Positions 1 to 64,000 of a DNA stretch of 64,000 nt are shown here, piece after piece. How positions within the stretch are numbered: position 1 is the first letter of the stretch; every line of letters begins with the position of its first letter. Source of the stretch: Variovorax sp. KK3 (GTDB taxonomy: Bacteria; Pseudomonadota; Gammaproteobacteria; Burkholderiales; Burkholderiaceae_C). Below the pieces are notes generated by a model. The model had not been told where the DNA came from, ran no database searches, and saw only the letters and a list, made by a program, of their open reading frames with translations. The stretch spans positions 1 to 64,000 of the forward strand of contig NZ_LYVO01000021.1 in assembly GCF_001984055.1 (NCBI RefSeq), written 5' to 3'. The position numbers and the translations under genes were made by a program.

Positions 1-668
1 CCCTGGCCGGGCGCCTGGGCCTTGGGCTGGGTGGCGGGGGCGGGAGCGGCCGATGACGGCGCCCTGGCGCCGCCCGCGGCCGGCGCCGACGCGGCCGCCT
101 TTGGCGTCAGGATGGCCCGCACGCGCCCGCCGGGCTGCGTGGCGACACCGGCATTGGGCGGCAGCCCGGAGCCATTGACGGTGAAGGTGTCGTTGCCCTG
201 GTCGTACACGATCATCGGGCCGCTGCTCTCGTCGTTGACGGTGGCGCCGTAGAGGCGGCGCATCACGGCGCGGCGGATGAACTTCACGTTGTCGGCGCGG
301 CTGTCGTATTCGATGACTTCCGACTCGCCCTCGATCCACTCGTCGGTGCCGGCGTCGCGCTTCTGCTTGTAATAGGCCAGCTTGCCGGGCGCGGCCGTGA
401 CCACGCCGTACTGGTAGCCCTCGGGGTCCTGCCGCACGTCGATGCGGGTGCCGCGGATGACGATCGTGCCCTTGGTCACCACCACGTTGCCGGTGAAGAC
501 GCTGGTCTGCTTGAGGTCGTCGTAGCGCATCGAGTCGGCCTCGATGTTCATCGGCTTGGTGCGGTCGGCTTTCTCGGCCTGCGCCGAACCGACACCGGCC
601 AGCAGCAGGGCGAATACCAAAGCACGACAGGGATGGAGAAATGCGGGGGCGAAGGAGAACGAATTCAT
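1..668 (-). CDS. lptA: LPS transport periplasmic protein LptA (C-terminus beyond window)
   Basis: This gene encodes the periplasmic bridge protein of the Lpt machinery, which carries lipopolysaccharide from the inner membrane to LptDE. About 222 residues are visible. A hydrophobic signal peptide ends near AQA-E at residues 30-32. The OstA-like beta-jellyroll follows, with MNIEADSMRYDD, a TGNVVVTKGT strand and IRGTRIDVRQD. The end runs into an Ala/Pro-rich tail that is unfinished at the window edge; such tails are common in Burkholderiales LptA. The start at 668 is the only ATG ahead of the signal peptide, but I see no clear Shine-Dalgarno sequence. In relatives lptC lies directly upstream. 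Here the upstream neighbour is a terminated dsbA, which is unusual. Confidence 0.88.
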   Translation of the reverse strand, partial: MNSFSFAPAFLHPCRALVFALLLAGVGSAQAEKADRTKPMNIEADSMRYDDLKQTSVFTGNVVVTKGTIVIRGTRIDVRQDPEGYQYGVVTAAPGKLAYYKQKRDAGTDEWIEGESEVIEYDSRADNVKFIRRAVMRRLYGATVNDESSGPMIVYDQGNDTFTVNGSGLPPNAGVATQPGGRVRAILTPKAAASAPAAGGARAPSSAAPAPATQPKAQAPGQ

Positions 669-697
669 AAAGGCACGAAACTTGCTGGAAGATTGTA

Positions 698-719
698 TGC
701 GTCCTCATGGACTCGAACC
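698..719 (-). other. tRNA 3'-end-like fragment
   Basis: Read on the minus strand, this 22-base stretch starts with the B-box/T-loop consensus GGTTCGAGTCC. It ends in AGGACGCA, which looks like the acceptor strand and discriminator base of an Arg-type tRNA. The matching 5' half (GCGTCCT-like) and the D and anticodon arms are absent at the expected distance upstream, and only the innermost two T-stem pairs could form. It is therefore not a functional tRNA. It could be a leftover of integration at a tRNA gene, or chance. Its position between lptA and the dsbA terminator makes it notable. Confidence 0.3.
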
Positions 720-740
720 GGACCTTCGGTCGCCCGGATG

Positions 741-764
741 AAAAAGCCCGCCGAGGCGGGCTTT
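741..764 (-). terminator. Rho-independent terminator after dsbA
   Basis: A ten-base inverted repeat AAAGCCCGCC/GGCGGGCTTT is separated by two bases, so the real loop is CCGAGG or shorter. On the minus strand the hairpin is followed by a run of five T. It lies 20 bases beyond the dsbA stop codon and closes the argS-SPOR-dsbA run. Its symmetry would also let it act on the plus strand. Confidence 0.8.
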
Positions 765-784
765 GCGGGGAAGCGCAGCGAGGC

Positions 785-1429
785 TCAGGCGCTCTTGCGG
801 GCCTCGGCGATCAGCGAGTCGGTGACCTGCAGGGCCCGCTCCATGCTGCGGGCCATCTCGCCGTCGACATACCAGCGACCGGCAATGCCCAGCGAAGGCA
901 CGCCGGCGACCTGATAGGCGTCCTGCAGCTGCTTGGCACGCTGGATCTTGCTGGCCACGCTGAAGCTCTTGTATTGCTCGGTGAACTTGTCCTTGTCGAG
1001 CCCGTTGGCGGCGGCCCAATCGAGGATCGCCTGCTCGCCGCTCAGGTTCTGGCGCTGCTGGTGGATGGCGTTGAACACGCGGCGCTGGTATTCGTCGACC
1101 TTGCCCATGCCTTCGAGCGCGTAGTAGAGCTTCTGCTGCGGCTGGAAGCTGGGCTGGAAGGCGACCGGCACGCGGCGGAAGGACACCTGGGGCGGCAGCT
1201 TGCGGATCCAGGCCTCGAGCGCGGGCTCGAAGGCGTTGCAGTGCGGGCAGTTGTACCAAAAGAACTCGATCACCTCGACCTTGCCGGCCGGTGCGTCGAC
1301 CGGCACGCGCTTCTCGAGCACCGCGTAGTCGCTGCCGGCCTTCGGGGCTTGCGCCTGGGCCTGGGCGGGGGACATGAGGGGAAGCAGGCCCAGCGAGGTG
1401 GCTGCCAGCGAAAAATCACGACGTTTCAT
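785..1429 (-). CDS. dsbA: Thiol:disulfide interchange protein DsbA/DsbL
   Basis: A periplasmic oxidase that introduces disulfide bonds into exported proteins. The 214-residue product has an N-terminal signal peptide (twin-Arg-like MKRRDF, hydrophobic core, cleavage near AQA). The thioredoxin-fold active site CPHC lies at residues 61-64 after the strand VEVIEFFWYN, and the cis-proline loop AGVPSLG is near residue 178. CPHC is the classical DsbA motif; DsbC/G would be CxYC or CPYC with a dimerisation domain, which is absent. It follows the SPOR protein and argS on the same strand and ends at a strong terminator. The partner DsbB is not in this window. Confidence 0.93.
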   Translation of the reverse strand: MKRRDFSLAATSLGLLPLMSPAQAQAQAPKAGSDYAVLEKRVPVDAPAGKVEVIEFFWYNCPHCNAFEPALEAWIRKLPPQVSFRRVPVAFQPSFQPQQKLYYALEGMGKVDEYQRRVFNAIHQQRQNLSGEQAILDWAAANGLDKDKFTEQYKSFSVASKIQRAKQLQDAYQVAGVPSLGIAGRWYVDGEMARSMERALQVTDSLIAEARKSA

Positions 1430-1513
1430 ATGTTTGTTTCTCCAGTGCGGCTGACAGAGCCGGTGCGCCGGCCCGGAGTTCCCGAATCGGCTGGCGATGG
1501 TGGGGGCGAAGGC

Positions 1514-2242
1514 TCAGCGCTGCACGCGCACGAGGGCGGATTCGAGGCCGTTGCCATCGAGCCGTTCCTTGAGCCGGTCGGCTTCTTCCTTCTTGTTGAA
1601 CGGGCCTGCACGCACCCGGAACACGGTGCGGCCGGCCTGCTCGCGCTCGGTGATGCGCGCCTCGACACCCATCAGCGACAGCTTGGCGCGCTGCGCCTCG
1701 GCATCGTCGGTGCTGCGGAATGCGCCAGCCTGCACGAAGTACATGAAGGGGTCGCTGCTGCTCGGTGCGGCGGACGCGGTGGTGGTGCTGCCGCCAGCGG
1801 CAGCGCCGGCACCGGCACCGGAACGCGCGCGGGCGAGGTCGCCGATCGGGTCGTTCGACGGCGGCAGCGCGTTGGCTTCTGCCGGCGTGGGCGGACGGGG
1901 CGCACGTTGCTGCTGCCCGGGCGCGACCACCACCGGGGCCGGCGCGGTCTGCGGGGCGGCCGGTGCGGCGGCACTGGGCTGTGCAGGAACAGCGGGCGCA
2001 GCCGGCGGCTCGGGCGGGCGCACGGCACCCGCCTTGCCGGCGAGCGGCGCGTTGGGGTTCCAGTCGCGGTTCTTGCGGGCTTCGGCCTCGTCCTGCTCGG
2101 CGCCGCCGCGCTGGGTCTTGGTCATGAAGGGAATGGGCACCTTGGTCACGTAGACCGCAATGCCCAGCGCCACGCCCAGGCCCAGCACCAGGCCGACGAT
2201 CAGGCCGATGACGATGTTGCCGCGTTGTCTTCTAGGAGTCAT
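1514..2242 (-). CDS. SPOR domain-containing membrane protein
   Basis: A probable septal-ring or cell-wall-associated protein of 242 residues. It has one membrane segment at residues 10-32 (IVIGLIVGLVLGLGVALGIA), then a long Pro/Ala-rich periplasmic linker (about 60-160). A C-terminal SPOR domain begins around residue 165 with FMYFVQAGAFRSTDDAEAQR and repeats the RVRAGPFNKKEEAD element. SPOR domains bind denuded peptidoglycan at division sites; the N-in, C-out topology fits an FtsN-like layout. It starts 14 bases after argS and precedes dsbA, an arrangement common in Comamonadaceae. It is shorter than E. coli FtsN, so I do not assign ftsN. Confidence 0.85.
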   Translation of the reverse strand: MTPRRQRGNIVIGLIVGLVLGLGVALGIAVYVTKVPIPFMTKTQRGGAEQDEAEARKNRDWNPNAPLAGKAGAVRPPEPPAAPAVPAQPSAAAPAAPQTAPAPVVVAPGQQQRAPRPPTPAEANALPPSNDPIGDLARARSGAGAGAAAGGSTTTASAAPSSSDPFMYFVQAGAFRSTDDAEAQRAKLSLMGVEARITEREQAGRTVFRVRAGPFNKKEEADRLKERLDGNGLESALVRVQR

Positions 2243-2256
2243 GGTGAGGATTGCAA

Positions 2257-3930
2257 TCACATCTTGCGCGGCGCGCTCACGCCGAGAATCGCGAGGCCAT
2301 TGTGCAGCACCTGGGCGGTGGCGGCGACCAGGGCCAGGCGGGCCATTTTGACGGGTTCGTCGTCGACCAGGATGCGCTCGGCATCGTAGTAGCTGTGGTA
2401 AGCCGAAGCCAGCTCTCGCAGGTAGAAGGTGACGTCGTGCGGCGCGAAGTCTTTCGCCGCGCCGGCCAGCATGTCGGGGAAGCGGGCCAGCAGCAGCAGC
2501 AGCGGCTGCGCGGCCGGACTCGACAGCGGCGCCAGGTCGGCCTGGCCCAGCGTGGCGACGTCGCCGCCCCAGGACGCCAGCACCGAGCAGATGCGCGCGT
2601 GGGCGTACTGCACGTAGAAGACCGGGTTGTCGTTGTTCTGCGCGATCGCCAGGTCGACGTCGAACGTGTATTCGGTGTCGGGCTTGCGGCTCAGCAGGAA
2701 GAAGCGCACGGCGTCGGTGCTGGTCCACTCTATCAGGTCGCGCAGGGTGACGTAGCTGCCGGCGCGCTTGCTGATCTTGACCTCTTCGCCGCCGCGCATC
2801 ACGCGCACCATGGTGTGCAGCACGTAATCGGGGTAGCCGGCGGGAATGCCCTCGCCGGACGCCTGCAGGCCGGCGCGCACGCGGGCGATGGTGCCGTGGT
2901 GGTCGGTGCCCTGGATGTTCACGACCTTGTGGAAGCCGCGCTCCCACTTGGCGATGTGATAGGCGACGTCGGGCACGAAGTAGGTGTAGCTGCCGTCGCC
3001 CTTGCGCATGACGCGGTCCTTGTCGTCGCCGTAGTCGGTCGACTTGAGCCACAGTGCGCCGTCCTGCTCGTAGGTCTTGCCGGCCGCGACCAGCTTGTCG
3101 ACCGTGGCCTCGACGCGGCCGCTGGTGTAGAGGCTGGACTCGAGGTAATAGTTGTCGAATCGCACCTGGAAGGCCTGGAGGTCCAGGTCCTGCTCGTGGC
3201 GCAGGTAGGCCACGGCGAACTGGCGCATCGAATCGAGGTCGTCCACGTCGCCGCTGGCGGTGTACTCGCGGTCGTCCGAGCGCACGGTCTTTTTCGCTTT
3301 GAAGTCGTCGGCGATGTCGGCGATGTATTCGCCGTTGTAGGCCTGCTCGGGCCATTGCGGGTCGCCGGGCTTGAAGCCCTTGGCGCGCAGCTGCGTGCTG
3401 GTGGCCAGGGTCTGGATCTGCACGCCGGCGTCGTTGTAATAGAACTCGCGATACACCTGGGCGCCCTGCGTGGCAAGCAGGTTGCAGATGGCGTCGCCCA
3501 GTGCGGCCTGGCGGCCGTGGCCCACGTGCAGCGGGCCGGTGGGGTTGGCCGAGACGAACTCGACCAGCACGCGTTCGGCCGTGCCGGCCTGGCGGCCGAA
3601 GGCCTCACCCGCGCCCAGCACCTCGCGCACCACCTGCTGCTTGGCAGCGTCCTTGAGGCGGATGTTGAGGAAGCCGGGGCCGGCGATTTCGATGGCGTCA
3701 ACCCATTGTCGGAAGGCAGGCGTGGCGCGCAGTGCGGCGCTGATGTCTTCGGCCAGTTCGCGCGGCTTGCGGCCGAGTGGCTTGGCGAGCTGCATGGCGG
3801 CCGTGGAGGCCAGATCGCCATGGTCTGCGACCTTGGGCGATTCGAAGGCCGCCTTGGCGCCGTGGCCGGGGGAGAAGGATTCGAGCGTGCCGGCGAGTGC
3901 CGCGAGCAGCTCCTGTTTGACCAATAGCAT
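2257..3930 (-). CDS. argS: Arginyl-tRNA synthetase
   Basis: A class I aminoacyl-tRNA synthetase that charges tRNA-Arg. At 557 residues it matches the family. The N-terminal tRNA-recognition (Add-1) domain covers roughly residues 1-90. The HIGH signature is HVGH at 135-138 within [14 protein letters not shown]. The region usually carrying KMSK reads [10 protein letters not shown], a degenerate form often seen in ArgRS. The C-terminal DALR anticodon-binding helices end with [11 protein letters not shown] and [13 protein letters not shown]. It is the first gene of a leftward run with the SPOR protein and dsbA, and it is divergent from the PsiF-repeat gene. Confidence 0.97.
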
Positions 3931-4062
3931 CGCGGGATTTTACCGGGGGCAAACCCGGCACCTCCGGCCCGCCGGTCATCCAGCGGTCAGGGGCGGCCGT
4001 TAGCATGGGCGGCCCCGACCCGAGGCCTTGTCACAACCCCAACCTGCGAGGACACACACATC

Positions 4063-4359
4063 ATGAAGAAACTGCTCCCTCTGATGGCCATGGCTGCCTG
4101 TCTTTCCTTCGGCGCCGCCCACGCGCAGGACAAGGCCCCCACCGCCCAGCAAAGCAAGATGGCCACATGCAACAAGGAAGCCGCCGACAAGAAGGGCGAC
4201 GACCGCAAGGCCTTCATGAAGACCTGCCTGTCGGCCAAGCCCGAGACGCAGCAGAGCAAGATGAAGACCTGCAACGCGGACCCGAAGGCCAAGACGCTCA
4301 AGGGCGACGAGCGCAAGGCCTTCATGAAGGAATGCCTGAGCGCCAAGCCGACCGCCTGA
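4063..4359 (+). CDS. PsiF-repeat exported protein
   Basis: A small exported protein of 98 residues. It has a signal peptide (MKKLLPLMAMAACLSFGAAHA, cleavage before QD at 22) and two copies of the PsiF repeat. The first holds KMATCNKEA and DDRKAFMKTCLS; the second holds KMKTCNADP and DERKAFMKECLS. Each repeat keeps two cysteines, suggesting disulfides in the periplasm. E. coli PsiF is phosphate-starvation inducible; its biochemical role is unknown. The start has a purine-rich GAGGA about 11 bases upstream. It stands alone, divergent from argS and convergent with the next gene across a hairpin. Confidence 0.85.
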   Translation: MKKLLPLMAMAACLSFGAAHAQDKAPTAQQSKMATCNKEAADKKGDDRKAFMKTCLSAKPETQQSKMKTCNADPKAKTLKGDERKAFMKECLSAKPTA

Positions 4360-4376
4360 CGCGCCTTCGTTTCCAC

Positions 4377-4412
4377 AGCCCCGCCGGCTCCGGCCCGCGG
4401 GGCTTCGTTCGT
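4377..4412. terminator. Hairpin between convergent genes
   Basis: The eight-base stems AGCCCCGC (4377-4384) and GCGGGGCT (4397-4404) enclose a 12-base GC-rich loop that can itself pair partly. The T content behind it (TCGTTCG) is modest. It lies between the PsiF-repeat gene and the oppositely oriented spermidine synthase-like gene and could end both transcripts. Confidence 0.6.
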
Positions 4413-4418
4413 CCTGGG

Positions 4419-6446
4419 CTAACGCAGCACGCTGAAGAGGTTGTTGAAGTCGTCGGTCCAGGGCGCCACGCCGCGGATCGGATCGGGCGTCGTGCCCGCC
4501 CCCCGGAAGGGCTCGCGCTGCAGCGCCTGTGCATCGCGCGCCACCAGCATCCAGATGCTGCGCTCGACGTCGACCGCCTCCGGATTGTCCTCGACGAGCA
4601 AGGCATGCAGCCCGCGTGACTGCGCGATGTTGGTCACCACGTCGTCGAGCTTGAGGTAGCGGTTGGAGACGTGGAAGGCGATCACGCCGTCGGGCTTGAG
4701 GTGACGCAGATAGATGTCGAGCGCCTGCACGGTCAGCAGGTGCGCCGGCACCGAATCGCCCGTGAAGGCATCGACCGCGAGCACGTCGAGGCCCTGCGGC
4801 GCCTCGCGCTCGAGCGCCAGCCGCGCGTCGCCCAGCACGCGGTCGATGTGCGCGTCGCTGTCGCGCAGGTAGCTGAATTCGCTGTCGGCCAGGTCGAAGA
4901 CGCGCTGGTTGATCTCGTAGATGCGGTACACGTCGCCCGGCCGCCCGTAGGCGGCCAGCGTGCCGGCGCCCAGCCCGATGACGCCGACGCGGCGCGGGCC
5001 GGACGGCGCGGCCTCGATGGCGCGGCCGACGCCCGAGGTCTTGCTGTAGTACGAACCCGGCCAGCGGCGGTTCTCGGGCGAGAGGTACTGCTCGCCATGC
5101 AAGGTGCTGCCGTGGTACAGGCGGCGCACCCGGTCGTTCTCTTCGGTGCCCGAGTCGGACACCATCATCGCGCCGTAGAAGTTGCGGTCGAGCCGCCGCG
5201 CGCGCGTGTCGTCGCGCACCTGCTCCGACAGATACCAGCTGCAACCCGCAGCCAGCGCCAGCGACACCAGCACGCCGATGCGTCGATGCCGCCACACCAC
5301 GATCGCGGCCAGCGCGCACAGCACGAGGCCGATGCCCAGCTCGTAGAAGGCCGGAAGCACGTAGGGCGCGCCCAGTCCCACGAGCACGCCACCGAGCGCG
5401 CCGCCCAGCGAGAGCATCAAGTAGAAGCGCGTCAGGTATTCGGGGCCGGGCCGCAGGCGGGCCGTCTCGCCGTGCAGGCAGAGGCACAACACGAACAGGC
5501 CACCCACGAAAATCGGCAGCCCCGTGCGCAAGGCGCTGCCGATGCTGTCCTGCAGCGCATAGGCGCCCAGCACCAGCATCGCGGCCGCCAGCGGCAGCAC
5601 GATGGGGCGGCGGTACCAGCGGTCGCTGTCGAAGCTGAGGATGAAGCTCAGCAGGTACACCGACAGCGGCAGCACCCACAGGAAGGGCACCGGCGCCACG
5701 TTTTGCGTGACGTGGTTGGTGACGGCCAGCAACAGCCAGGTGCCCAGGGCGGGCAGCGCGAGCCACAGCAGCTGGTCGACCGCGCGCGGCTTCGCGCTCG
5801 GCACGCTGGCGGCGGCATCGGAAGCCGGCGCGGGCGCGGCACCGGGCCAGCGCCGCGCCACGTAGAAGGTGGTGGCGCCGCACAGCAGCACGAAGAGCAC
5901 GAAGCCCACCGACCAAGCCCAGGCCTGCTGCGGCACGGTGCTGCGCGGCTCGATGAGCACCGGGTAGCTCAACAGCGCGGCCAGCGAGGCCAGGTTGGAC
6001 AGCGAGAAGTACCGATACACCTGCGCGCCCCACGGCGTGCGCGTGACCCACGACTGCACCAGCGGCCCGGTGGTCGAAAGCAGGAAGTAAGGCAGGCCGA
6101 TGGTGGCGACGAGCAAGCCCAGGATGCGCAGCGTCGGCTCTTCGCTGCCGGCCGGTTTCCAGGCGGCATCGGCCAGCACGGGCAGGAAGGCCAGGCTCGC
6201 CAGCAGCAGCACGCCATGCACCTTGGCCTGCGTGCGCGGCGCGAGCCTGCGGGTGATCCAGTCGGCATAGGCATAGCCGGCCAGCAGCGCGAGCTGAAAG
6301 AACACCATGCACACCGACCACACCGCCGCCGAGCCGCCGAACCACGGCAGGATCTGCTTGGCGATCAGCGGCTGGACCAGGAACAGCAGGAAGGCACTGG
6401 TGAAGATGGTGCCGGCGAACAGCGCTTTGACGGCGACCGGCTGCAT
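4419..6446 (-). CDS. Fused MFS-like membrane / spermidine synthase domain protein
   Basis: The product has 675 residues. The first 400 or so contain about ten hydrophobic segments, for example around 8-28, 78-92, 107-125, 180-200 and 225-270. The C-terminal third resembles aminopropyltransferases: HGSTLHGEQ at 446-454, the SAM-type glycine loop GLGAGT at 491-496, the acidic residue Glu511 in YEINQRVF, and AVDAFTGDS later. The family is annotated as fused MFS/spermidine synthase. A polyamine or related aminopropyl transfer coupled to the membrane is plausible, but the substrate is not known. It is followed on the same strand by nothing close and preceded within 8 bases by the DUF2214 gene, so the two may be cotranscribed. 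Confidence 0.85.
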   Translation of the reverse strand: MQPVAVKALFAGTIFTSAFLLFLVQPLIAKQILPWFGGSAAVWSVCMVFFQLALLAGYAYADWITRRLAPRTQAKVHGVLLLASLAFLPVLADAAWKPAGSEEPTLRILGLLVATIGLPYFLLSTTGPLVQSWVTRTPWGAQVYRYFSLSNLASLAALLSYPVLIEPRSTVPQQAWAWSVGFVLFVLLCGATTFYVARRWPGAAPAPASDAAASVPSAKPRAVDQLLWLALPALGTWLLLAVTNHVTQNVAPVPFLWVLPLSVYLLSFILSFDSDRWYRRPIVLPLAAAMLVLGAYALQDSIGSALRTGLPIFVGGLFVLCLCLHGETARLRPGPEYLTRFYLMLSLGGALGGVLVGLGAPYVLPAFYELGIGLVLCALAAIVVWRHRRIGVLVSLALAAGCSWYLSEQVRDDTRARRLDRNFYGAMMVSDSGTEENDRVRRLYHGSTLHGEQYLSPENRRWPGSYYSKTSGVGRAIEAAPSGPRRVGVIGLGAGTLAAYGRPGDVYRIYEINQRVFDLADSEFSYLRDSDAHIDRVLGDARLALEREAPQGLDVLAVDAFTGDSVPAHLLTVQALDIYLRHLKPDGVIAFHVSNRYLKLDDVVTNIAQSRGLHALLVEDNPEAVDVERSIWMLVARDAQALQREPFRGAGTTPDPIRGVAPWTDDFNNLFSVLR

Positions 6447-6453
6447 GGCCTGG

Positions 6454-6912
6454 TCAGCCCTTCGCGCCGAAGCCGCGCGCGAGGAACACCGCCACCAGCG
6501 GGATCAACGCGATGATGTGGGCCTGGATCATGACCAGCTTGCGGGTCTTGCGGATCTCGGCCTCGGCCGGCAGCGTGCCGGTGGAGCGCACCGCCTTGCG
6601 CCAGCGGAAGTAGGTGAGCGTCGGGAAGATGGAGAGCACGCCGACGATGATGAAGAGAGTCAGCTTCACGTGCAACAGCGGATTGGTCCAGTACCAGGCC
6701 GTGCCCTTCATGCCCCACCAGGTGCGCGCGACACCGGTGGCCAGCACGGCGATGGCGGCGATGCCGTAGATCATGTCCACCTTCGCGAGGCGTTCGACCG
6801 CAGCGGCGTTGAGCCATTCGACGCGGCACAGCGCCGCCTCGCTGGCGATGAACACCACCATCGTCAAGATGGCCAGGATGTGCAGGTAGGCAAGGATCGC
6901 TTCGAGGGTCAT
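6454..6912 (-). CDS. DUF2214 family membrane protein
   Basis: An integral membrane protein of 152 residues with four hydrophobic helices (about 5-25, 45-65, 82-102 and 130-147). It matches DUF2214, a family of unknown function. Conserved-looking features are LAYLHILAIL at the N-terminus, the RVEWLN turn, and HVKLTLFIIVGVLSIFPTL. The start ATG at 6912 overlaps the stop of the upstream LysR gene as ATGA, which indicates translational coupling. The LysR regulator, DUF2214 and the downstream synthase-like gene are tightly packed and may form one transcript. No catalytic motif is visible. Confidence 0.75.
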   Translation of the reverse strand: MTLEAILAYLHILAILTMVVFIASEAALCRVEWLNAAAVERLAKVDMIYGIAAIAVLATGVARTWWGMKGTAWYWTNPLLHVKLTLFIIVGVLSIFPTLTYFRWRKAVRSTGTLPAEAEIRKTRKLVMIQAHIIALIPLVAVFLARGFGAKG

Positions 6913-7868
6913 CGTGCAGGTTCTGTGGGGTTGCCGGGCGCAGCGATTGTGCCGCCCCAGAACTCGGGCCGTGCGTATTGGGCCTTCAAGTAGTCGAGCC
7001 AAAGACGCACCCGCAGGGCCAGGTGCTTGCGCTGCGGGAACACCGCGTAGATGCCGTTGGGCGGCGCCGCGAAGTCGTCGAGCAGCGGCACCAGCAATCC
7101 GGCATCGATCTCGGCCTCGACCTCCCAGGTGCTGCGCCAGGCGATGCCGTGGCCGGCCAGGCACCAGTCGTGCAGCACCTGGCCGTCGGAGCAATCGAGC
7201 GGCCCCGTGGGCTTCAGGTGGATGACCTCCGACTCGCCGTCGACCGAAGGCACGCGAAAGGCCCAGCCGCGGGTCTGCGAGGCGTCGCTCGACAGGCTCA
7301 GGCAGGCGAAGCGCGACAGCTCGCCCGGGTGCCGCGGCGCGCCGTGCTTGCGGATGAACTCGGGCGTGGCCACGCAGCGGCGCCGGTTGTCGGCCAGGCG
7401 CACGCTGACCAGCGACGAGTCGGGCATGTCGCCCACGCGCACCGCGCAGTCGTAGTTCTCGCCGGTCACGTCGATCACGCGGTCGCTGAGGTTGAGCGAG
7501 ATCGTGACCTCGGGGTGCAACTGGTGGAAGCGCGGCACCAGCGGCGCGACGTGGCGGCGGCCGAAGCCCGCCGGCGCCGTCACCCGCAGATGGCCGCTGG
7601 CCTTGACGCCACCGGCGCTCACGCTGGCCTCGGCATTGGCCAGCTCGACCAGCATGCGCTGGCAGTCTTCGAGAAAAGCGCTGCCCTCATGCGTGAGCGT
7701 GATGCGGCGGGTGGTGCGCACGAGCAGCTTGACGCCCAGGCGCTCTTCCAACGCATCGAGGCGGCGGCCCATGATGGCCGGCGCAACGCCCTCGGCCTTG
7801 GCCGCGGCCGTGAGGCTGCCCCGGGTGGCGATCGCGACGAAGGATTCGAGCTGCTTCAGGCGGTCCAT
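6909..7868 (-). CDS. LysR-family transcriptional regulator
   Basis: A 319-residue LysR-type regulator. The N-terminal winged helix-turn-helix begins MDRLKQLESFVAIATRGSL and continues with AAKAEGVAPAIMGRRLDALE and the wing LGVKLLVRTTRRITLT. The effector-binding domain of the type 2 periplasmic-binding fold spans about 90-300. The pattern with RTTRR is that of the CrgA/AaeR-like group. It is unusual for a LysR gene in that it shares an ATGA overlap with the next gene, DUF2214, rather than being divergent from its target. The inducer cannot be read from sequence. Confidence 0.88.
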   Translation of the reverse strand: MDRLKQLESFVAIATRGSLTAAAKAEGVAPAIMGRRLDALEERLGVKLLVRTTRRITLTHEGSAFLEDCQRMLVELANAEASVSAGGVKASGHLRVTAPAGFGRRHVAPLVPRFHQLHPEVTISLNLSDRVIDVTGENYDCAVRVGDMPDSSLVSVRLADNRRRCVATPEFIRKHGAPRHPGELSRFACLSLSSDASQTRGWAFRVPSVDGESEVIHLKPTGPLDCSDGQVLHDWCLAGHGIAWRSTWEVEAEIDAGLLVPLLDDFAAPPNGIYAVFPQRKHLALRVRLWLDYLKAQYARPEFWGGTIAAPGNPTEPAR

Positions 7869-7900
7869 CGGCGGCGATTATGCGGAGTGCGCCGCGGGCA

Positions 7901-8809
7901 TCAGGCCTCGCGCGCGCATTCGATCATCAGGCCGCGCAGCCAGTCGTGTGCCGGCGAATGGTCGGTGCGTGCGTGCCACAGCATGCGCACGTCGAAGAGC
8001 GGCAGCTCCAGCGGCAGGTCGAAGGGCGCGACCGCGGCCATGCGCGTCATGCGCCGCGCCAGCCGTGCCGGCACGCTGGCCACCATGTCCGAGGTCTCGA
8101 GCATGAAGGGCAGCGCCAGGAAGCTGGGCTTGATCATCTGCACGCGGCGGCGCAGCCCGAAGGGCGCCAGGGCCTCGTCGATCTGCACGTTGTAGATCTG
8201 CGCCGCCACGGGCTCGATGGTCACGTGCGGCAGCGCGCAGTAGCCAGCCACGTCGAGCGGCTGCCGGTGCAGGGCGTGGCTGCCGGCTGCCAGCCCCAGA
8301 AAGCGGTCCGAGAACAGCTTGCGCCCCTTGAGGTAGTCGGGCGCGTTGGGAAAGTACGTGAGCGCCAGGTCCAGCTCGCCGGCCGCCATCATCTCGCCGA
8401 AGTGATGCGGGTTGGTCTGCAGCACGTGGAGCTTGACGCCCGGCGCTTCCTGGCGGATGCGCCGCATCACGGCCGGCATCATCAGCAGGTCGATGTAGTC
8501 GATGACGATCAGGCGGAAGGTGTGGCTGGCGGTGGCGGGGTCGAAGCGGGCCGGCTCGATCACCCGGTCGACCGCGGCGATGGCATCCTGCACGCGCGGC
8601 CACAGCAGCAGCGCCAGTTCGGTGGGCATGAGGCCGCTGCCCGAGCGCATCAGCAATTCGTCGCCGAACAACTCGCGCAGCCGTGCGAGCTGCGTGCTCA
8701 TGGTGGACTGGCTGATCTCCAGGCGTTCCGCCGCGCGCGTGACGTGGCGCTCGCGCAGCAGGGCGTCGAAGGCGCGCAGCAAATGCAGGTCGAGGTCCGG
8801 CAGCTTCAT
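7901..8809 (-). CDS. LysR-family transcriptional regulator (NodD-like subgroup)
   Basis: A 302-residue regulator starting MKLPDLDLHLLRAFDALL. An upstream ATG at 8935 would add 42 residues without family character, so 8809 is preferred. The helix-turn-helix includes VTRAAERLEISQSTMSTQL and the wing GDELLMRSGSGLMPT. The DLDLHLLRAFDALLRE opening and TPTE-like turn are typical of the NodD/LinR group, which often responds to aromatic compounds. It is divergent from the cupin gene at 8977 and the Bug receptor behind it. Those are its most likely targets, with the 167-base intergenic space holding the operator. Confidence 0.87.
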   Translation of the reverse strand: MKLPDLDLHLLRAFDALLRERHVTRAAERLEISQSTMSTQLARLRELFGDELLMRSGSGLMPTELALLLWPRVQDAIAAVDRVIEPARFDPATASHTFRLIVIDYIDLLMMPAVMRRIRQEAPGVKLHVLQTNPHHFGEMMAAGELDLALTYFPNAPDYLKGRKLFSDRFLGLAAGSHALHRQPLDVAGYCALPHVTIEPVAAQIYNVQIDEALAPFGLRRRVQMIKPSFLALPFMLETSDMVASVPARLARRMTRMAAVAPFDLPLELPLFDVRMLWHARTDHSPAHDWLRGLMIECAREA

Positions 8810-8976
8810 GGGACCGATCTTGCCGTGCGGCGCGGGCGATGGCGCGTTGGCCACCACGGGAAAACCCGCACGCGCCATCGAGAAGGCGATGGCGGGCATC
8901 GGCCGGCGCGATTGCCGCTGGCGGCATGCGTGCAAATACTCGGCGGCATCCGATTCAACCGAGACGAGACACCCCG

Positions 8977-9528
8977 ATGAGCATTCCAGAGATCCGCGTC
9001 ACCCGCGAAGAGATGCGCCAGCGCGTCGCCTACTTCAAGGACCTGAAAGGCTTCGACGGCGGCCTGCCCGACAGCCGCTACCCGAGCGCCGTGCGCAAGC
9101 TGTACAACGCCGTGGGCTTCCAGCCGCCCGAGGGCAAGGGCGGCGCCCAGGTGGTGTCGCCGGTGGGCGCACAGGCGGCCGAGAACGCGGCCATCCGCAT
9201 CAGCGAGGGCTTCAACCTGGGCTTCTGCGAGGCCAAGCCGGGCAACGGGCCGATGATGCACAACCACGACACCAACGAGACCTTCATGCCGCTGACCGGC
9301 CGCTGGCGCTGCGCCTGGGAGCTCGACGGCCGCGAGGAGCATTTCGACGTCGGGCCCTGGGACATCTGTTCCTTTCCGGCCGGCGTGAACCGCCGCTTCG
9401 AGAACATCACGCACGACGAACCCGGGCAGACGCACTTCCTGCTCTTCGTGATCGGCGGCAACGCGCCGGAAGCAGACTTCACCGAGAAGGCCAAGGCGAC
9501 GCTGCGCGAAGAAGGCTTCCTGGCCTGA
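8977..9528 (+). CDS. Cupin domain protein
   Basis: A 183-residue cytoplasmic protein with a single cupin barrel. The first cupin motif is seen as GPMMHNHDTNETFMPL, giving the metal-ligand spacing H-x-H-x4-E. The second motif is FDVGPWDICSFPAGVNRRF, where the usual His is replaced by Asn or Arg, so metal binding may rest on the first motif only. The C-terminus carries LLFVIGGNAPEAD. It is first in a pair with a Bug receptor 62 bases downstream and is divergent from a LysR regulator. The context suggests catabolism of a small carboxylate or aromatic compound. The substrate is unknown. Confidence 0.75.
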   Translation: MSIPEIRVTREEMRQRVAYFKDLKGFDGGLPDSRYPSAVRKLYNAVGFQPPEGKGGAQVVSPVGAQAAENAAIRISEGFNLGFCEAKPGNGPMMHNHDTNETFMPLTGRWRCAWELDGREEHFDVGPWDICSFPAGVNRRFENITHDEPGQTHFLLFVIGGNAPEADFTEKAKATLREEGFLA

Positions 9529-9590
9529 ACGCCAACACCCGACGCATGACACGACGCCGAAACGACGACGCAACAACGACGAGACATCCC

Positions 9591-10574
9591 ATGCCCCACG
9601 CCCTTTCACGCCGCGCCGCACTCACCCGCCTCGGCGCGGCCGCCCTCGCCACGGCCGCCCCCTCGATCTGGGCCCAGGGCCGCTGGCCCGAGAAGCCGAT
9701 CCGCATCGTCGTGCCCTTCGCGGCCGGCGTGTCGCCCGACGTGGTGGCGCGCATCGTCGGCGACCCGCTGGGCCGCGCGCTGGGCCAGCCGGTAGTGATC
9801 GACAACCGCGCCGGTGCGGCCGGCATCATCGGCGCCGAGGCCGCGGCCAAGAGCCCGGCCGACGGCTACACGCTGTTCATGACGGTCAACTCCATCATGG
9901 GCATCAACCCCAACGTCTACACCAAGCTGCCGTACGACACCTTCCGCGACTTCGCGCCGGTGACGCAGGTGGCGCTGGTGCCCTACGTGCTCATCACCGG
10001 CCCGAGCCAGCCCGACAAGGGCTTGAAGGACCTGATCGCCCGCGCCAAGGCCAAGCCGGGCTCGGTGGACTACGGCTCGCTGGGCATCGGCTCGGGCCCG
10101 CACGTGGTGATGGAGATGATGAACAACATGGCCGGCGTGCAGATGGTGCACGTGCCCTACAAGGGCAGTCCGCTGGCCGACGTGATGGCCGGCCAGATGC
10201 CGCTGGCCTTCGAGCCCGCCACCACCGCCGTGCCGCTGGTGAAAAGCGGCAAGCTGCGCGCGCTGGCCGTGACCAGCCCGAAGCGCAGCCCCTCGCTGCC
10301 CGAGGTGCCGGCGGTGGCCGAGGTGCTGCCCGGCTACGACGGCGACGGCTGGCAGGGCTTCTACGTGCCGGCCGGCACGCCGAAGGAGATCGTCGAGCGC
10401 TACAACACCGAGATCGTCAAGGTGCTGGCCTTGCCCGAAGTGAAAAACAAGCTGGTCGACCTGGGCCTGCAGCCGGTGGGAAACTCCGTCGAAGCCTTCG
10501 CCAAGGTGTCGCGCGACGAGTTCGACAAGTGGGGAAAGATCGCCAAGGCGAACCACATCCGCATCGATTCCTGA
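9591..10574 (+). CDS. Bug/TTT-family tripartite tricarboxylate receptor protein
   Basis: A periplasmic substrate-binding protein of 327 residues. The signal peptide has a twin-arginine look (SRRAALTRLG, cleavage near WAQG at 29). The mature protein opens with RWPEKPIRIVVPFAAGVSPD, a signature of the Bug family, followed by NRAGAAGIIGAEAAAKSPADGYTLF and, further on, HVPYKGSPLADVMAGQ. Bug proteins bind carboxylates, amino acids or aromatic acids in the periplasm. Most are orphan receptors with no TctAB permease nearby, as here. Pairing with the cupin and a divergent LysR gene suggests a shared substrate. Confidence 0.9.
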   Translation: MPHALSRRAALTRLGAAALATAAPSIWAQGRWPEKPIRIVVPFAAGVSPDVVARIVGDPLGRALGQPVVIDNRAGAAGIIGAEAAAKSPADGYTLFMTVNSIMGINPNVYTKLPYDTFRDFAPVTQVALVPYVLITGPSQPDKGLKDLIARAKAKPGSVDYGSLGIGSGPHVVMEMMNNMAGVQMVHVPYKGSPLADVMAGQMPLAFEPATTAVPLVKSGKLRALAVTSPKRSPSLPEVPAVAEVLPGYDGDGWQGFYVPAGTPKEIVERYNTEIVKVLALPEVKNKLVDLGLQPVGNSVEAFAKVSRDEFDKWGKIAKANHIRIDS

Positions 10575-10622
10575 GCGGGCCGCGGCCACGAAGCCGCCAC
10601 GGGCTTCGCTTAGGCTCGGGGC

Positions 10623-11972
10623 ATGCCTGCCCCTCCAGCCATGCCCGCCGTGCCCGCGCCCATCGGCTTTGCCGAAGCCTTTCGCTTCTGGCTCAAGCTC
10701 GGTTTCGTGAGCTTCGGCGGGCCGGCGGGGCAGATCGCGATCATGCATGCCGAGCTGGTGGAGCGCCGCCGCTGGATCAGCGAGGCGCGCTTCCTGCACG
10801 CGCTCAACTACTGCATGCTGCTGCCTGGCCCCGAGGCGCAGCAGCTCGCCACCTACATCGGCTGGCTCATGCACAAGACTTGGGGCGGCATCGTGGCCGG
10901 TGCGCTGTTCGTGCTGCCCTCGCTCTTCATCCTGGTGGGGCTGTCGTGGGTCTACCTGCGCTTCGGCGACGTGCCGGTGGTGGCGGGCATCTTCTACGGC
11001 ATCAAGCCGGCCGTCACCGCACTGGTGCTGCATGCGGCGCACCGCATCGGCACGCGCGCATTGAAGAACGGGTGGATGTGGGGCATCGCCGCCGCCGCCT
11101 TCGTGGCCATCTTCGCCTTGCAGGTGCCATTCCCGGCGATCGTGATCGCGGCGGCATTGGCCGGCTGGCTCGGCTCGCGCGTGGCGCCACAGCTGTTCGC
11201 GCCCGGTGGAAGCCACGGCGATGCGCAGAAGCGCTACGGGCCCGCGTTGATCGACGACGACACGCCCACGCCGCCGCATGCGCGCTTCACGCGCGGCCGC
11301 CTGGCGACCGTGCTGCTGGCCGGCCTGGCACTGTGGGGTTTGGCCATGGGCGCGCTCATGGCCGTGCAGGGATGGCACGCCACGCTCGCGCAGATGGGCT
11401 GGTTCTTCACCAAGGCCGCGCTGATGACATTCGGCGGCGCCTATGCGGTGCTGCCCTACGTGTACCAGGGCGCGGTCGAGCAGCACCGGTGGGTGACGGC
11501 CACGCAGATGATCGACGGCCTGGCCCTCGGCGAGACCACGCCCGGCCCGCTGATCATGGTGGTGGCCTTCGTCGGCTTCGTGGGCGGATGGGCGAAGCAG
11601 GTGCTCGGGCCCGAGGCGCTGTTCCTCGGCGGCGCGCTGGCGGCGGCGGTCGTGACCTTCTTCACCTTCCTGCCTTCATTCGTCTTCATCCTTGCGGGCG
11701 GGCCGCTGGTCGAGGCCACGCACGGCAGGCTGGGCTTCACCGCGCCGTTGACGGCGGTCACGGCGGCGGTGGTGGGCGTGATCCTGAACCTGGCCCTGTT
11801 CTTCGCGTACCACGTGCTGTGGCCGCAGGGCTTCGGGGGCAGCTTCGACGTGATCGCTGCGGTCATTGCCGCAAGCGCTGCCGTCGCGCTGTTCCGCTTC
11901 GGCATCGGCGTGCTGCCGTTGCTGGGCGGCTGCGCGGTGGTCGGACTCGCGGTCACGGTCCTGCTGCGCTGA
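10623..11972 (+). CDS. chrA: ChrA-family chromate transporter
   Basis: An inner-membrane protein of 449 residues with two homologous CHR domains. This is the long-chain ChrA architecture that arose by fusion of two short units. The first half carries KLGFVSFGGPAGQIAIMH and LPGPEAQQLATYIGW. The second half, from about residue 255, carries FFTKAALMTFGGAYAVLPY and GLALGETTPGPLIMVVAF. The family exports chromate, but many members have other or unknown anions as substrate. No chrB or chrF regulator is adjacent, so the role in chromate resistance is inferred only from the family. It is convergent with the lipoprotein gene seven bases downstream. Confidence 0.88.
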   Translation: MPAPPAMPAVPAPIGFAEAFRFWLKLGFVSFGGPAGQIAIMHAELVERRRWISEARFLHALNYCMLLPGPEAQQLATYIGWLMHKTWGGIVAGALFVLPSLFILVGLSWVYLRFGDVPVVAGIFYGIKPAVTALVLHAAHRIGTRALKNGWMWGIAAAAFVAIFALQVPFPAIVIAAALAGWLGSRVAPQLFAPGGSHGDAQKRYGPALIDDDTPTPPHARFTRGRLATVLLAGLALWGLAMGALMAVQGWHATLAQMGWFFTKAALMTFGGAYAVLPYVYQGAVEQHRWVTATQMIDGLALGETTPGPLIMVVAFVGFVGGWAKQVLGPEALFLGGALAAAVVTFFTFLPSFVFILAGGPLVEATHGRLGFTAPLTAVTAAVVGVILNLALFFAYHVLWPQGFGGSFDVIAAVIAASAAVALFRFGIGVLPLLGGCAVVGLAVTVLLR

Positions 11973-11978
11973 CGACGC

Positions 11979-12455
11979 TCACGCGTCTTCGGCGCTCGAA
12001 CTCACCGCCTGCTTTTCCGCCTGGCCGGACGCGAGGCACAGGCCCTGCAACTGCTGCACGTGCGACCGGAACGCGACGGCGTCCACCCACCGCCCCACGT
12101 CGACGCTGCCGACCTCCGGGTCGTTCACTGCGGGGCTCAGCGCCACGAGGTAGCGGCCCGTCAAAGGGCTGACGTCGAAGCGGACCTGCACCGACTGCAG
12201 CGCGATCTGCCACACGGGATGCCCGGAACCCTGGCCGGACCAGATCCGAAGATCGCAGGGCCCTTGCAGCGTTGCGCGGCGCTTCAGGCCATCGTCGGCG
12301 CCCGCCATGGTGCGGTCGAGCGCACGCAGGTGATCGGCAGCGCTCATCGACGTGACGCTGGGCACGTCCTCGGCGGTGTAGCCCTCGCAGCCGAGACTGC
12401 CGAATGCCAACAGGAGTGTGGCCGACAGGAGTTTCGCGTCACGTCGCCGCGGCAT
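11979..12455 (-). CDS. Putative lipoprotein of unknown function
   Basis: I do not recognise this 158-residue protein. The N-terminus [20 protein letters not shown] ends in a lipobox-like SLGC with Cys at about 23, so it is probably lipid-anchored in the cell envelope. The mature part is mixed alpha/beta in appearance. It has two further Cys, in PCDLRIW and GLCLAS, which could form a disulfide, and a [18 protein letters not shown] strand pair. The C-terminus is polar. It stands alone on the minus strand between chrA and the terC-type gene, divergent from the latter. Base composition matches the neighbours. Confidence 0.6.
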
Positions 12456-12610
12456 CAGGATGGCTTGAAAAGGTGGACCACTGCCGCATTCTCGCGATGC
12501 AGGTCGGCGCCGCCGCCTAACCAGGATGGCGCGTGTTGGCATTGTCTTGACCGCAGATGGCGGCTTGTAGACTCGCCCGCATGGACTCTTCCTCAGGGCC
12601 TCCCAGTACC

Positions 12611-12661
12611 AGGCTGGCCGCTCCGGCCAGCCTCGCCCCTCTCGCTTTCCTCGCTTCTTCC
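12611..12661 (+). promoter_or_regulatory. Leader hairpin plus polypyrimidine tract ahead of the terC-type gene
   Basis: A perfect ten-base stem, AGGCTGGCCG (12611-12620) and CGGCCAGCCT (12624-12633), has a three-base CTC loop. It is followed by 28 bases that are almost all C or T (12634-12661). It lies in the 276-base leader of the TerC-CBS-CorC gene, which has no visible Shine-Dalgarno sequence of its own. TerC-family genes such as alx and ykoY are often under yybP-ykoY riboswitch control, but I cannot recognise that consensus here. A different leader-based control is possible; a chance hairpin in GC-rich DNA is the alternative. Confidence 0.4.
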
Positions 12662-12731
12662 ATCTCGCCCTGGTCCGCCGGCGCGCCTCCGACGGCGCCG
12701 CAGACTGCCCAGCCACCGCGCGAGACTCCGC

Positions 12732-14303
12732 ATGCTTGAACTGCTCACGGACCCGGCCGCATGGGTCGGCCTGGTCACGCTGGTCGTGCTCGAGATCGTG
12801 CTGGGCATCGACAACCTGATCTTCATCGCGATCCTGGCCGAGAAGCTGCCGCCGCACCAGCGCGACAAGGCTCGCGTGCTGGGGCTGAGCCTGGCGCTGA
12901 TCATGCGGCTGGGCCTGCTGACGGCCATCTCGTGGCTGGTGACACTGACCACGCCCCTCTTCAGCGTGGCGGGCTTCGACTTCTCGGGCCGCGACCTGAT
13001 CCTGCTGTTCGGTGGCCTGTTCCTGCTGTTCAAGGCGACGACGGAGCTGCACGAACGGCTCGAAGGCGTGACGCACACGGCATCGAAGTCGACGGTGTAC
13101 GCGAGCTTCTCGCTGGTGGTGGCGCAGATCGTTGTGCTGGACGCGGTGTTCTCGCTCGACGCCGTCATCACCGCGGTCGGCATGGTCGACGAGCTGCCGG
13201 TGATGATGGCTGCGGTCGTGATCTCGATCGTGGTGATGCTGGTGGCATCGAAGCCGCTGACGCGCTTCGTCAACGCGCACCCGACCGTTGTCATCCTGTG
13301 CCTGAGCTTTCTGCTCACGATCGGCCTGAGCCTGGTGGCGGAAGGCCTGGGCTTCCACCTGCCCAAGGGCTATCTCTACGCTGCGATCGGCTTCTCGATC
13401 GTGATCGAGTTCTTCAACCAGTGGAGCCGCCGCAATCTGGCCCGGCACGAGGCGCGCCGCCCCTTGCGCGAGCGCACGGCCCAATCGGTGCTGCGCATGC
13501 TGGGCAACAGGCATCCGCTCGCGGACGGCGACGCGCCCGCGGACCCGCTGGCACCGGCCGACGCACCGGCCTTCGCGACGGAGGAGCGCAACATGGTCAG
13601 CGGCGTGCTGAGCCTTGCGGAACGCAGCGCGCGCTCGATCATGACGCCGCGCGCCGACATCTCGTGGGTCGACCTCGAAGAGGCGCCCGACGCGATTCGC
13701 CAGCAGTTGCTGGCGACGCCTCACAGCATGTTCCCGGTGGGCCGCGGTTCGCTCGACGACATCGCCGGCGTGGCGCGGGCCAAGGACCTGCTGGCCGCGC
13801 TGACGCAGCATGGCCGCATCGACGAAGCACGCGACCTGCGCAGCGCGATCTACGTGCCGGAGTCGACCACGGTCATCAACCTGATCGACAAGCTGCGCCA
13901 CGCACGCGGCCAGCTCGCGCTGGTGAACGACGAGTACGGCACGCTGAAGGGCGTTGTCACGCCGATCGACGTGCTGGAAGCCATCGCCGGGGAATTCCCG
14001 GACGAGGACGAGCGGCTCGAGATCGAGGCCACGGGCGATGGGCAATGGCGCGTCGCCGGCTCGGCCGACCTGCACCAGCTGCAGCTGGCGCTGGGCACCC
14101 ATGGCCTGGTGAGCGAGGACGACAGCTACACGTCGATCGCGGGGTTCCTGCTCGACAAGTTCGGGCAGCTGCCCGCGCAGGGCGCGCGGCTGGAGCACGA
14201 CGGGCTCGAGTTCGAGGTGGCCGAGGCCGACGACCAGCGCATCCGGACGATCGTGGTGCGCCGGCTGCCGCAAACCGAGAGCGCGATGGAACTGGCTGCC
14301 TGA
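12732..14303 (+). CDS. TerC-family membrane protein with CBS pair and CorC_HlyC domain
   Basis: A 523-residue inner-membrane protein. The TerC domain covers about residues 1-240, with the family signature [20 protein letters not shown] near the N-terminus. A second acidic membrane motif, [17 protein letters not shown], comes later. A linker follows, then a CBS pair (about 300-425, with [14 protein letters not shown] and [15 protein letters not shown]). The CorC_HlyC domain comes last (430-515, [19 protein letters not shown]). This matches E. coli YoaE/YegH. Characterised TerC proteins export manganese or load metals onto exoenzymes, so divalent metal transport is likely. The upstream leader is structured. 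Confidence 0.88.
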
Positions 14304-14317
14304 GCCGTTCTTCCGTC

Positions 14318-14338
14318 GTCGCTTGTCGCTTGTCGCTC
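14318..14338 (+). repeat. Three-copy 7-base tandem repeat
   Basis: GTCGCTT occurs twice head to tail, followed by a third copy GTCGCTC, in the 36-base space between the convergent terC-type and CoA-transferase genes. It looks like a slipped-strand repeat; no function is apparent. Confidence 0.6.
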
Positions 14339-14339
14339 G

Positions 14340-15536
14340 TCAGTCGCCGGCCAACGCGCCCTGTGCCTTCAGCGCGGCGATTTCGTCGTCGCCGTAGCCC
14401 ACCTCGCGCAGCAGCGCATCGCCGTGTTCGCTCAAGAGCGGCGGCTGCAGCCGGATGCCGGGCCGCTCGCCGGCCAGCGTGAAGGGCATCAGCGGCACCT
14501 TCGATTCGCTGCCGTCGTTCATGCGCACCGGCGCCAGACCACCGGTTTCGTTGAGGTGCGGGTCGTCGAAGAGATCCTGCGGCTTGGTGATGGGCGCGAA
14601 CGGCAGCTCGTTCTTCTCGAACACCGCAGCCAGCTCGGCAGCGCTGTGGCCGGCCAGGTGCGAGCGCAGCATGGGCATCATCCAGTCGCGTGCCAGCACG
14701 CGGTCGTTGTTGGTCTTCAGGCGCGGGTCGGCCAGCATGTCTTCGAGGCCGAATGCCTTGCAGAAGATGGTCCACTGCTTGTCGCTGACGGCGGCCAGGA
14801 AGATCTGCTCGCCGTCCTTGACGGTGAACACGTCGTACACCGCCCAGGCCGAAATGCGGCTGGGCATCGGGTCGGCCGCCTTGCCGGTGGCCGCGAACTG
14901 CATCATGTGCTGCGCCACCAGGAAGATGTTGTTCTCGAACAGCGCCGACTGCACTTCGCAGCCCTCGCCGGTCTGCTCGCGCTGGCGCAGCGCGGCCATC
15001 GCGCCGATGGCGCCGAACATGCCGCCCATGATGTCGTTCACGCTGGTGCCGGCGCGCAGCGGGTCGCCGATGCGGCCCGTCATGTAGGCCAGGCCGCCCA
15101 TCATCTGCACCACCTCGTCGAGCGCGGTGCGGTGGTCGTAGGGGCCGGGCAGAAAGCCCTTGTGGCTCACGTAGATGAGCTTCGGGTGCAGCTTTTTGAG
15201 GCTCTCGTAGTCCAGGCCCAGCTTCTTCATCGTGCCGGGCTTGAAGTTCTCGCTGACGATGTCGGCGGTGGCGATGAGGCGCAGCGCGGCCTGCACGCCC
15301 TCGGGCTTCTTGAGGTCGAGCGCGATGCTCTTCTTGTTGCGGTTGAAGGTGGGGAAGAAGCCCGCGCCCGAGCCCAGCAGGCGGCGGGTGGCGTCGCCGT
15401 CGATCGGCTCGACCTTGATGACTTCGGCGCCGAGGTCGCCCAGCAGCATGCCGCAGGTGGGGCCCATCACCATGTGGGTGAACTCGACGACGCGGATGCC
15501 TTCGTAGGGCAGTGGGGGTGAGGTGCGCTCTGGCAT
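14340..15536 (-). CDS. CaiB/BaiF family (class III) CoA-transferase
   Basis: A 398-residue cytosolic enzyme that moves CoA between organic acids. Family marks are the opening LPYEGIRVVEFTHMVMGPTC and GDLGAEVIKVEPIDGDATR, then NRNKKSIALDLKKPEG and DIVSENFKPGTMKKLGLDYE. The catalytic Asp is expected in this family just after the GSGVNDI-like segment, here SVNDIMGGMFGAIGAM. The start at 15536 is preferred over 15584 because AAGGAAAG lies four bases ahead. It is followed in the direction of transcription by the terC-type gene on the other strand. Upstream on the same strand are a Bug receptor and an aminotransferase. The acid used cannot be deduced. Confidence 0.9.
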   Translation of the reverse strand: MPERTSPPLPYEGIRVVEFTHMVMGPTCGMLLGDLGAEVIKVEPIDGDATRRLLGSGAGFFPTFNRNKKSIALDLKKPEGVQAALRLIATADIVSENFKPGTMKKLGLDYESLKKLHPKLIYVSHKGFLPGPYDHRTALDEVVQMMGGLAYMTGRIGDPLRAGTSVNDIMGGMFGAIGAMAALRQREQTGEGCEVQSALFENNIFLVAQHMMQFAATGKAADPMPSRISAWAVYDVFTVKDGEQIFLAAVSDKQWTIFCKAFGLEDMLADPRLKTNNDRVLARDWMMPMLRSHLAGHSAAELAAVFEKNELPFAPITKPQDLFDDPHLNETGGLAPVRMNDGSESKVPLMPFTLAGERPGIRLQPPLLSEHGDALLREVGYGDDEIAALKAQGALAGD

Positions 15537-15615
15537 GGGTCTTTCCTTGAATGAAGCCCGGGGCAGGCTGGCCCCGGACGTCATGCCGCAGATCGGCTCG
15601 CCAGGCAGCCCGCCC

Positions 15616-16569
15616 CTATTCGGCCTTGAAGCCGGAGGCCTTGATCGGCGCTTCCCAACGCTTCAGGTGGGCAGCCTGGATCGTAGCGAGCTCGAAGGGC
15701 CCCGCATGCGCGGGCACCAGGCCCAGGTTGAATATCTTGTCCTGCACGTCCTGCGCGCGCAGCGCGTCGGCCACCGCGCGGTCGAGCCGCTGCGTCAGCT
15801 CGGGCGGCAGGCCCGGCGGGCCGTACAGGCCGAAAAAGGCATCGGCCGAGACGTCGATGCCCGCTTCCTTGAGCGTGGGCACCTCCGGCAGGGCGCGATT
15901 GCGCTGCGTGCCGGTCATGGCCAGGATGCGCACCTTGCCGGCGCGATGGTGCTCGATGGTTTCGGAGGCGGTGTCGACCATCAGCGGCACCTGCCCGCCG
16001 ATCAGGTCCTGTGCAGCCGGTGCGCCGCCGCGGTAGGCCACGTGGGTCATCGGCACCTCGGCGGCCTGGGCCAGCAGTTGGCCGGCGAAGTGGGGCACGG
16101 TGCCGGCGCCCGAGGTGGCGTAGTTGGCCTTGCCCGGGTTGGCCTTCATCCAGGCGAGCACGGTCTTGAGGTCGCCCGGCACGGCACCGGGGCCGGCGGT
16201 GACGGCGAAGTCGAAGACGCAGGCCTGCGCGATCGGCGTGAAGTCCTTGGCGGTGTCGTAGCCCAGGTTCTGGTAGAGCCAGGGATGGATCACCATCGCG
16301 CCGCTGGGCGTGAACAGCAGCGTGCCGCCGTCCGGCGCAGCGCGCTTGAGCTCGGTCAACGCCAGCCTTCCTGCCGCACCGGGTTTGTTGTCGACGATGA
16401 CGTTCTGGCCGAGCGACATCCGCAGCTTGTCCGCCAGCAGGCGGGCCACCTGGTCGGCCGACCCGCCGGGTGGAAAGCCGACCAGGATGCGGGTGACGCG
16501 TTCCTGTGCGAAGCCGAAGGCGGGCGCCAGCGCGGCCGCGGCCAGGGCGGTGAAATGTCGGCGTTTCAT
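15616..16569 (-). CDS. Bug/TTT-family tripartite tricarboxylate receptor protein
   Basis: A periplasmic binding protein of 317 residues. The signal peptide MKRRHFTALAAAALAPAFGF is cleaved near FAQE. The mature start VTRILVGFPPGGSADQVARL is characteristic of Bug proteins, as are NKPGAAGRLALTELKRAAPDGGT and HVAYRGGAPAAQDLIGGQ. It lies 79 bases upstream of the CaiB-type CoA-transferase on the same strand. CaiB plus Bug pairs are frequent in Burkholderiales. They suggest uptake of a carboxylic acid followed by CoA activation, but the ligand is unknown and no membrane permease is present here. Confidence 0.9.
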   Translation of the reverse strand: MKRRHFTALAAAALAPAFGFAQERVTRILVGFPPGGSADQVARLLADKLRMSLGQNVIVDNKPGAAGRLALTELKRAAPDGGTLLFTPSGAMVIHPWLYQNLGYDTAKDFTPIAQACVFDFAVTAGPGAVPGDLKTVLAWMKANPGKANYATSGAGTVPHFAGQLLAQAAEVPMTHVAYRGGAPAAQDLIGGQVPLMVDTASETIEHHRAGKVRILAMTGTQRNRALPEVPTLKEAGIDVSADAFFGLYGPPGLPPELTQRLDRAVADALRAQDVQDKIFNLGLVPAHAGPFELATIQAAHLKRWEAPIKASGFKAE

Positions 16570-16619
16570 GCTGTCTCGTCTCCTTGTTGGTGATGGGTGT
16601 GGTCGAGCGATGGAAGCGC

Positions 16620-17615
16620 TCAGCGCGCCGGCGCGTGGTCGCGCAACGCCGCCAGCACGGCCGCGTTCTGCTCCGGCAGGCCGACGGTGATGCGCAGCCA
16701 GTGCGGCAGGCCGTAGTTGTCGAGCAGCGAGACCTCGATGCCCGCGGCCAGCAGTCGCGCGTGCACGGTGCGGCCCTCGCCGACCTGCGCCATCAGGAAG
16801 TTGCCCGACGATGGAATGGACGCCAGACGCAACTCGTGCAGCCCGTTCGCCAGCTGCGCCCGGCCGGCCGCGTTGAGCTGGTAGCTGCGCGCGAGAAAGG
16901 CCTCGTCGGCCAGCGCCGCGACCGCCGCCGCCTGCGCCGGCGTGCCGACGTTGTAGCGCGGGCGCTGCGCATTCAGGCGCGCCGTCAGCGCCGGCTGCGA
17001 CACGCCGTAGCCGATGCGCAGCCCCGCGAGGCCGTAGGCCTTCGAGAAGGTGCGTGCCACGAGCAGGTTGGGAAAGCGTCTCACCCACCCCATGCTGTCG
17101 TAGCGCTGCCCGGGCGCGAGGTACTCGGTGTAGGCCTCGTCGAGCAACACCGTCACCTCGGGCGGCACCGACTGCAGGAAGTCGAGCAGCGCCTCGCCCT
17201 CGAGGAAGGTGCCGGTGGGATTGTTCGGGTTGGCCACGAAGACCAGCCGCGTGTCTGGGCCGATGGCCGCGCGCATCGCGGCCAAGTCGTGCCCGAAATC
17301 GTGCGCCGGCACGACGATGCTGCGGGCATGGGCATGCGCCGCTGCCTGCCCGTAGACGACGAAGCCGTACTGCGAATAGACGACGGCTTCACCCGGCTTC
17401 GCGCAGACCTGCGCTGCCAGCGTCAGGATCTCGCTGGAGCCGCTGCCGAGCGTGAGCCACTCCATCGGCACGTCGAGCCTGGCCGCGAGCGCATGCTTGA
17501 GCGCGGTGCCGTTGCTGTCGGGGTAGTTGCCGGCGCCCTGCAGCGCGGCGGCCGCGGCGCGGCGGGCCGACTCGGGCATGCCGAGCGGGTTCTCGTTGTT
17601 GGCCAGGACGATCAT
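16620..17615 (-). CDS. HisC-like PLP-dependent aminotransferase
   Basis: A fold type I aminotransferase of 331 residues, slightly shorter than typical HisC (about 350). PLP-site features are GSGSSEILTLAAQV, NPNNPTGTFLE, LLDEAYTEYL, and the lysine of ARTFSKAYGLAGLRIGYG, where Lys forms the internal aldimine. RITVGLPEQN near the C-terminus contains the carboxylate-binding Arg. It may be a histidinol-phosphate or aromatic aminotransferase. No other his gene is nearby, and its neighbours are carboxylate-catabolism genes. An accessory role is likely, so I give no symbol. The start lies 18 bases from a 16-base AT palindrome. Confidence 0.82.
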   Translation of the reverse strand: MIVLANNENPLGMPESARRAAAAALQGAGNYPDSNGTALKHALAARLDVPMEWLTLGSGSSEILTLAAQVCAKPGEAVVYSQYGFVVYGQAAAHAHARSIVVPAHDFGHDLAAMRAAIGPDTRLVFVANPNNPTGTFLEGEALLDFLQSVPPEVTVLLDEAYTEYLAPGQRYDSMGWVRRFPNLLVARTFSKAYGLAGLRIGYGVSQPALTARLNAQRPRYNVGTPAQAAAVAALADEAFLARSYQLNAAGRAQLANGLHELRLASIPSSGNFLMAQVGEGRTVHARLLAAGIEVSLLDNYGLPHWLRITVGLPEQNAAVLAALRDHAPAR

Positions 17616-17632
17616 CGCGGGTGCCCGGTTTT

Positions 17633-17648
17633 ATTTAAGAAGTTAAAT
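17633..17648. promoter_or_regulatory. AT-rich palindrome, candidate operator
   Basis: ATTTAA and TTAAAT flank GAAG, forming a perfect inverted repeat in an otherwise GC-rich genome. It sits just upstream of the leftward aminotransferase start (17615) and about 190 bases before glcB. An operator or promoter core for the aminotransferase is plausible; no regulator can be named. Confidence 0.4.
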
Positions 17649-17833
17649 GTATGACCCGCTTGCGGCCTGGCCATCAGGGCCTACCCTTTGCTTGGTGCTT
17701 CCGGCTTCGACCGACTCGATTACCTTCAATTTAGTCATTGATCAAACCCGCTTATGGGGACTTACGGATCAATGGGGTATCGAATAAAGTCATCGGCTGT
17801 ATTCGTCCGTCTTGAATTCAAGGAGCAGAGAAC

Positions 17834-20011
17834 ATGACCGCCCGCACGACCGTCCACGGCCTCCAGGTCGCCACCGAACTGCATCGCTTCATCGAAGACC
17901 AGGTGCTGCCGGCCACCGGCATCGCCAGCGACACCTTCTGGACCGGCTTCGACGCCATCGTGCGCGACCTGGCCCCCAAGAACGTCGCACTGCTGGCCGA
18001 GCGCGACCGCCTGCAGACCGAAATGGACCGCTGGCACCAGGCGCACCCCGGCCCCATCGCCGACATGCCGGCCTACCGCGCCTTCCTCGAGAAAATCGGC
18101 TACCTGCTGCCGCAACCCAAGGGCGCGAAGGCCACCACCGCCAACGTCGATGCCGAGCTGGCCCTGCAGGCCGGCCCGCAGTTGGTGGTGCCCATCCTCA
18201 ACGCCCGCTACGCGCTCAATGCCGCGAACGCGCGCTGGGGCTCCCTGTACGACGCGCTGTACGGCACCGACGCCATCCCCGAAACCGGCGGCGCCGAGAA
18301 GGGCAAGGGCTACAACCCGGCGCGCGGCGCGAAGGTGATCGAGTTCGCGCGCGACGTGCTGGATCAGGCCGCGCCGCTGGCCAACGGCTCGCACAAGCAA
18401 GCCACCGGCTACACCGTGAAAGACGGCCAGCTCATGGTCGCGTTGCAGAGCAGCAGCACGCCGCTGGCCGACCCGGCGCAGTTCATCGGCTACCAGGGCG
18501 AAGCATCGGCGCCCAGCGCGGTGCTGATCAAGCACAACGGCATTCACCTCGACATCCGCATCGACCGCAGCACGCCCATCGGCAAGACCGACCCGGCCGG
18601 CGTCAGCGACGTGGTGATGGAGTCGGCGCTTTCCACCATCCTCGACCTGGAAGACTCGGTCGCGGTGGTCGATGCGCAAGACAAGGTGCTGGCGTACACC
18701 AACTGGCTCGGCATCCTGCAGGGCACGCTGACCGAAGAAGTGGCCAAGGGCGGCAAGACCTTCACGCGCGGCCTGAACCCCGACCGCGAATACACCGGCG
18801 CCAATGGCCAGCCTGTGAAGCTGCACGGCCGCTCGCTCATGTTCGTGCGCAACGTCGGCCACCTGATGACCAACCCGGCCATCCTCTACGGCGACGGCAA
18901 GGAGATCCCCGAAGGAATCATGGACGCGGTGATCACCACGACCATCGCCACCATCGACCTGAAGCGCAAGGGCAACTCGCGCACCGGCAGCGTCTACATC
19001 GTCAAGCCGAAGATGCACGGCCCCGCCGAAGTCGCTTTCGCGAGCGAGCTGTTCGGCCGCGTCGAGCAGGTGCTGGGCCTGGCGGCCAACACCGTCAAGC
19101 TGGGCATCATGGACGAGGAGCGCCGCACCAGCGTCAACCTGCAGGCCTGCATCGCCGAGGCATCGGCGCGCGTGGCCTTCATCAACACCGGCTTCCTCGA
19201 CCGCACCGGCGACGAGATGCACACCGCCATGCGCGCCGGCCCGATGCTGCGCAAGGGCGACATGAAGACGACGCCGTGGATCGCGGCGTACGAGAAGAAC
19301 AACGTGCTGGTCGGCCTGGGCTGCGGCCTGCGCGGCAAGGCCCAGATCGGCAAGGGCATGTGGGCCATGCCCGATCTGATGGCCGCGATGCTCGAGCAGA
19401 AGATCGGCCACCCCAAGGCCGGCGCCAACACCGCCTGGGTGCCCTCGCCCACCGCGGCGACGCTGCATGCGCTGCACTACCACCGCGTGAACGTGGCCGA
19501 TGTGCAGAAGGAGCTGGAAAAGATCGACGCCGAAGCCGAGCGCGACAACATCCTGAACGCCCTGCTGCAGGTGCCCGTCGCGCCCGAGGCCAAGTGGACC
19601 GCGGCCGAGCGCCAGCAGGAGCTGGACAACAACGTGCAGGGCATCCTCGGCTACGTGGTGCGCTGGATCGACCAGGGCGTCGGCTGCTCGAAGGTGCCCG
19701 ACATCCACAACGTCGGCCTGATGGAAGACCGCGCCACGCTGCGCATCTCGAGCCAGCACATCGCCAACTGGCTGCTGCACGGCGTGGTGACGAAGGACGA
19801 AGTCGACGCCACCTTCCAGCGCATGGCCGCCGTGGTGGACGAGCAGAACGCGGGCGATCCGCTCTACCAGAAGATGGCCGGCAACTTCGCGACCTCGGCC
19901 GCATACAAGGCCGCACAGGACCTCGTGTTCAAGGGCGTGGAGCAGCCGAGCGGGTACACCGAGCCGCTGCTGCATGCCTGGCGGTTGAAGGTGAAGGCCG
20001 GGCAGGCCTGA
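17834..20011 (+). CDS. glcB: Malate synthase G
   Basis: This enzyme condenses glyoxylate with acetyl-CoA to give malate and CoA, in the glyoxylate or glycolate pathway. At 725 residues it matches isoform G (about 723) and not the shorter isoform A. Recognisable segments are [20 protein letters not shown] with the Mg-binding acidic cluster, [50 protein letters not shown], and [16 protein letters not shown]. The start is set by AAGGAG at 17820-17825. It is preceded by a 218-base AT-richer promoter region shared with the divergent aminotransferase. No glcDEF or isocitrate lyase gene is adjacent. Confidence 0.97.
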
Positions 20012-20055
20012 CGAGCTTGGGTGCCGGGAGACGACCCGGCGTTAACATCGGCTTC

Positions 20056-20277
20056 ATGCAAGTCGCTACCGGCACCGTTGTCAACGGGAAGATCGTTCTT
20101 GAAGGCGTCCCTCTTGTCGAGGGCGCCGTTGTCACGGTGGTCGCGCGTGGCGCCGACGAAAGCTTCTCGCTCACGGCAGCCCAGGAAGACGAACTGAGCG
20201 CTGCAGTGACGGAGATCGAGCGCGGCGACTACGTGTCGTTGGAAGAGCTCTTGAACTCGTTGCCCTCGCGCACCTGA
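20056..20277 (+). CDS. Antitoxin of a ParE/RelE-type toxin-antitoxin pair
   Basis: A 73-residue acidic protein directly ahead of a ParE-like toxin gene; the stop is one base from the toxin start. The N-terminal half (MQVATGTVVNGKIVLEGVPL) is beta-rich. The C-terminal half, SLTAAQEDELSAAVTEIERGD followed by YVSLEELLNSLPSR, is the acidic helix that would wrap the toxin. I recognise it mainly by position, size and this C-terminal pattern. The N-terminal DNA-binding part does not look like a standard ribbon-helix-helix. Autoregulation is expected for such modules, but no operator is evident. Confidence 0.72.
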   Translation: MQVATGTVVNGKIVLEGVPLVEGAVVTVVARGADESFSLTAAQEDELSAAVTEIERGDYVSLEELLNSLPSRT

Positions 20278-20278
20278 C

Positions 20279-20578
20279 ATGACCCGGCGGGTCAAGGTTT
20301 CGCGTCGAGCGGCAGCTCAGATCCGAGGTGCCGCCGAATGGTGGCAATCGAACCGGCCAGGCGCACCAGGCGCCATTGCTGCCGATTTCGGGGCGGCCAT
20401 CGCTTTGCTGTCGGAACAACCCGGCGTGGGCGCAAAGTACCAAGGCGCCCGCGCGCTTGGCGTGCGCCGACTGTTCCTGAGCAGGGTCGGGTACTTCATT
20501 TACTACAAGGCGGATGACGACCAGCTACAGGTGCTAGCCTTTTGGCATGCCAGCCGTGGCCACCAGCCGGTTCTCTAG
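20279..20578 (+). CDS. ParE/RelE-superfamily toxin
   Basis: A 99-residue basic protein of the ParE/RelE fold. The motif order is typical: RVKVSRRAAAQIRGAAEWW at the start (ParE members have this Trp pair), AAIALLSEQPGVGAKYQG in the middle, and the terminal strands RRLFLSRVGYFIYYKADDD and LQVLAFWHASRGHQP. ParE toxins poison DNA gyrase and RelE toxins cut mRNA on the ribosome. The WWxxNRP and FWHASRG elements favour ParE, but this is not decisive. It is coupled to the antitoxin by a one-base gap. A second, unrelated pair lies 650 bases further on. Confidence 0.83.
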   Translation: MTRRVKVSRRAAAQIRGAAEWWQSNRPGAPGAIAADFGAAIALLSEQPGVGAKYQGARALGVRRLFLSRVGYFIYYKADDDQLQVLAFWHASRGHQPVL

Positions 20579-20625
20579 ACGCGTTCGCACTGGGCCTTAC
20601 TCAAGGGGTTTTCAAAGGGTTCGCC

Positions 20626-21039
20626 ATGCCAGCCACCAAGCAAGACATCGCCGCATTCATCGCGAGGGAGTTTCCGCAGACGAAGTGCACCGTGCTCGAG
20701 GCAGGCCAGCTCGGCGCGACGGTTGCTCACGAGATCGGCTCGGCCGAACTGCGGCCCGGCGGCACCGTCTCGGGCCCGGTGCTGATGGCCACGGCCGACG
20801 TGGCGCTCTACGTCGCGATCCTCGCCGAGATCGGCATCGTGCCGCTCACGGTGACCACCAGCCTCAACATCAACTTCCTGCGCAAGCCTGCGGCGGACGC
20901 CCGCATCATCGGCGTGTGCAAGCTCATCAAGCTGGGCCGCACGCTGGCGGTCGGCGAGGTGAGCCTGCATTCGGAAGGGCGCAGCGAGATCGTGGCGCAT
21001 GCGGTGGGGACTTACGCGATTCCCATGAAGAAGGAATGA
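20626..21039 (+). CDS. PaaI-family hotdog thioesterase
   Basis: A 137-residue single hotdog-domain protein. The central helix and catalytic region are seen as LRPGGTVSGPVLMATADVALYVAI, with the Gly-rich turn followed by a helix whose acidic residue (Asp in TADVA) is the usual PaaI-type nucleophile or base. The beta-sheet continues with TVTTSLNINFLRKPA and GRTLAVGEVSLHSEG. Such enzymes hydrolyse acyl-CoA thioesters; the acyl group cannot be deduced. The ATG at 20626 begins the conserved part. It lies between two toxin-antitoxin pairs on the same strand as the first, with 48 bases between it and the ParE-like gene. Confidence 0.83.
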   Translation: MPATKQDIAAFIAREFPQTKCTVLEAGQLGATVAHEIGSAELRPGGTVSGPVLMATADVALYVAILAEIGIVPLTVTTSLNINFLRKPAADARIIGVCKLIKLGRTLAVGEVSLHSEGRSEIVAHAVGTYAIPMKKE

Positions 21040-21233
21040 GCGTTCCCGCCAGATCAGTTTCTCAACGCCGACCGCCGAGCCGCGCCTGAACCGCGCGCCG
21101 ACTCGACTGGCGCTTGGCGACCGCGTACACGAAGTCCTGCCCATACATGGTGCGCGTTGCGGACACGCCCGGCCGCGGCGACGGCTGCGCGTGCGAGCGC
21201 GAGACCCAGCAGACGAGGCCGGAAGACCGATTT

Positions 21234-21500
21234 CTATTCGTAGTGCGTCCACATGCGAAGCACACGCACAACGCGCTCCTTCTTGAAGACTTCGTAGACC
21301 AAGCGATGCTGGATATTGATGCGTCGGGAGTAAGCACCGTCCAAGTCTCCGACGAGTTTCTCGAAGGCAGGCGGATTCTGGAAGGGGTCTTCGGCCAGCA
21401 ACGCCAGAAGCTCCTGCGCCTTCTCTTTCAATCCCGCAGCCGAGAGCTTCTTGGCGTCCTTGAGTGCGTGCTTGGCGAAGACAAGCTCCCACTTCACCAT
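21234..21500 (-). CDS. yoeB: YoeB/Txe-family toxin
   Basis: An 88-residue endoribonuclease toxin that cuts mRNA at the ribosomal A site. The family pattern is clear: WELVFAKHALKDAKKLSAAG at the start, LLALLAEDPFQNPPAFEKLVGDL with the catalytic-type Glu, then AYSRRINIQHRLVYEVFKKE with Arg and His. It ends VLRMWTHYE, where the His-Tyr pair matches the YoeB C-terminus. Its start overlaps the end of the upstream yefM-like antitoxin gene by seven bases, the usual order of antitoxin first. It is separate from the ParE-like module upstream. Confidence 0.9.
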   Translation of the reverse strand: MVKWELVFAKHALKDAKKLSAAGLKEKAQELLALLAEDPFQNPPAFEKLVGDLDGAYSRRINIQHRLVYEVFKKERVVRVLRMWTHYE

Positions 21501-21739
21501 TTGACTTGTTTGGCACTGGCCTTCAAGGGCTCGGCCATTCCCTTCTTGATCGACTCACGCATCCCGGGCACCGACAGCAAGTACAAAGTTTCTTGAATCG
21601 CGTCCCAATCTTCCGTGGACACGAGGACCGCACTGTTGCGCTTGCCTGCGATGACGATGGGGCGGTGCGAATCGCTGGCCTCATCGATGAGCCGATAAAG
21701 ATTGGCTCGAGCCTCGCTGGCCGTCACGGGATTTGCCAT
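21494..21739 (-). CDS. yefM: YefM/Phd-family antitoxin
   Basis: An 81-residue antitoxin that neutralises YoeB and represses its own promoter. The N-terminal Phd/YefM DNA-binding fold reads MANPVTASEARANLYRLIDE, then HRPIVIAGKRNSAVLVSTED. The C-terminal helix VPGMRESIKKGMAEPLKAS would bind the toxin. The start is fixed by a strong AGGAGG five bases ahead. Directly upstream are paired GTAC cores within a promoter, which is the known YefM operator style. The gene overlaps yoeB by seven bases, so expression is coupled. Confidence 0.92.
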   Translation of the reverse strand: MANPVTASEARANLYRLIDEASDSHRPIVIAGKRNSAVLVSTEDWDAIQETLYLLSVPGMRESIKKGMAEPLKASAKQVKW

Positions 21740-21759
21740 AAAACCTCCTAGGGGTTGTC

Positions 21760-21788
21760 ATGGTACGTATTTGCGTACGCCTTGCAAA
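21760..21788 (-). promoter_or_regulatory. yefM-yoeB promoter with twin GTAC operators
   Basis: On the minus strand TTTGCA (21788-21783) and TACCAT (21765-21760) are 17 bases apart and can serve as -35 and -10. Two GTAC cores, at 21763-21766 and 21775-21778, have centres 12 bases apart and form GTACG-N6-CGTAC. The E. coli YefM operator uses two TGTACA palindromes at a 12-base centre spacing, so this arrangement strongly suggests autoregulation. The -10 match is weak, as expected for a repressed module. Confidence 0.6.
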
Positions 21789-21837
21789 GCCCCGTGCAGA
21801 CGCGCCGCGCGGATTCCATTTCCGACCGGGAGATACC

Positions 21838-22437
21838 ATGCCTGCCCACACGCCCGCCGGGCTGCACTCAAACGCACCAGGATCGAACCGCATGACACTC
21901 CCGCACCGTCGTCCCCAAGTCTGCGTCCTCGGCAGCGCCGAACCCGGCTCCCCCGCCTACGAGCTGGCAGGCCATGCCGGCGCCCTGATGGCCCGACTCG
22001 GCATCACCGTGGTCAGCGGCTGCGGAAGTCCGGCCACCCGGGTGGCGGCCGAGCGGGCGATCGAAGCGGGCGGGCTGGTGCTCAGCATCGTGCCGCCGGA
22101 CGAGATGCCGCCGCCGGACTGGCCCGCCACCGTGGTCATCCCCTGCGGCATGGGCGATGCGCGCAACCTGCTGATGGCGTTGTCCGGCGATGCCTGCATC
22201 GTCATCGGAGGCCGCGCCGGCACGATCTCGGAGGTGTGCCTGGCGTGGCTTCACAAACGGCCGCTGTTGCCGCTGGTGGGGTGCGGTGGCTGGTCGGATT
22301 CGCTGCCGTCGAACCCACCGGACGAGCGGCAGAACTCGCCGATGCTGCCATGGGGTTCGACCGCGGAACTCGAGGCCCGGCTTCGCGGCCTGGGACTGGT
22401 CCAGCCTCGCGACGCCACGCGAAGCGCTGCAGCCTGA
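21838..22437 (+). CDS. LOG/TIGR00725-like nucleotide-binding protein
   Basis: A 199-residue protein with a Rossmann-like fold related to the SLOG superfamily and the TIGR00725 group. Signatures are QVCVLGSAEPGSPAYELAGH near the start, ITVVSGCGSPATRVAAERA, and the GGRAGTISEVCLAWLHKRPL segment. GGxxGTxxE is the hallmark of LOG and molybdenum cofactor carrier-like proteins and binds a nucleotide or phosphate. An alternative ATG at 21892 begins closer to the conserved part; 21838 is used because GGGAG lies seven bases before it. True LOG phosphoribohydrolases have PGGxGTxxE; here the Pro is replaced by Gly-Gly-Arg, so I do not assign that activity. Confidence 0.7.
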   Translation: MPAHTPAGLHSNAPGSNRMTLPHRRPQVCVLGSAEPGSPAYELAGHAGALMARLGITVVSGCGSPATRVAAERAIEAGGLVLSIVPPDEMPPPDWPATVVIPCGMGDARNLLMALSGDACIVIGGRAGTISEVCLAWLHKRPLLPLVGCGGWSDSLPSNPPDERQNSPMLPWGSTAELEARLRGLGLVQPRDATRSAAA

Positions 22438-22456
22438 AAGCGCACGGCCGAGCCGC

Positions 22457-23287
22457 TCAGGCCGGCGTGTCGCTGGCCTTGGGCCGCGCGAGCCCCAGCG
22501 TGCGGCGGACCTCGGCGAGGTCCATGCCGTACATCTCGGCGAATTCCGCCAGGCTGCGGCCGCTCGCCTCGAAGGCGCGCCGCAGCGCCTCGCGTTTGGC
22601 CTGGCGCGCGCCGAGCTCGGCGAAGGCTTCGTCGAGCGCCGCGTTGGCGGTTTCGTCACGGCCGCCGACGGCCATCATGTAGTCCTCGCGCGACAGGCCC
22701 GAGGCCTCGATGGCGCGAACCAGCTGCGCGCGCAGCTGCGGAAGCAGGTCGTCGCCGGTGCGGCCCTGGCGCCGGCGGAACACCTCGAGGATGGCGTGGT
22801 GCACATGCCCGGGTGCGACGGGCTCGACCGGGTTGCCGTCGAGGTCGTGGCGCTGCTTGCCGGAGGCGACTGCCTCGAGGTAGCGGGTGGACCGCGCGTG
22901 CAGGCCCATCGCGATCTTCAGGTCCTCGGGCTTGAACACGTCGGGGTGGCGGGCCAGCAGGTCTTCGTAGATGCCGAGCTTGAGCGGAAGGAAGCGCGCG
23001 CCGAAGAGCTGGGGATGCAGCTCGAACAGGCGCTCCAGCACCGGATGGGGCTTGCGCGGGCGCTGGGCTGCCGATGTCGACTGCTGCGACTTCTGCGACT
23101 TTTGCGGCGCCTGTGCCTGCTCACGGGCTTCTGGTCCCTGAGCCTGTTGCTGTTGCGGCTTCGCGCCCCTCCGGGGCCTGCGGCGCGGGCGCGGGGCCTT
23201 GCCGGGCGCAGCCTCGACAGGTGTCGAAGAAGCGTCGGCGGGGGCGGTATCGGCGTGGGTATCGGTGTCTACGGGGTTCGAGGTCAT
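22457..23287 (-). CDS. ProQ/FinO-family RNA chaperone with basic N-terminal extension
   Basis: An RNA-binding protein of 276 residues. The N-terminus (1-80) is disordered: an acidic start, then RPRRRPRRGAK and Gln-rich QQQQAQGPEAREQAQAPQKS. The FinO/ProQ domain spans about 82-190, with HPVLERLFELHPQLFGARFL, PLKLGIYEDLLARHPD, LKIAMGLHARSTRYLEAVA and KQRHDLDGNPVEPV. A helical C-terminal domain (about 195-276) ends in AEMYGMDLAEVRRTLGLA and may be an added helix-turn-helix-like part. ProQ proteins bind sRNAs and mRNA 3' ends globally. The gene has no operon partner; the LOG-like gene converges on it. Confidence 0.85.
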   Translation of the reverse strand: MTSNPVDTDTHADTAPADASSTPVEAAPGKAPRPRRRPRRGAKPQQQQAQGPEAREQAQAPQKSQKSQQSTSAAQRPRKPHPVLERLFELHPQLFGARFLPLKLGIYEDLLARHPDVFKPEDLKIAMGLHARSTRYLEAVASGKQRHDLDGNPVEPVAPGHVHHAILEVFRRRQGRTGDDLLPQLRAQLVRAIEASGLSREDYMMAVGGRDETANAALDEAFAELGARQAKREALRRAFEASGRSLAEFAEMYGMDLAEVRRTLGLARPKASDTPA

Positions 23288-23374
23288 CGGGATATCGGAA
23301 TGCGGCAGGCCCGGCGCCGCGCGCCAGGGCAACCTCGAACTGTAATGCCGCGGGGCGCTGCGATGGCCAAGGGC

Positions 23375-24307
23375 CTATTCGCGCCGCGCCACCTCGGTCT
23401 CGGCGCGCAGCCACCGGATGAAGTCCTGCGCGTCGGCGTTGTACGCGGCACGGCGCGAACTCTCGATGAAATAGGCGCGCCGCGACGCCGCGCCCGTGCC
23501 GAATGGCGCGACCAGGCTGCCGCCCTGCACCAGGTCGCGCAGCAGCGGCATGCGCCCGATGACCACGCCGTGCCCGGCGACAGCCGCACCCACCGCGTCG
23601 GTGTACTGGGTGAAGCGCACGGTGTTCTTCATGCGCAAGTCGGCCAGGCCCATCAGGTTGAGCCACGGCTCCCAATCGGTCAGGTGCGGATCGCCCGGGG
23701 CCGCGTCGATGGTCAGCAAGGTCTGGCCTGCCAGGTCGTCGGGCGTGCGCACCTGACTGGCAACCTGCGGCGCGCACAGCGGCATCACCGATTCCTCGAA
23801 CAGCGCCGGCCCGGTGCCGCGCTCGATGGGCACGAAGCGCACCGCCACGTCGAGCCGGTCGCGCTCCAGGTCGAGCACCTCGAGCTTGGCCGACAGCCGC
23901 ACGTCGACCTGTGGATGGTCCGCGGTGAAGCGCGCCAGGCGCGGAATGAGCCAGAAGGAGGCGAAGCCTGGCGTGCAGGTGATCGCGACCTGGCGCAGCG
24001 TCGGCGCCATGCGCAAGCGCGCAGTGGCGTCGCGCAGCCGTTCCAGACTTTCGACCACGGCCCGTTGCAGCACCCCGCCAGCCTCGGTGAGCGCCAAGGC
24101 CCGGTGGCGACGCTCGAACAGCAGCACCCCCACGCTGGCCTCGAGCTGCTGAATCTGCCGGCTGACGGCCGATTGCGTGAGGAAGAGTTCGGCTGCGGCC
24201 TGGGTGAAGCTCAAGGTGCGCGCGGCAGCCTCGAAACTGCGCAGCAACTCCAGGGGCGGCAGTTCGCCGAAAGGCGGCGGGGGCGGTTTCGCATTCGCTG
24301 GATGCAT
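23375..24307 (-). CDS. LysR-family regulator, GcvA-like
   Basis: A 310-residue LysR regulator. The DNA-binding domain starts LPPLELLRSFEAAARTLSFT and continues AAELFLTQSAVSRQIQQLEA and FERRHRALALTEAG, which is the GcvA/AmpR-type pattern. The effector domain covers about 105-300. It is divergent from the small DUF2917 gene with only 82 bases between the starts. An ATTC-N11-GAAT inverted repeat sits in that space. DUF2917 genes are frequently found next to LysR genes in Burkholderiales, so the regulator very likely controls it. Confidence 0.88.
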   Translation of the reverse strand: MHPANAKPPPPPFGELPPLELLRSFEAAARTLSFTQAAAELFLTQSAVSRQIQQLEASVGVLLFERRHRALALTEAGGVLQRAVVESLERLRDATARLRMAPTLRQVAITCTPGFASFWLIPRLARFTADHPQVDVRLSAKLEVLDLERDRLDVAVRFVPIERGTGPALFEESVMPLCAPQVASQVRTPDDLAGQTLLTIDAAPGDPHLTDWEPWLNLMGLADLRMKNTVRFTQYTDAVGAAVAGHGVVIGRMPLLRDLVQGGSLVAPFGTGAASRRAYFIESSRRAAYNADAQDFIRWLRAETEVARRE

Positions 24308-24328
24308 GCAACGTATTCCGATTCACCG

Positions 24329-24374
24329 TGTGACGAAGGCGGGTCGGCTCACTATATTCATTCCACAGTCGAAT
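24329..24374 (+). promoter_or_regulatory. Divergent LysR/DUF2917 promoter with T-N11-A box
   Basis: ATTC (24356-24359) and GAAT (24371-24374) are separated by exactly 11 bases. This fits the LysR consensus T-N11-A with four-base arms. It overlaps a TATATT -10-like hexamer (24353-24358) that is 18 bases from a TGTGAC -35-like hexamer (24329-24334), serving the rightward DUF2917 gene. Binding here could either repress the gene or control the regulator itself. Confidence 0.5.
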
Positions 24375-24389
24375 GCAAAAGGAGCCACC

Positions 24390-24698
24390 ATGCACAACCA
24401 TTCCGACCGCTTTCACATGAGCCTCGCCAAGCGAGGCATCTTCACCCTGCCCGACGGCGACGGCGTCGGCATCGAATGCCGCAGCGGCTGCGTGTGGATC
24501 ACGCTGGACCACGACCGCCGCGACATCGTGCTGTCGCCCGGCGAGCGCTTCGTGGGCGACCAGCACCGGCGCATGCTGGTGTCGGCGCTCGAACCGGCTT
24601 GCATCACCGTGTCCGGCTCGCAGCCCGCGGCGCCGGCCGCCCGCGAGCGCGCCACGTCGCCTTGGCGACTCGCCTTCCGCGGGATGTCCCCGGCTTGA
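24390..24698 (+). CDS. DUF2917 family protein
   Basis: A 102-residue protein of unknown function. The conserved core reads LAKRGIFTLPDGDGVGIECR, then SGCVWITLDHDRRDIVLSPGE with the pattern V-W-I-T, and RFVGDQHRRMLVSALEPA. The whole is predicted to be a small beta-barrel like a cupin half. The C-terminus is basic and disordered. AAGGAG seven bases ahead sets the start. It is transcribed alone, divergent from a GcvA-like LysR gene, and ends shortly before a strong terminator. Confidence 0.78.
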   Translation: MHNHSDRFHMSLAKRGIFTLPDGDGVGIECRSGCVWITLDHDRRDIVLSPGERFVGDQHRRMLVSALEPACITVSGSQPAAPAARERATSPWRLAFRGMSPA

Positions 24699-24758
24699 CC
24701 TGACCGGGCCGCCGCCGAACCATCGGCGCATGGCCCCGGACCTCGTGCGTTAGCGCAG

Positions 24759-24790
24759 AACGCCGTCACGACCGTGACGGCGTTTTGCTT
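24759..24790 (+). terminator. Rho-independent terminator after the DUF2917 gene
   Basis: A perfect 11-base stem, AACGCCGTCAC (24759-24769) and GTGACGGCGTT (24774-24784), has a GACC loop and is followed by TTGCTT. It separates the DUF2917 gene from the thiolase operon. Confidence 0.8.
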
Positions 24791-24835
24791 CGCGCGCCAC
24801 CGTGCCATGGTTCATTCGCAGCACAAGGACGACAC

Positions 24836-26014
24836 ATGGCAGAGGCATACATCGTGGCCGCGACGCGCACCGCCGGCGGCCGCCGCGGCGGGCGGCTGGC
24901 AGGCTGGCACCCGGCGGATCTGGCGGCGCAGGTCATCGACGCGCTGGTCGCGAAGAGCGGCATCGACCCGGCCGCGGTGGAGGACGTGATCCTCGGCTGC
25001 GTGAGCCAGGTCGGCGAGCAGGCCAGCAACGTGGCGCGCAACGCGGTGCTGGCGTCTTCACTGCCCGAATCGGTGCCGGCCACCTCGGTCGACCGCCAGT
25101 GCGGCTCGTCGCAGCAGGCGCTGCACTTCGCGGCCCAGGCCGTGATGTCGGGCAGCATGGACGCGGTGATCGCCGGCGGCGTCGAGAGCATGACGCGGGT
25201 GCCCATGTTCACGCCCAATGCATTGCCGGCCAAGGCGGGCCTGGGCACCTACATGAGTCCGGCCATGCGGCACCGCTACCCCGGCGTCGAATTCAGCCAG
25301 TTCACGGGCGCGGAGATGATCGCCCGCAGCCACGGCATCGACAAAAATGACCTGGACCGCTATGCCTTCGAAACCCATCGGCGCGCCATCGCGGCGACGC
25401 GCGAGGGCGCTTTCGATGCCGAGATCCTGCCGGTGGCGGTGCGCATGGCCGACGGCACGGCTTCGGGTGAAATGCACACGGTGGACGAAGGCATCCGCTT
25501 CGACGTGACCCTCGAAGGCATCCAGGCCGTCAAGCTGATCGCCGAGGGCGGCCGCTGCAGCGCCGCCACGGCGAGCCAGATCTGCGACGGCGCCAGCGGC
25601 GTGCTGGTGGTCAACGAACGCGGCCTGAAAGCCCTGGGTGTGAAGCCCCTGGCGCGCATCCGCCACATGAGCGTGATGGGCCACGACCCGGTGGTCATGC
25701 TCGAAGCGCCCATCCCCGCCACCGAGCGGGCCCTGCAGAAGGCCGGCATGACGATCGGCGACATCGACCTGTACGAGGTCAACGAGGCCTTCGCGCCGGT
25801 GCCGCTGGCCTGGCTGCAGCGCTTGAATGCCGACCCGGCGCGGCTTAACGTCCATGGCGGCGCGATCGCGCTGGGCCATCCGCTCGGCGCCTCGGGCACC
25901 AAGCTGATGACCACGCTCGTTCACGCACTGCACCAGCGCGGCAAGCGCTACGGGTTGCAGACCATGTGCGAAGGCGGCGGCATGGCCAACGTGACCATCG
26001 TGGAGCGTCTCTGA
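24836..26014 (+). CDS. Acetyl-CoA C-acyltransferase (thiolase)
   Basis: A 392-residue thiolase that cleaves 3-ketoacyl-CoA or condenses acyl-CoAs. The three catalytic parts are present: nucleophile Cys89 in SVDRQCGSSQQALHF, the His of HGGAIALGHPLGASGT, and the acid/base Cys in TMCEGGGMANVT. The N-terminus EAYIVAATRTAGGRRGGRLA is typical of the FadA/PhaA group. AAGGA precedes the ATG. The stop overlaps the next gene's start as TGATG, so it is coupled to the enoyl-CoA hydratase. Together with the acyl-CoA dehydrogenase it makes most of a beta-oxidation set; the 3-hydroxyacyl-CoA dehydrogenase is missing here. Confidence 0.95.
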   Translation: MAEAYIVAATRTAGGRRGGRLAGWHPADLAAQVIDALVAKSGIDPAAVEDVILGCVSQVGEQASNVARNAVLASSLPESVPATSVDRQCGSSQQALHFAAQAVMSGSMDAVIAGGVESMTRVPMFTPNALPAKAGLGTYMSPAMRHRYPGVEFSQFTGAEMIARSHGIDKNDLDRYAFETHRRAIAATREGAFDAEILPVAVRMADGTASGEMHTVDEGIRFDVTLEGIQAVKLIAEGGRCSAATASQICDGASGVLVVNERGLKALGVKPLARIRHMSVMGHDPVVMLEAPIPATERALQKAGMTIGDIDLYEVNEAFAPVPLAWLQRLNADPARLNVHGGAIALGHPLGASGTKLMTTLVHALHQRGKRYGLQTMCEGGGMANVTIVERL

Positions 26015-26808
26015 TGTCGGCCGTGCTGTGGGATCTGCAGGAGGGCGTGGCCACGCTCACGCTCAACCTGCCGGCCAAACTCAACCCGATCGCGCTCGAC
26101 CTGCAGCAGGCGCTGCGCGGCTGCTTCGACCGCGTGCGCGACGACCGCAGCGTGCGTGCCGTGGTGGTGACCGGCGCGGGGCGCTCCTTCTGCGTGGGCG
26201 CCGACCTGAGCGCGATGCGCCCGCCGTCGGAGGGCCAGAGCCTGGGCGACCAGACCGCCGACTGGATGCAATCGACCAGCAATCCGTTGATCGAAGCGAT
26301 GCGCGCGCTGCCGGTGCCGGTGGTCTGCGCGGTCAACGGCCCGGCGGCCGGCGCCGGCGTGGGCCTGGCGCTGGCGGGCGACATCACGCTCGCGGCGAAG
26401 AGCGCGTACTTCTACCTGTCTTTCCTGCCGCGGCTGGGCGTCGTGCCCGACCTGGGCTGCACCTGGTTCATCCCGCGCCTGGTGGGCCCGGCACGCGCCA
26501 TGGGCATGAGCCTGCTCGACGAGCGCATCGGCGCCGAGCGCGCGGCGCAATGGGGCCTGATCTGGGCCTGCGTGGAAGACGACCTGCTGCTGCTCGAAGC
26601 ACAGCAGGTCGCGCGGCGCCTGGCGCGCCTGCCCGCGCATGCGGTGATCGAGGCGCGCCGGGCGCTCGACGCTTCGGCCCGCCACACGCTGCCCGAGCAG
26701 CTGCACTACGAGAGCGAGCGCCAGCGCGAGCTCCTGAACCAGCCGGCCTTCGCAGAAGGCGTCGCGGCCTTCCTGCAGAAGCGCGCGCCGGAATTCCCGG
26801 GGCGCTGA
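26014..26808 (+). CDS. Enoyl-CoA hydratase/isomerase family protein
   Basis: A 264-residue crotonase-fold protein. The CoA-binding and oxyanion-hole segments are TGAGRSFCVGADLSAMRP and CAVNGPAAGAGVGLALAGD. The position of the second catalytic Glu is occupied by the RLGVVPDLGCTWFIPRLVG segment, where Asp is found. This pattern (PDxG) is that of PaaG-like isomerases more than of classical hydratases with two Glu residues. It could therefore isomerise or hydrate an unusual acyl-CoA. It begins inside the thiolase stop codon (TGATG) and is followed 37 bases later by the acyl-CoA dehydrogenase gene. Confidence 0.9.
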   Translation: MSAVLWDLQEGVATLTLNLPAKLNPIALDLQQALRGCFDRVRDDRSVRAVVVTGAGRSFCVGADLSAMRPPSEGQSLGDQTADWMQSTSNPLIEAMRALPVPVVCAVNGPAAGAGVGLALAGDITLAAKSAYFYLSFLPRLGVVPDLGCTWFIPRLVGPARAMGMSLLDERIGAERAAQWGLIWACVEDDLLLLEAQQVARRLARLPAHAVIEARRALDASARHTLPEQLHYESERQRELLNQPAFAEGVAAFLQKRAPEFPGR

Positions 26809-26845
26809 GGCGACGACAGGCCTCCATCAGATCGAGTGAGTCGCC

Positions 26846-28000
26846 ATGATCGAACGCACACTCTTCACACCGGACCACGAGTCCTTCCGCGACAGCTTCC
26901 GCCGCTTCATGGACAAGGAGATCGCGCCTTTCCACGAAGACTGGGAAGCGCAGGGCTACGTCGATCGCGCGCTCTGGAACAAGGCCGGCGAGAACGGCTT
27001 TCTCTGCATGTCGCTGCCCGAAGAGCACGGCGGCGCCGGCGCCGACCTGCTCTATTCGGTGATCCAGTTCGAGGAGCTGTGGGCACGCGGCTTCACGGGC
27101 GTGGGCTTCGGGCTGCACAGCGAGATCGTGGCGCCGTACATCCTGCATTACGGCACCGAGGCGCAGAAGCGCAAGTACCTGCCCCGCCTCGCCAGCGGCG
27201 AAATGGTCGGCGCCATCGCGATGAGCGAGCCCGGCGCCGGCAGCGACCTGCAGGCCGTGCGCACCGCCGCGCTGCCGCAGCCGGACGGCAGCTGGCACCT
27301 GAGCGGCAGCAAGACCTTCATCACCAACGGCTGGCATGCCGACCTGGTGATCGTCGTGGCCAAGACCGACCCTGCGGGCGGCGCCAAAGGCACCAGCCTG
27401 TTCCTGGTGGAGCGCGGCATGGCAGGCTTCGAGAAAGGCCAGCGCTTGAAGAAGCTGGGCTTGAAGGCGCAGGACACGTCCGAGCTCTTTTTCAACGACG
27501 TGCATCTGCCGCCCGACGCCTTGCTGGGGGAGCCCAACCGCGGCTTCGCCTGCCTGATGGAGCAGCTGCCGTGGGAGCGCCTGCAGATCGCCATCAGCGC
27601 GGTGGCCGCGTCGCAGGCCGCCATCGACCACACGATCGCCTACGTCAAGGACCGCAAGGTCTTCGGCCAGACCGTCGGCGCCTTTCAGAACACGCGCTAC
27701 ACGCTGGCCGAGCTGCAGACCGAAGTGCAGGTCGCACAGGTCTTCGTCGACAAGTGCATCGAGCTGCTGATGGCGCAGAAGCTCGACACCGCCACGGCCA
27801 GCATGGCCAAGTACTGGACCACCGACCTGCAATGCAAGGTGATGGACGAGTGCGTGCAGCTGCATGGCGGCTACGGCTTCATGTGGGAATACCCGGTGAC
27901 GCGCGCCTATGCCGACGCGCGCGTGCAGCGCATCTATGGCGGAACCAACGAAATCATGAAAGAGGTGATCACGCGGGCGATGGGGCTGCCGGGGCGGTGA
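26846..28000 (+). CDS. Acyl-CoA dehydrogenase, LCAD/IVD-like
   Basis: A 384-residue FAD enzyme that oxidises acyl-CoA to enoyl-CoA. FAD- and substrate-binding segments are GAIAMSEPGAGSDLQAVRT (around 122-140) and KTFITNGWHADLVIVVAKTD. The C-terminal motif reads RIYGGTNEIMKEVI, with Gly in place of the catalytic Glu used by medium-chain enzymes. The base is then expected in the LPWERLQIAI helix at Glu244, as in long-chain and isovaleryl-CoA dehydrogenases. The substrate is likely a long or branched acyl-CoA. It follows thiolase and enoyl-CoA hydratase genes in one probable operon. Confidence 0.93.
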   Translation: MIERTLFTPDHESFRDSFRRFMDKEIAPFHEDWEAQGYVDRALWNKAGENGFLCMSLPEEHGGAGADLLYSVIQFEELWARGFTGVGFGLHSEIVAPYILHYGTEAQKRKYLPRLASGEMVGAIAMSEPGAGSDLQAVRTAALPQPDGSWHLSGSKTFITNGWHADLVIVVAKTDPAGGAKGTSLFLVERGMAGFEKGQRLKKLGLKAQDTSELFFNDVHLPPDALLGEPNRGFACLMEQLPWERLQIAISAVAASQAAIDHTIAYVKDRKVFGQTVGAFQNTRYTLAELQTEVQVAQVFVDKCIELLMAQKLDTATASMAKYWTTDLQCKVMDECVQLHGGYGFMWEYPVTRAYADARVQRIYGGTNEIMKEVITRAMGLPGR

Positions 28001-28040
28001 GTCGCTGGCTTCCGGAAGGGGCCTGCAGCAGAATGGCCGT

Positions 28041-29300
28041 ATGCCTACCCTCCATGCCTTCTATGCCCAGTCCGGCGGTGTGACGTCGGTGATCAACGCG
28101 TCCGCCTCGGGCGTCATCGAAACGGCCCGCCGGCACGCCGACCGCATCGGCACCGTGTACGCCGGGCGCAACGGCATCCTGGGCGCGCTGGCCGAAGAGC
28201 TGATCGACACGAGCCGCGAATCCGACGCGGCGATCGCGGCGCTGCGCACCACGCCCGCGGGGGCGTTCGGTTCGTGCCGCTACAAGCTGAAGTCGCTCGA
28301 AAAGAACCGCCGCGAATACGAGCGGCTGATCGAGGTGTTCAAGGCCCACGGCATCGGCTATTTCTTCTACAACGGTGGCGGCGACTCGGCCGACACCTGC
28401 TTCAAGGTGAGCCAGCTCTCGCAGTCGATGGGCTATGCGCTGCAGGCCATCCACGTGCCCAAGACCATCGACAACGACCTGCCGCTGACCGACTGCTGCC
28501 CCGGCTTCGGATCGGTGGCGAAGTACGTCGCGGTGTCGACGCTCGAGGCTTCGCTCGACGTGCGCTCGATGGCCGCGACCTCGACCAAGGTGTTCGTGCT
28601 CGAGGTGATGGGTCGTCACGCGGGGTGGATTGCTGCGGCGGGTGGACTGGCGGCGGACCACGGGATTCCTGTGGTGATCCTGTTCCCTGAGATTCCGTTC
28701 GACCAGCCGGCCTTCATCGCGCGCGTGGATGCGCTGGTCAAGCACCATGGCTATTGCACGGTGGTGGTGTCCGAGGGTGCGCACCACCCGGACGGCCGCT
28801 TCCTCGCCGAGCAAGGCACGAAAGACGCGTTCGGCCACGCGCAGCTCGGTGGCGCGGCACCGGTGGTGGCGCAGATGGTGAAGGAGGCGCTGGGCCTCAA
28901 ATTCCACTGGGCGGTGGCCGACTACCTGCAGCGCTCGGCCCGACACATCGCATCGGCCACCGACGCACGCCAGGCCTACGAGCTGGGCCAGCGCGCGGTG
29001 GAGCTGGCGCTCGAAGGCAAGAACTCGGTGATGCCGACGATCGAGCGCACGTCCGATTCGCCGTATGCGTACACCATCGGCAGCGCGCCGCTCGACCAGG
29101 TGGCCAACAACGAGAAGTTCATGCCGCGCGACTACATCTCGGCCGACGGCTACGGCATCAGCGACAAGGGGCGCGCGTATCTGTTGCCGCTGATCCAGGG
29201 CGAAGACTATCCGGACTACCGCGACGGGCTGCCGGTCTACGTGAGCTTGAAGAACGAGACGGTGGCGAAGAAGCTGCCGGCTTTCGAGATCGCGAAGTGA
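28041..29300 (+). CDS. 6-phosphofructokinase, pyrophosphate type
   Basis: A 419-residue enzyme of the PfkA fold that phosphorylates fructose 6-phosphate reversibly, here probably with pyrophosphate. The phosphate-donor loop reads NGGGDSADTC with Asp115 where ATP enzymes have Gly. The base motif PKTIDND has Lys141 where ATP enzymes have Gly; Asp144 is the catalytic base. Asp and Lys at these two places mark PPi dependence. MGRHAGWIAAAGGLAADHG is the substrate-binding MGR motif. The length fits the long bacterial class. It follows the beta-oxidation genes by 40 bases and overlaps the CWC gene by four bases. Confidence 0.92.
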   Translation: MPTLHAFYAQSGGVTSVINASASGVIETARRHADRIGTVYAGRNGILGALAEELIDTSRESDAAIAALRTTPAGAFGSCRYKLKSLEKNRREYERLIEVFKAHGIGYFFYNGGGDSADTCFKVSQLSQSMGYALQAIHVPKTIDNDLPLTDCCPGFGSVAKYVAVSTLEASLDVRSMAATSTKVFVLEVMGRHAGWIAAAGGLAADHGIPVVILFPEIPFDQPAFIARVDALVKHHGYCTVVVSEGAHHPDGRFLAEQGTKDAFGHAQLGGAAPVVAQMVKEALGLKFHWAVADYLQRSARHIASATDARQAYELGQRAVELALEGKNSVMPTIERTSDSPYAYTIGSAPLDQVANNEKFMPRDYISADGYGISDKGRAYLLPLIQGEDYPDYRDGLPVYVSLKNETVAKKLPAFEIAK

Positions 29301-29539
29301 CTGTGCAGAGGCAGCGGGTGGATGCGACGCGCTGTCCGCTGTGCGGCGAGGTCAATCGCTGCGCCGTAGAGCTCGAGCGGGAGACCGGGGAGCCGCAGGG
29401 GAGTTGCTGGTGCATGCAGGGTTCGATCGCTACCGAAGTTCTGGCACGCATTCCCGCGGAAGCACGCGGCCTTGCGTGCATCTGCGCACGCTGTGCTTCA
29501 GGTCTTGCTCCCTCTCCCTCTGGGAGAGGGTTGGGGTGA
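29297..29539 (+). CDS. Cysteine-rich CWC family protein
   Basis: An 80-residue protein with the CWC pattern: TRCPLCGEVNRCAVELERE, then GSCWCMQ, and LACICARCASG. Nine cysteines in pairs suggest a small zinc-binding domain; the function of the family is unknown. It starts at GTG (29297) inside the phosphofructokinase stop, giving a four-base overlap; a second GTG at 29303 is possible. The last 12 residues (APSPSGRGLG and before) are read from the left arm of the long inverted repeat at 29504-29626. The native end of the protein has therefore probably been replaced or extended by the repeat. Confidence 0.8.
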   Translation: MTVQRQRVDATRCPLCGEVNRCAVELERETGEPQGSCWCMQGSIATEVLARIPAEARGLACICARCASGLAPSPSGRGLG

Positions 29540-29626
29540 GCGCACTGGGCGGTCGATGAAGCGCTGAGGCCAATCCACGGCTCGGTGCCCTCACCCCCGC
29601 CCTCTCCCAGAGGGAGAGGGAGCAAG
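29504..29626. repeat. Long inverted repeat (MITE/REP-like element)
   Basis: Two 37-base arms (29504-29540 and 29590-29626) are reverse complements at 35 of 37 positions and are separated by 49 bases. Each arm is itself near-palindromic (CCCTCTCCC/GGGAGAGGG). The arm type, with CTCCCTCTCCCTCTGGGAGA, is a dispersed intergenic repeat seen in many Proteobacteria. It codes for no protein. The left arm forms the 3' end of the CWC gene, and the right arm abuts the stop codon of the metallopeptidase gene. It would form a strong cruciform or bidirectional terminator. Confidence 0.85.
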
Positions 29627-30934
29627 TCAAGCCGCTGCCGGTGCCTCCGCCGTAGGGCTGTCGGCGATCGGCGGCTCCGTCACAGGCCCTTCACCCCCCG
29701 TGCGTTGCTGCGCAATCACCTCATGAATGAAATGCAGCTTGCGCACCGCCTCGTGCGGCAGCACGAAGGGATAGAAGTCGGGCTGGCCCATGCTGCGCGA
29801 CAGCTCGTTGAGCACGTTGGTCAAACGCAGCCAGCCATTGAGGAAGTCGAGGAACTCGGACGCCCCCGGATGCTCGGGCTGCCACAGGTCCGACAGCTCG
29901 AACAGGTCGCTCGTCAGCTCGACGTTCTGCGCGTCGACGCCGAAGCTCTTGGCGGTGTCGGCCGTGTCCGCCATGTGCAGGTAATGCGCCCATGTCTCGG
30001 CCCAGTCTTCCCAGGGATGCGCGCTCGCGTAGCTGGTGACGTGGCGCAGCGCCCAGTCGATGGGCGGGCCGTTGTTGTAGTGGTTCTGCAATGCGCCCGC
30101 GTAGTCGGCGCGCTCGTCGCCGAAGAGTTCGCGAAAGGCATCGAGCCACGAGGTGGGTTGCACCAGCAGGTCCCAGTAGTAGTGACCGATCTCGTGGCGG
30201 AAGTGGCCGACCAGCGTGCGGTACGGCTCACGCATCTCTGCGCGGATGCGCTCGCGCACCGCGTCCTCGGCTTCTTCGGCATTGAGCGTGATCACGCCCA
30301 TGCTGTGGCCGGTGGTGACGTGCGGACCGCCCGGCAGGTTGCCGAGGAAGTCGAAGGCCAGGCCATGATCTGGATCGGACAGGCGCGTGACCACGGGCAG
30401 CCCGAGCGCGAGCAGCTGCGAGATCAAGCGCCGCTTGGCCAGCTCGAGCTTGCGCCACAGTTCGCCATTCGCCTCGATCGACAGGTCGGGGATCGTGCGC
30501 GTCACGCTGCAGGCCAGGCACATGCCGGGCACCAAGCCGTCGGTGTTGAAGGACGGATCGTCACCCTCGCGCGGCGCCGGCACCATCCAGTTGCAGGCGG
30601 CCGGCGTCATGAGGTTGGCGCAGGATCGATAGGCCCTGCCGTTCGTGTCGCCGAAGACGGTGAAGGTGTCGGGCTCGGCGCCTTCGTGCGTGGCCGGCGC
30701 GAGCGGCACCACGCCGAGCTTCTCTTCGACGTAGCCGAGCGGCGTGCCGCAGGCGAGGCACTGGCTGTTGCGCAGGAACACGGGCCGGCCGCACTGGCAC
30801 TGGTAGGCGCGCGTGACGGTGGGCGCCTTGAGCTCGGCAGCGAGCGAAGGCTGGGTCGAGGCCTCGTCGACCGGAGTCGCGTCGGCGGGGTTCTGTTCGA
30901 CGACGGCGGGGTCGGCGGACGCTGTTTCTTCCAT
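29627..30934 (-). CDS. Zinc-ribbon and putative zinc metallopeptidase (COG4307)
   Basis: A 435-residue cytosolic protein. An acidic, Ala-rich N-terminus (1-50) is followed by a zinc ribbon: YQCQCGRPVFLRNSQCLACG holds the four cysteines. The main domain contains HFRHEIGHYYWDLLV, a HExxH-like zincin motif, with a downstream acidic region FGDERADYAGAL that may supply the third ligand. Families of this layout are annotated as putative zinc-binding peptidases; no substrate is known. The last residues are Ala/Pro-rich, and the stop codon directly abuts an inverted repeat. It is divergent from an MFS transporter gene. Confidence 0.85.
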   Translation of the reverse strand: MEETASADPAVVEQNPADATPVDEASTQPSLAAELKAPTVTRAYQCQCGRPVFLRNSQCLACGTPLGYVEEKLGVVPLAPATHEGAEPDTFTVFGDTNGRAYRSCANLMTPAACNWMVPAPREGDDPSFNTDGLVPGMCLACSVTRTIPDLSIEANGELWRKLELAKRRLISQLLALGLPVVTRLSDPDHGLAFDFLGNLPGGPHVTTGHSMGVITLNAEEAEDAVRERIRAEMREPYRTLVGHFRHEIGHYYWDLLVQPTSWLDAFRELFGDERADYAGALQNHYNNGPPIDWALRHVTSYASAHPWEDWAETWAHYLHMADTADTAKSFGVDAQNVELTSDLFELSDLWQPEHPGASEFLDFLNGWLRLTNVLNELSRSMGQPDFYPFVLPHEAVRKLHFIHEVIAQQRTGGEGPVTEPPIADSPTAEAPAAA

Positions 30935-31046
30935 GGTGTTGTACTCGCAGGCTCAATGGGCGGCGGATCATTTTGCGGGCAGCAGTCCGGCAGGAACGGC
31001 GCCCAAAGCCCGATATCCTGTAGGACAGCCCAGCCGGCTGCCACCG

Positions 31047-32501
31047 ATGCCCGACACCGCCCTCTCCACCCCGACCCTCGCCGAACGCTACGGCACGCGC
31101 TACCGCTGGCTGCTGCTCTTGTCGGTGATGGTCGGCGTGATGGCGTCGATCATGTCCTCGACCATCGTCAACGTGGCGATTCCCGGCATGAGCCACCACT
31201 TCGCGCTGGGGCAGGAACGGGCGCAGTGGGTCAGCTCCGGCTTCATGGTGGCGATGACGGTCTCGATGCTCACTACGCCGTGGCTGCTGACACGCTACGG
31301 CTACCGGCGCACCTACGTCGGCACGATGGTGCTGCTGCTGGTGGGCGGCGTGGTGGGCGGGCTCGCGAACCACTACCCGCTGGTGCTGGCCGCGCGCGTG
31401 GCCGAAGGGCTTGCCGCGGGCGTGGTGCAGCCGATCCCGGCCATCATCATCCTGCGTGCGTTCGAGCCTCACGAGCAAGGCCGCGCCAGCGGCATCTTCG
31501 GCATGGGCGTGGTGCTGGCACCTGCGGTGGGCCCCAGCATCGGCGGGGTGCTGGTCGACCTGTTCGGCTGGCGCTCGATCTTCTTCATGGTGGTGCCCTT
31601 CTGCCTCGCATCGATCTGGCTGGCCTACCGCTTCGTGCCGGTCACGGCGCCGGGCGGCGTCACCGCCGCGCGCGGCGCGGGGCTCGACTGGGGCGGGCTC
31701 GCGCTGGGCACGGTGGGCACGCTGTGCCTGCTCAACGGGCTGGTCGAGCTGCGCGGCGACGCACCGCTGCAGGCCACCGCGCTGCTGGCCGGTGCCGGCA
31801 TCGCCTTCGGCGCCTTCATCGCCTGGCAGCGGCGCGTGGCGGCCGTGGGCGGCGCACCGCTGATGAACCTGGCGTTGTTCCGGCACCGCCAGTTCGCCAT
31901 GGGCAGCGTGGTCGCTTTCATCTACGGCACGGCGCTGTTCGGCTCGACCTACCTGCTGCCGGTGTACATGCAGGTGGGGCTGCAGCTGTCGGCCTCGCTC
32001 GTCGGCACCATCCTGTTGCCGGCCGGCATCGTGCTGGCCTTCGCGATCGCGGGCGTGGGGCGGTTGGCCGACCGGCAGCCGACCTGGCTGCTGGTGTCCA
32101 TCGGCCTGGCGCTGCTGGCGCTGTCCTTCGCGCTGATGCTCGTGCTGCGCCTGGACAGCGCTCTCTGGCTGCTCGCCCTGTTCGCGGTGATCGGCCGGGT
32201 CGGCCTGGGCTTCATCCTGCCGTCGCTCAACCTGGGGGCGATGCGGCCGCTCGAGAAGCCGCTGATCCCGCAGGGCGCCAGCGCGATCAACTTCCTGCGC
32301 ATGCTGGGCGGCGCTGCCGGCGTGAGCCTGTGCGCGGTGGTGCTCGAATGGCGGCTGGCCGCGCACGGCGATTCGCTGGCGAACCCGACGACCAGCGCCG
32401 CGCGCCTGGCGGCCTTCGACGAAGTGTTCGCGATGCTCGCGGGCCTGTGCGCCCTGGCGATGTGCGCGGCCTGGCAGCTGCGCGAAAAACCCGCCGCCTG
32501 A
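31047..32501 (+). CDS. MFS transporter, DHA2 (EmrB/QacA) family
   Basis: A 484-residue proton-driven exporter with about 14 membrane segments. Family marks are SIMSSTIVNVAIPGMSHHF in helix 1 (DHA2 motif D1-like), QWVSSGFMVAMTVSM, LTRYGYRRTYVG (motif A), and GASGIFGMGVVLAPAVGPSIGG-like motif C, here ASGIFGMGVVLAPAVGPSIG. Drugs or toxic metabolites are the usual substrates. There is no membrane fusion protein (EmrA) or TetR/MarR regulator beside it, so the specificity is open. It starts 112 bases from the divergent metallopeptidase gene and is followed within 31 bases by a glutamine amidotransferase gene. Confidence 0.9.
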   Translation: MPDTALSTPTLAERYGTRYRWLLLLSVMVGVMASIMSSTIVNVAIPGMSHHFALGQERAQWVSSGFMVAMTVSMLTTPWLLTRYGYRRTYVGTMVLLLVGGVVGGLANHYPLVLAARVAEGLAAGVVQPIPAIIILRAFEPHEQGRASGIFGMGVVLAPAVGPSIGGVLVDLFGWRSIFFMVVPFCLASIWLAYRFVPVTAPGGVTAARGAGLDWGGLALGTVGTLCLLNGLVELRGDAPLQATALLAGAGIAFGAFIAWQRRVAAVGGAPLMNLALFRHRQFAMGSVVAFIYGTALFGSTYLLPVYMQVGLQLSASLVGTILLPAGIVLAFAIAGVGRLADRQPTWLLVSIGLALLALSFALMLVLRLDSALWLLALFAVIGRVGLGFILPSLNLGAMRPLEKPLIPQGASAINFLRMLGGAAGVSLCAVVLEWRLAAHGDSLANPTTSAARLAAFDEVFAMLAGLCALAMCAAWQLREKPAA

Positions 32502-32531
32502 AGCGCCGGCGGCTGCGTTCTAATCGAGCCC

Positions 32532-33296
32532 ATGTGCCAGCTCCTCGGGATGAACTGCAACACGCCGACGGACGTGACCTTCAGCTTCACGGGCTTCGCG
32601 CAGCGCGGCGGGCGCACCGACCACCATGCCGACGGCTGGGGCATCGCCTTCTTCGAAGACCGCGGGCTGCGGCACTTCGTCGACCACCAGCCGGCCTGCG
32701 AGTCGCCGGTGGCCGAGCTGATCCGCCGCTACCCCATCGCGAGCCGCAACGTCATCGCCCACATCCGCAAGGCCACGCAGGGTGCGGTGAACCTGCAGAA
32801 CTGCCACCCCTTCGTGCGCGAGCTGTGGGGCCGCTACTGGGTGTTCGCGCACAACGGCGACCTCAAGGACTTTCGCCCGCGGCTGCACGGCAACTTCCAC
32901 CCGGTGGGCAGCACCGACAGCGAGCACGCCTTCTGCTGGATCATGCAAGAGCTGGCCAAGTCACACGCCGGCGTGCCGACCGTCGAGGAACTCACGATCA
33001 CGCTGCGCGAGCTGGCGCCACGCATCGCGCGCAACGGCACTTTCAACTTCATGCTCTCGAACGGGCAGGCGCTGTGGTCGCATGCCTCGACGAACCTCTG
33101 GTACATCGAGCGGCGGCACCCGTTCCTCACGGCGGAGCTGTCGGACGAAGACCTGTCGATCGATTTCGCGGAGCACACCACGCCCGACGACCGGGTGGCC
33201 GTGGTGGTCACCGCACCGCTGACGACCAACGAACGCTGGACCGCTTTCGCGCCCGGCGAGCTGGCGGTGTTCGTGGACGGCGAGCGGCGCGCCTGA
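32532..33296 (+). CDS. Class II glutamine amidotransferase, YafJ-like
   Basis: A 254-residue stand-alone Ntn-type amidotransferase domain. After removal of Met, Cys2 of MCQLLGMNCNTPTD is the nucleophile. Other class II landmarks are GWGIAFFEDRGL, HIRKATQGAVNLQNCHPFV and FAHNGDLKDF, which form the glutamine pocket. The enzyme would release ammonia from glutamine, but there is no synthase domain, and the partner is unknown. DUF4872/YafJ members are widespread. It follows the DHA2 exporter gene by 31 bases on the same strand and could be cotranscribed with it. Confidence 0.9.
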   Translation: MCQLLGMNCNTPTDVTFSFTGFAQRGGRTDHHADGWGIAFFEDRGLRHFVDHQPACESPVAELIRRYPIASRNVIAHIRKATQGAVNLQNCHPFVRELWGRYWVFAHNGDLKDFRPRLHGNFHPVGSTDSEHAFCWIMQELAKSHAGVPTVEELTITLRELAPRIARNGTFNFMLSNGQALWSHASTNLWYIERRHPFLTAELSDEDLSIDFAEHTTPDDRVAVVVTAPLTTNERWTAFAPGELAVFVDGERRA

Positions 33297-33387
33297 CTTT
33301 CCCCTGACCTGCGGCCGAGCGGCGGGCGGCCGCCGCGACTGTGTCGGCGGCGCAACAGAGCCCTCATTCGTAAGACCTTTGTCGTAG

Positions 33388-33407
33388 ACAATAACGGTTC
33401 TCATTTG
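33388..33407 (+). promoter_or_regulatory. Fur-box-like sequence before the TonB receptor gene
   Basis: ACAATAACGGTTCTCATTTG has the A/T-rich imperfect palindrome character of Fur sites. The right half, TTCTCATT, is the common proteobacterial half-site (AATGAGAA on the other strand). It lies about 35 bases before the ATG of a siderophore-type receptor, where an iron repressor would act. A fur gene is present in this window at 49962. Confidence 0.55.
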
Positions 33408-33440
33408 AGTTCGCATTTGCAACCGCCGCCGGAACCGTCC

Positions 33441-35666
33441 ATGCCCGCCCTCCACAACCGCCTGCGCCCCGCCGCCGCCGCCACGCTCACCCTTCTCGCG
33501 TGGGCGGCCCACGCCCAGACGCAGCCGGCACCGGCCGAGCCCGCGGCACCCAGTTCCACCCTATCCACCGTGACCGTCGAGGCCAGTGCCGATGCCTCGG
33601 CCGAAGGCCTGACCAAGCCGTTCGCCGGCGGCCAAGTGGCGCGCGGCGGCCGCGTCGGCGTGCTGGGCAACCAGGACTACATGAGCTCGCCCTTCGGCGT
33701 GACCAGCTACACCAACGAGCTGATCCAGGACCAGCAGGCCCGCAGCGTCGGCGACGTGCTGCAGAACAACCCCTCGGTGCGCGTGGCGCGCGGCTTCGGC
33801 AACTTCCAGGAGTCGTACTTCATCCGCGGCTTCCTGCTGAATTCGGACAGCACCGCCTACAACGGGCTCTACAGTCTGTTGCCGCGCCAGTACATCTCGT
33901 CGGAGCTGTTCGAGCGCGTCGAAGTACTGCAGGGCGCCAGTGCCTTCCTGACCGGCGCCTCGCCGGGCGGTGACGCGATCGGCGGCTCGGTCAACCTGCT
34001 GCCCAAGCGCGCGGGCAGCGAGCCGCTCACCCAGTTCACGCTGGGCGGTTCGAGCGGCTCGCAGGTCTATGCCGCGACCGACATCGCACGCCGCTTCGGG
34101 CCCGACCAGAGCCTGGGCATCCGCATCAACGCGGCCCACCGCAACGGCGGCACCGGCGTCGACAACGAGAACGTCAAGCTCGACGTGGTGTCCGTCGGCT
34201 TCGACTGGCGCAGCCGCAACGCCCGCCTGTCGGCCGACATCGGCCACCAGGAGCACCGCCTGCGCGAAACGCGCACCAACGTCACGCTCGCATCGGGCGT
34301 CACGCTCGTGCCATCGGCGCCGGACGCCAAGACCAACTGGGCGCAACCCTGGAGCTATTCGAACGAGCGCGACACCTTTGGCACCGTGCGCGGCGAATAC
34401 GACTTCACCGACAACATCACCGGCTGGTTCGCGGGCGGCATGCGCCGCGGCGTGGAAGCCAACTCGCTGGCCAACCTCAGCGTGAGCAATGCGCTGACCG
34501 GCGCCGGCACCACCTACCGCTTCGACAACACGGGCATCGAGAAGGTGCAGACGGGCCAGGTCGGCCTGCGCGGCAAGTTCGCGACCGGGCCGGTCAAGCA
34601 CGAGCTCGTCGCCGCTTACGACTACTTCGAATCGGACCGCAAGAACGCCTACCGCTTCGACTTCCTCAACACGCAGAACACCAACCTCTACAACCCGATC
34701 CCGACGCCCTACCAGCCGCTGTTCAGCGCGTTCTCGCTCGGCGGCAACGACCTGACGTCGCCGCAGACGACCGCGAAGAAGCGCCTCACCAGCTACGTCA
34801 TCGGCGACACGATGTCCTTCCTGGACGACTCGCTGCTGCTCACGCTCGGCGCGCGCCGCCAGACGCTGAACGTCGACAGCTTCGCCTACAACACCGGCGT
34901 GCAGACCGGCAACTACGACCAAAGCCGCACCAGCCCGGCCGCAGGCATCGTCTTCAAGGCGACGAAGGAGTTCTCGGTGTACGCGAACTACATCGAGAGC
35001 CTGGCGATCGGCGAAACGGCGCCGGCCGTGGTCAACGGCCGTCCGGTGACCAACGCCGGCCAGGCGCTGTCGCCTTACGTCGCCAAGCAGAAGGAACTCG
35101 GCGTCAAGTACGACGGCGGCGGCATCGGCGCCACCGCGGCGCTGTTCTCCATCGAAAAGCCGCGCGCACTGCAGAACGCGTCGGGTGCCTATGTCTCGGA
35201 GGGCAAGGACCGCCACAACGGCCTGGAGCTGACCGCCTTCGGCGAGCCGGTGAAGGGCCTGCGCGTGCTGGGCGGCGTGACGCTGCTCGACGCCAAGCAG
35301 AAGGAAACCGGCAGCGCCACCACCGACGGCCGCCGCGTCATCGGCGTGCCCAAGCAGCAAGGCACCATCGGCGTGGAATGGGACGTGCCGGGTGTGCGCG
35401 GCCTGTCGCTCAACGCCCGCATGATCGCGAGCGGCTCCAGCTTCGCCGACGCCGCCAACACGCTGCGCGTGTCCGGCTGGACCCGATTCGACATCGGCGC
35501 GCGCTACATCACCGAGATGGCCGGCCGCCTGGTGACGCTGCGCGCCCGCATCGACAACGTGGCCAACCGCGACTACTGGGCATCCGTCGGCGGCTCGCCC
35601 GGCGCAGGCTACCTGGTGCTGGGCAATCCGCGCACCTTCAGCCTGACCGCCTCCGTCGACTTCTAG
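33441..35666 (+). CDS. TonB-dependent siderophore receptor
   Basis: An outer-membrane receptor of 741 residues. The signal peptide ends near AHAQ (residues 19-22). A TonB-box-like STLSTVTVEASAD follows. The plug domain (about 70-185) has DQQARSVGDVLQNNPSVRVA, ESYFIRGFLLNSD and ERVEVLQGASAFLTGASPGG, the pattern of siderophore receptors. The 22-strand barrel ends in the terminal Phe of FSLTASVDF. A TTG at 33405 would add 12 residues; the ATG is preferred. It is preceded by a Fur-box-like site, so iron-limited expression is likely. No siderophore biosynthesis or FecI/FecR genes adjoin it, so the ligand may be a foreign siderophore. Confidence 0.93.
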   Translation: MPALHNRLRPAAAATLTLLAWAAHAQTQPAPAEPAAPSSTLSTVTVEASADASAEGLTKPFAGGQVARGGRVGVLGNQDYMSSPFGVTSYTNELIQDQQARSVGDVLQNNPSVRVARGFGNFQESYFIRGFLLNSDSTAYNGLYSLLPRQYISSELFERVEVLQGASAFLTGASPGGDAIGGSVNLLPKRAGSEPLTQFTLGGSSGSQVYAATDIARRFGPDQSLGIRINAAHRNGGTGVDNENVKLDVVSVGFDWRSRNARLSADIGHQEHRLRETRTNVTLASGVTLVPSAPDAKTNWAQPWSYSNERDTFGTVRGEYDFTDNITGWFAGGMRRGVEANSLANLSVSNALTGAGTTYRFDNTGIEKVQTGQVGLRGKFATGPVKHELVAAYDYFESDRKNAYRFDFLNTQNTNLYNPIPTPYQPLFSAFSLGGNDLTSPQTTAKKRLTSYVIGDTMSFLDDSLLLTLGARRQTLNVDSFAYNTGVQTGNYDQSRTSPAAGIVFKATKEFSVYANYIESLAIGETAPAVVNGRPVTNAGQALSPYVAKQKELGVKYDGGGIGATAALFSIEKPRALQNASGAYVSEGKDRHNGLELTAFGEPVKGLRVLGGVTLLDAKQKETGSATTDGRRVIGVPKQQGTIGVEWDVPGVRGLSLNARMIASGSSFADAANTLRVSGWTRFDIGARYITEMAGRLVTLRARIDNVANRDYWASVGGSPGAGYLVLGNPRTFSLTASVDF

Positions 35667-35692
35667 CTCTCTGGAAGACCCGGCTTTAGCCA

Positions 35693-35785
35693 GGAACACC
35701 GCGGAACCGGCTTTGCCGGGCCGCTGGTGTTGCCCCCGGAAGGGGGTGCGAGAGCGACACGAAGTGAGCGAGCCTGGGGGAGAGC
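35693..35785. repeat. Palindromic intergenic repeat after the TonB receptor gene
   Basis: The sequence contains a nested hairpin (AACACCGCGG to CCGCTGGTGTT, with inner CCGGC-TTT-GCCGG), then CCCCCGGAAGGGGG. It ends with a GCGAGAGCGACACGAAGTGAG stretch. From general knowledge, similar CCCCC-N-GGGGG intergenic cassettes recur in Variovorax and Acidovorax genomes. It separates the convergent TonB receptor and gshB genes and may end both transcripts. Confidence 0.6.
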
Positions 35786-36727
35786 CTATTTAAGCTCTGC
35801 CTCCAACGCATCGATGAACATGGCCGGCACGTCGAAGCCGGTCTGTTCCGTGATTTCCTGGAAGCAGGTCGGGCTGGTCACGTTGATCTCGGTCAGCGAA
35901 TTGCCGATGACATCCAGCCCCACCAGCAGCAGCCCGCGCTCGTAGAGCACCGGGCCGATGGCCTCGGCGATGCGCCGGTCCTGGTCGGTGAGCGGCTGCG
36001 CCACACCCTTGCCGCCGGCGGCCAGGTTGCCGCGTACTTCGCTGCCTTGCGGAATGCGCGCCAGGCTATGCGGCACCGGCCGGCCGGCGATCACCAGGAT
36101 GCGCTTGTCGCCCTGCGTGATCTCGGGGACGAAGCGCTGCACCATGATGGTCTCGGCACCGTCCTTGTTGAGCGTCTCGATGATCGAGCCCAGGTTGAGC
36201 CCGTCGGCGCGCACGCGGAAGATGCCCATGCCGCCCATGCCGTCGAGCGGCTTCAAGATGATGTCCTGGTGCTCGGCATGGAAGGCCTTCACCGCGGCCG
36301 CATCGCGCGTGACCAGCGTGGGCGTCGTGTACTCGGCGAACTCCATGATCGCCAGCTTCTCGGGATGGTCGCGCAGCGCGCGCGGCCGGTTGATGACGCG
36401 CGCACCCTCGCGCTCGGCCTGCTCCAGCAGGTGGGTGGCGTAGATGTACTCGGCGTCGAAGGGTGGGTCCTTGCGCATCAGCACCGCATCGAAGGCATGC
36501 AGGGGCCGCTCGATCACGCCTTCCTCGCGGAACCAGTCGTCTTCGCCGGTCAGCACGATCTCGCGCACCTTGGCGGTGACGGGGCGGCCGCGCTGCCAGG
36601 TGAGGTCTTGCGGCACGCAGGCCGAGAGCTTGTGCCCGCGCCGCTGGGCCTCGCGCATCATCGAGAAGGTGGTGTCCTTGTAGATCTTGAACTGCTCGAG
36701 CGGATCGGCAACGAAAAGGATGTGCAT
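35786..36727 (-). CDS. gshB: Glutathione synthetase
   Basis: This ATP-grasp enzyme joins gamma-glutamylcysteine with glycine, the second step of glutathione synthesis. At 313 residues it matches the E. coli enzyme (316). Segments are MHILFVADPLEQFKIYKDTT, MRKDPPFDAEYIYATHLLE, the grasp loop PLDGMGGMGIFRV, and MVQRFVPEITQGDKRILVI. The Mg/ATP-binding end is GLDVIGNSLTEINVTSPTCF. Its ATG overlaps the benE stop as TGATG, showing coupling. It is the last gene of the leftward run gshA-kup-benE-gshB, so both glutathione genes are in one cluster. Confidence 0.96.
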   Translation of the reverse strand: MHILFVADPLEQFKIYKDTTFSMMREAQRRGHKLSACVPQDLTWQRGRPVTAKVREIVLTGEDDWFREEGVIERPLHAFDAVLMRKDPPFDAEYIYATHLLEQAEREGARVINRPRALRDHPEKLAIMEFAEYTTPTLVTRDAAAVKAFHAEHQDIILKPLDGMGGMGIFRVRADGLNLGSIIETLNKDGAETIMVQRFVPEITQGDKRILVIAGRPVPHSLARIPQGSEVRGNLAAGGKGVAQPLTDQDRRIAEAIGPVLYERGLLLVGLDVIGNSLTEINVTSPTCFQEITEQTGFDVPAMFIDALEAELK

Positions 36728-37998
36728 CAGGGTGTCTTTCCGGCGGTCGATGAGGGGCGGGCCGCTTCTGCCGCGGCCCGGGCGTCTTGTCTGATCTTGC
36801 AGGCAGGTGCGATGTCCTTGCCGGCGAAGGGTTTGCGCCGGCCCAGCTGCTGGATGGCGAGTGCCAGGGCGCCGGCCACCACGCCCCAGAAGGCGGAGCC
36901 GATGCCTGCGATGGTGAGGCCCGAGAGCGTGACCAGGAAAGTGATGAGCGCCGCCTCGCGATGCGGTTCGTCGCGCACCGCCGCGGCCAGGCCGCCGCCG
37001 ATGGTGCCCAGCAGCGCGAGGCCGGCGATGGCCGCGACCAGTTCCTTAGGGAAGGCGGTCAGCAGGCCCGTGACCGCTGCGCCGAAGAGCCCGATGACGA
37101 CGTAGATGGCGCCGCAGGTCACGGCCGCGGTGTAGCGGCGCGCCGGGTCTTCATGTGCTTCGCGCCCCATGCAGATGGCGGCAGTGATCGCGCTCAGGTT
37201 CATCGCGAAGGCGCCGAAGGGCGCGAGCACCAGCGTCGCCAGGCCGCTCGCGGTGATCAGCTTCGAGATCGGCAGGTCGTAGCCGGCCGCGCGGATCGCC
37301 GCCACGCCCGGCAGGTTCTGCGATGCCATCGTGACGACGAAGAGCGGCAGCGCCAGGCTCACGGTTGCCTGCCAACTGAACACTGGCATGGTGAAGACCG
37401 GCACCGCCATGCTGAACTGCACGGCAGCCCAGGCCAGCTCGCCGCGCGCAGCCACGAAAACGATTGCCGCCAGTAGGGTGAGCGGCACCGCGTAGCGCGG
37501 CAGCAGGCGGCGCGTGACCAGGTAGCTCAGCAGCATCAGCAGCACCAGCGGCAGCGCGGTGCGCGCGGCCAGGAAGGCCTCGAGGCCGAAGCGGGCCAGC
37601 ACGCCGGCCAGCAGCGCCGAGGCGAGCGCCATGGGAATGCGGTTCATCACGCGCTCGAACCAGCCGGTGGCGCCGGCCAGTGTGATGAGCAGCGCACAGA
37701 CGATGAAGGCACCGACCGCCTCGCCCATGCCATGGCCCGCGCCGGCCACTGCCAGCACCGCCGCGCCGGGCGTGCTCCAGGCGATCATCACCGGCTTGCG
37801 CCACCACAACGACAGCAGTGCCGAGCTCAGGCCCATGCCGAGGCCGAGCGCCCACATCCACGAGCTGATCAGCTCGGGCGTTGCGCCGAAGGCCTGTGCG
37901 GCCTGGAACACGATGGCCACCGAACTCGTGAACCCCACGAGCACGGCGACGAAGCCGGCGGTGAAGGACGAGAGGCTCAGGTCCTTGAAGAAACGCAT
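36727..37998 (-). CDS. benE: Benzoate/H+ symporter family transporter BenE
   Basis: An inner-membrane protein of 423 residues with about twelve hydrophobic helices, matching the BenE family of benzoate symporters. Recognisable are LSSFTAGFVAVLVGFTSSVA at the start, the PVMIAWSTPGAAVLAVAGAG segment, and LFVVTMASQNLPGVAAIRAAGY, a family signature. A basic tail follows the last helix. Many BenE paralogues are not linked to benzoate catabolism, and no ben or cat genes adjoin it here. The substrate is therefore uncertain. It is coupled to gshB by a one-base overlap and starts 14 bases after kup. Confidence 0.85.
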   Translation of the reverse strand: MRFFKDLSLSSFTAGFVAVLVGFTSSVAIVFQAAQAFGATPELISSWMWALGLGMGLSSALLSLWWRKPVMIAWSTPGAAVLAVAGAGHGMGEAVGAFIVCALLITLAGATGWFERVMNRIPMALASALLAGVLARFGLEAFLAARTALPLVLLMLLSYLVTRRLLPRYAVPLTLLAAIVFVAARGELAWAAVQFSMAVPVFTMPVFSWQATVSLALPLFVVTMASQNLPGVAAIRAAGYDLPISKLITASGLATLVLAPFGAFAMNLSAITAAICMGREAHEDPARRYTAAVTCGAIYVVIGLFGAAVTGLLTAFPKELVAAIAGLALLGTIGGGLAAAVRDEPHREAALITFLVTLSGLTIAGIGSAFWGVVAGALALAIQQLGRRKPFAGKDIAPACKIRQDARAAAEAARPSSTAGKTP

Positions 37999-38011
37999 GG
38001 GGCCCGCTTGC

Positions 38012-39880
38012 CTAGATTTCGATCTTGGAGCCCAGCTCGACGACCGCGTTGTTCGGCAGGCTCAGGAAGTTGGCGGCCCCGCTCGCGCTGTGGTGCATCT
38101 GCGCGAAGAGCTTTTCGCGCCACGGCGCCATGCCGCTGCCCAGCGTGGGAATGACGACGTCGCGCGACAGGAAGTAGCTGGTGGTCATGGGCTCGAGCTG
38201 GCAGCCGCGCAGCCGCGCATGCTCGAGCGCGCGCGGCAGGTCGACGTCGTTCTTGAAACCGTAGTGCACGACCACCTGCCAGCAGTGGTGGCCGAGCGGT
38301 TCCATCTCGATGCGCTTGTCCATGGGAATCCACGGCACCTCATGGTTGCGCACGGTGACGAACAGGTTCTGCTCGTGCATCACCTTGTTGTGCTTGAGGT
38401 TGTGCAGCAGCGCGTTGGGCACCACGCCGGGCTCGGCGGTCAGGAAGACGGCCGTGCCCTCCACCCGGGCTGGCGGGCTGACGAAGACCGACGCGAGGAA
38501 CTCGCGCAGGTCGATGGCCTCGGCCAGCTGCACCTGCCCCATGAGCCGCCGGCCTTCCTTCCAGGTCAGCATCAGCATGAAGATGGAGCCGCCGATGAGC
38601 AGCGGGAACCAGCCACCCTCGAAGAGCTTGAGCAGGTTGGAGGCGAAGAACAGGAAGTCGACCACGAAGAACCAGCCGGTGGCCAGCACGCAGAGCCACA
38701 GCGGGTACTTCCATGCGTGGCGAATCACGAAGAAGGTGAGCACCGTGGTGATGAGCATGTCGGTGGTCACGGCGATGCCGTAGGCCGCGGCCAGGTTGCT
38801 CGACGAGCGGAACATCAGCACCGCCAGCACGATGGCGACGAACAGGCCCCAGTTGACCAGGGGAATGTAGATCTGCCCCGCGGCACGCACGCTGGTGTGT
38901 TCGATGTTCATGCGCGGCAGGTAGCCAAGCTGGATCACCTGCCGGGTGACGCTGAACGCACCGGTGATGAGCGCCTGCGACGCGATCACCGTCGCGGCGG
39001 TGGCCAGCACCACCAGCGGAATCAAGGCCCAGTCGGGGGCCATCATGAAGAACGGGTTCTTCACCGCCGCCGGGTTCTCGAGCAGCAGTGCGCCCTGCCC
39101 GAAGTAGTTGAGCACGAGCGCGGGCATCACCACCGAGAACCAGGCGACGCGGATCGGCCGCTTGCCGAAGTGCCCGAGGTCGGCGTACAGCGCCTCGGCG
39201 CCGGTCACGCAGAGCACCGTGGCGCCCAGGATGATGAAGCTGGTGCCCGGGTTGTCCCACATGAAGCGCAACGCATACAACGGGCTGATGGCCTTGAGGA
39301 TCTCGGGATGGGTGAGGATCTGCGAAACGCCCAGCAGTGCGATGGTGACGAACCAGGCCAGCGTGATCGGGCCGAAGAAGCGGCCGATGCCCGCGGTGCC
39401 GTGCTTCTGCACGGCGAACAGGCAGAACAGCACCACCAGCGTGATCGGGATCACGTAGTGCCGGAAGTGCGGCGACACGACCTCCAGGCCCTCGACCGCC
39501 GACAGCACCGAGATGGCCGGCGTGATCACGCCGTCGCCATAGAAAAGCGAGGTGCCGAAGATGCCCACCACCAGCAGCACGTTGCGCAGCTTCGGCTTGT
39601 CGACCACCGCCTGCGAGGCCAGGGCCAGCATCGCGACCAGGCCGCCTTCGCCCTCGTTGTCGGCGCGCAGAACGAGCACCACGTACTTGAGCGAGACGAT
39701 GACCGTCAGCGTCCAGAAGAACATCGACAGGATGCCGTAGACGTTCTCGATCGTGAAAGGCACGTGCCCGTGCCCGAAAACCTCCTTGACCGCATACAGC
39801 ACGCTGGTGCCGATGTCGCCGTAGACGACACCGATGGCCGCGAGGATCAGCGCGGCGGAGGAGGATTTGGTGGGGGACAC
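38012..39880 (-). CDS. kup: Low-affinity potassium transporter Kup
   Basis: A K+/H+ symporter of 622 residues with about twelve membrane segments followed by a cytosolic tail of around 160 residues. The N-terminal signature [20 protein letters not shown] is diagnostic. Others are [38 protein letters not shown] and [18 protein letters not shown]. The best start is GTG at 39880, as no ATG precedes the conserved region; no good Shine-Dalgarno sequence is seen. It lies between gshA and benE on the same strand. K+ uptake next to glutathione synthesis is suggestive because glutathione gates K+ efflux in other bacteria. Confidence 0.95.
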
Positions 39881-40041
39881 GAAGGAGGATGCAAAAGGGT
39901 GACCGGCGCGGGATGCACGCCGGGGCGCCTCGACGGCCGCATGCGGCCTTCGCGTCGCCCTCCGCCCTCGGGAATTTGCGTTGCTATGGGCCCGCTATTT
40001 TGCCGCTGCCCCGATGCGCCGCAAGGCCGCTCGACAAGAAC

Positions 40042-41340
40042 TTATTCGTAGGTCTCGGCGTCCGGATTGGTCGCTTCCATTTCGTAGCTGGCTGCCACCA
40101 TGGCCAGGCGGCCAATCACGCCGTACATGTAGAAGCGGTTGGGTGCGCTCGCGCCCGGCTTGGCGCCCGGCTGCGGTAAGTGCGCACTCTCCGAAAAAGC
40201 CAAGGGCACGAAGCTGGCGCCCGGCATGTTGAGGTTCTCGTCCGGGCTGCGCTCGGCATGCACGCGGTAGAAGCCGCCGACCACGTAGCGGTCCATCATG
40301 TAGACGACCGGCTCGGCCACGCCGTCGTGCACGCGCTCGTTGGTGAGCACGCCTTCCTGAACGATCAGGTCAGTCGGGCCCTGGGGCGCTTCCTGGCCCG
40401 ACAGGGTCGGCGCCTTGCCGCGCCGGCCGAAGACCTCGAGGTCCTTGACGTCGCGCACGGTCATCACGCCCATCGGGTCGGCGCCGTTGTCGGCCTTGAC
40501 CACCACGAATGGCTTTTCGTTGATGCCGTATTCCTTGTACTTGCGACGGACCTTGGTCAGCAGCGCATCGACGTGGCTGGTCAGCACGTCCAGGCCCTTG
40601 CCCTCGGTCAGGTCGACGCCGCCGGCACGCGCGTACATGGGGTTGATGAGCCACGGGTCGATGCCCAGCAGCTTGCCGAAGCGCTTGGACACCTCTTCGT
40701 AGCTGTGCAGGTGGTTGCTCTTGCGGCGCACCGACCAGCCGGCGTGCAGCGGCGGCAGCAGGTACTGCTCGTGCAGGTCTTCCAGGATGCCCGGCGCGCC
40801 AGCCGACAGGTCGCTGTTGACGAGGATGGTGCAGGGGTCGAAGTGCTTGAGGCCCAGGCGCCGGCGGGTGCGCACCACCGGTTCGAGGCACACGCTTTCG
40901 CCGTGCGGCAGTTCGATCTTCTTTGGCGACTTGATTGCCGGGTCGACCGAGCCGACCCGCACGTTGAGGCCGGCCATGTGGAAGATGCGCACCAGCCGGG
41001 CCACGTTCGCCAGGTAGAACGTGTTCTTCGAGTGGTTCTCGGGGATGACGAGCAGGTTGCGCGCCTCGGGGCAGATCTTCTCGATGGCGGCCTGCGCGGC
41101 CTGCACCGCGAGCGGCAGCATGTCCTCGGTGAGATTGTTCCAGCCTCGCGGGTAGAGGTTGGTGTCGACCGGCGCCAGCTTGAAGCCGGCATTGCGGATG
41201 TCGACCGAGCTGTAGAAGGGCGGCGTGTGCTCCATCCATTCGAGCCGGAACCAGCGCTCGATGGCAGGCATGGAGTCGAGGATGCGCTGTTCGAGCTCGT
41301 TGATCGGGCCCGTCAGGGCGGTGACGAGATGGGGAACCAT
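40042..41340 (-). CDS. gshA: Glutamate-cysteine ligase, proteobacterial GshA type
   Basis: Catalyses the first, rate-limiting step of glutathione synthesis. The 432-residue protein belongs to the GshA family of beta- and related proteobacteria, distinct from the E. coli 518-residue enzyme. Segments include MPAIERWFRLEWMEHTPPFY, VDIRNAGFKLAPVDTNLYPR, HSKNTFYLANVARLVRIFHM, VKADNGADPMGVMTVRDVKD and RFYMYGVIGRLAMVAASYE. The basic and acidic residues in VVKADNGADPMG fit an ATP-grasp-like site. It starts a leftward run toward kup, benE and gshB, about 100 bases after proA. Confidence 0.95.
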   Translation of the reverse strand: MVPHLVTALTGPINELEQRILDSMPAIERWFRLEWMEHTPPFYSSVDIRNAGFKLAPVDTNLYPRGWNNLTEDMLPLAVQAAQAAIEKICPEARNLLVIPENHSKNTFYLANVARLVRIFHMAGLNVRVGSVDPAIKSPKKIELPHGESVCLEPVVRTRRRLGLKHFDPCTILVNSDLSAGAPGILEDLHEQYLLPPLHAGWSVRRKSNHLHSYEEVSKRFGKLLGIDPWLINPMYARAGGVDLTEGKGLDVLTSHVDALLTKVRRKYKEYGINEKPFVVVKADNGADPMGVMTVRDVKDLEVFGRRGKAPTLSGQEAPQGPTDLIVQEGVLTNERVHDGVAEPVVYMMDRYVVGGFYRVHAERSPDENLNMPGASFVPLAFSESAHLPQPGAKPGASAPNRFYMYGVIGRLAMVAASYEMEATNPDAETYE

Positions 41341-41442
41341 GCGGCGGCCTTGTCGTTTGTTTTCGCGGCGAAAGGTGGAGTGGAATTGTAGGATTTGAGG
41401 GCGGCACCCAAGATGACAAGCGCGCCCGGCTGGCCCTCCACT

Positions 41443-42735
41443 TCAGGTGCGCACTTCGCCCTGGCCCAGCACCACGTATTTGAGCGAGGTCAGGCCCTCG
41501 ATGCCCACCGGCCCGCGCGCATGAAACTTGTCGGTGCTGATGCCGATCTCGGCGCCCAGCCCGAACTCGAAGCCGTCGGCGAAGCGGGTGCTGGCGTTCA
41601 CCATCACGCTGGCGGAGTCGACTTCGCGCAGGAAGCGCTGGGCATGCAGGTGGTCGCGGGTGACGATGGCGTCGGTGTGGTGGCTGGAATAGCGGTTGAC
41701 GTGGTCGATGGCCTCGTCCACACCCGTCACCACCTTGATGCTGATGACGGCGGCCAGGTATTCCTCCGACCAGTCGGACTCGACCGCATCGACCACCTTG
41801 GCACCCGGGGGCAGCGCACCGTCGGTGCGCAGGATGCGCGCGGCGGCCGGGTCGCAGCGCATCTCGACGCCCTTGGCCGCGAAGATGGCCCCGATCTCGG
41901 GCAGGAAGCTCTCGGCCATCGAGGCCGCCACCAGCAGCCCTTCGGCGGCGTTGCACGGGCTGTACTTCTGGGTCTTGGCGTTGTCCACGATGCGCACCGC
42001 CATGTCGAGCTCGGCCGTGTCGTCGACGTACACGTGGCAGTTGCCGTCCAGGTGCTTGATGACGGGCACCTTGGCCTCGCGGCTGATGCGTTCGATGAGG
42101 CCCTTGCCGCCGCGCGGAATGACCACGTCCACGAACTCGGGCATGGCGATCAGCCGGCCGACGGCCTCGCGATCGGTGGTCTGCACCAGTTGCACCGCCT
42201 CCACCGGCAGGCCGGCCTCCGCCAGTGCCTCGCCCACCAGCGCGGCCAGCGCCTTGTTGGACTCGATCGCCTCCGAACCGCCACGCAGGATGGCCGCATT
42301 GCCGCTCTTGATGGCGAGGCTGGCGGCCTCGACGGTCACGTTGGGTCGGCTCTCGTAGATCATGCCGAAGACGCCGATCGGCACCCGCATCTGGCCGACC
42401 CGGATGCCGCTGGGCTGCTGGCGCATGCCGATGACCTCGCCGATCACGTCGGGCATCGCGGCCAGCTGCTCGCAGCCGAGCGCCACGGTCTCGATGGTCT
42501 TGGGGCCGAGCCGCAGCCGGTCGACCATCGGCGCCGAGAGGCCGGCCGCCTGGGCGCGTTCCAGGTCTTGCGCATTGGCCGGCGCCAAGGCCTCGACGCT
42601 CTCGCGCAGGCGCCGCGCCAGCGCCCGCAGTGCTTGGCTCTTGGTGGCGGCGGTGGCCTTCGCCATCAGGGCAGCGGCCGTCTTGGCCTGCATCCCCAGG
42701 GTCTGCATGTATTCGTCGACATTGAAGGCATTCAT
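41443..42735 (-). CDS. proA: Glutamate-5-semialdehyde dehydrogenase
   Basis: The second enzyme of proline biosynthesis, an NADPH-dependent gamma-glutamyl phosphate reductase. The 430-residue protein shows [57 protein letters not shown] and the catalytic Cys261 in [18 protein letters not shown]. The C-terminus has [20 protein letters not shown]. The start at 42735 follows family length; a longer reading frame to 42882 adds unrelated residues. It follows holA by 110 bases. The partner proB is not in this window. Confidence 0.96.
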
Positions 42736-42845
42736 GGGGCGGAATTCTCCCACGCAGGGCCCGGACGTCCGGGCGCCGCGAGGAAACGCCCCGTTCCCGA
42801 AATTGCAACGAAGGGGCAGCGCCGAGCTGCCCGTATCCCGGCCCG

Positions 42846-43910
42846 TCAGCCGCGCGCGGGCGCAGCCGCGCAGGCCCGGCACAGCATCAAGGCCAGCCGC
42901 TGCAGCGCCTGCCAGCCGCTGGCCGGCCAGTCGGGCTGCTTGAGCCCCTTGACGATGCCGTCTACCACATGGGCCGCGCGCAGGAGCCGGGCCAAGGCGC
43001 GCTCGTCCAGGCGCGGCAGCACGCGCTCGAAGGCACGCTCGCGCGGGCCCCAGATGCGGTTTTCGCGCAGGGCCATGGGCAGCGGCCGGCCCGCGGCCAT
43101 GGCGTCCTTGACGCGCTTGAGGGCGCGGATGTCCTCGGCCAGCGTGTAGTGCACCAGCACCTCGGCCTCGCCCTCGGCCTGCAGGCCGTCGAGCATGCGC
43201 GCCACGCGTTGCGGCTGCCCGCCCAGCACGGCCTCCGAGAGTTTGAACACGTCGTAGCGCGCGACGTTGTTGACCGCGGCCTCGACCTGCTCCCAGCCCA
43301 ACTCCCCGGGCGGATACAGCAGGGCCAGCTTCTGGATCTCCTGGTGCGCGGCCAGCAGGTTGCCTTCGACCCGGTCGGCGAAGAACTGCAGGGTGCGCTG
43401 GCCTTCTTCACCGGCCTTCACGCGCTGCTCTTGCCGCGCGAGCCGCTGCGCGATCCAGGGTGGCAGCGCGGCGCGCTCGACGGTCTCGACCGCCAGGCTG
43501 ACGCCGTGGCCCTCGAGCGCCGTGAACCAGGCACCGGTGCGCGTGGCCTTGTCGAGCCGGGGAAGCAGCACCAGCGTCAGCGTGCTGTCGTTGCCGACGG
43601 CCGACTCGGCGATCTGCTGCAGCGCGGTGCTCCCGTCCTTGCCGGGCTTGCCCGACGGAATGCGGATCTCGACGATCTGCCGCTCGGCGAAGAGGCTCAG
43701 CGAACCGCCGGCCGCGAGCACCGCGCTCCAGTCGAAATGCGCGCCCGCCGCCGTGTACGAGCTGCGCTCGGTGTAGCCCTGCGCGCGTGCCGCCGTGCGG
43801 ATGGCATCGGCGGCCTCCTGCGCCAGCAGAGGCTCGTCGCCGTGGATGACGTACAGCGGCTTGAGCCCCTTCTGCAGGTGCGCATCGAGCTGGGCGGCCG
43901 CGAGCTGCAT
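42846..43910 (-). CDS. holA: DNA polymerase III subunit delta
   Basis: The clamp-loader subunit that opens the beta sliding clamp. It has 354 residues, close to the E. coli subunit (343). Segments are [40 protein letters not shown], the [20 protein letters not shown] turn, and [20 protein letters not shown], typical of HolA. It starts only four bases after the lptE stop, so the two are coupled. This leuS-lptE-holA order is conserved in many proteobacteria. Confidence 0.95.
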
Positions 43911-43914
43911 CGGC

Positions 43915-44421
43915 TCAGAGGCTTTTCACCGCCGCCAGGCGGCGTAGCGTCTGCTGGGCGATGTCGCTCTGCATGTCGCGGTACAGCAGCTCGGTCTCGC
44001 CTTCCTTGGCAAGCGCAGCGGTTTCGTTGTAGGTGATGTCGCGGTACTGCTCGATCTGGGTCGGGCCCAGCAGTTCCTTGCCGCCCGGCGTGCGCAGGCG
44101 GATGCGCATGGTCAGGCGCAACTGCAGTTCGCGCACCTGGCCGGCCGAGTTGGTCGAGAGCACGGCGGTCCCGCGGGTTTCGGAAAGCACCTCCAGAATG
44201 GCGTCCGCGCGGTCCTTCTCCTCTTCCGGGATCAGCTCGACGTTGCCCGCAGCACGGAACTGGCGGCGCAACGCGTTCACGAACGCCGACCTGCCCGGCA
44301 CCGACAGTGACTTGAAGGCGAAGTCCGGCGCACGGCGCAATTGGAAGCCGCAGCCCGCCAGCAGCAACGCGGAAGCGCCGCCCAAGATCACGGCGCGGCG
44401 GGACAGAAAAGATTCGTTCAT
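43915..44421 (-). CDS. lptE: LPS assembly lipoprotein LptE
   Basis: An outer-membrane lipoprotein that plugs and supports LptD for lipopolysaccharide insertion. It has 168 residues. The lipobox LLLAGC with Cys24 follows a signal peptide with an RR pair (FLSRRAVILGG). The mature protein starts GFQLRRAPDFAFKSLSVPGR, typical of LptE, and contains AAGNVELIPEEEKDRADAIL. It lies between leuS (8 bases upstream) and holA (4 bases downstream), the same place as in E. coli. The window also has lptA at the left edge, about 43 kb away. Confidence 0.95.
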   Translation of the reverse strand: MNESFLSRRAVILGGASALLLAGCGFQLRRAPDFAFKSLSVPGRSAFVNALRRQFRAAGNVELIPEEEKDRADAILEVLSETRGTAVLSTNSAGQVRELQLRLTMRIRLRTPGGKELLGPTQIEQYRDITYNETAALAKEGETELLYRDMQSDIAQQTLRRLAAVKSL

Positions 44422-44429
44422 GCCGTGCC

Positions 44430-47093
44430 TCAGATCACCACGTTGACGAGCCGACCCGGCACCACGATCACGCGCTTGGGCGACGCCCCCTCGGCAAACT
44501 TGACGAAGGCCTCGCTCTGCAGCGCGAGCTTCTCGATCTCGGGCTTGGTGGCCTGGGCAGGCACCTGCAGCGAGCCGCGCAGCTTGCCGTTGACCTGCAG
44601 CATCAGTTCGATCTCGTCCTGCTCGAGCGCCACCGCGTCGACCGCGGGCCAGGATGCATCGAGCAACGGGCCTTGCAGGCGGTCGTAGCCCAGCGCATGC
44701 CACAGCGAATGCGTGATGTGCGGCGTGGCAGGGTAGAGGCAGCGCAGCAAAATGCCGAAGCCCTCGCGGGCGGCAGCGCGGTCGCCGGGGCTGGCGTCGG
44801 ACTTGAAGCCTTCGAGCGCATTCAGCAGCTTCATCGCACCGGACACCACGGTGTTGTATTGCATGCGCTGGTAGTCGTAGTCGATCTGGCGCAGCACGGT
44901 ATGCACCTCGCGGCGCAGCGCCTTGGCCTCCTTGCCGAAGGCCGCGCGCGGGTCGACGGTTTCCAGGTCGATCTGGTCGCCCTCGGGCACGGCGGCCTCG
45001 GCGGTGCCGAGCGCCACGCCGTAGTTCCACACGCGGCGCAGGAAGCGGTAGCTGCCTTCCACCGCCGCATCGTTCCACTCGAGCGTGGCCTCGGGCGGGG
45101 CGGTAAACATGGTGTACAGGCGCGCGGTGTCGGCACCGTACTTCTCGATCAGGTCCTGCGGGTCGACGCCGTTGCGTTCGCTCTTGCCCATCTTGCCGAC
45201 GCCGCCGTACTCGACCGCCGTGCCGTCGGCCAGCGTGCCGCCGCTGACGCGGCCCTGTGCGTCGAGCGCCTGCGTCACTTCGGAAGGCGGGAAGTATTCC
45301 TTGCCGCCCTTCTCGTTGCGCCGGTAGAAGATGTGGTTGAGCACCATGCCCTGGGTCAGCAGCTTGCTGAAGGGCTCGTCGGCCTTGACCAGGCCCATGT
45401 CGCGCATCACCTTGGTCCAGAAGCGCGCATAGAGCAGGTGCAGGATCGCGTGCTCGATGCCGCCGATGTACTGGTCCATGGGCATCCAATACCTGGCGCC
45501 CTCGGCGACCATGGCCTCGTCGTTCGTCGGGTCGCAGTAGCGCATGAAGTACCAGGCGCTGTCGACGAAGGTGTCCATGGTGTCGGTCTCGCGCCGCGCG
45601 GCCTTGCCGCACACGGGGCAGACCACGCCGGCATGAAAACCTTCGTGCTTGTTCAGCGGATTGCCCGAGCCGTCGGGCACGCAGTCGGTGGGCAGCACCA
45701 CCGGCAGGTCTTTCTCGGGCACCGGCACTGCGCCATGCTCGTCGCAGTGGATGATGGGGATCGGCGTGCCCCAATAGCGTTGGCGGCTCACGCCCCAGTC
45801 GCGCAGGCGCCAGGTGGTCTGCATCTCGCCCAGGCCCTTCTGCGCCAGGGCGTGGGCGACCGCCTTCACCGCCTCGGGGTACGACATGCCGCTGAAGTTG
45901 TCGGAGTTGATGGTCACGCCGCGCTGCTTGTCGGCGTACCACTCCTGCCAGCGGTGGTAGTCGAAGTGCGGCTCGTCGTCGACCAGCACCACCTGGATGA
46001 TCTCGATGCCGTACTTGTTGGCGAAGGCGAAGTCGCGCTCGTCGTGGGCCGGCACGCCCATCACGGCGCCGTCGCCGTAGCCCATCAGCACGTAGTTGCC
46101 CACCCACACCGGCACCGGCTCTTCGGTGATCGGGTGCTGCACGAAGAGGCCCGTGGGCACGCCCTTCTTCTCCTGCGTGGCCAGTTCGGCCTCGGTGGTG
46201 CCGCCGGCCTTGCAGTCTTCGATGAAGGCGGCCACCTTGGGGTCGGACTTGGCAGCGTGCGCGGCCAGCGGATGCTCGGGCGCCACGGCGCAGAAGGTCA
46301 CGCCCATGATGGTGTCGGCGCGCGTCGTGAAGACGTACATGCGGCCGCCCTGGATCGGCTCGCCCTTTTCGTCCTTGATGTCGTGCGGGAAGGCGAAGCG
46401 CACGCCCTCGCTCTTGCCGATCCAGTTTTCCTGCATCAGCTTGACGCGCTCGGGCCAGCCCGGCAGCCTGTGTTGGGTGTGGTCGAGCAGCTCTTCCGCG
46501 TAGTCGCTGATCTTCAGGTAATAGCCGGGGATTTCGCGCCGCTCGACGGTGGCCCCGGTGCGCCAGCCCTTGCCGTCGATCACCTGCTCGTTGGCGAGCA
46601 CGGTCTGGTCGACCGGATCCCAGTTGACCACCTGCGTCTTGCGGTAGGCGATGCCCTTCTCGAGCATCTTGAGGAACAGCCACTGGTTCCACTTGTAGTA
46701 ACTCGGGTCGCAGGTGGCGATCTCGCGGCTCCAGTCGATCGCCAGGCCCATGGCCTGCAGCTGGCCCTTCATGTACGAAATGTTCTCCAACGTCCACTTG
46801 GCCGGGGGCACGCCGTTCTTGAGCGCCGCGTTCTCGGCCGGCAGGCCGAAGGCGTCCCAGCCCATCGGCATCAGCACGTTGTAGCCGCTCATGCGCAGGT
46901 AGCGCGTGAGCATGTCGTTGATGGTGTAGTTGCGCACGTGGCCCATGTGCAGCTTGCCGCTGGGGTACGGCAGCATCGAGCAGGCGTAGTACTTCTTCTT
47001 TTGCGCGTCCTCGGTCACGCGGTAGGCGTCGGCCGCGGTCCAGGCCGCCTGGGCGGCCGACTCGACGTCACTGGGTTTGTAGCTGGGGTTCAT
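44430..47093 (-). CDS. leuS: Leucyl-tRNA synthetase
   Basis: A class Ia synthetase of 887 residues that charges tRNA-Leu. The HIGH motif is HMGH in [20 protein letters not shown]. The editing domain CP1 runs from about 225 to 425, with the threonine-rich region [12 protein letters not shown]. The KMSKS motif appears as [14 protein letters not shown] with Gly for Ser. The C-terminal anticodon-binding and zinc domains follow ([20 protein letters not shown] lies before KMSKS). The start at 47093 gives [18 protein letters not shown]; an in-frame extension to 47213 has no family match. It heads leuS-lptE-holA. Confidence 0.97.
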
Positions 47094-47232
47094 TGGACAG
47101 GGCAACAACGGCCCGGCAGCGGGTGGCCGGGAACCGGGGAAAAGCGGATTATCGCGGCTGGCAACCGCCTGCCGCTCGGCACCGGCCGCGAAGACCCGGC
47201 TCGCCTCCATCATGGGGAGGACTCCGGGCTCG

Positions 47233-47691
47233 TCAGGGCCTCTTGAGCGGCGCCTCGGTCACGAAGCCGATGCGGCCGAGGCCGGCCTGGTTGGCGATGC
47301 CCATGAGTTCTACGACCCGGCCATAAGGCACGGCCTGGTCGGCGCGCAGCTGGATCTCGGTGTCGGGGCTGTCTGCGGCGGCCTTGCGCAGCCGCTCGGC
47401 CAGCACCTCGGCGGTCACGGGCTGGTCGTTGAGAAAGACCTCGCCGGCCGCGTTGACCGACAGGCTCACGAACTTCGGCGTGTCGGTGGGCTGGCCGGCC
47501 GCCGTGCGCGGCAGGTCGAGCTTGATCGAGCTGGCCATCAGCGGCGCGGTGATGATGAAGATCACCAGCAACACCAGCATCACGTCGACGAGCGGCGTGA
47601 CGTTGATGTCGGACAGCGGGCGCTGCCCGCCGCCACCGATCGCGCGGCCGCCGGTGGCCGTGCTGCCGAGGGAGGTGCGACCGAAAGCCAT
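47233..47691 (-). CDS. exbD: ExbD/TolR-family biopolymer transport protein
   Basis: A 152-residue inner-membrane stator protein that couples the proton gradient to TonB or TolA. It has one membrane helix with the essential acidic residue: [20 protein letters not shown], where Asp of PLVDVML is the proton carrier. The periplasmic domain follows from about residue 60. It is 12 bases after the exbB gene and forms an operon with dapB and exbB. No tonB or tolA is adjacent, so ExbD versus TolR is decided only by operon type; the bamE-dapB-exbB-exbD order is common in Comamonadaceae. Confidence 0.88.
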
Positions 47692-47702
47692 GGCCAGGCG
47701 CC

Positions 47703-48401
47703 TCAGGCGGGCATAGGCCGCGCAGGCGGCAAGGGCGTCTCGCGCGTGGGCACGTGTGCAAGCGCGCCGAGCAGATCGTGCGCGAAGCCTTCCAGCTCGG
47801 CCTCGATGCGGCCGACCACCCGGCCGAAGACGTTGTAGGCCAGAACGGCCGGAATCGCGACCGCCAGGCCAAAGGCCGTCATGATCAGCGCCTCGCCCAC
47901 CGGGCCGGCCACCTTGTCGATGGTGAAGCCGCCGGTCTCGCCGGCGATGCCGGTCAGCGCGCCGTAGATGCCCCAGACCGTGCCCAGCAGGCCGACGAAG
48001 GGCGCCGTGGCGCCGACCGTGGCGAGCAGGATCTGGCCCGACTGCAAACGGCGAAGCGCGGCATGGAGCGCGTCGCGCAGCACCCGCGTCAGCCGCTGCG
48101 AACGATCGACCGCGCCGCCCAGCGTGGTCGGGTCGGGATCGACCGCCAGCTGGCGCACCGCGCTGACTGCCGGCCACACCAGTGCCGCACGGTCGAAGCT
48201 GCGCAGCTGCTGTTCGGCATCCTGCAGCGAGCCGGATTGCCAGAACGCCGCAATGCTGCGCGCCACGTCGCGCGTGCCGCCGCGCAGCAGCCAGGCCTTC
48301 CAGAGGATCACCACCCAACTCGCCACCGACATCAGCAGGAGCAGGGCCGCCACCGAGCGGCTGACGCCATCGCCGTGGGTGAGCAGCTCCAGGACCGTCA
48401 T
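47703..48401 (-). CDS. exbB: ExbB/TolQ-family MotA-type proton channel protein
   Basis: A 232-residue inner-membrane protein with three helices: the first at about 15-35 ([20 protein letters not shown]), the second and third in the C-terminal half. The signature [23 protein letters not shown] and [21 protein letters not shown] are those of the MotA/TolQ/ExbB channel. With ExbD it forms the motor for TonB-dependent uptake or outer-membrane invagination. Its start overlaps the dapB stop as ATGA. The TonB-dependent receptor at 33441 would need such a motor. Confidence 0.9.
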
Positions 48402-49228
48402 CGCAGGTTGAGAACGTCGAACATGTCGAAGAGCCCGCTCTGGCGCCCGGCCAGGAAACGCACGGCACGCAGGCTGCCCTGGGCGTAGTTGGCGCGGCTG
48501 CCGGACTTGTGCGAGATCTCGATGCGTTCGCCGGTGCCGGCGAAGAGCACGGTGTGCTCGCCGACGATGTCGCCCCCGCGGATGGTCGCGAAGCCGATGG
48601 AGGACGGGTCGCGCTCGCCGGTGACGCCTTCGCGGGCGTAGACGGCGCAGTCTTTCAGGTCGCGGCCCAGCGCGTCGGCGATCACCTCGCCCATCTTGAG
48701 CGCAGTGCCCGACGGCGCGTCGATCTTGTGGCGGTGGTGGGCCTCGATGACCTCGATGTCGTAGCCGGTGGACAGCGCCTTGGCCGCCATCTCGAGCAGC
48801 TTGAAGGTGACGTTCACGCCCACGCTCATGTTGGGCGCCATGACGATCGCGATGTCCTTGGCGGCAGCGGCGATCTCGGCTTTTTGTGCGTCGCTGAAGC
48901 CGGTGGTGCCGATCACGGCCTGCACGCCCAGCTCGCGGCACACGGCCAGGTGCGCCAACGTGCCCTCGGGGCGGGTGAAGTCGATCAGCACCTGGGCGTT
49001 CTGCAGGCCTTGGCGCAGATCGGCCACGACGGGCACGCCGCTCGCGAAGCCGAGGGATGCGCCGGCGTCGCTGCCGAGCGCGGCGCTGCCTGCGATGTCG
49101 AGGGCGCCGGCCAGGCGGCAGTCGCCCGACGCGCGCACGGCCTCGATCAGCATGTGGCCCATGCGGCCGGAAGCGCCGGCCACCGCGACGCGGCGCAGCG
49201 GAGTGGTGGAAGAGGAAGAATCGGTCAC
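48398..49228 (-). CDS. dapB: 4-hydroxy-tetrahydrodipicolinate reductase
   Basis: A lysine and diaminopimelate biosynthesis enzyme using NAD(P)H. The Rossmann motif is [18 protein letters not shown]. The substrate-binding segment is [20 protein letters not shown] with catalytic His and Lys. [15 protein letters not shown] and [12 protein letters not shown] are also typical. The start is taken as GTG (49228), giving 276 residues; an ATG at 49282 would add 18 basic residues (RRSSRPSGR) not seen in the family. The 3' end overlaps exbB by four bases. It is 83 bases after bamE. Confidence 0.95.
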
Positions 49229-49311
49229 GCGACAAGCCTTCGAAAATGGCCGGCCACTCGGACGGCTCGAACGGCGCGCCAACAGCGCGCCACTAGCGCA
49301 CTTCTATCGCA

Positions 49312-49875
49312 TCAACGGCCGGATTCGAGCGGCGGATAGCTGGGAGGCAGCGGCGGCAACGCGGCGGACGGCGAATCGCCCTCGGCCGTCTTGGCCTTGT
49401 CCTTGGCCGTGTCGAATTTCTTGAGCTGGTCTTCGGTGGCCTCCAGCACCGGCACCTTGCCGGCACGTCCACGGGCGTCGACCGCGGCGACGAACTCCTG
49501 CTCGCTGGGCATCGTGTCGCCCTCGAAGCGGTCGAGCACCTCGCCGTTGAAGAACACGGTCAGCCGGCGCTGCTGCGCCTCGACGCCCTGGCGCCGGATG
49601 GTGAAGACGTAGTCCCAGCGGTTGGAGTGAAAGACGTCGTTGAGCAGCGAGGTGCCCAGGATTTCGCGCACCTGCTGGCGCGACATGCCGGGCTTGAGTT
49701 GCTCGACCTGCTCCTTGGACACGAAATTGCCCTGCACCACTTCGACCTTGTAGGGGGTGATGGCATTGAGCGCGTTGCGCGAACGTTCGTTGAAGCTGCT
49801 GCAGGCCGCCAGGCTGAGCGTCGCGGCGACGGCGCCGACGAGCAGCCACGAGCGGCGTTGTGAAATCTCAGGCAT
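49312..49875 (-). CDS. bamE: Outer-membrane assembly lipoprotein BamE (OmlA)
   Basis: A small lipoprotein of the BAM complex that folds outer-membrane proteins. It has 187 residues, with lipobox SLAAC and Cys about residue 25. The BamE fold is seen as VVQGNFVSKEQVEQLKPGMS, QQVREILGTSLLNDVFH and NRWDYVFTIRRQG. The C-terminus beyond about 120 is longer than in E. coli and ends in a Pro/Ser-rich tail. The start is taken at MPEISQRR; an upstream ATG at 49896 adds seven residues. It is divergent from fur, as in many gamma- and betaproteobacteria. Confidence 0.93.
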   Translation of the reverse strand: MPEISQRRSWLLVGAVAATLSLAACSSFNERSRNALNAITPYKVEVVQGNFVSKEQVEQLKPGMSRQQVREILGTSLLNDVFHSNRWDYVFTIRRQGVEAQQRRLTVFFNGEVLDRFEGDTMPSEQEFVAAVDARGRAGKVPVLEATEDQLKKFDTAKDKAKTAEGDSPSAALPPLPPSYPPLESGR

Positions 49876-49961
49876 GGAAAAGGGCCAGGAGGGCAAGCGA
49901 TATGATCGGGCGATTGTAGCGGCTGGCCCTCTGCCGGCCCTCCCGGGGAGGGGACGCAGGA

Positions 49962-50387
49962 ATGACCATGGCCAACATCGACGAACTCAAGAACACCGGC
50001 CTCAAGGCCACGCTGCCCCGCCTCAAGATCCTGGAAATCTTCCAGAACGGCGGCCAGCGCCACATGACGGCGGAAGACGTCTTCCGCGTGCTGCTCAACG
50101 AACACTCCGACATCGGCCTGGCCACTGTCTACCGGGTGCTGACGCAGTTCGAGCAGGCCGGCATCCTCGAGCGCAGCCACTTCGAGAGCGGCAAGGCTGT
50201 GTACGAGCTCAACGAGGGCAAGCACCACGACCATCTGATCTGCACCGCCTGCGGCAAGGTCGAGGAGTTCTACGACCCCGAGATCGAGCAGCGCCAGCAG
50301 ATCGTGTCGAAGGACAAGGGGTGGATCCTGCAGGATCACGCGATGTCGCTGTACGGCTTGTGCGCCGACTGCGCCAGCAAGAGATAA
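49962..50387 (+). CDS. fur: Ferric uptake regulator Fur
   Basis: The iron-responsive repressor of iron uptake genes. The 141-residue protein has the winged helix [40 protein letters not shown] and [19 protein letters not shown]. The metal-binding site is [20 protein letters not shown], with His-His-Asp-His and a CxxC pair; the second CxxC is [12 protein letters not shown] at 49962 is preceded by AGGA. It is divergent from bamE with 86 bases between the starts. Likely targets here include the TonB receptor. Confidence 0.97.
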
Positions 50388-50501
50388 AGCCCCCCGGCTT
50401 TTCAAGAGCTTCGCTCGTATAACTTCACCCCCCGAGGGGGAGGCGCGGCCGCCTTGGGGCGGCCTGGCGGCGGCCTCCGGCACGATGAACGACACCGTGG
50501 G
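50388..50501. repeat. GC-rich palindromic spacer between fur and hprK
   Basis: This convergent spacer holds two hairpins: CCCCCC-GA-GGGGG (50428-50440) and the perfect GGCCGCC-TTGG-GGCGGCC (50447-50464). It ends at the hprK stop. It may terminate both genes. It resembles in style, not in sequence, the repeat at 35693-35785. No coding sequence is seen in it. Confidence 0.55.
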
Positions 50502-51461
50502 CTAGTCGTCGTCCCGGCTGCCTTCCATGGCTTTGTGGTGGCGCGCGACGAAGTCCGCGTAGGTGTCGATGCCGCGCAGTTGCAGGATCGAATTGCGCAC
50601 GGCGGCTTCGACCAGCACGGCGATGTTGCGGCCGGCCACCACCTGGATGATCACCTTGCGCACCGGGATGCCCAGCACGTCCTGGGTCAGCGGCGCCGAC
50701 GGCATGCGCTCGTAGTCGCGCTCGAAGCTGTCGCGCCGCACGAGGTGCACGATGAGCTTGAGCCGCATCTTCCGGCGCACGGCCGTCTCTCCGAAGATGG
50801 CCCGGATGTCCAGCAGGCCGATGCCGCGCACTTCCAGCAGGTTCTGCAGCAGGTCGGGGCAGCGCCCTTCCAGGGTCGCCTGGTTGATTCGGTAGAGGTC
50901 GACCGCGTCGTCCGCGACGAGGCCATTGCCGCGCGAGATCAGTTCGAGGCCCAGCTCGCTCTTCCCGAGTCCCGACTCGCCGGTGATCATCACGCCCATG
51001 CCCAGGATGTCCATGAACACGCCGTGCATCGAGGTGCGCTCGGCGAAGTGCTTGGACAGGTACGCGCGCAGCAGGTCGATGACGAAGGCGGAGGACTCCC
51101 GCGTCGCGAACAGGGGCAGTTGCGCCCGCTCGCAAATCGACAGCAGCTGGTCCGGCGCGCTCTGGCCGTCGGCCAGCACCAGCATGGGCGGCTCCAGGGT
51201 CACGATGCGGGCGATGCGGCGCACGCAGTCTTCCGGCGAACCGCGCATCAGGTAGGCCACCTCGCGCGCGCCGAGAATCTGCACGCGGTAGGGATGGATG
51301 TAGTTGAGGTAGCCGACGAGGTCGGCCGCCGATTGGGCACGGCTGATGACGCCAGGATCGAACTGGCGCTCCGAGGCGCCGAGGCCCGCCAGCCACTCCC
51401 ACCGGAGCGAGCCGCGGAACTCCTCGAACATCGCGTCGGCGCTGATGACGGTCGGCTTCAT
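50502..51461 (-). CDS. hprK: HPr kinase/phosphorylase
   Basis: A bifunctional Ser/Thr kinase and phosphorylase acting on HPr, part of the nitrogen-type PTS in betaproteobacteria. The 319-residue protein has the N-terminal domain to about 125, then the Walker A loop [20 protein letters not shown]. The family signature is [40 protein letters not shown]-like sequence ends the protein as [17 protein letters not shown]. It is 37 bases after ptsN in the leftward hpf-ptsN-hprK run. HPr/npr and rapZ, usual neighbours, are not in this window. Confidence 0.95.
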
Positions 51462-51498
51462 GCGCCAGACGGTCCCATGCAGTGGCAGCGGCGCTGCC

Positions 51499-51966
51499 TC
51501 AAGCGACCTGGGCCGATTGCCATCCTGCGATCAGGGCATGCAGCTGCGCGGCGTCCTTGCTCGACTTGATCTGCTCGCGCAAGCCGGCGTCGCTGAGCAA
51601 CTCGGCGATCTCGGAGAGTATTTCGAGATGTTTCTGGGTGGCCGCTTCGGGCACCAGGAGAAAGATCAGGAGCACGACCGGTTGTTCGTCCGGCGCGTCG
51701 AAGCCGATCGGGTTTTCCAGCTGGAAGACGGCGGCCATGGGCGACTTGAGGCCCTTGATCCGCCCGTGCGGGATGGCGACGCCGTGCCCCAGCCCGGTGG
51801 AGCCCAGGCGCTCGCGCGCGAACAGGCTGTCGGTGATGAGGGCGCGGCCGAGGCCGTGCAGGTTTTCAAACAGCAAGCCGGCTTCTTCGAAAGCTCTTTT
51901 CTTGCTCGTGGCGTCGACGCTCACGAGGACTTGAGCGGGCGGCAGGATGGACGCGAGTCGGTTCAT
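51499..51966 (-). CDS. ptsN: PTS IIA-like nitrogen-regulatory protein PtsN
   Basis: The EIIA-Ntr protein that takes phosphate from NPr and regulates K+ transport and nitrogen and carbon responses. It has 155 residues with the phospho-site His67 in [20 protein letters not shown]. Typical segments are [20 protein letters not shown] and [20 protein letters not shown]. It lies between hpf and hprK. In E. coli EIIA-Ntr modulates potassium uptake (TrkA, KdpD); kup is 12 kb away. A terminator-like hairpin precedes it, so part of its transcription may be limited. Confidence 0.96.
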
Positions 51967-52003
51967 GGTGGGGCAGGGCGGGGGCGATTATGCACCCGCG
52001 CCG

Positions 52004-52033
52004 CAAAAAGCAAAGAGCCGCCCGAAGGCGGCC
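52004..52033 (-). terminator. UUCG-loop terminator or attenuator between hpf and ptsN
   Basis: On the minus strand GCCGCC-TTCG-GGCGGC is followed by TCTTTGCTTTTTG. The stem is six bases with the very stable UUCG tetraloop, and the tail is T-rich. It lies 28 bases after the hpf stop and about 40 before ptsN. It would let hpf be expressed more strongly than ptsN and hprK. Confidence 0.7.
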
Positions 52034-52060
52034 CGCAAGAGTGTTTGCCCGAAGTTGGCA

Positions 52061-52387
52061 CTACATCACGCGCTTGGGCGCATCGTGATAGTGCTTCTTG
52101 AGGCGTTCCTTGTGGCGCACGACCTGCCTGTCCAGCTTGTCGGCCAGGTCGTCGACGGCGGCGTAAAGATCAGCGTGGCTCGATTCGGCGAACATGTCAT
52201 TGCCCTTGACGCGGATGCTGCATTCGGCCTTCTGGCCTTCCTTTTCCTTCTGCTTTTCAACCGTGAGGATCACCTTCACATCGACCACCTGGTCGAAGTG
52301 CCGGATGATCCGGTCCAGCTTGCTCGTGACATAGCTGTGGAGCGCGGGAGTGACGTCGAGGTGATGACCGCTGATCGTCAAATTCAT
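52061..52387 (-). CDS. hpf: Ribosome hibernation promoting factor, short form
   Basis: A 108-residue protein of the YfiA/HPF family that binds the 30S subunit in stationary phase. It contains MNLTISGHHLDVTPALHSYV, KLDRIIRHFDQVVDVKVILT, CSIRVKGNDMFAESSHADLY and AAVDDLADKLDRQVVRHKER. The absence of a C-terminal extension marks the short HPF form used for 100S dimers with RMF in gammaproteobacteria. AGGAGG six bases ahead fixes the start. Upstream there is a 479-base region with a candidate promoter, but no rpoN, which is the usual neighbour. Confidence 0.95.
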   Translation of the reverse strand: MNLTISGHHLDVTPALHSYVTSKLDRIIRHFDQVVDVKVILTVEKQKEKEGQKAECSIRVKGNDMFAESSHADLYAAVDDLADKLDRQVVRHKERLKKHYHDAPKRVM

Positions 52388-52549
52388 GAATGACCTCCTG
52401 AGAAATGACGGTTGGGGAAAAAGACCCATGCATCGTGGAGAGGAAGCCGGGCCGGCGAAATCGACGGTGTGAAAAAACGAGAAAGAGGGGGAGAAAAGAA
52501 GGGGAAGGAAGAGGCGGAAGGGGCAGAGGCGGTGAGGCGCTGTCGGTTC

Positions 52550-52578
52550 ACTATGCCCATGCTGTCATCGAATTGCAA
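52550..52578 (-). promoter_or_regulatory. Candidate hpf promoter
   Basis: On the minus strand TTGCAA (52578-52573) and CATAGT (52555-52550) are 17 bases apart. Each matches the sigma-70 consensus at four of six positions. It would give a leader of about 155 bases that includes the pyrimidine tract. In related bacteria hpf is often read through from rpoN; here it must have its own promoter. Confidence 0.4.
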
Positions 52579-52716
52579 TCCCCGTCGACGCAAACCCCCG
52601 CTCATCCTGAGGGTCAAGATGTCGGCGGTGTGACGGCAGTAGTGCGAAAGGCCACGCCCCTCTTCATTGCCACTGGATGCCCATCCATGCGGCGTCGGGA
52701 AAATGCAAGTTGCCGG

Positions 52717-52725
52717 TGACATAAT
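52717..52725 (+). promoter_or_regulatory. Candidate extended -10 for corA
   Basis: TGACATAAT carries an extended -10 (TGn then CATAAT, five of six to TATAAT). No good -35 is seen at the proper distance, which extended -10 promoters tolerate. It would give a corA leader of about 135 bases. Confidence 0.35.
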
Positions 52726-52866
52726 CGCGCCTCGCTGCAACCGGAGACTCCAGATGGAAACCGTTCCGCCTCGGCAGCTTTCAACTCCCCGTTGACGCGT
52801 TGTCGGCCAGGGACTTGAAAGCGCCCCATCCCTCGCCGACACCGCAACACACCCCGGGAGTGAGCC

Positions 52867-53853
52867 ATGCTCAACATCTTCACGCTGGCCAACGGCCGCC
52901 TCGTCCAGGAAGAGATCGAAGCGCTCGAAGAGCTTTCAAAGTTCCAACCGATCTGGGTCGACCTCGAGTCGCCCACGCTGGAGGAAAAGCGCTGGATCAA
53001 GCAGTACTACGGCCTGTCCATCCCCGAGGATGCGATGGACGAGGACATCGAGGAATCCGCGCGCTTCTACGAAGAAGACAACGGCGAGCTGCACGTGCGC
53101 AGCGACTTCCTGATCGACGACCCCGAAGACCCGCGCTCGGTGCGCGTGGCCTTCATCCTCAACCAGCACAACACCGAGCTGCGCAGCCGTGGCGTGCTGT
53201 TCTCGATCCACGACGAGGACGTGCCGGTGTTCCGACTCCTGCGCATGCGCGCACGACGCGCGCCAGGCCTGATCGAAGACGCCAAGGAAGTGCTGCTCAA
53301 GCTCTTCGACGCCGACGCCGAATACTCCGCGGACTCGCTCGAGAACATCTACGACGAGCTGGAAGTGGCGGGCAAGAAGGTGCTCGAAGGCAACGTCAGC
53401 GACGAGCTGGCCGGCGAGGTGCTGGCCGCCATCGCCCGCCAGGAAGACCTGAACGGTCGCATCCGCCGCAACGTCATGGACACGCGCCGCGCGGTCAGCT
53501 TCATGATGCGCAGCCGCATGCTCAATGCCGAGCAGTTCGAGGAGGCGCGGCAGATCCTGCGCGACATCGAGTCGCTCGATAACCACACGGCCTTCCTGTT
53601 CGACAAGATCAACTTCCTGATGGACGCCACGGTCGGCTTCATCAACATCAACCAGAACAAGACCATCAAGATCTTCTCGGTGGCCAGCGTGGCGCTGCTG
53701 CCGCCCACGCTGATCGCGAGCGTCTACGGCATGAACTTCAAGATGATGCCGGAGCTCGATTGGGGCTACGGCTACGCCTACGCGATCGCGCTGATGGTTG
53801 CCAGCGCGCTGGTGCCGATGTGGTACTTCCGCCGCCGAGGCTGGCTCAAGTAA
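52867..53853 (+). CDS. corA: Magnesium and cobalt transporter CorA
   Basis: A pentameric Mg2+/Co2+ channel of 328 residues. The large N-terminal cytosolic domain covers about 1-265. Two membrane helices end the protein: the first after NQNKTIKIFSVASVALLPPT, followed by the selectivity loop YGMNFKMMPELDWGYGYAYA. The GMN motif is diagnostic. The C-terminus is basic (RRRGWLK), as required. GGGAG lies six bases before the ATG. It is divergent from hpf with a long intergenic region and convergent with mtnN. Confidence 0.95.
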   Translation: MLNIFTLANGRLVQEEIEALEELSKFQPIWVDLESPTLEEKRWIKQYYGLSIPEDAMDEDIEESARFYEEDNGELHVRSDFLIDDPEDPRSVRVAFILNQHNTELRSRGVLFSIHDEDVPVFRLLRMRARRAPGLIEDAKEVLLKLFDADAEYSADSLENIYDELEVAGKKVLEGNVSDELAGEVLAAIARQEDLNGRIRRNVMDTRRAVSFMMRSRMLNAEQFEEARQILRDIESLDNHTAFLFDKINFLMDATVGFININQNKTIKIFSVASVALLPPTLIASVYGMNFKMMPELDWGYGYAYAIALMVASALVPMWYFRRRGWLK

Positions 53854-53868
53854 GACAGGCGAGGACGC

Positions 53869-54651
53869 TTACGCGTCTTCCTGCTGCGCCTTGCCCGGCA
53901 ACGCATCCAGCCATTTGGTGATGATGGCCAGGCTGTAGCGGCTCGCGACCGCTGCGACGAAGCGCAGGAAGTCGGTGTGCGCCTGGTCGTCGGCGCGGTC
54001 GGAGATGGTGCGCACGGCCGCGAAGGGCACACGGAAGTCGTGGCACACCTGCGCCACCGCGGCGCCCTCCATCTCGCAGGCCAGCGCATCGGGCAGGTCA
54101 TGGCGCAACGCGTCGCTGTCGGCCGCGCTGGCGATGAAGCGGTCGCCGCTGACCACCAGGCCGCGGTGCAGGCGCGGGGCATGCAGCGCGAAGTCGTCCA
54201 CCACCTTCTGCCCCAGCAGCGCGACCGGGTTGCGCAAGATCTTCTGCGCCGCGGCGGTCAGCGCGTCGCTGATCACGGTGTCGGTGGCGAATCGCGCATG
54301 CCCGGTCAGGGGCACCTCGTAGCGCGGAAAAATGGGCGAGGCATCCAGGTCGTGCTGCAGCAGGCGCGTCGCCACCACCACGTCGCCCACCCGCACGCCG
54401 GGCGCCAGCCCGCCTGCGACACCCGTGAAAACGATGGCGCGCACGCCGAATCGTTCGAGCAGCACCGTGGCGGTGGTGGCGGCCGCGACCTTGCCGATGC
54501 GCGAGAGCACAGCCACCACCGACTGGCCCTGCAGATGGCCCACCCAGAACTCGCGCCCGGCGATGCGCACGCGCCGCTCGTCGGGCATGACCGCCAGCAG
54601 CGCGCCCAGCTCTTCCTGCATGGCCGCCACGATCGCGACCGGTGCCGCCAT
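53869..54651 (-). CDS. mtnN: 5'-methylthioadenosine/S-adenosylhomocysteine nucleosidase
   Basis: It removes adenine from methylthioadenosine and S-adenosylhomocysteine, by-products of polyamine synthesis and methylation. The 260-residue protein has VAIVAAMQEELGALLAVMPD, VFTGVAGGLAPGVRVGDVVV, SGDRFIASAADSDALRHDLP, and the active-site EMEGAAVAQVCHDFRVPFA, with the catalytic Asp in AVRTISDRADDQ. It is slightly longer than E. coli Pfs (232). It lies 11 bases after the fadD-type gene on the same strand, though the functions do not obviously connect. Confidence 0.92.
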   Translation of the reverse strand: MAAPVAIVAAMQEELGALLAVMPDERRVRIAGREFWVGHLQGQSVVAVLSRIGKVAAATTATVLLERFGVRAIVFTGVAGGLAPGVRVGDVVVATRLLQHDLDASPIFPRYEVPLTGHARFATDTVISDALTAAAQKILRNPVALLGQKVVDDFALHAPRLHRGLVVSGDRFIASAADSDALRHDLPDALACEMEGAAVAQVCHDFRVPFAAVRTISDRADDQAHTDFLRFVAAVASRYSLAIITKWLDALPGKAQQEDA

Positions 54652-54662
54652 GCGAAGCCGCC

Positions 54663-56339
54663 TTACTTCTTGTCGCGCAGCTCGCGCCGCAGGATCTTGC
54701 CCACCGGCGTCTTCGGCAGCTCGGTGCGGAACTCGACCAGCTTGGGCTGCTTGTAGCCGGTGAGGTTGGCGCGACAGAACTCGCGCACCTGCGCCTCGGT
54801 GAGGTCGGCGTTCTTCTTGACGATGACCAGCTTCACCGCCTCGCCGGTCTTTTCGTCGGCAATGCCCACGGCCGCGCATTCGAGCACGCCGGGCACCTGC
54901 GCCACCACGTCCTCGACCTCGTTCGGGTACACGTTGAAGCCCGAGACCAGGATCATGTCCTTCTTGCGGTCGACGATCTTGAAGTAGCCGCGCTCGTCGA
55001 CGATGCCGACGTCGCCGGTCTTGAAGTAGCCGTCGGCCGTCATGACCTTGGCCGTCTCGTCGGGGCGCTGCCAGTAGCCGGCCATCACCTGCGGACCCTT
55101 GATGGCGATCTCGCCGGGCTGGCCCGGCGGCACCTCGACACCGTCGTCGTCCAGCAGCTTGAGCCAGGTGCTCGGCAGCGGCACGCCGATCGTGCCGGTG
55201 TAGGCGGTGCTGGTGGTGGGGTTGCAGGTGGCCGACGGCGAGGTTTCCGACAGGCCGTATCCCTCGCAGATCGGGCATCCGGTCTTGTCGAGCCAGAGCT
55301 TGGCCACCGCGCCCTGCACCGCCATGCCGCCGCCGACCGAGATCTTGAGGTTCTTCCAGTTGACGGTGTTGAAGTCCGGATGATTGGCCAGGCCGTTGAA
55401 CAGCGTGTTGACCGCCGGAAAGCTGTGGAAGGTGTGCTTCGACAGTTCCTTGAGCACGGCCGGGATGTCGCGCGGATTCGGAATCAGGATCAGCTTGCCG
55501 CCCGTTCGCATGCTCAGCATCATGTTCACGGTGAACGCGAAGATGTGATACAGAGGCAACGCGCACACGCTCGCAGACTGCTCGCCGGCCGGCACCTTCT
55601 GCATCACCGGGTCGTTCCAGGCTTCGGACTGCAGCACGTTGGCGATCACGTTGCGGTGCAGCAGCACCGCGCCCTTCGACACGCCGGTGGTGCCGCCGGT
55701 GTACTGCAGCACCGCCACGTCGTCGGGCCCGAGTGCCGCGGGTTGCAGCGTGCGGCCCGCGCCCTTGTCCAGCGCTTCGTTGAAGCGCACGGCGCCCGGC
55801 AGGCTGTACTCGGGCACCATCTTCTTGACGTTGCGCACCACGTAGTTGACCAGCGCACCCTTGAGCAGGCCCAGGCGGTCGCCCATGCCGCTCAGCACCA
55901 CGTGCTTGACCGGGGTCGCGCCGATGCACTGCTGCAGCGTGTTGCCGAAGTTCTCCATGATCACGATCGCCTTGGCGCCGGAGTCCTTGAGCTGGTGCTC
56001 CAGCTCGCGCGGCGTGTACAGCGGATTCACGTTCACCAGGATCAGGCCGGCGCGCAGGATGCCGCAGACCGCGATCGGGTACTGCAGGCAGTTCGGCATC
56101 ATCACCGCCACCCGTTCACCCTTGGCGAGCCCCAGCCCTTGCAGGTAGCCGGCGAAGGAACGGCTCGCCTTGTCGACGTCGCCGTAGCTCAGGTCCTTGC
56201 CCATGAAGCTGTAGGCCGTGCGGTCGGCGAAGCGGCTGAAGCTCTCCTCCATGATCCCCACCAGCGAGGTGTAGCCGGAGGGATCGATGTCGGCCGGCAC
56301 CCCCTGCGGGTAGCTGCTGAGCCAGGGACGGTCTGTCAT
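54663..56339 (-). CDS. fadD: Long-chain fatty acid-CoA ligase
   Basis: An AMP-forming acyl-CoA synthetase of 558 residues that activates fatty acids for beta-oxidation or lipid synthesis. The AMP-binding loop is LQYTGGTTGVSKGAVLLHRN. A second region is CEGYGLSETSPSATCNP, and the hinge and C-terminal domain carry DGYFKTGDVGIVDERGYFKI and DRKKDMILVSGFNVYPNEVE. The catalytic Lys is in PKTPVGKILRRELRDK. The start is set by GAGGAGA nine bases ahead. Together with the beta-oxidation genes at 24.8 kb it supports growth on fatty acids; the substrate chain length is inferred. Confidence 0.92.
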   Translation of the reverse strand: MTDRPWLSSYPQGVPADIDPSGYTSLVGIMEESFSRFADRTAYSFMGKDLSYGDVDKASRSFAGYLQGLGLAKGERVAVMMPNCLQYPIAVCGILRAGLILVNVNPLYTPRELEHQLKDSGAKAIVIMENFGNTLQQCIGATPVKHVVLSGMGDRLGLLKGALVNYVVRNVKKMVPEYSLPGAVRFNEALDKGAGRTLQPAALGPDDVAVLQYTGGTTGVSKGAVLLHRNVIANVLQSEAWNDPVMQKVPAGEQSASVCALPLYHIFAFTVNMMLSMRTGGKLILIPNPRDIPAVLKELSKHTFHSFPAVNTLFNGLANHPDFNTVNWKNLKISVGGGMAVQGAVAKLWLDKTGCPICEGYGLSETSPSATCNPTTSTAYTGTIGVPLPSTWLKLLDDDGVEVPPGQPGEIAIKGPQVMAGYWQRPDETAKVMTADGYFKTGDVGIVDERGYFKIVDRKKDMILVSGFNVYPNEVEDVVAQVPGVLECAAVGIADEKTGEAVKLVIVKKNADLTEAQVREFCRANLTGYKQPKLVEFRTELPKTPVGKILRRELRDKK

Positions 56340-56378
56340 GGATATGTCTCCTCGAATGATTTCTGGGGTTCTACACGC

Positions 56379-56414
56379 AAAAGCGCCGCCCGGCACTTCA
56401 AGCACCGGGCGGCG
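56379..56414 (-). terminator. Terminator after pntB
   Basis: The perfect ten-base stem CGCCGCCCGG (56384-56393) and CCGGGCGGCG (56405-56414) has an 11-base loop. On the minus strand it is followed by CTTTTG. It lies 34 bases beyond the pntB stop and separates the pnt operon from fadD. Confidence 0.75.
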
Positions 56415-56448
56415 GGCACAGGACGCGCAACGGGGCGCTTCGCCCCAC

Positions 56449-57936
56449 TTACTCGATCGCCTTGCCCATGTCTTCGACCACCTTCTTGGCATCGCCGAAG
56501 ACCATCATCGTCTTGTCCATGTAGAACAGCTCGTTGTCCAGTCCGGCATAACCCGCAGCCATCGAGCGCTTGTTCACGATGACCGTCTTGGCCTTGTAGG
56601 CCTCGAGGATCGGCATGCCGTAGATCGGCGTGCCCTTGGTCAGCGCGGCCGGATTCACCACGTCGTTGGCGCCCAGGATGATCGCCACGTCGGCCTGCGG
56701 AAACTCGCCGTTGATGTCTTCCATCTCGAACACCTGGTCGTAGGGCACCTCGGCCTCGGCCAGCAGCACGTTCATGTGGCCCGGCATGCGGCCGGCCACC
56801 GGGTGGATGGCGTACTTGACCGTCACGCCGTGCTCGGTGAGCTTCTGCGCCAGTTCGTTGACCGCGTGCTGCGCGCGCGCCACCGCCAGGCCGTAGCCCG
56901 GCACGATGATCACGGTCTCGGCGTTGCTCAGCATGTAGGCCGCGTCGTCCGCGCTGCCGCTCTTCACCGGCCGCTGCTCCTTGGCACCGGCCGTGGCCGT
57001 CGCGGCCTCGCCGCCGAAGCCGCCCAGGATCACGTTGAAGAACGAGCGGTTCATCGCCTTGCACATGATGTAGCTCAGGATCGCGCCCGAGGAGCCCACC
57101 AGCGAGCCGGCCACGATCAGCATCGCGTTGTTCAGCGAGAAGCCGATGCCCGCCGCTGCCCAGCCCGAGTAGCTGTTGAGCATCGACACCACCACCGGCA
57201 TGTCGGCCCCGCCGATCGGGATGATGATCAGCACACCCATGATGAAGGACAGCAGCAGCATCGCGAAGAAGGCGGTCCAGCTCTCGGTGAACACGAACAC
57301 CAGGCCCAGGCCGATGGTCAGCAGACCCAGCACCAGGTTGAGCATGTGCTGGCCCTTGAACTGCACCGGCGCGCCCTGGAACAGGCGGAACTTGTACTTG
57401 CCCGACAGCTTGCCGAAGGCGATGACCGAGCCGCTGAAGGTGATCGCGCCGATGGCCGCGCCCAGGAACAGCTCGAGCCGGTTGCCCGCCGGAATGGCGT
57501 AGCGCGCGAAGCCGTCGATGAGCACCGTGCCCTCTGGCGTGCTGGCGCCGATGACGGCCGCCACCGGCGGCGGGGTGATGCCGAAGGCCCAGGGCTCGAC
57601 CACGGCTGCGATGCCGATGAAGACCGCGGCCAGGCCGATCATGCTGTGGAAGAAGGCCACCAGCTCGGGCATCTGCGTCATCTCGACGGTCTTGGCGCGG
57701 TAGGCGCCGTAGCCGCCGCCGACCACCAGGCCCAGCAGCACCCAGGCCATGCCCTGGGCCTTGCCGCCCGAGAGCTGCACGATCAGCGCCGCGGTGGTCA
57801 GGATGGCAATGGCCATGCCGACCATGCCGAAGACGTTGCCGCGGATGGAGGTGGTGGGATGGCTCAGGCCCTTGAGGGACTGGATGAAGCAGACGCTGGC
57901 GACGAGGTACAGCAGCGTGACGACGTTCATCGACAT
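56449..57936 (-). CDS. pntB: NAD(P) transhydrogenase subunit beta
   Basis: The membrane and NADP(H)-binding subunit of the proton-pumping transhydrogenase, 495 residues. About eight or nine helices fill the first 280 residues. The NADP-binding dIII domain follows, with VIIVPGYGLAVARAQHAVNE, HPVAGRMPGHMNVLLAEAEV and GANDVVNPAALTKGTPIYGM. VNKRSMAAGYAGLDNELFY is also typical. It is last of pntAA-pntAB-pntB, with the ATG two bases after the pntAB stop. It links the NADH and NADPH pools at the inner membrane. Confidence 0.97.
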   Translation of the reverse strand: MSMNVVTLLYLVASVCFIQSLKGLSHPTTSIRGNVFGMVGMAIAILTTAALIVQLSGGKAQGMAWVLLGLVVGGGYGAYRAKTVEMTQMPELVAFFHSMIGLAAVFIGIAAVVEPWAFGITPPPVAAVIGASTPEGTVLIDGFARYAIPAGNRLELFLGAAIGAITFSGSVIAFGKLSGKYKFRLFQGAPVQFKGQHMLNLVLGLLTIGLGLVFVFTESWTAFFAMLLLSFIMGVLIIIPIGGADMPVVVSMLNSYSGWAAAGIGFSLNNAMLIVAGSLVGSSGAILSYIMCKAMNRSFFNVILGGFGGEAATATAGAKEQRPVKSGSADDAAYMLSNAETVIIVPGYGLAVARAQHAVNELAQKLTEHGVTVKYAIHPVAGRMPGHMNVLLAEAEVPYDQVFEMEDINGEFPQADVAIILGANDVVNPAALTKGTPIYGMPILEAYKAKTVIVNKRSMAAGYAGLDNELFYMDKTMMVFGDAKKVVEDMGKAIE

Positions 57937-57938
57937 GG

Positions 57939-58277
57939 TCAGTGGCCCCCCGCCTTGGCTGCAGGCGTTGCACCCGCCGGTGCCTTCTTGTCCTTCTTCT
58001 TGAACATCTCCAGCATGCGCCGGGTGACCAGGAAGCCGCCGAAGACGTTGACCGCGGCCAGGGCCACGGCCAGCACGCCCATGCTCTTGCCGAGCCAGGT
58101 GCTGGTGAGCGCCGCCGCGAGCATGGCGCCGACGATCACGATGGCCGAGATGGCGTTGGTCACTGCCATCAGCGGCGTGTGCAGCGCGGGCGTGACGGTC
58201 CAGACCACGTGGTAGCCCACGTAGATGGCCAGCACGAAGATGATCAGGTTGATGACGGTGTGGGACACGGGATCCAT
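57939..58277 (-). CDS. pntAB: NAD(P) transhydrogenase subunit alpha part 2
   Basis: A 112-residue membrane subunit equal to the C-terminal membrane part of E. coli PntA. It has about three or four helices, among them TVINLIIFVLAIYVGYHVVW and VTNAISAIVIVGAMLAAALT, with the conserved TPALHTPLMAVTNAISA loop. A basic, Lys-rich tail follows. The split of alpha into PntAA and PntAB is typical of alpha- and betaproteobacteria. It lies between pntAA and pntB, nearly touching pntB. Confidence 0.95.
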   Translation of the reverse strand: MDPVSHTVINLIIFVLAIYVGYHVVWTVTPALHTPLMAVTNAISAIVIVGAMLAAALTSTWLGKSMGVLAVALAAVNVFGGFLVTRRMLEMFKKKDKKAPAGATPAAKAGGH

Positions 58278-58334
58278 GGGGGCTTCTCCTCGCGGTTGCG
58301 GCTTTGCTTGTGGTCTGCTTGCGGCTCTACGGCT

Positions 58335-59450
58335 TCACTTCTTCGTGACCTGGCCGTCCTGCGTCATGCGGCAGGCGGCGACGATGTCGTCTTCCAGGTC
58401 GATCTTGAAGCCGCCCTCCTTCGGCAGCACCAGCTTGAGGAAGTCGAGCACGTTGCGTGCATAGAGCGACGACGCATCCGCCGCCACCAGGGCCGGCAAA
58501 TTGGTTTCGCCCACCAGCGTCACACCATGCTTGACGACGGTCTGGCCGGGCTCGGTCAGCGGGCAGTTGCCGCCCTGCGGCGCGGCCAGGTCGACGATGA
58601 CGGAGCCGGGCTTCATGGACTTCACCATCTCTTCGGTGACCAGCACGGGCGCGGCGCGGCCGGGGATCAGTGCCGTGGTGATGACGACGTCGGCCTGCGC
58701 CACGCGCTTGGCGACCTCGGCCTTCTGGCGATCGAGCCAGCTCTGGGGCATGGGGCGCGCATAGCCGCCCACGCCTTCGGCGGCTTCCTTCTCTTCCTGT
58801 GTCTCGTACGACACGTCGATGAACTTGGCGCCCAGCGATTCGACCTGCTCCTTGACGGAGGGGCGCACGTCGCTGGCCTCGATGACCGCGCCCAGGCGCT
58901 TGGCCGTGGCGATGGCCTGCAGGCCGGCCACACCCACGCCCAGGATGACGACTCGCGCGGCCTTCACCGTGCCGGCCGCCGTCATGAGCATCGGGAAGAA
59001 GCGCTGGTACTTGTCGGCCGCGATCATCACGGCCTTGTAGCCGGCGATGTTGGCCTGCGAGGACAGCACGTCCATGCTCTGCGCGCGCGTGGTGCGGGGC
59101 GCGGCTTCGAGTGCGAAGCTCGTGAGGCCCGCCGCGGCCAGGCGCTGCAGGCCTTCGGCGTCGAAGGGGTTGAGCATGCCGACGACCACCGTGCCCGGTT
59201 TCATGAGGGCGAGCTCGTTGTCGAAAGGTGAGCGCACCTTCAACACCAGCTCGCAGGCGAAGGCGCCGGCCGCATCGGTGATCTCGGCACCGGCGGCCTG
59301 GTAGGCCGCATCGGTAAGGGCGGCAGTGATGCCGGCGCCCGACTGCACGCGCACGGTATGTCCCTGTGCCGTGAGTTTTTTGGCCGTTTCCGAAGTGACG
59401 GCCACTCTGGTTTCGCCGGACGCAGTTTCGGCCGGCACGCCTATCAGCAT
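58335..59450 (-). CDS. pntAA: NAD(P) transhydrogenase subunit alpha part 1
   Basis: The cytosolic NAD(H)-binding dI domain, 371 residues, related to alanine dehydrogenase. It begins MLIGVPAETASGETRVAVTS. The Rossmann motif is VVILGVGVAGLQAIATAKRL, followed by the acidic binder in AVIEASDVRPSVKEQVESLG. Others are TALIPGRAAPVLVTEEMVKS and GSVIVDLAAPQGGNCPLTEP. It heads the leftward operon with pntAB and pntB. It is divergent from a response regulator gene with 202 bases between the starts. Confidence 0.96.
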   Translation of the reverse strand: MLIGVPAETASGETRVAVTSETAKKLTAQGHTVRVQSGAGITAALTDAAYQAAGAEITDAAGAFACELVLKVRSPFDNELALMKPGTVVVGMLNPFDAEGLQRLAAAGLTSFALEAAPRTTRAQSMDVLSSQANIAGYKAVMIAADKYQRFFPMLMTAAGTVKAARVVILGVGVAGLQAIATAKRLGAVIEASDVRPSVKEQVESLGAKFIDVSYETQEEKEAAEGVGGYARPMPQSWLDRQKAEVAKRVAQADVVITTALIPGRAAPVLVTEEMVKSMKPGSVIVDLAAPQGGNCPLTEPGQTVVKHGVTLVGETNLPALVAADASSLYARNVLDFLKLVLPKEGGFKIDLEDDIVAACRMTQDGQVTKK

Positions 59451-59652
59451 GGGATTCTCCTCGGGGTGCTTTGGAATTCGGGCCGAGCTTACATGAAGAT
59501 GACAGGCACAGGGATGGCGCTGTCCCGTGGGGCGGCGCGCAGAACCGCTACGCGGTCCAAACGGCCTCATCGCCTCCTGTACATTTGCGCCTCGAACGCG
59601 ACCGGCCTCCATAAGGCCGGCATGACTGACCAGCAACCGTCAGGGGGAAGGC

Positions 59653-60372
59653 ATGCGAATAGCCACGCTCGGCAACGAGCCACAAGAGACTCACTGGATC
59701 CGGCAGATCATGACCAGGATCGGTCACGACTGCCACGATTTCGCCACCGGCGAATCGCTGTTGAACGAACTCCGCCTCAAGAGCTACGACCTGCTGCTGC
59801 TCGACTGGCGCACGCGCGACGTCGGCGGCTCCGAGCTCGTGACCTGGCTGCGCGACCGCTTCGGCAACCGCATTCCGCTGCTGCTGGTCGCCACCGAGCG
59901 CGACAAGCCCGCCCTGCTCCGTTCGCTGGTCAACGGCGCCGACGACTTCCTGCTCAGGCCCCTGTGCCGTATCGAACTGCAGGCACGCGTGCAGGCCCTG
60001 CTGCGCCGCGCTTATCCGATGCGCTTCGAGAAGACGCTGGACTGCGGCCCCTACCATTTCGATCCGCTCACGCGCACGCTGCTGCTGCGCGGCAAGGCGA
60101 TCAAGCTCAAGCACCGCGAGTACGACCTCGCGCTGTACCTGTGCCGCAACGCGGGCCGGCTGATGACGCGCGAGAACCTGATCCACACCGTGTGGGGCCA
60201 GGACGTCGAAGACCACTCGCGCTCGATCGACACCCACGTGTCGAGGGTGCGCACGCGCATGGACCTGTGCCCCGAGAACGGCGTGGTGCTCACCTCGGTC
60301 TACGGCCTGGGCTACCGGCTCGAGGTGTGCAGTCAGGCGGAGCACAACGATTCGCCCTATCCCACAGCTTGA
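59653..60372 (+). CDS. OmpR/PhoB-family response regulator, atypical receiver
   Basis: A 239-residue regulator. The receiver domain (1-118) has the phosphorylation-type Asp51 in DLLLLDWRTRDVGGSELV and Thr81 in LLLVATERDK. The position of the invariant Lys is Arg102 (FLLRPLCRIEL), and the N-terminal acidic pair is reduced to one residue (GNEPQE). The winged-helix domain (about 128-228) is classical: YHFDPLTRTLLLRGKAIKLK, REYDLALYLCRNAGRLMTRE and SRVRTRMDLCPENGVVLTSV. No histidine kinase is nearby. It may work without phosphorylation. A CCGGCCT/AGGCCGG hairpin (59602-59620) lies in its leader. Confidence 0.88.
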   Translation: MRIATLGNEPQETHWIRQIMTRIGHDCHDFATGESLLNELRLKSYDLLLLDWRTRDVGGSELVTWLRDRFGNRIPLLLVATERDKPALLRSLVNGADDFLLRPLCRIELQARVQALLRRAYPMRFEKTLDCGPYHFDPLTRTLLLRGKAIKLKHREYDLALYLCRNAGRLMTRENLIHTVWGQDVEDHSRSIDTHVSRVRTRMDLCPENGVVLTSVYGLGYRLEVCSQAEHNDSPYPTA

Positions 60373-60451
60373 TAGGCCCAGGGCCGCGCAGCAGCGCGGG
60401 GCAGAATAGGCCGTGCTGCCGAACCCAACGGCTTCAAAGGCCCCGTCCACC

Positions 60452-60886
60452 ATGAACCGCATCCATCGAATCCTGCTCGCCGCGATCCTGCTCTGCGGCT
60501 GGCTGACATTCGCATCCGCCCAGGACGCCGAGCCGAGCGACCTGGTGCGCGGCGGCCTCCAGGCGATCCAGATGATCGACCAGAACAAGACCGGCGAGCT
60601 GTGGGACGGCGCCACGGCCGCGGCCCGCAAGCGCGTCACGCGCGTCGACTTCGTGAGCCAGGTCGCGAAGGCCCGCGCACCCCTGGGCGCCGCGCAGCAG
60701 CGCACTTGGGTCGCCATCAACCGGCAGGTCGTCGGCGACGGCGATCCCGACCTCGCCGGCCAGTACGTGAGCATCGAATACGAGACACGCTTCGCCAACA
60801 AGGTCGACGCCACCGTGCGCGAACTGGTCACCTTTCAGCTGGGCACCGACCGTGTCTGGCGCTTTTCGGGCTACGTTCTTCGCTGA
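60452..60886 (+). CDS. DUF4019 exported protein
   Basis: A 144-residue periplasmic protein with a signal peptide (MNRIHRILLAAILLCGWLTF, cleavage near SAQD at 28). The DUF4019 region holds AAARKRVTRVDFVSQVAKAR, APLGAAQQRTWVAINRQVVG and QYVSIEYETRFANKVDATVR, with a final beta strand VWRFSGYVLR. The fold is cystatin- or NTF2-like; the function is unknown. The start at ATG 60452 leaves out 13 earlier residues that do not look like a signal peptide. It is followed by a NUDIX gene 11 bases on and preceded by the response regulator. Confidence 0.75.
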   Translation: MNRIHRILLAAILLCGWLTFASAQDAEPSDLVRGGLQAIQMIDQNKTGELWDGATAAARKRVTRVDFVSQVAKARAPLGAAQQRTWVAINRQVVGDGDPDLAGQYVSIEYETRFANKVDATVRELVTFQLGTDRVWRFSGYVLR

Positions 60887-60897
60887 GGTCCGCACGC

Positions 60898-61404
60898 ATG
60901 GCCAAGCACCGCTGGAAGCCCAACGTCACCGTGGCCGCGGTGATCGAGCGCGACGGCCGCTTCCTGGTCGTCGAGGAAGAAACGCGCGACGGCCTGCGGC
61001 TCAATTCGCCGGCCGGCCACCTCGACCCCGGCGAGTCGCCGGCCGAGGGTTGTGCACGCGAAACGCTGGAAGAAACCGCGCACCGCTTCACGCCGACCGC
61101 GCTCATCGGCATCTACATGGCGCGCCAGCGCAGTGCCCGCGGCGACGACACCACCTACATGCGCTTCGCTTTCGCCGGCACGCTGGGTGAGCAAGAGCCC
61201 GGCCGCGCGCTCGACCACGGCATCGTGCGCACGCTGTGGATGAGCGCCGACGAACTGCGCGCGAGCCGCGACCGGCACCGCAGCCCGCTGCTCATGCAAT
61301 GCGTGGACGACTACCTCGCGGGCCGACGCCACCCGCTCGACCTGATCCACGTGCATGCCTCGGTCGCCGGCAAAGACCCGAACCACGACGAAGGAGAAGA
61401 GTAA
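60898..61404 (+). CDS. NUDIX hydrolase, NudJ-like phosphatase
   Basis: A 168-residue hydrolase of nucleoside diphosphate-linked compounds. The Nudix box is complete: GHLDPGESPAEGCARETLEE, then TAHRF, fitting G-x5-E-x7-R-E-x2-E-E. The N-terminus KPNVTVAAVIERDGRFLVVE and the C-terminal DLIHVHA are typical of NudJ (YmfB), which releases phosphate from thiamin pyrophosphate precursors and nucleotides. Its neighbour mnmA converges on it; in many bacteria nudJ precedes mnmA in the same direction, so the order is kept but the strand is inverted. Confidence 0.88.
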   Translation: MAKHRWKPNVTVAAVIERDGRFLVVEEETRDGLRLNSPAGHLDPGESPAEGCARETLEETAHRFTPTALIGIYMARQRSARGDDTTYMRFAFAGTLGEQEPGRALDHGIVRTLWMSADELRASRDRHRSPLLMQCVDDYLAGRRHPLDLIHVHASVAGKDPNHDEGEE

Positions 61405-61419
61405 GGCTGAGCCTCAGCC
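61405..61419. terminator. Hairpin between the NUDIX gene and mnmA
   Basis: GGCTGA-GCC-TCAGCC is a perfect six-base stem that includes the mnmA stop codon and directly follows the NUDIX stop. There is no T-run, so it is only a weak bidirectional terminator candidate. Confidence 0.35.
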
Positions 61420-62523
61420 CGCGCGCGCGATCACGCCGCCGCCCAGGCACACCTCGCCGTCGTACAGCACCGCCGACTGCCCCGGCGTGACCGCCCATTG
61501 CGGGTCGTCGAAGGCCAGGCGGAACGCCCCGTTCGCACCCTCGGCCAGCACGCAGCCGGCATCGGCCTGGCGGTAGCGCGACTTCGCGCCATAGCCGCCC
61601 GGCTGCGGCGCGTCTCCGGCCACCCAGCTCGCATCGTCGGCCTCGAGCGCGGGCGACAGCAGCCATGGATGGTCATGCCCCTGCACCACCCACAGCGTGT
61701 TGCTCTCGATCTCCTTGCGCGCCACGAACCAGGGCGCATGCTCGCCCGCCCCGCGCTGCGCGCCCTTGGCCTTGATGCCGCCGATGCCCAGGCCCTGGCG
61801 CTGGCCCAGCGTGTAGAAACTCAAGCCCTGGTGCTCGCCGATGCGGCGCCCGCGCTCGTCGCGGATCGGACCGGGCTCCTTCGAGATGTAGCGGTTCAGA
61901 AACTCGCGAAACGGCCGCTCGCCGATGAAGCAGATGCCGGTCGAGTCCTTCTTCTTCGCGTTGGGCAGGCCGATCTCGTCGGCGATGCGGCGCACCTCGG
62001 TCTTGTGCAGTTCGCCCACCGGGAACATCGTCTTGGCCAGTTGCTGCTGGTTCAGCCGGTGAAGAAAGTAGCTCTGGTCCTTCGCCGGGTCCAGGCCCTT
62101 CAGCAACTGGTGACGCCCCGTGGCGCCGTCGAAGCGCACGCGTGCGTAATGCCCCGTCGCGATCTTCCCTGCGCCCAGCCGCATCGCATGGTCGAGGAAG
62201 GCTTTGAACTTGATCTCGGCATTGCACAGCACGTCGGGGTTGGGCGTGCGGCCCGCCTGGTACTCGCGCAGGAATTCGGCGAACACGCGGTCCTTGTAGT
62301 CGGCCGCGAAGTTGACGTGCTCGATCTCGATGCCGAGCACGTCGGCCACGCTCGCGGCATCGACGAAGTCGACGTTCGACGAGCAGTATTCGCTGTCGTC
62401 GTCGTCTTCCCAGTTCTTCATGAAGATGCCGACCACCTCGTGGCCCTGCTGCTTGAGCAGGTGCGCCGTGACCGCGGAGTCCACCCCGCCACTCAGGCCC
62501 ACCACGATCCGCTGCTTGTCCAT
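61414..62523 (-). CDS. mnmA: tRNA-specific 2-thiouridylase MnmA
   Basis: It adds sulfur at U34 of tRNA-Lys, -Glu and -Gln with ATP and a sulfur relay. The 369-residue protein has the PP-loop [20 protein letters not shown]. The first catalytic Cys is in [14 protein letters not shown] and the second in [17 protein letters not shown], which form the persulfide/disulfide pair. [13 protein letters not shown] and [12 protein letters not shown] complete the family pattern. The start is ATG 62523; an upstream one at 62550 adds nine residues. It is convergent with the NUDIX gene. Confidence 0.97.
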
Positions 62524-62664
62524 GGGCGGCGATTGTCCCAGGGCGGCCAAGCCGGTGCCCCCATCCGGTTAATTCGGGTAATCACCGAGCGAGCCCGCCG
62601 CAAAGACGTTTGAACGAAGCAGCGACGAGGTTCACACTGCAACGCCAAACCGGAAGGAAACAAC

Positions 62665-64000
62665 ATGGATCACCTCAGCGGCATGGACGCCTCGTTCCTG
62701 CACCTCGAGACGCCCGAGCAGCCGATGCACGTGGGCAGCCTGCAGCTGATCGACCTGCCGCGCGGCTACGAAGGCGACTTCGCCGAAGACGCCAAGAAGT
62801 ACCTGAGCGGCCGCCTGCACCTGGCATCGGTCTTCGTGCGCAAGCTCGCGCCCATGCCCTTCGACCTGGCCAATCCGGTGTGGGTGGACGACGACGACCT
62901 CGACCTCGACCACCACATCCACCACGTGATCATGCCGCGCCCCGGCACCATGGCCCAGCTGGAGCGCCTGGTGGGCCGCCTGCATTCGTCGCTGCTCGAC
63001 CGCAGCCGGCCGCTGTGGGAAATCCACATCATCGAAGGCCTGCAGACCGGCCAGGTGGCGCTCTACAGCAAGATGCACCACGCGGCCATCGACGGCCAGG
63101 CCGGTGTGGCGGTGGCCAAGGCGCTGTTCGACATCTCGGAAACGCCGGCGCCCGTGAAGCCGCCGCGCATCACGCGCCGCGCCGAGTCCTCGCAGCTGGG
63201 CATGGCCGAGCTGGCCACGGCCGCGCTGAGCAACACGGTGCAGCAGTACGTGAAGCTGATCCAGTCGATCCCGGCCACCGCCAAGGCCATCGGCAACGTG
63301 CTCGGCTCATGGTCGCAGGCCGGTGGCGGGCAGGGCGCCAGCTTCGAGCTGCCCAAGCGATTCCGCACCGCGCCGAGGACGCCGCTGAACGTCTCGATCA
63401 CCAACCAGCGCGCCTTCGCGGCCCGCACGGTGCCGCTGGCCGAGGTGAAGCAGATGTCGAAGGCCACCGACACCAGCCTCAACGACATCGTGCTGAACAT
63501 CTGCGCCGGTGCGCTCAAGCGCTACCTGGCCGACTACGGCTGCCGGCCCGACAAGGCGCTGATCGCGGGCGTGCCGGTGTCGCTGCGCGAGCAGGGCAAC
63601 ACCGACATGAACAACCAGGTGTCGGTGATGCTCGTGAGCCTGGCGACCGACATCGCCGACCCGCTCGAACGCCTCGCGGCCATTCACGAATCGTCGAGCG
63701 AAGGGAAGAAGCTCAGCGGCAACATCAAGGCGGCGATCCCGACCGACTTTCCGTCGCTGGGCGTGCCGTCGCTGATGTCGGGGCTCGCCTCGCTGTACGG
63801 CCGCTCGGGGCTGGCGGACAAGCTGCCGCCGGCGGCCAACGTGGCGATCTCCAACGTGCCCGGGCCGTCCTTCGCGCTCTACTTCGCAGGGGCCAAGGTG
63901 GCGTCGTATTTTCCGGTGTCGATCCCGGGCCACGGCCTCGCGCTGAACATGACGGTGCAAAGCTACAACGGCGCGCTCGAGTTCGGCCTCACAGCCTGCC
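62665..64000 (+). CDS. Wax ester synthase/diacylglycerol acyltransferase (3' end beyond window)
   Basis: An acyltransferase that makes wax esters or triacylglycerols from acyl-CoA. About 445 residues are visible. The active-site motif HHAAIDG at 138-144 sits in ALYSKMHHAAIDGQAGVAVA. The N-terminus MDHLSGMDASFLHLETPEQP and the PLWEIHIIEGL strand are those of the WS/DGAT family. Later segments are SLNDIVLNICAGALKRYLAD and ANVAISNVPGPSFALYFAGA, the latter being typical of the C-terminal DUF1298 part. GGAAGGAAA before the ATG fixes the start. It points to neutral lipid storage or modification. Confidence 0.93.
   Translation, partial: MDHLSGMDASFLHLETPEQPMHVGSLQLIDLPRGYEGDFAEDAKKYLSGRLHLASVFVRKLAPMPFDLANPVWVDDDDLDLDHHIHHVIMPRPGTMAQLERLVGRLHSSLLDRSRPLWEIHIIEGLQTGQVALYSKMHHAAIDGQAGVAVAKALFDISETPAPVKPPRITRRAESSQLGMAELATAALSNTVQQYVKLIQSIPATAKAIGNVLGSWSQAGGGQGASFELPKRFRTAPRTPLNVSITNQRAFAARTVPLAEVKQMSKATDTSLNDIVLNICAGALKRYLADYGCRPDKALIAGVPVSLREQGNTDMNNQVSVMLVSLATDIADPLERLAAIHESSSEGKKLSGNIKAAIPTDFPSLGVPSLMSGLASLYGRSGLADKLPPAANVAISNVPGPSFALYFAGAKVASYFPVSIPGHGLALNMTVQSYNGALEFGLTAC

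Follow-up and report, generated by a model that had tools for sequence, protein, structure and literature searches.

A putative leaderless reading frame with an early Pro-Pro pair is probably coupled to the terC-type gene downstream in Variovorax and related bacteria

The terC-type gene at positions 12732–14303 of the window, by which we mean the whole stretch of 64,000 nt from Variovorax sp. KK3, is preceded by a small reading frame that runs into its start codon, and the question is whether ribosomes that read this frame govern the gene or whether the leader acts as a regulatory RNA. The yybP-ykoY Mn2+ riboswitch occurs before TerC-family genes, and the preliminary description of this locus had considered a structured leader of another type as well as translational coupling through the small frame. 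Its account of the layout can largely be read off the sequence (all features lie on the forward strand unless stated otherwise). A frame of 52 codons runs from ATG 12581 to TGA 12739 and overlaps the ATG of terC (12732) by eight bases; positions 12611–12620 pair with 12624–12633 in a 10-bp stem closed by the loop CTC; and there is no Shine-Dalgarno-like purine run upstream of terC in the window. Two points had to be adjusted. The tract described as 28 pyrimidines is pyrimidine-rich (25 in the best 28-mer) but not pure, the longest pure run being 9 nt, and the 276-base leader is the entire divergent intergenic gap, while the transcribed leader probably has about 151 nt, starting at or beside 12581, as judged by a -10 box. 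The upstream limit of the 276 bases is set by the start of a divergent ORF on the minus strand (11979–12455), whose N-terminus resembles that of a lipoprotein and for which Pfam gave no match.

The product of the gene contains the Pfam domains TerC, CBS and CorC_HlyC, an architecture that by sequence is of the MgpA/YoaE type; it matches the NCBIfam model 'R_switched_YkoY' below the cut-off of that model. Judged from sequence, its closest described relative is the Mg2+-efflux protein MgpA/YoaE, not the TerC controlled by the Mn riboswitch, and the product is a probable Mg2+ exporter. Induction of mgpA by high Mg2+ has been reported, and the discussion of the same paper calls the control of the MgpA/YoaE gene unclear (PMC12421838).

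Full-length orthologs of terC were found in 25 of 101 Variovorax genomes, the window's own among them (E≤1e-120), and 22 of the 25 carry a common leader motif upstream of the gene. The motif was also present in Azoarcus (two loci), Pseudacidovorax (two), Xenophilus (one) and Pseudorhodoferax (one), 28 loci in total; L048, L049, L052 and L056 were excluded as repeats of genomes already counted, and L159 and L161 carry the element but sit outside the counts for the 28 loci. The three Variovorax orthologs that lack the motif (L044, L045 and L047) have, by eye, a TGA 13–16 nt before terC, and their upstream sequence resembles the end of a shared gene, on which the translation of terC may depend there instead.

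The first constant part of the motif is the start of the reading frame and its distance from a promoter-like box. In the window, the -10-like box TAGACT (12568–12573) lies 7 nt before the start codon of the ORF, and a box of this kind (TAGACT, TAAACT or TAGAGT) lies 6–9 nt ahead of the in-frame start codon, ATG or GTG, at 27 of the 28 motif loci, compared with a background of two in 7420 upstream positions (chance 0.0011 per slot). Because the box is so close, transcription is expected to start at or beside the start codon of the ORF (ATG 12581 in the window), which probably makes the mRNA leaderless. TTGACC (12547–12552), 15 nt before the -10 box, is a possible but weak -35 element, with no conservation by eye in the relatives; a simple scan found no promoter near the window leader, the -10 box falling below its threshold. 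The exception to the spacing is L036, where the motif ORF lies further inside the leader. In that locus a TAAGCT box is found 8 nt before an ATG from which a different, 26-codon frame is read; the TGA of this frame and the GTG of the motif ORF overlap, and two leader ORFs are possibly chained.

Counted from the conserved start, which is GTG at 21 loci and ATG at seven, the upstream ORFs (uORFs) have 28–78 codons, and their N-termini mostly read M-x-S-S-S-E-P-P-S-(R/P)-x-L-A. The Pro-Pro pair is present at all 28 loci, the preceding Glu and the following Ser at 27 each; in the window (S-S-S-G-P-P-S, 12587–12607, with the Pro-Pro pair at 12599–12604) Gly takes the place of the conserved Glu. Codon conservation in the small frame, one of the checks named in the preliminary description, was analyzed by counting synonymous and non-synonymous changes on the terC tree of 27 loci (L078 left out). 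The SSSEPPS codons showed 20 synonymous to 21 non-synonymous changes (expected synonymous fraction 0.287; p 0.005) and the EPPS codons five to two (p 0.015), both subsets having been picked after viewing the alignment. The ratio is one to 19 in the three codons after EPPS and 23 to 48 over all 11 codons tested, where no synonymous excess is seen (p 0.375), and hence there is no peptide signal outside the motif. We regard these counts as moderate evidence for a conserved peptide. Silent positions within EPPS also evolve slowly (five silent changes over 27 loci), which leaves room for a constraint on the DNA or RNA.

The second constant part is the end of the frame. The uORF stops between -10 and +16 nt from the ATG of terC at 28 of 28 loci; in the window, the start codon of terC overlaps the stop in ATGCTTGA (12732–12739). 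Relative to terC, 20 uORFs are in phase 2, eight in phase 1 and none in phase 0, the phase that would join the uORF to TerC; likewise, 0 of the 21 distinct uORF–terC distances correspond to phase 0. Of the 20 phase-2 uORFs, 19 use the TGA of ATGA as their stop; the exception is L078, with its stop at +16. Among the phase-1 loci, for which this TGA is out of frame, seven of eight, the window included (ATGCTTGA), have an extra TGA within codons 2–4 of terC, compared with three of the 20 phase-2 loci (Fisher p 7e-4, with related rows counted as independent), and the eighth stops 10 nt upstream of terC. At the remaining 17 phase-2 loci, the phase-1 frame would extend 263–2579 nt past the start of terC. 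The phase differs even between sister loci on the terC tree (L033/L035 and L034/L037). The openness of the frame as such is weak evidence, another frame being free of stops in 25 of the 28 leaders.

The lack of a Shine-Dalgarno sequence before terC is also shared by most of these loci. A Shine-Dalgarno-like purine run precedes terC at three of the 28 motif loci versus 62 of 73 orthologs without the motif, and pairing of the 16S tail with the 17 nt from -20 to -4 before terC has a median of +1.35 kcal/mol versus -5.8 (p 5e-8), a difference that is a correlation because the two sets differ in phylogeny: the 73 controls are motif-less orthologs (L044, L045 and L047 among them) from a mixed range of mainly other lineages. 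Since terC has no Shine-Dalgarno sequence in the window, its translation would depend on ribosomes arriving from the uORF. Taken together, the stop position, the phase, the loss of the Shine-Dalgarno sequence and the -10 spacing provide comparative backing for the coupling through the 52-codon frame that had been put forward for this locus. From the comparison of sequences we infer a leaderless start, translation of the ORF and its coupling to terC, and we consider it likely that a leaderless uORF with a Pro-Pro pair is coupled through translation to the gene of a Mg2+ exporter here, as a variant of the kind represented by YoaL, the leader ORF of enteric yoaE.

The composition of the leader raises a further possibility, namely that attenuation of transcription is the main output: ribosomes on the uORF would shield a rut site, and Rho would terminate in the C-rich leader when they fail. 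We see this as tenable, if rather doubtful. The window leader contains a pyrimidine-rich, G-poor stretch (12634–12669) that is rut-like by composition; the 28 leaders have C/G ratios of 1.52–2.05 and 21–35 YC dinucleotides per 100 nt, compared with 1.00 (sd 0.14) and 14.5 (sd 3.0) in 280 control pieces of CDS; and only four of 5108 windows over both strands of the 64 kb, one of them the leader itself, reach both values of the window leader. The only other stretches equally C-rich, G-poor and YC-rich are 33426–33576 on the plus strand and 52375–52550 on the minus strand (151-nt windows, 25-nt steps). A precedent is the reported role of EF-P in maintaining transcription–translation coupling (PMC5021804), and by analogy Rho may take part in the control described here. 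However, the shortest leaders (L003, L036 and L046, 83–89 nt) give Rho little room for loading, C-richness could instead keep the leader unstructured, and the start without a Shine-Dalgarno sequence together with the overlapping stop argues for translational coupling in any case. A simple scan detected no intrinsic terminator near the window leader, an observation that is neutral regarding Rho.

We consider it improbable that the conserved 5' element functions as a site in the RNA or DNA (a protein-binding or sRNA-binding site or a small riboswitch), with the reading frame a by-product of high GC content, although several observations fit such a site. Twelve nucleotides, GAGCCTCCCAGT, vary little even at silent sites, and the synonymous excess does not extend over all 11 codons. 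The 10-bp hairpin of the window (12611–12633) is the local form, one codon longer than in the relatives, of a conserved hairpin 1, which in most of them reads GCTGGC-N4-GCCAGC and directly follows the EPPS codons. In alignment A1 (26 of the 28 rows; L036 and L078 left out) hairpin 1 is paired in 95.5% of cells. Its covariation is weak: the two Azoarcus loci provide the only compensated pair (C-G in place of U-A), a count attained by 115 of 500 shuffles, and the covariation score is attained by 19 of 500. In L034 and L037 the loop is one base shorter, so that the stem is kept and the frame behind it shifts. Local folding of 12581–12640 is stable compared with shuffled sequences (z -2.24; five of 200 at least as stable), but that of the leader as a whole, 12576–12760, is not (z 0.48; 141 of 200).

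Evidence of covariation is stronger for another hairpin, 11 bp long (CCCGacAUGGC-N4-GCCAUGcCGGG), which lies about 50–80 nt before terC in 16 of the 28 relatives (L002, L004, L007, L031–L035, L037, L038, L040–L043, L050 and L051) and whose pattern was not found in the window. Its score in alignment A2 is 0.158 compared with 0.090 (sd 0.016) in shuffles, none of 500 reaching it; A2 consists of 15 distinct rows from these 16 loci, chosen with a pattern that favours the hairpin (L040 by eye), so that pair counts lean towards it. Because L037 reads this 3' hairpin in another frame than L034, we conclude that it is retained as RNA, which fits an RNA site. An RNA or DNA site nevertheless leaves unexplained the distance from the start codon to the -10 box, the exchange of ATG and GTG, the absence of phase 0, the phase-matched stops and the loss of the Shine-Dalgarno sequence.

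Searches with known RNA families gave no match above chance in the window or in the leader of one relative either. At the gathering score, no Rfam family matched the whole window, and the window together with 20 loci yielded no metal riboswitch and no match in any terC leader; matches outside these leaders were cspA (L127), the ManX thermometer (L103) and C4 antisense RNA (L008). At E≤10, the window leader gave just two chance-level matches, and the leaders of Variovorax L034 and Pantoea L089 gave sub-threshold matches only, two of them to SECIS_4 in L034 (best E 0.28). The yybP-ykoY model (RF00080) matched neither the window nor, at E≤10, its leader or the leader of one relative, in agreement with the remark that this consensus is not visible here. 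Both features whose conservation had been taken as decisive in the preliminary description, the hairpin and the small frame, are conserved among the relatives, and the covariation sought there is weak in hairpin 1 and seen in the 3' hairpin of 16 of the 28 loci. The idea of a large structured RNA leader, or of a riboswitch for Mn or pH, was not borne out: the core that the relatives share comprises the start of an ORF that looks leaderless, a brief peptide motif and a stem of 6 bp.

In the genomes searched, all 25 confident copies of the 5' element stand at this gene. A covariance model of it (R1) detected 22 confident sites in the 101 Variovorax genomes, all of them before terC orthologs by their coordinates (21 at E≤1e-10 and one at 3e-8; the window's own site at 1.7e-11). 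Twenty-one of the 22 sites belonged to the alignment of the model and match by construction (the genome of L036 was not in it), and the useful result is thus that no other gene was found to carry the element; the next-best match (L151, E 5e-4), with no TerC gene in its vicinity, appears to be a chance hit. Among 399 genomes of the family, R1 found the window's own site and three sites of one other genus directly before TerC orthologs, with 73–77% identity and the same succession of box, start codon and PPS; at least one of these three (L160) duplicates the sequence of Xenophilus L060 within the stretch compared. Among 369 genomes of the class it found the window's own site and one weak match (L162) that is not at TerC; such searches lose weak copies, and the class search gave no Azoarcus-like site. 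The element is seldom found outside Variovorax and looks like a dedicated leader of terC, not like a regulon signal.

That the uORF encodes a functional small protein is very unlikely in spite of its conserved N-terminus, given a length that varies from 28 to 78 residues, a body that is not well conserved, a 3' part whose frame differs between sister loci and the lack of a family in Pfam for the window ORF and in NCBIfam for two such ORFs.

A similar arrangement is known from enteric bacteria. In E. coli K-12, yoaL has 52 codons and overlaps yoaE by 13 nt. All 24 enteric loci analyzed (E. coli and 23 others) have a frame of 39–72 codons that starts with MD(R/C)HR and ends between -1 and +13 of the gene start, and phase 0 relative to the gene was never seen. 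Changing the start codon of yoaL to a stop codon is reported to lower the translation of MgpA/YoaE (PMC12421838), and a positive effect of yoaL on YoaE has also been reported (PMC8708949). In both systems a gene of the same TerC-CBS-CorC type follows a leader that is filled by a small ORF ending at the gene start, and in both this ORF has a variable length, conserved first codons and a fixed stop position. The window uORF does not belong to the YoaL protein family (MDRHRR... start), and BLASTP at E≤100 gave no alignment between the two; YoaL, like two of the uORFs, matched no NCBIfam family. E. coli YoaL also lacks a Pro-Pro pair near its start, and therefore its control step cannot be the same as the one in Variovorax. 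Moreover, a GGAG-like run and short inverted repeats stand before the start of enteric YoaL, whereas the ORF in Variovorax is apparently leaderless; most starts of enteric yoaE likewise have a GGAG-like run, which Variovorax terC lacks (the enteric features as seen on inspection). By eye, small hairpins seem to surround the start of enteric YoaL (L089, L100, L115, L117, L105 and others; L128, 3732–3760), GGGC..GCCC before the ATG and CGUC-ACC-GACG within the first codons; the Pectobacterium version of the latter in L105, UGUC-ACC-GACA, looks compensatory.

The Salmonella leader ORFs MgtL and MgtQ are comparable in that short ORFs with early Pro or acidic codons stand before a Mg2+ transport gene; the behaviour of the ribosome on them is described as the sensor (PMC12421838 for MgtL, PMC8092293 for MgtQ). 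They differ in that they control uptake genes, whereas the Variovorax ORF is longer and terminates at the start of a gene of the efflux type, and MgtQ has 8 residues and acts by RNA refolding. The only MgtL-like feature of the Variovorax leader is the EPP motif, in which the window has Gly for Glu. We found no report of this beta-proteobacterial leader in searches of open-licence literature.

A coupled leaderless uORF, the reading we prefer, would operate as follows. Transcription would begin at or within about 1 nt of ATG 12581 and give a leaderless mRNA, and a ribosome would initiate on the 5' ATG (GTG in most relatives), read the whole leader and stop on the start codon of terC, whose translation would rely on such arriving ribosomes, either by termination-reinitiation or by local unfolding. 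What stays constant is the start, the early Pro-Pro codons, the adjoining small stem and the stop position, the remainder being a variable C-rich spacer. Control is likely exerted at the Pro-Pro step, beside the stem. The 10-bp form of the stem is separated from the Ser codon by 3 nt and its 6-bp core by 5 nt; by a simple geometric estimate, the stem would thus be close to the site where mRNA enters a ribosome located at Pro-Pro. If the ribosome paused or dropped off there, translation of terC would be lost and the bare C-rich leader could attract Rho; if it passed, the exporter would be made. Analogy with known leader ORFs suggests that this step might read the status of Mg2+ or EF-P. More tentatively, the ribosome could itself be the gauge of Mg2+ (or EF-P): an exporter gene without a Shine-Dalgarno sequence would be served only when elongation through Pro-Pro succeeds, hence its expression at high Mg2+, and enterobacteria and this group of Betaproteobacteria would have reached coupled leader ORFs separately, with unrelated sequences.

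In summary, proteins of the MgpA/YoaE type are newly recognised Mg2+-efflux factors, and a second, unrelated leader ORF at the same place suggests that coupled translation recurs for this gene. The system is compact and apparently leaderless, and with the Pro-Pro pair at every one of the 28 loci its sensing step would be directly testable. The combination of a free body with a fixed start and stop is also a signature by which leader ORFs missing from annotations could be detected.
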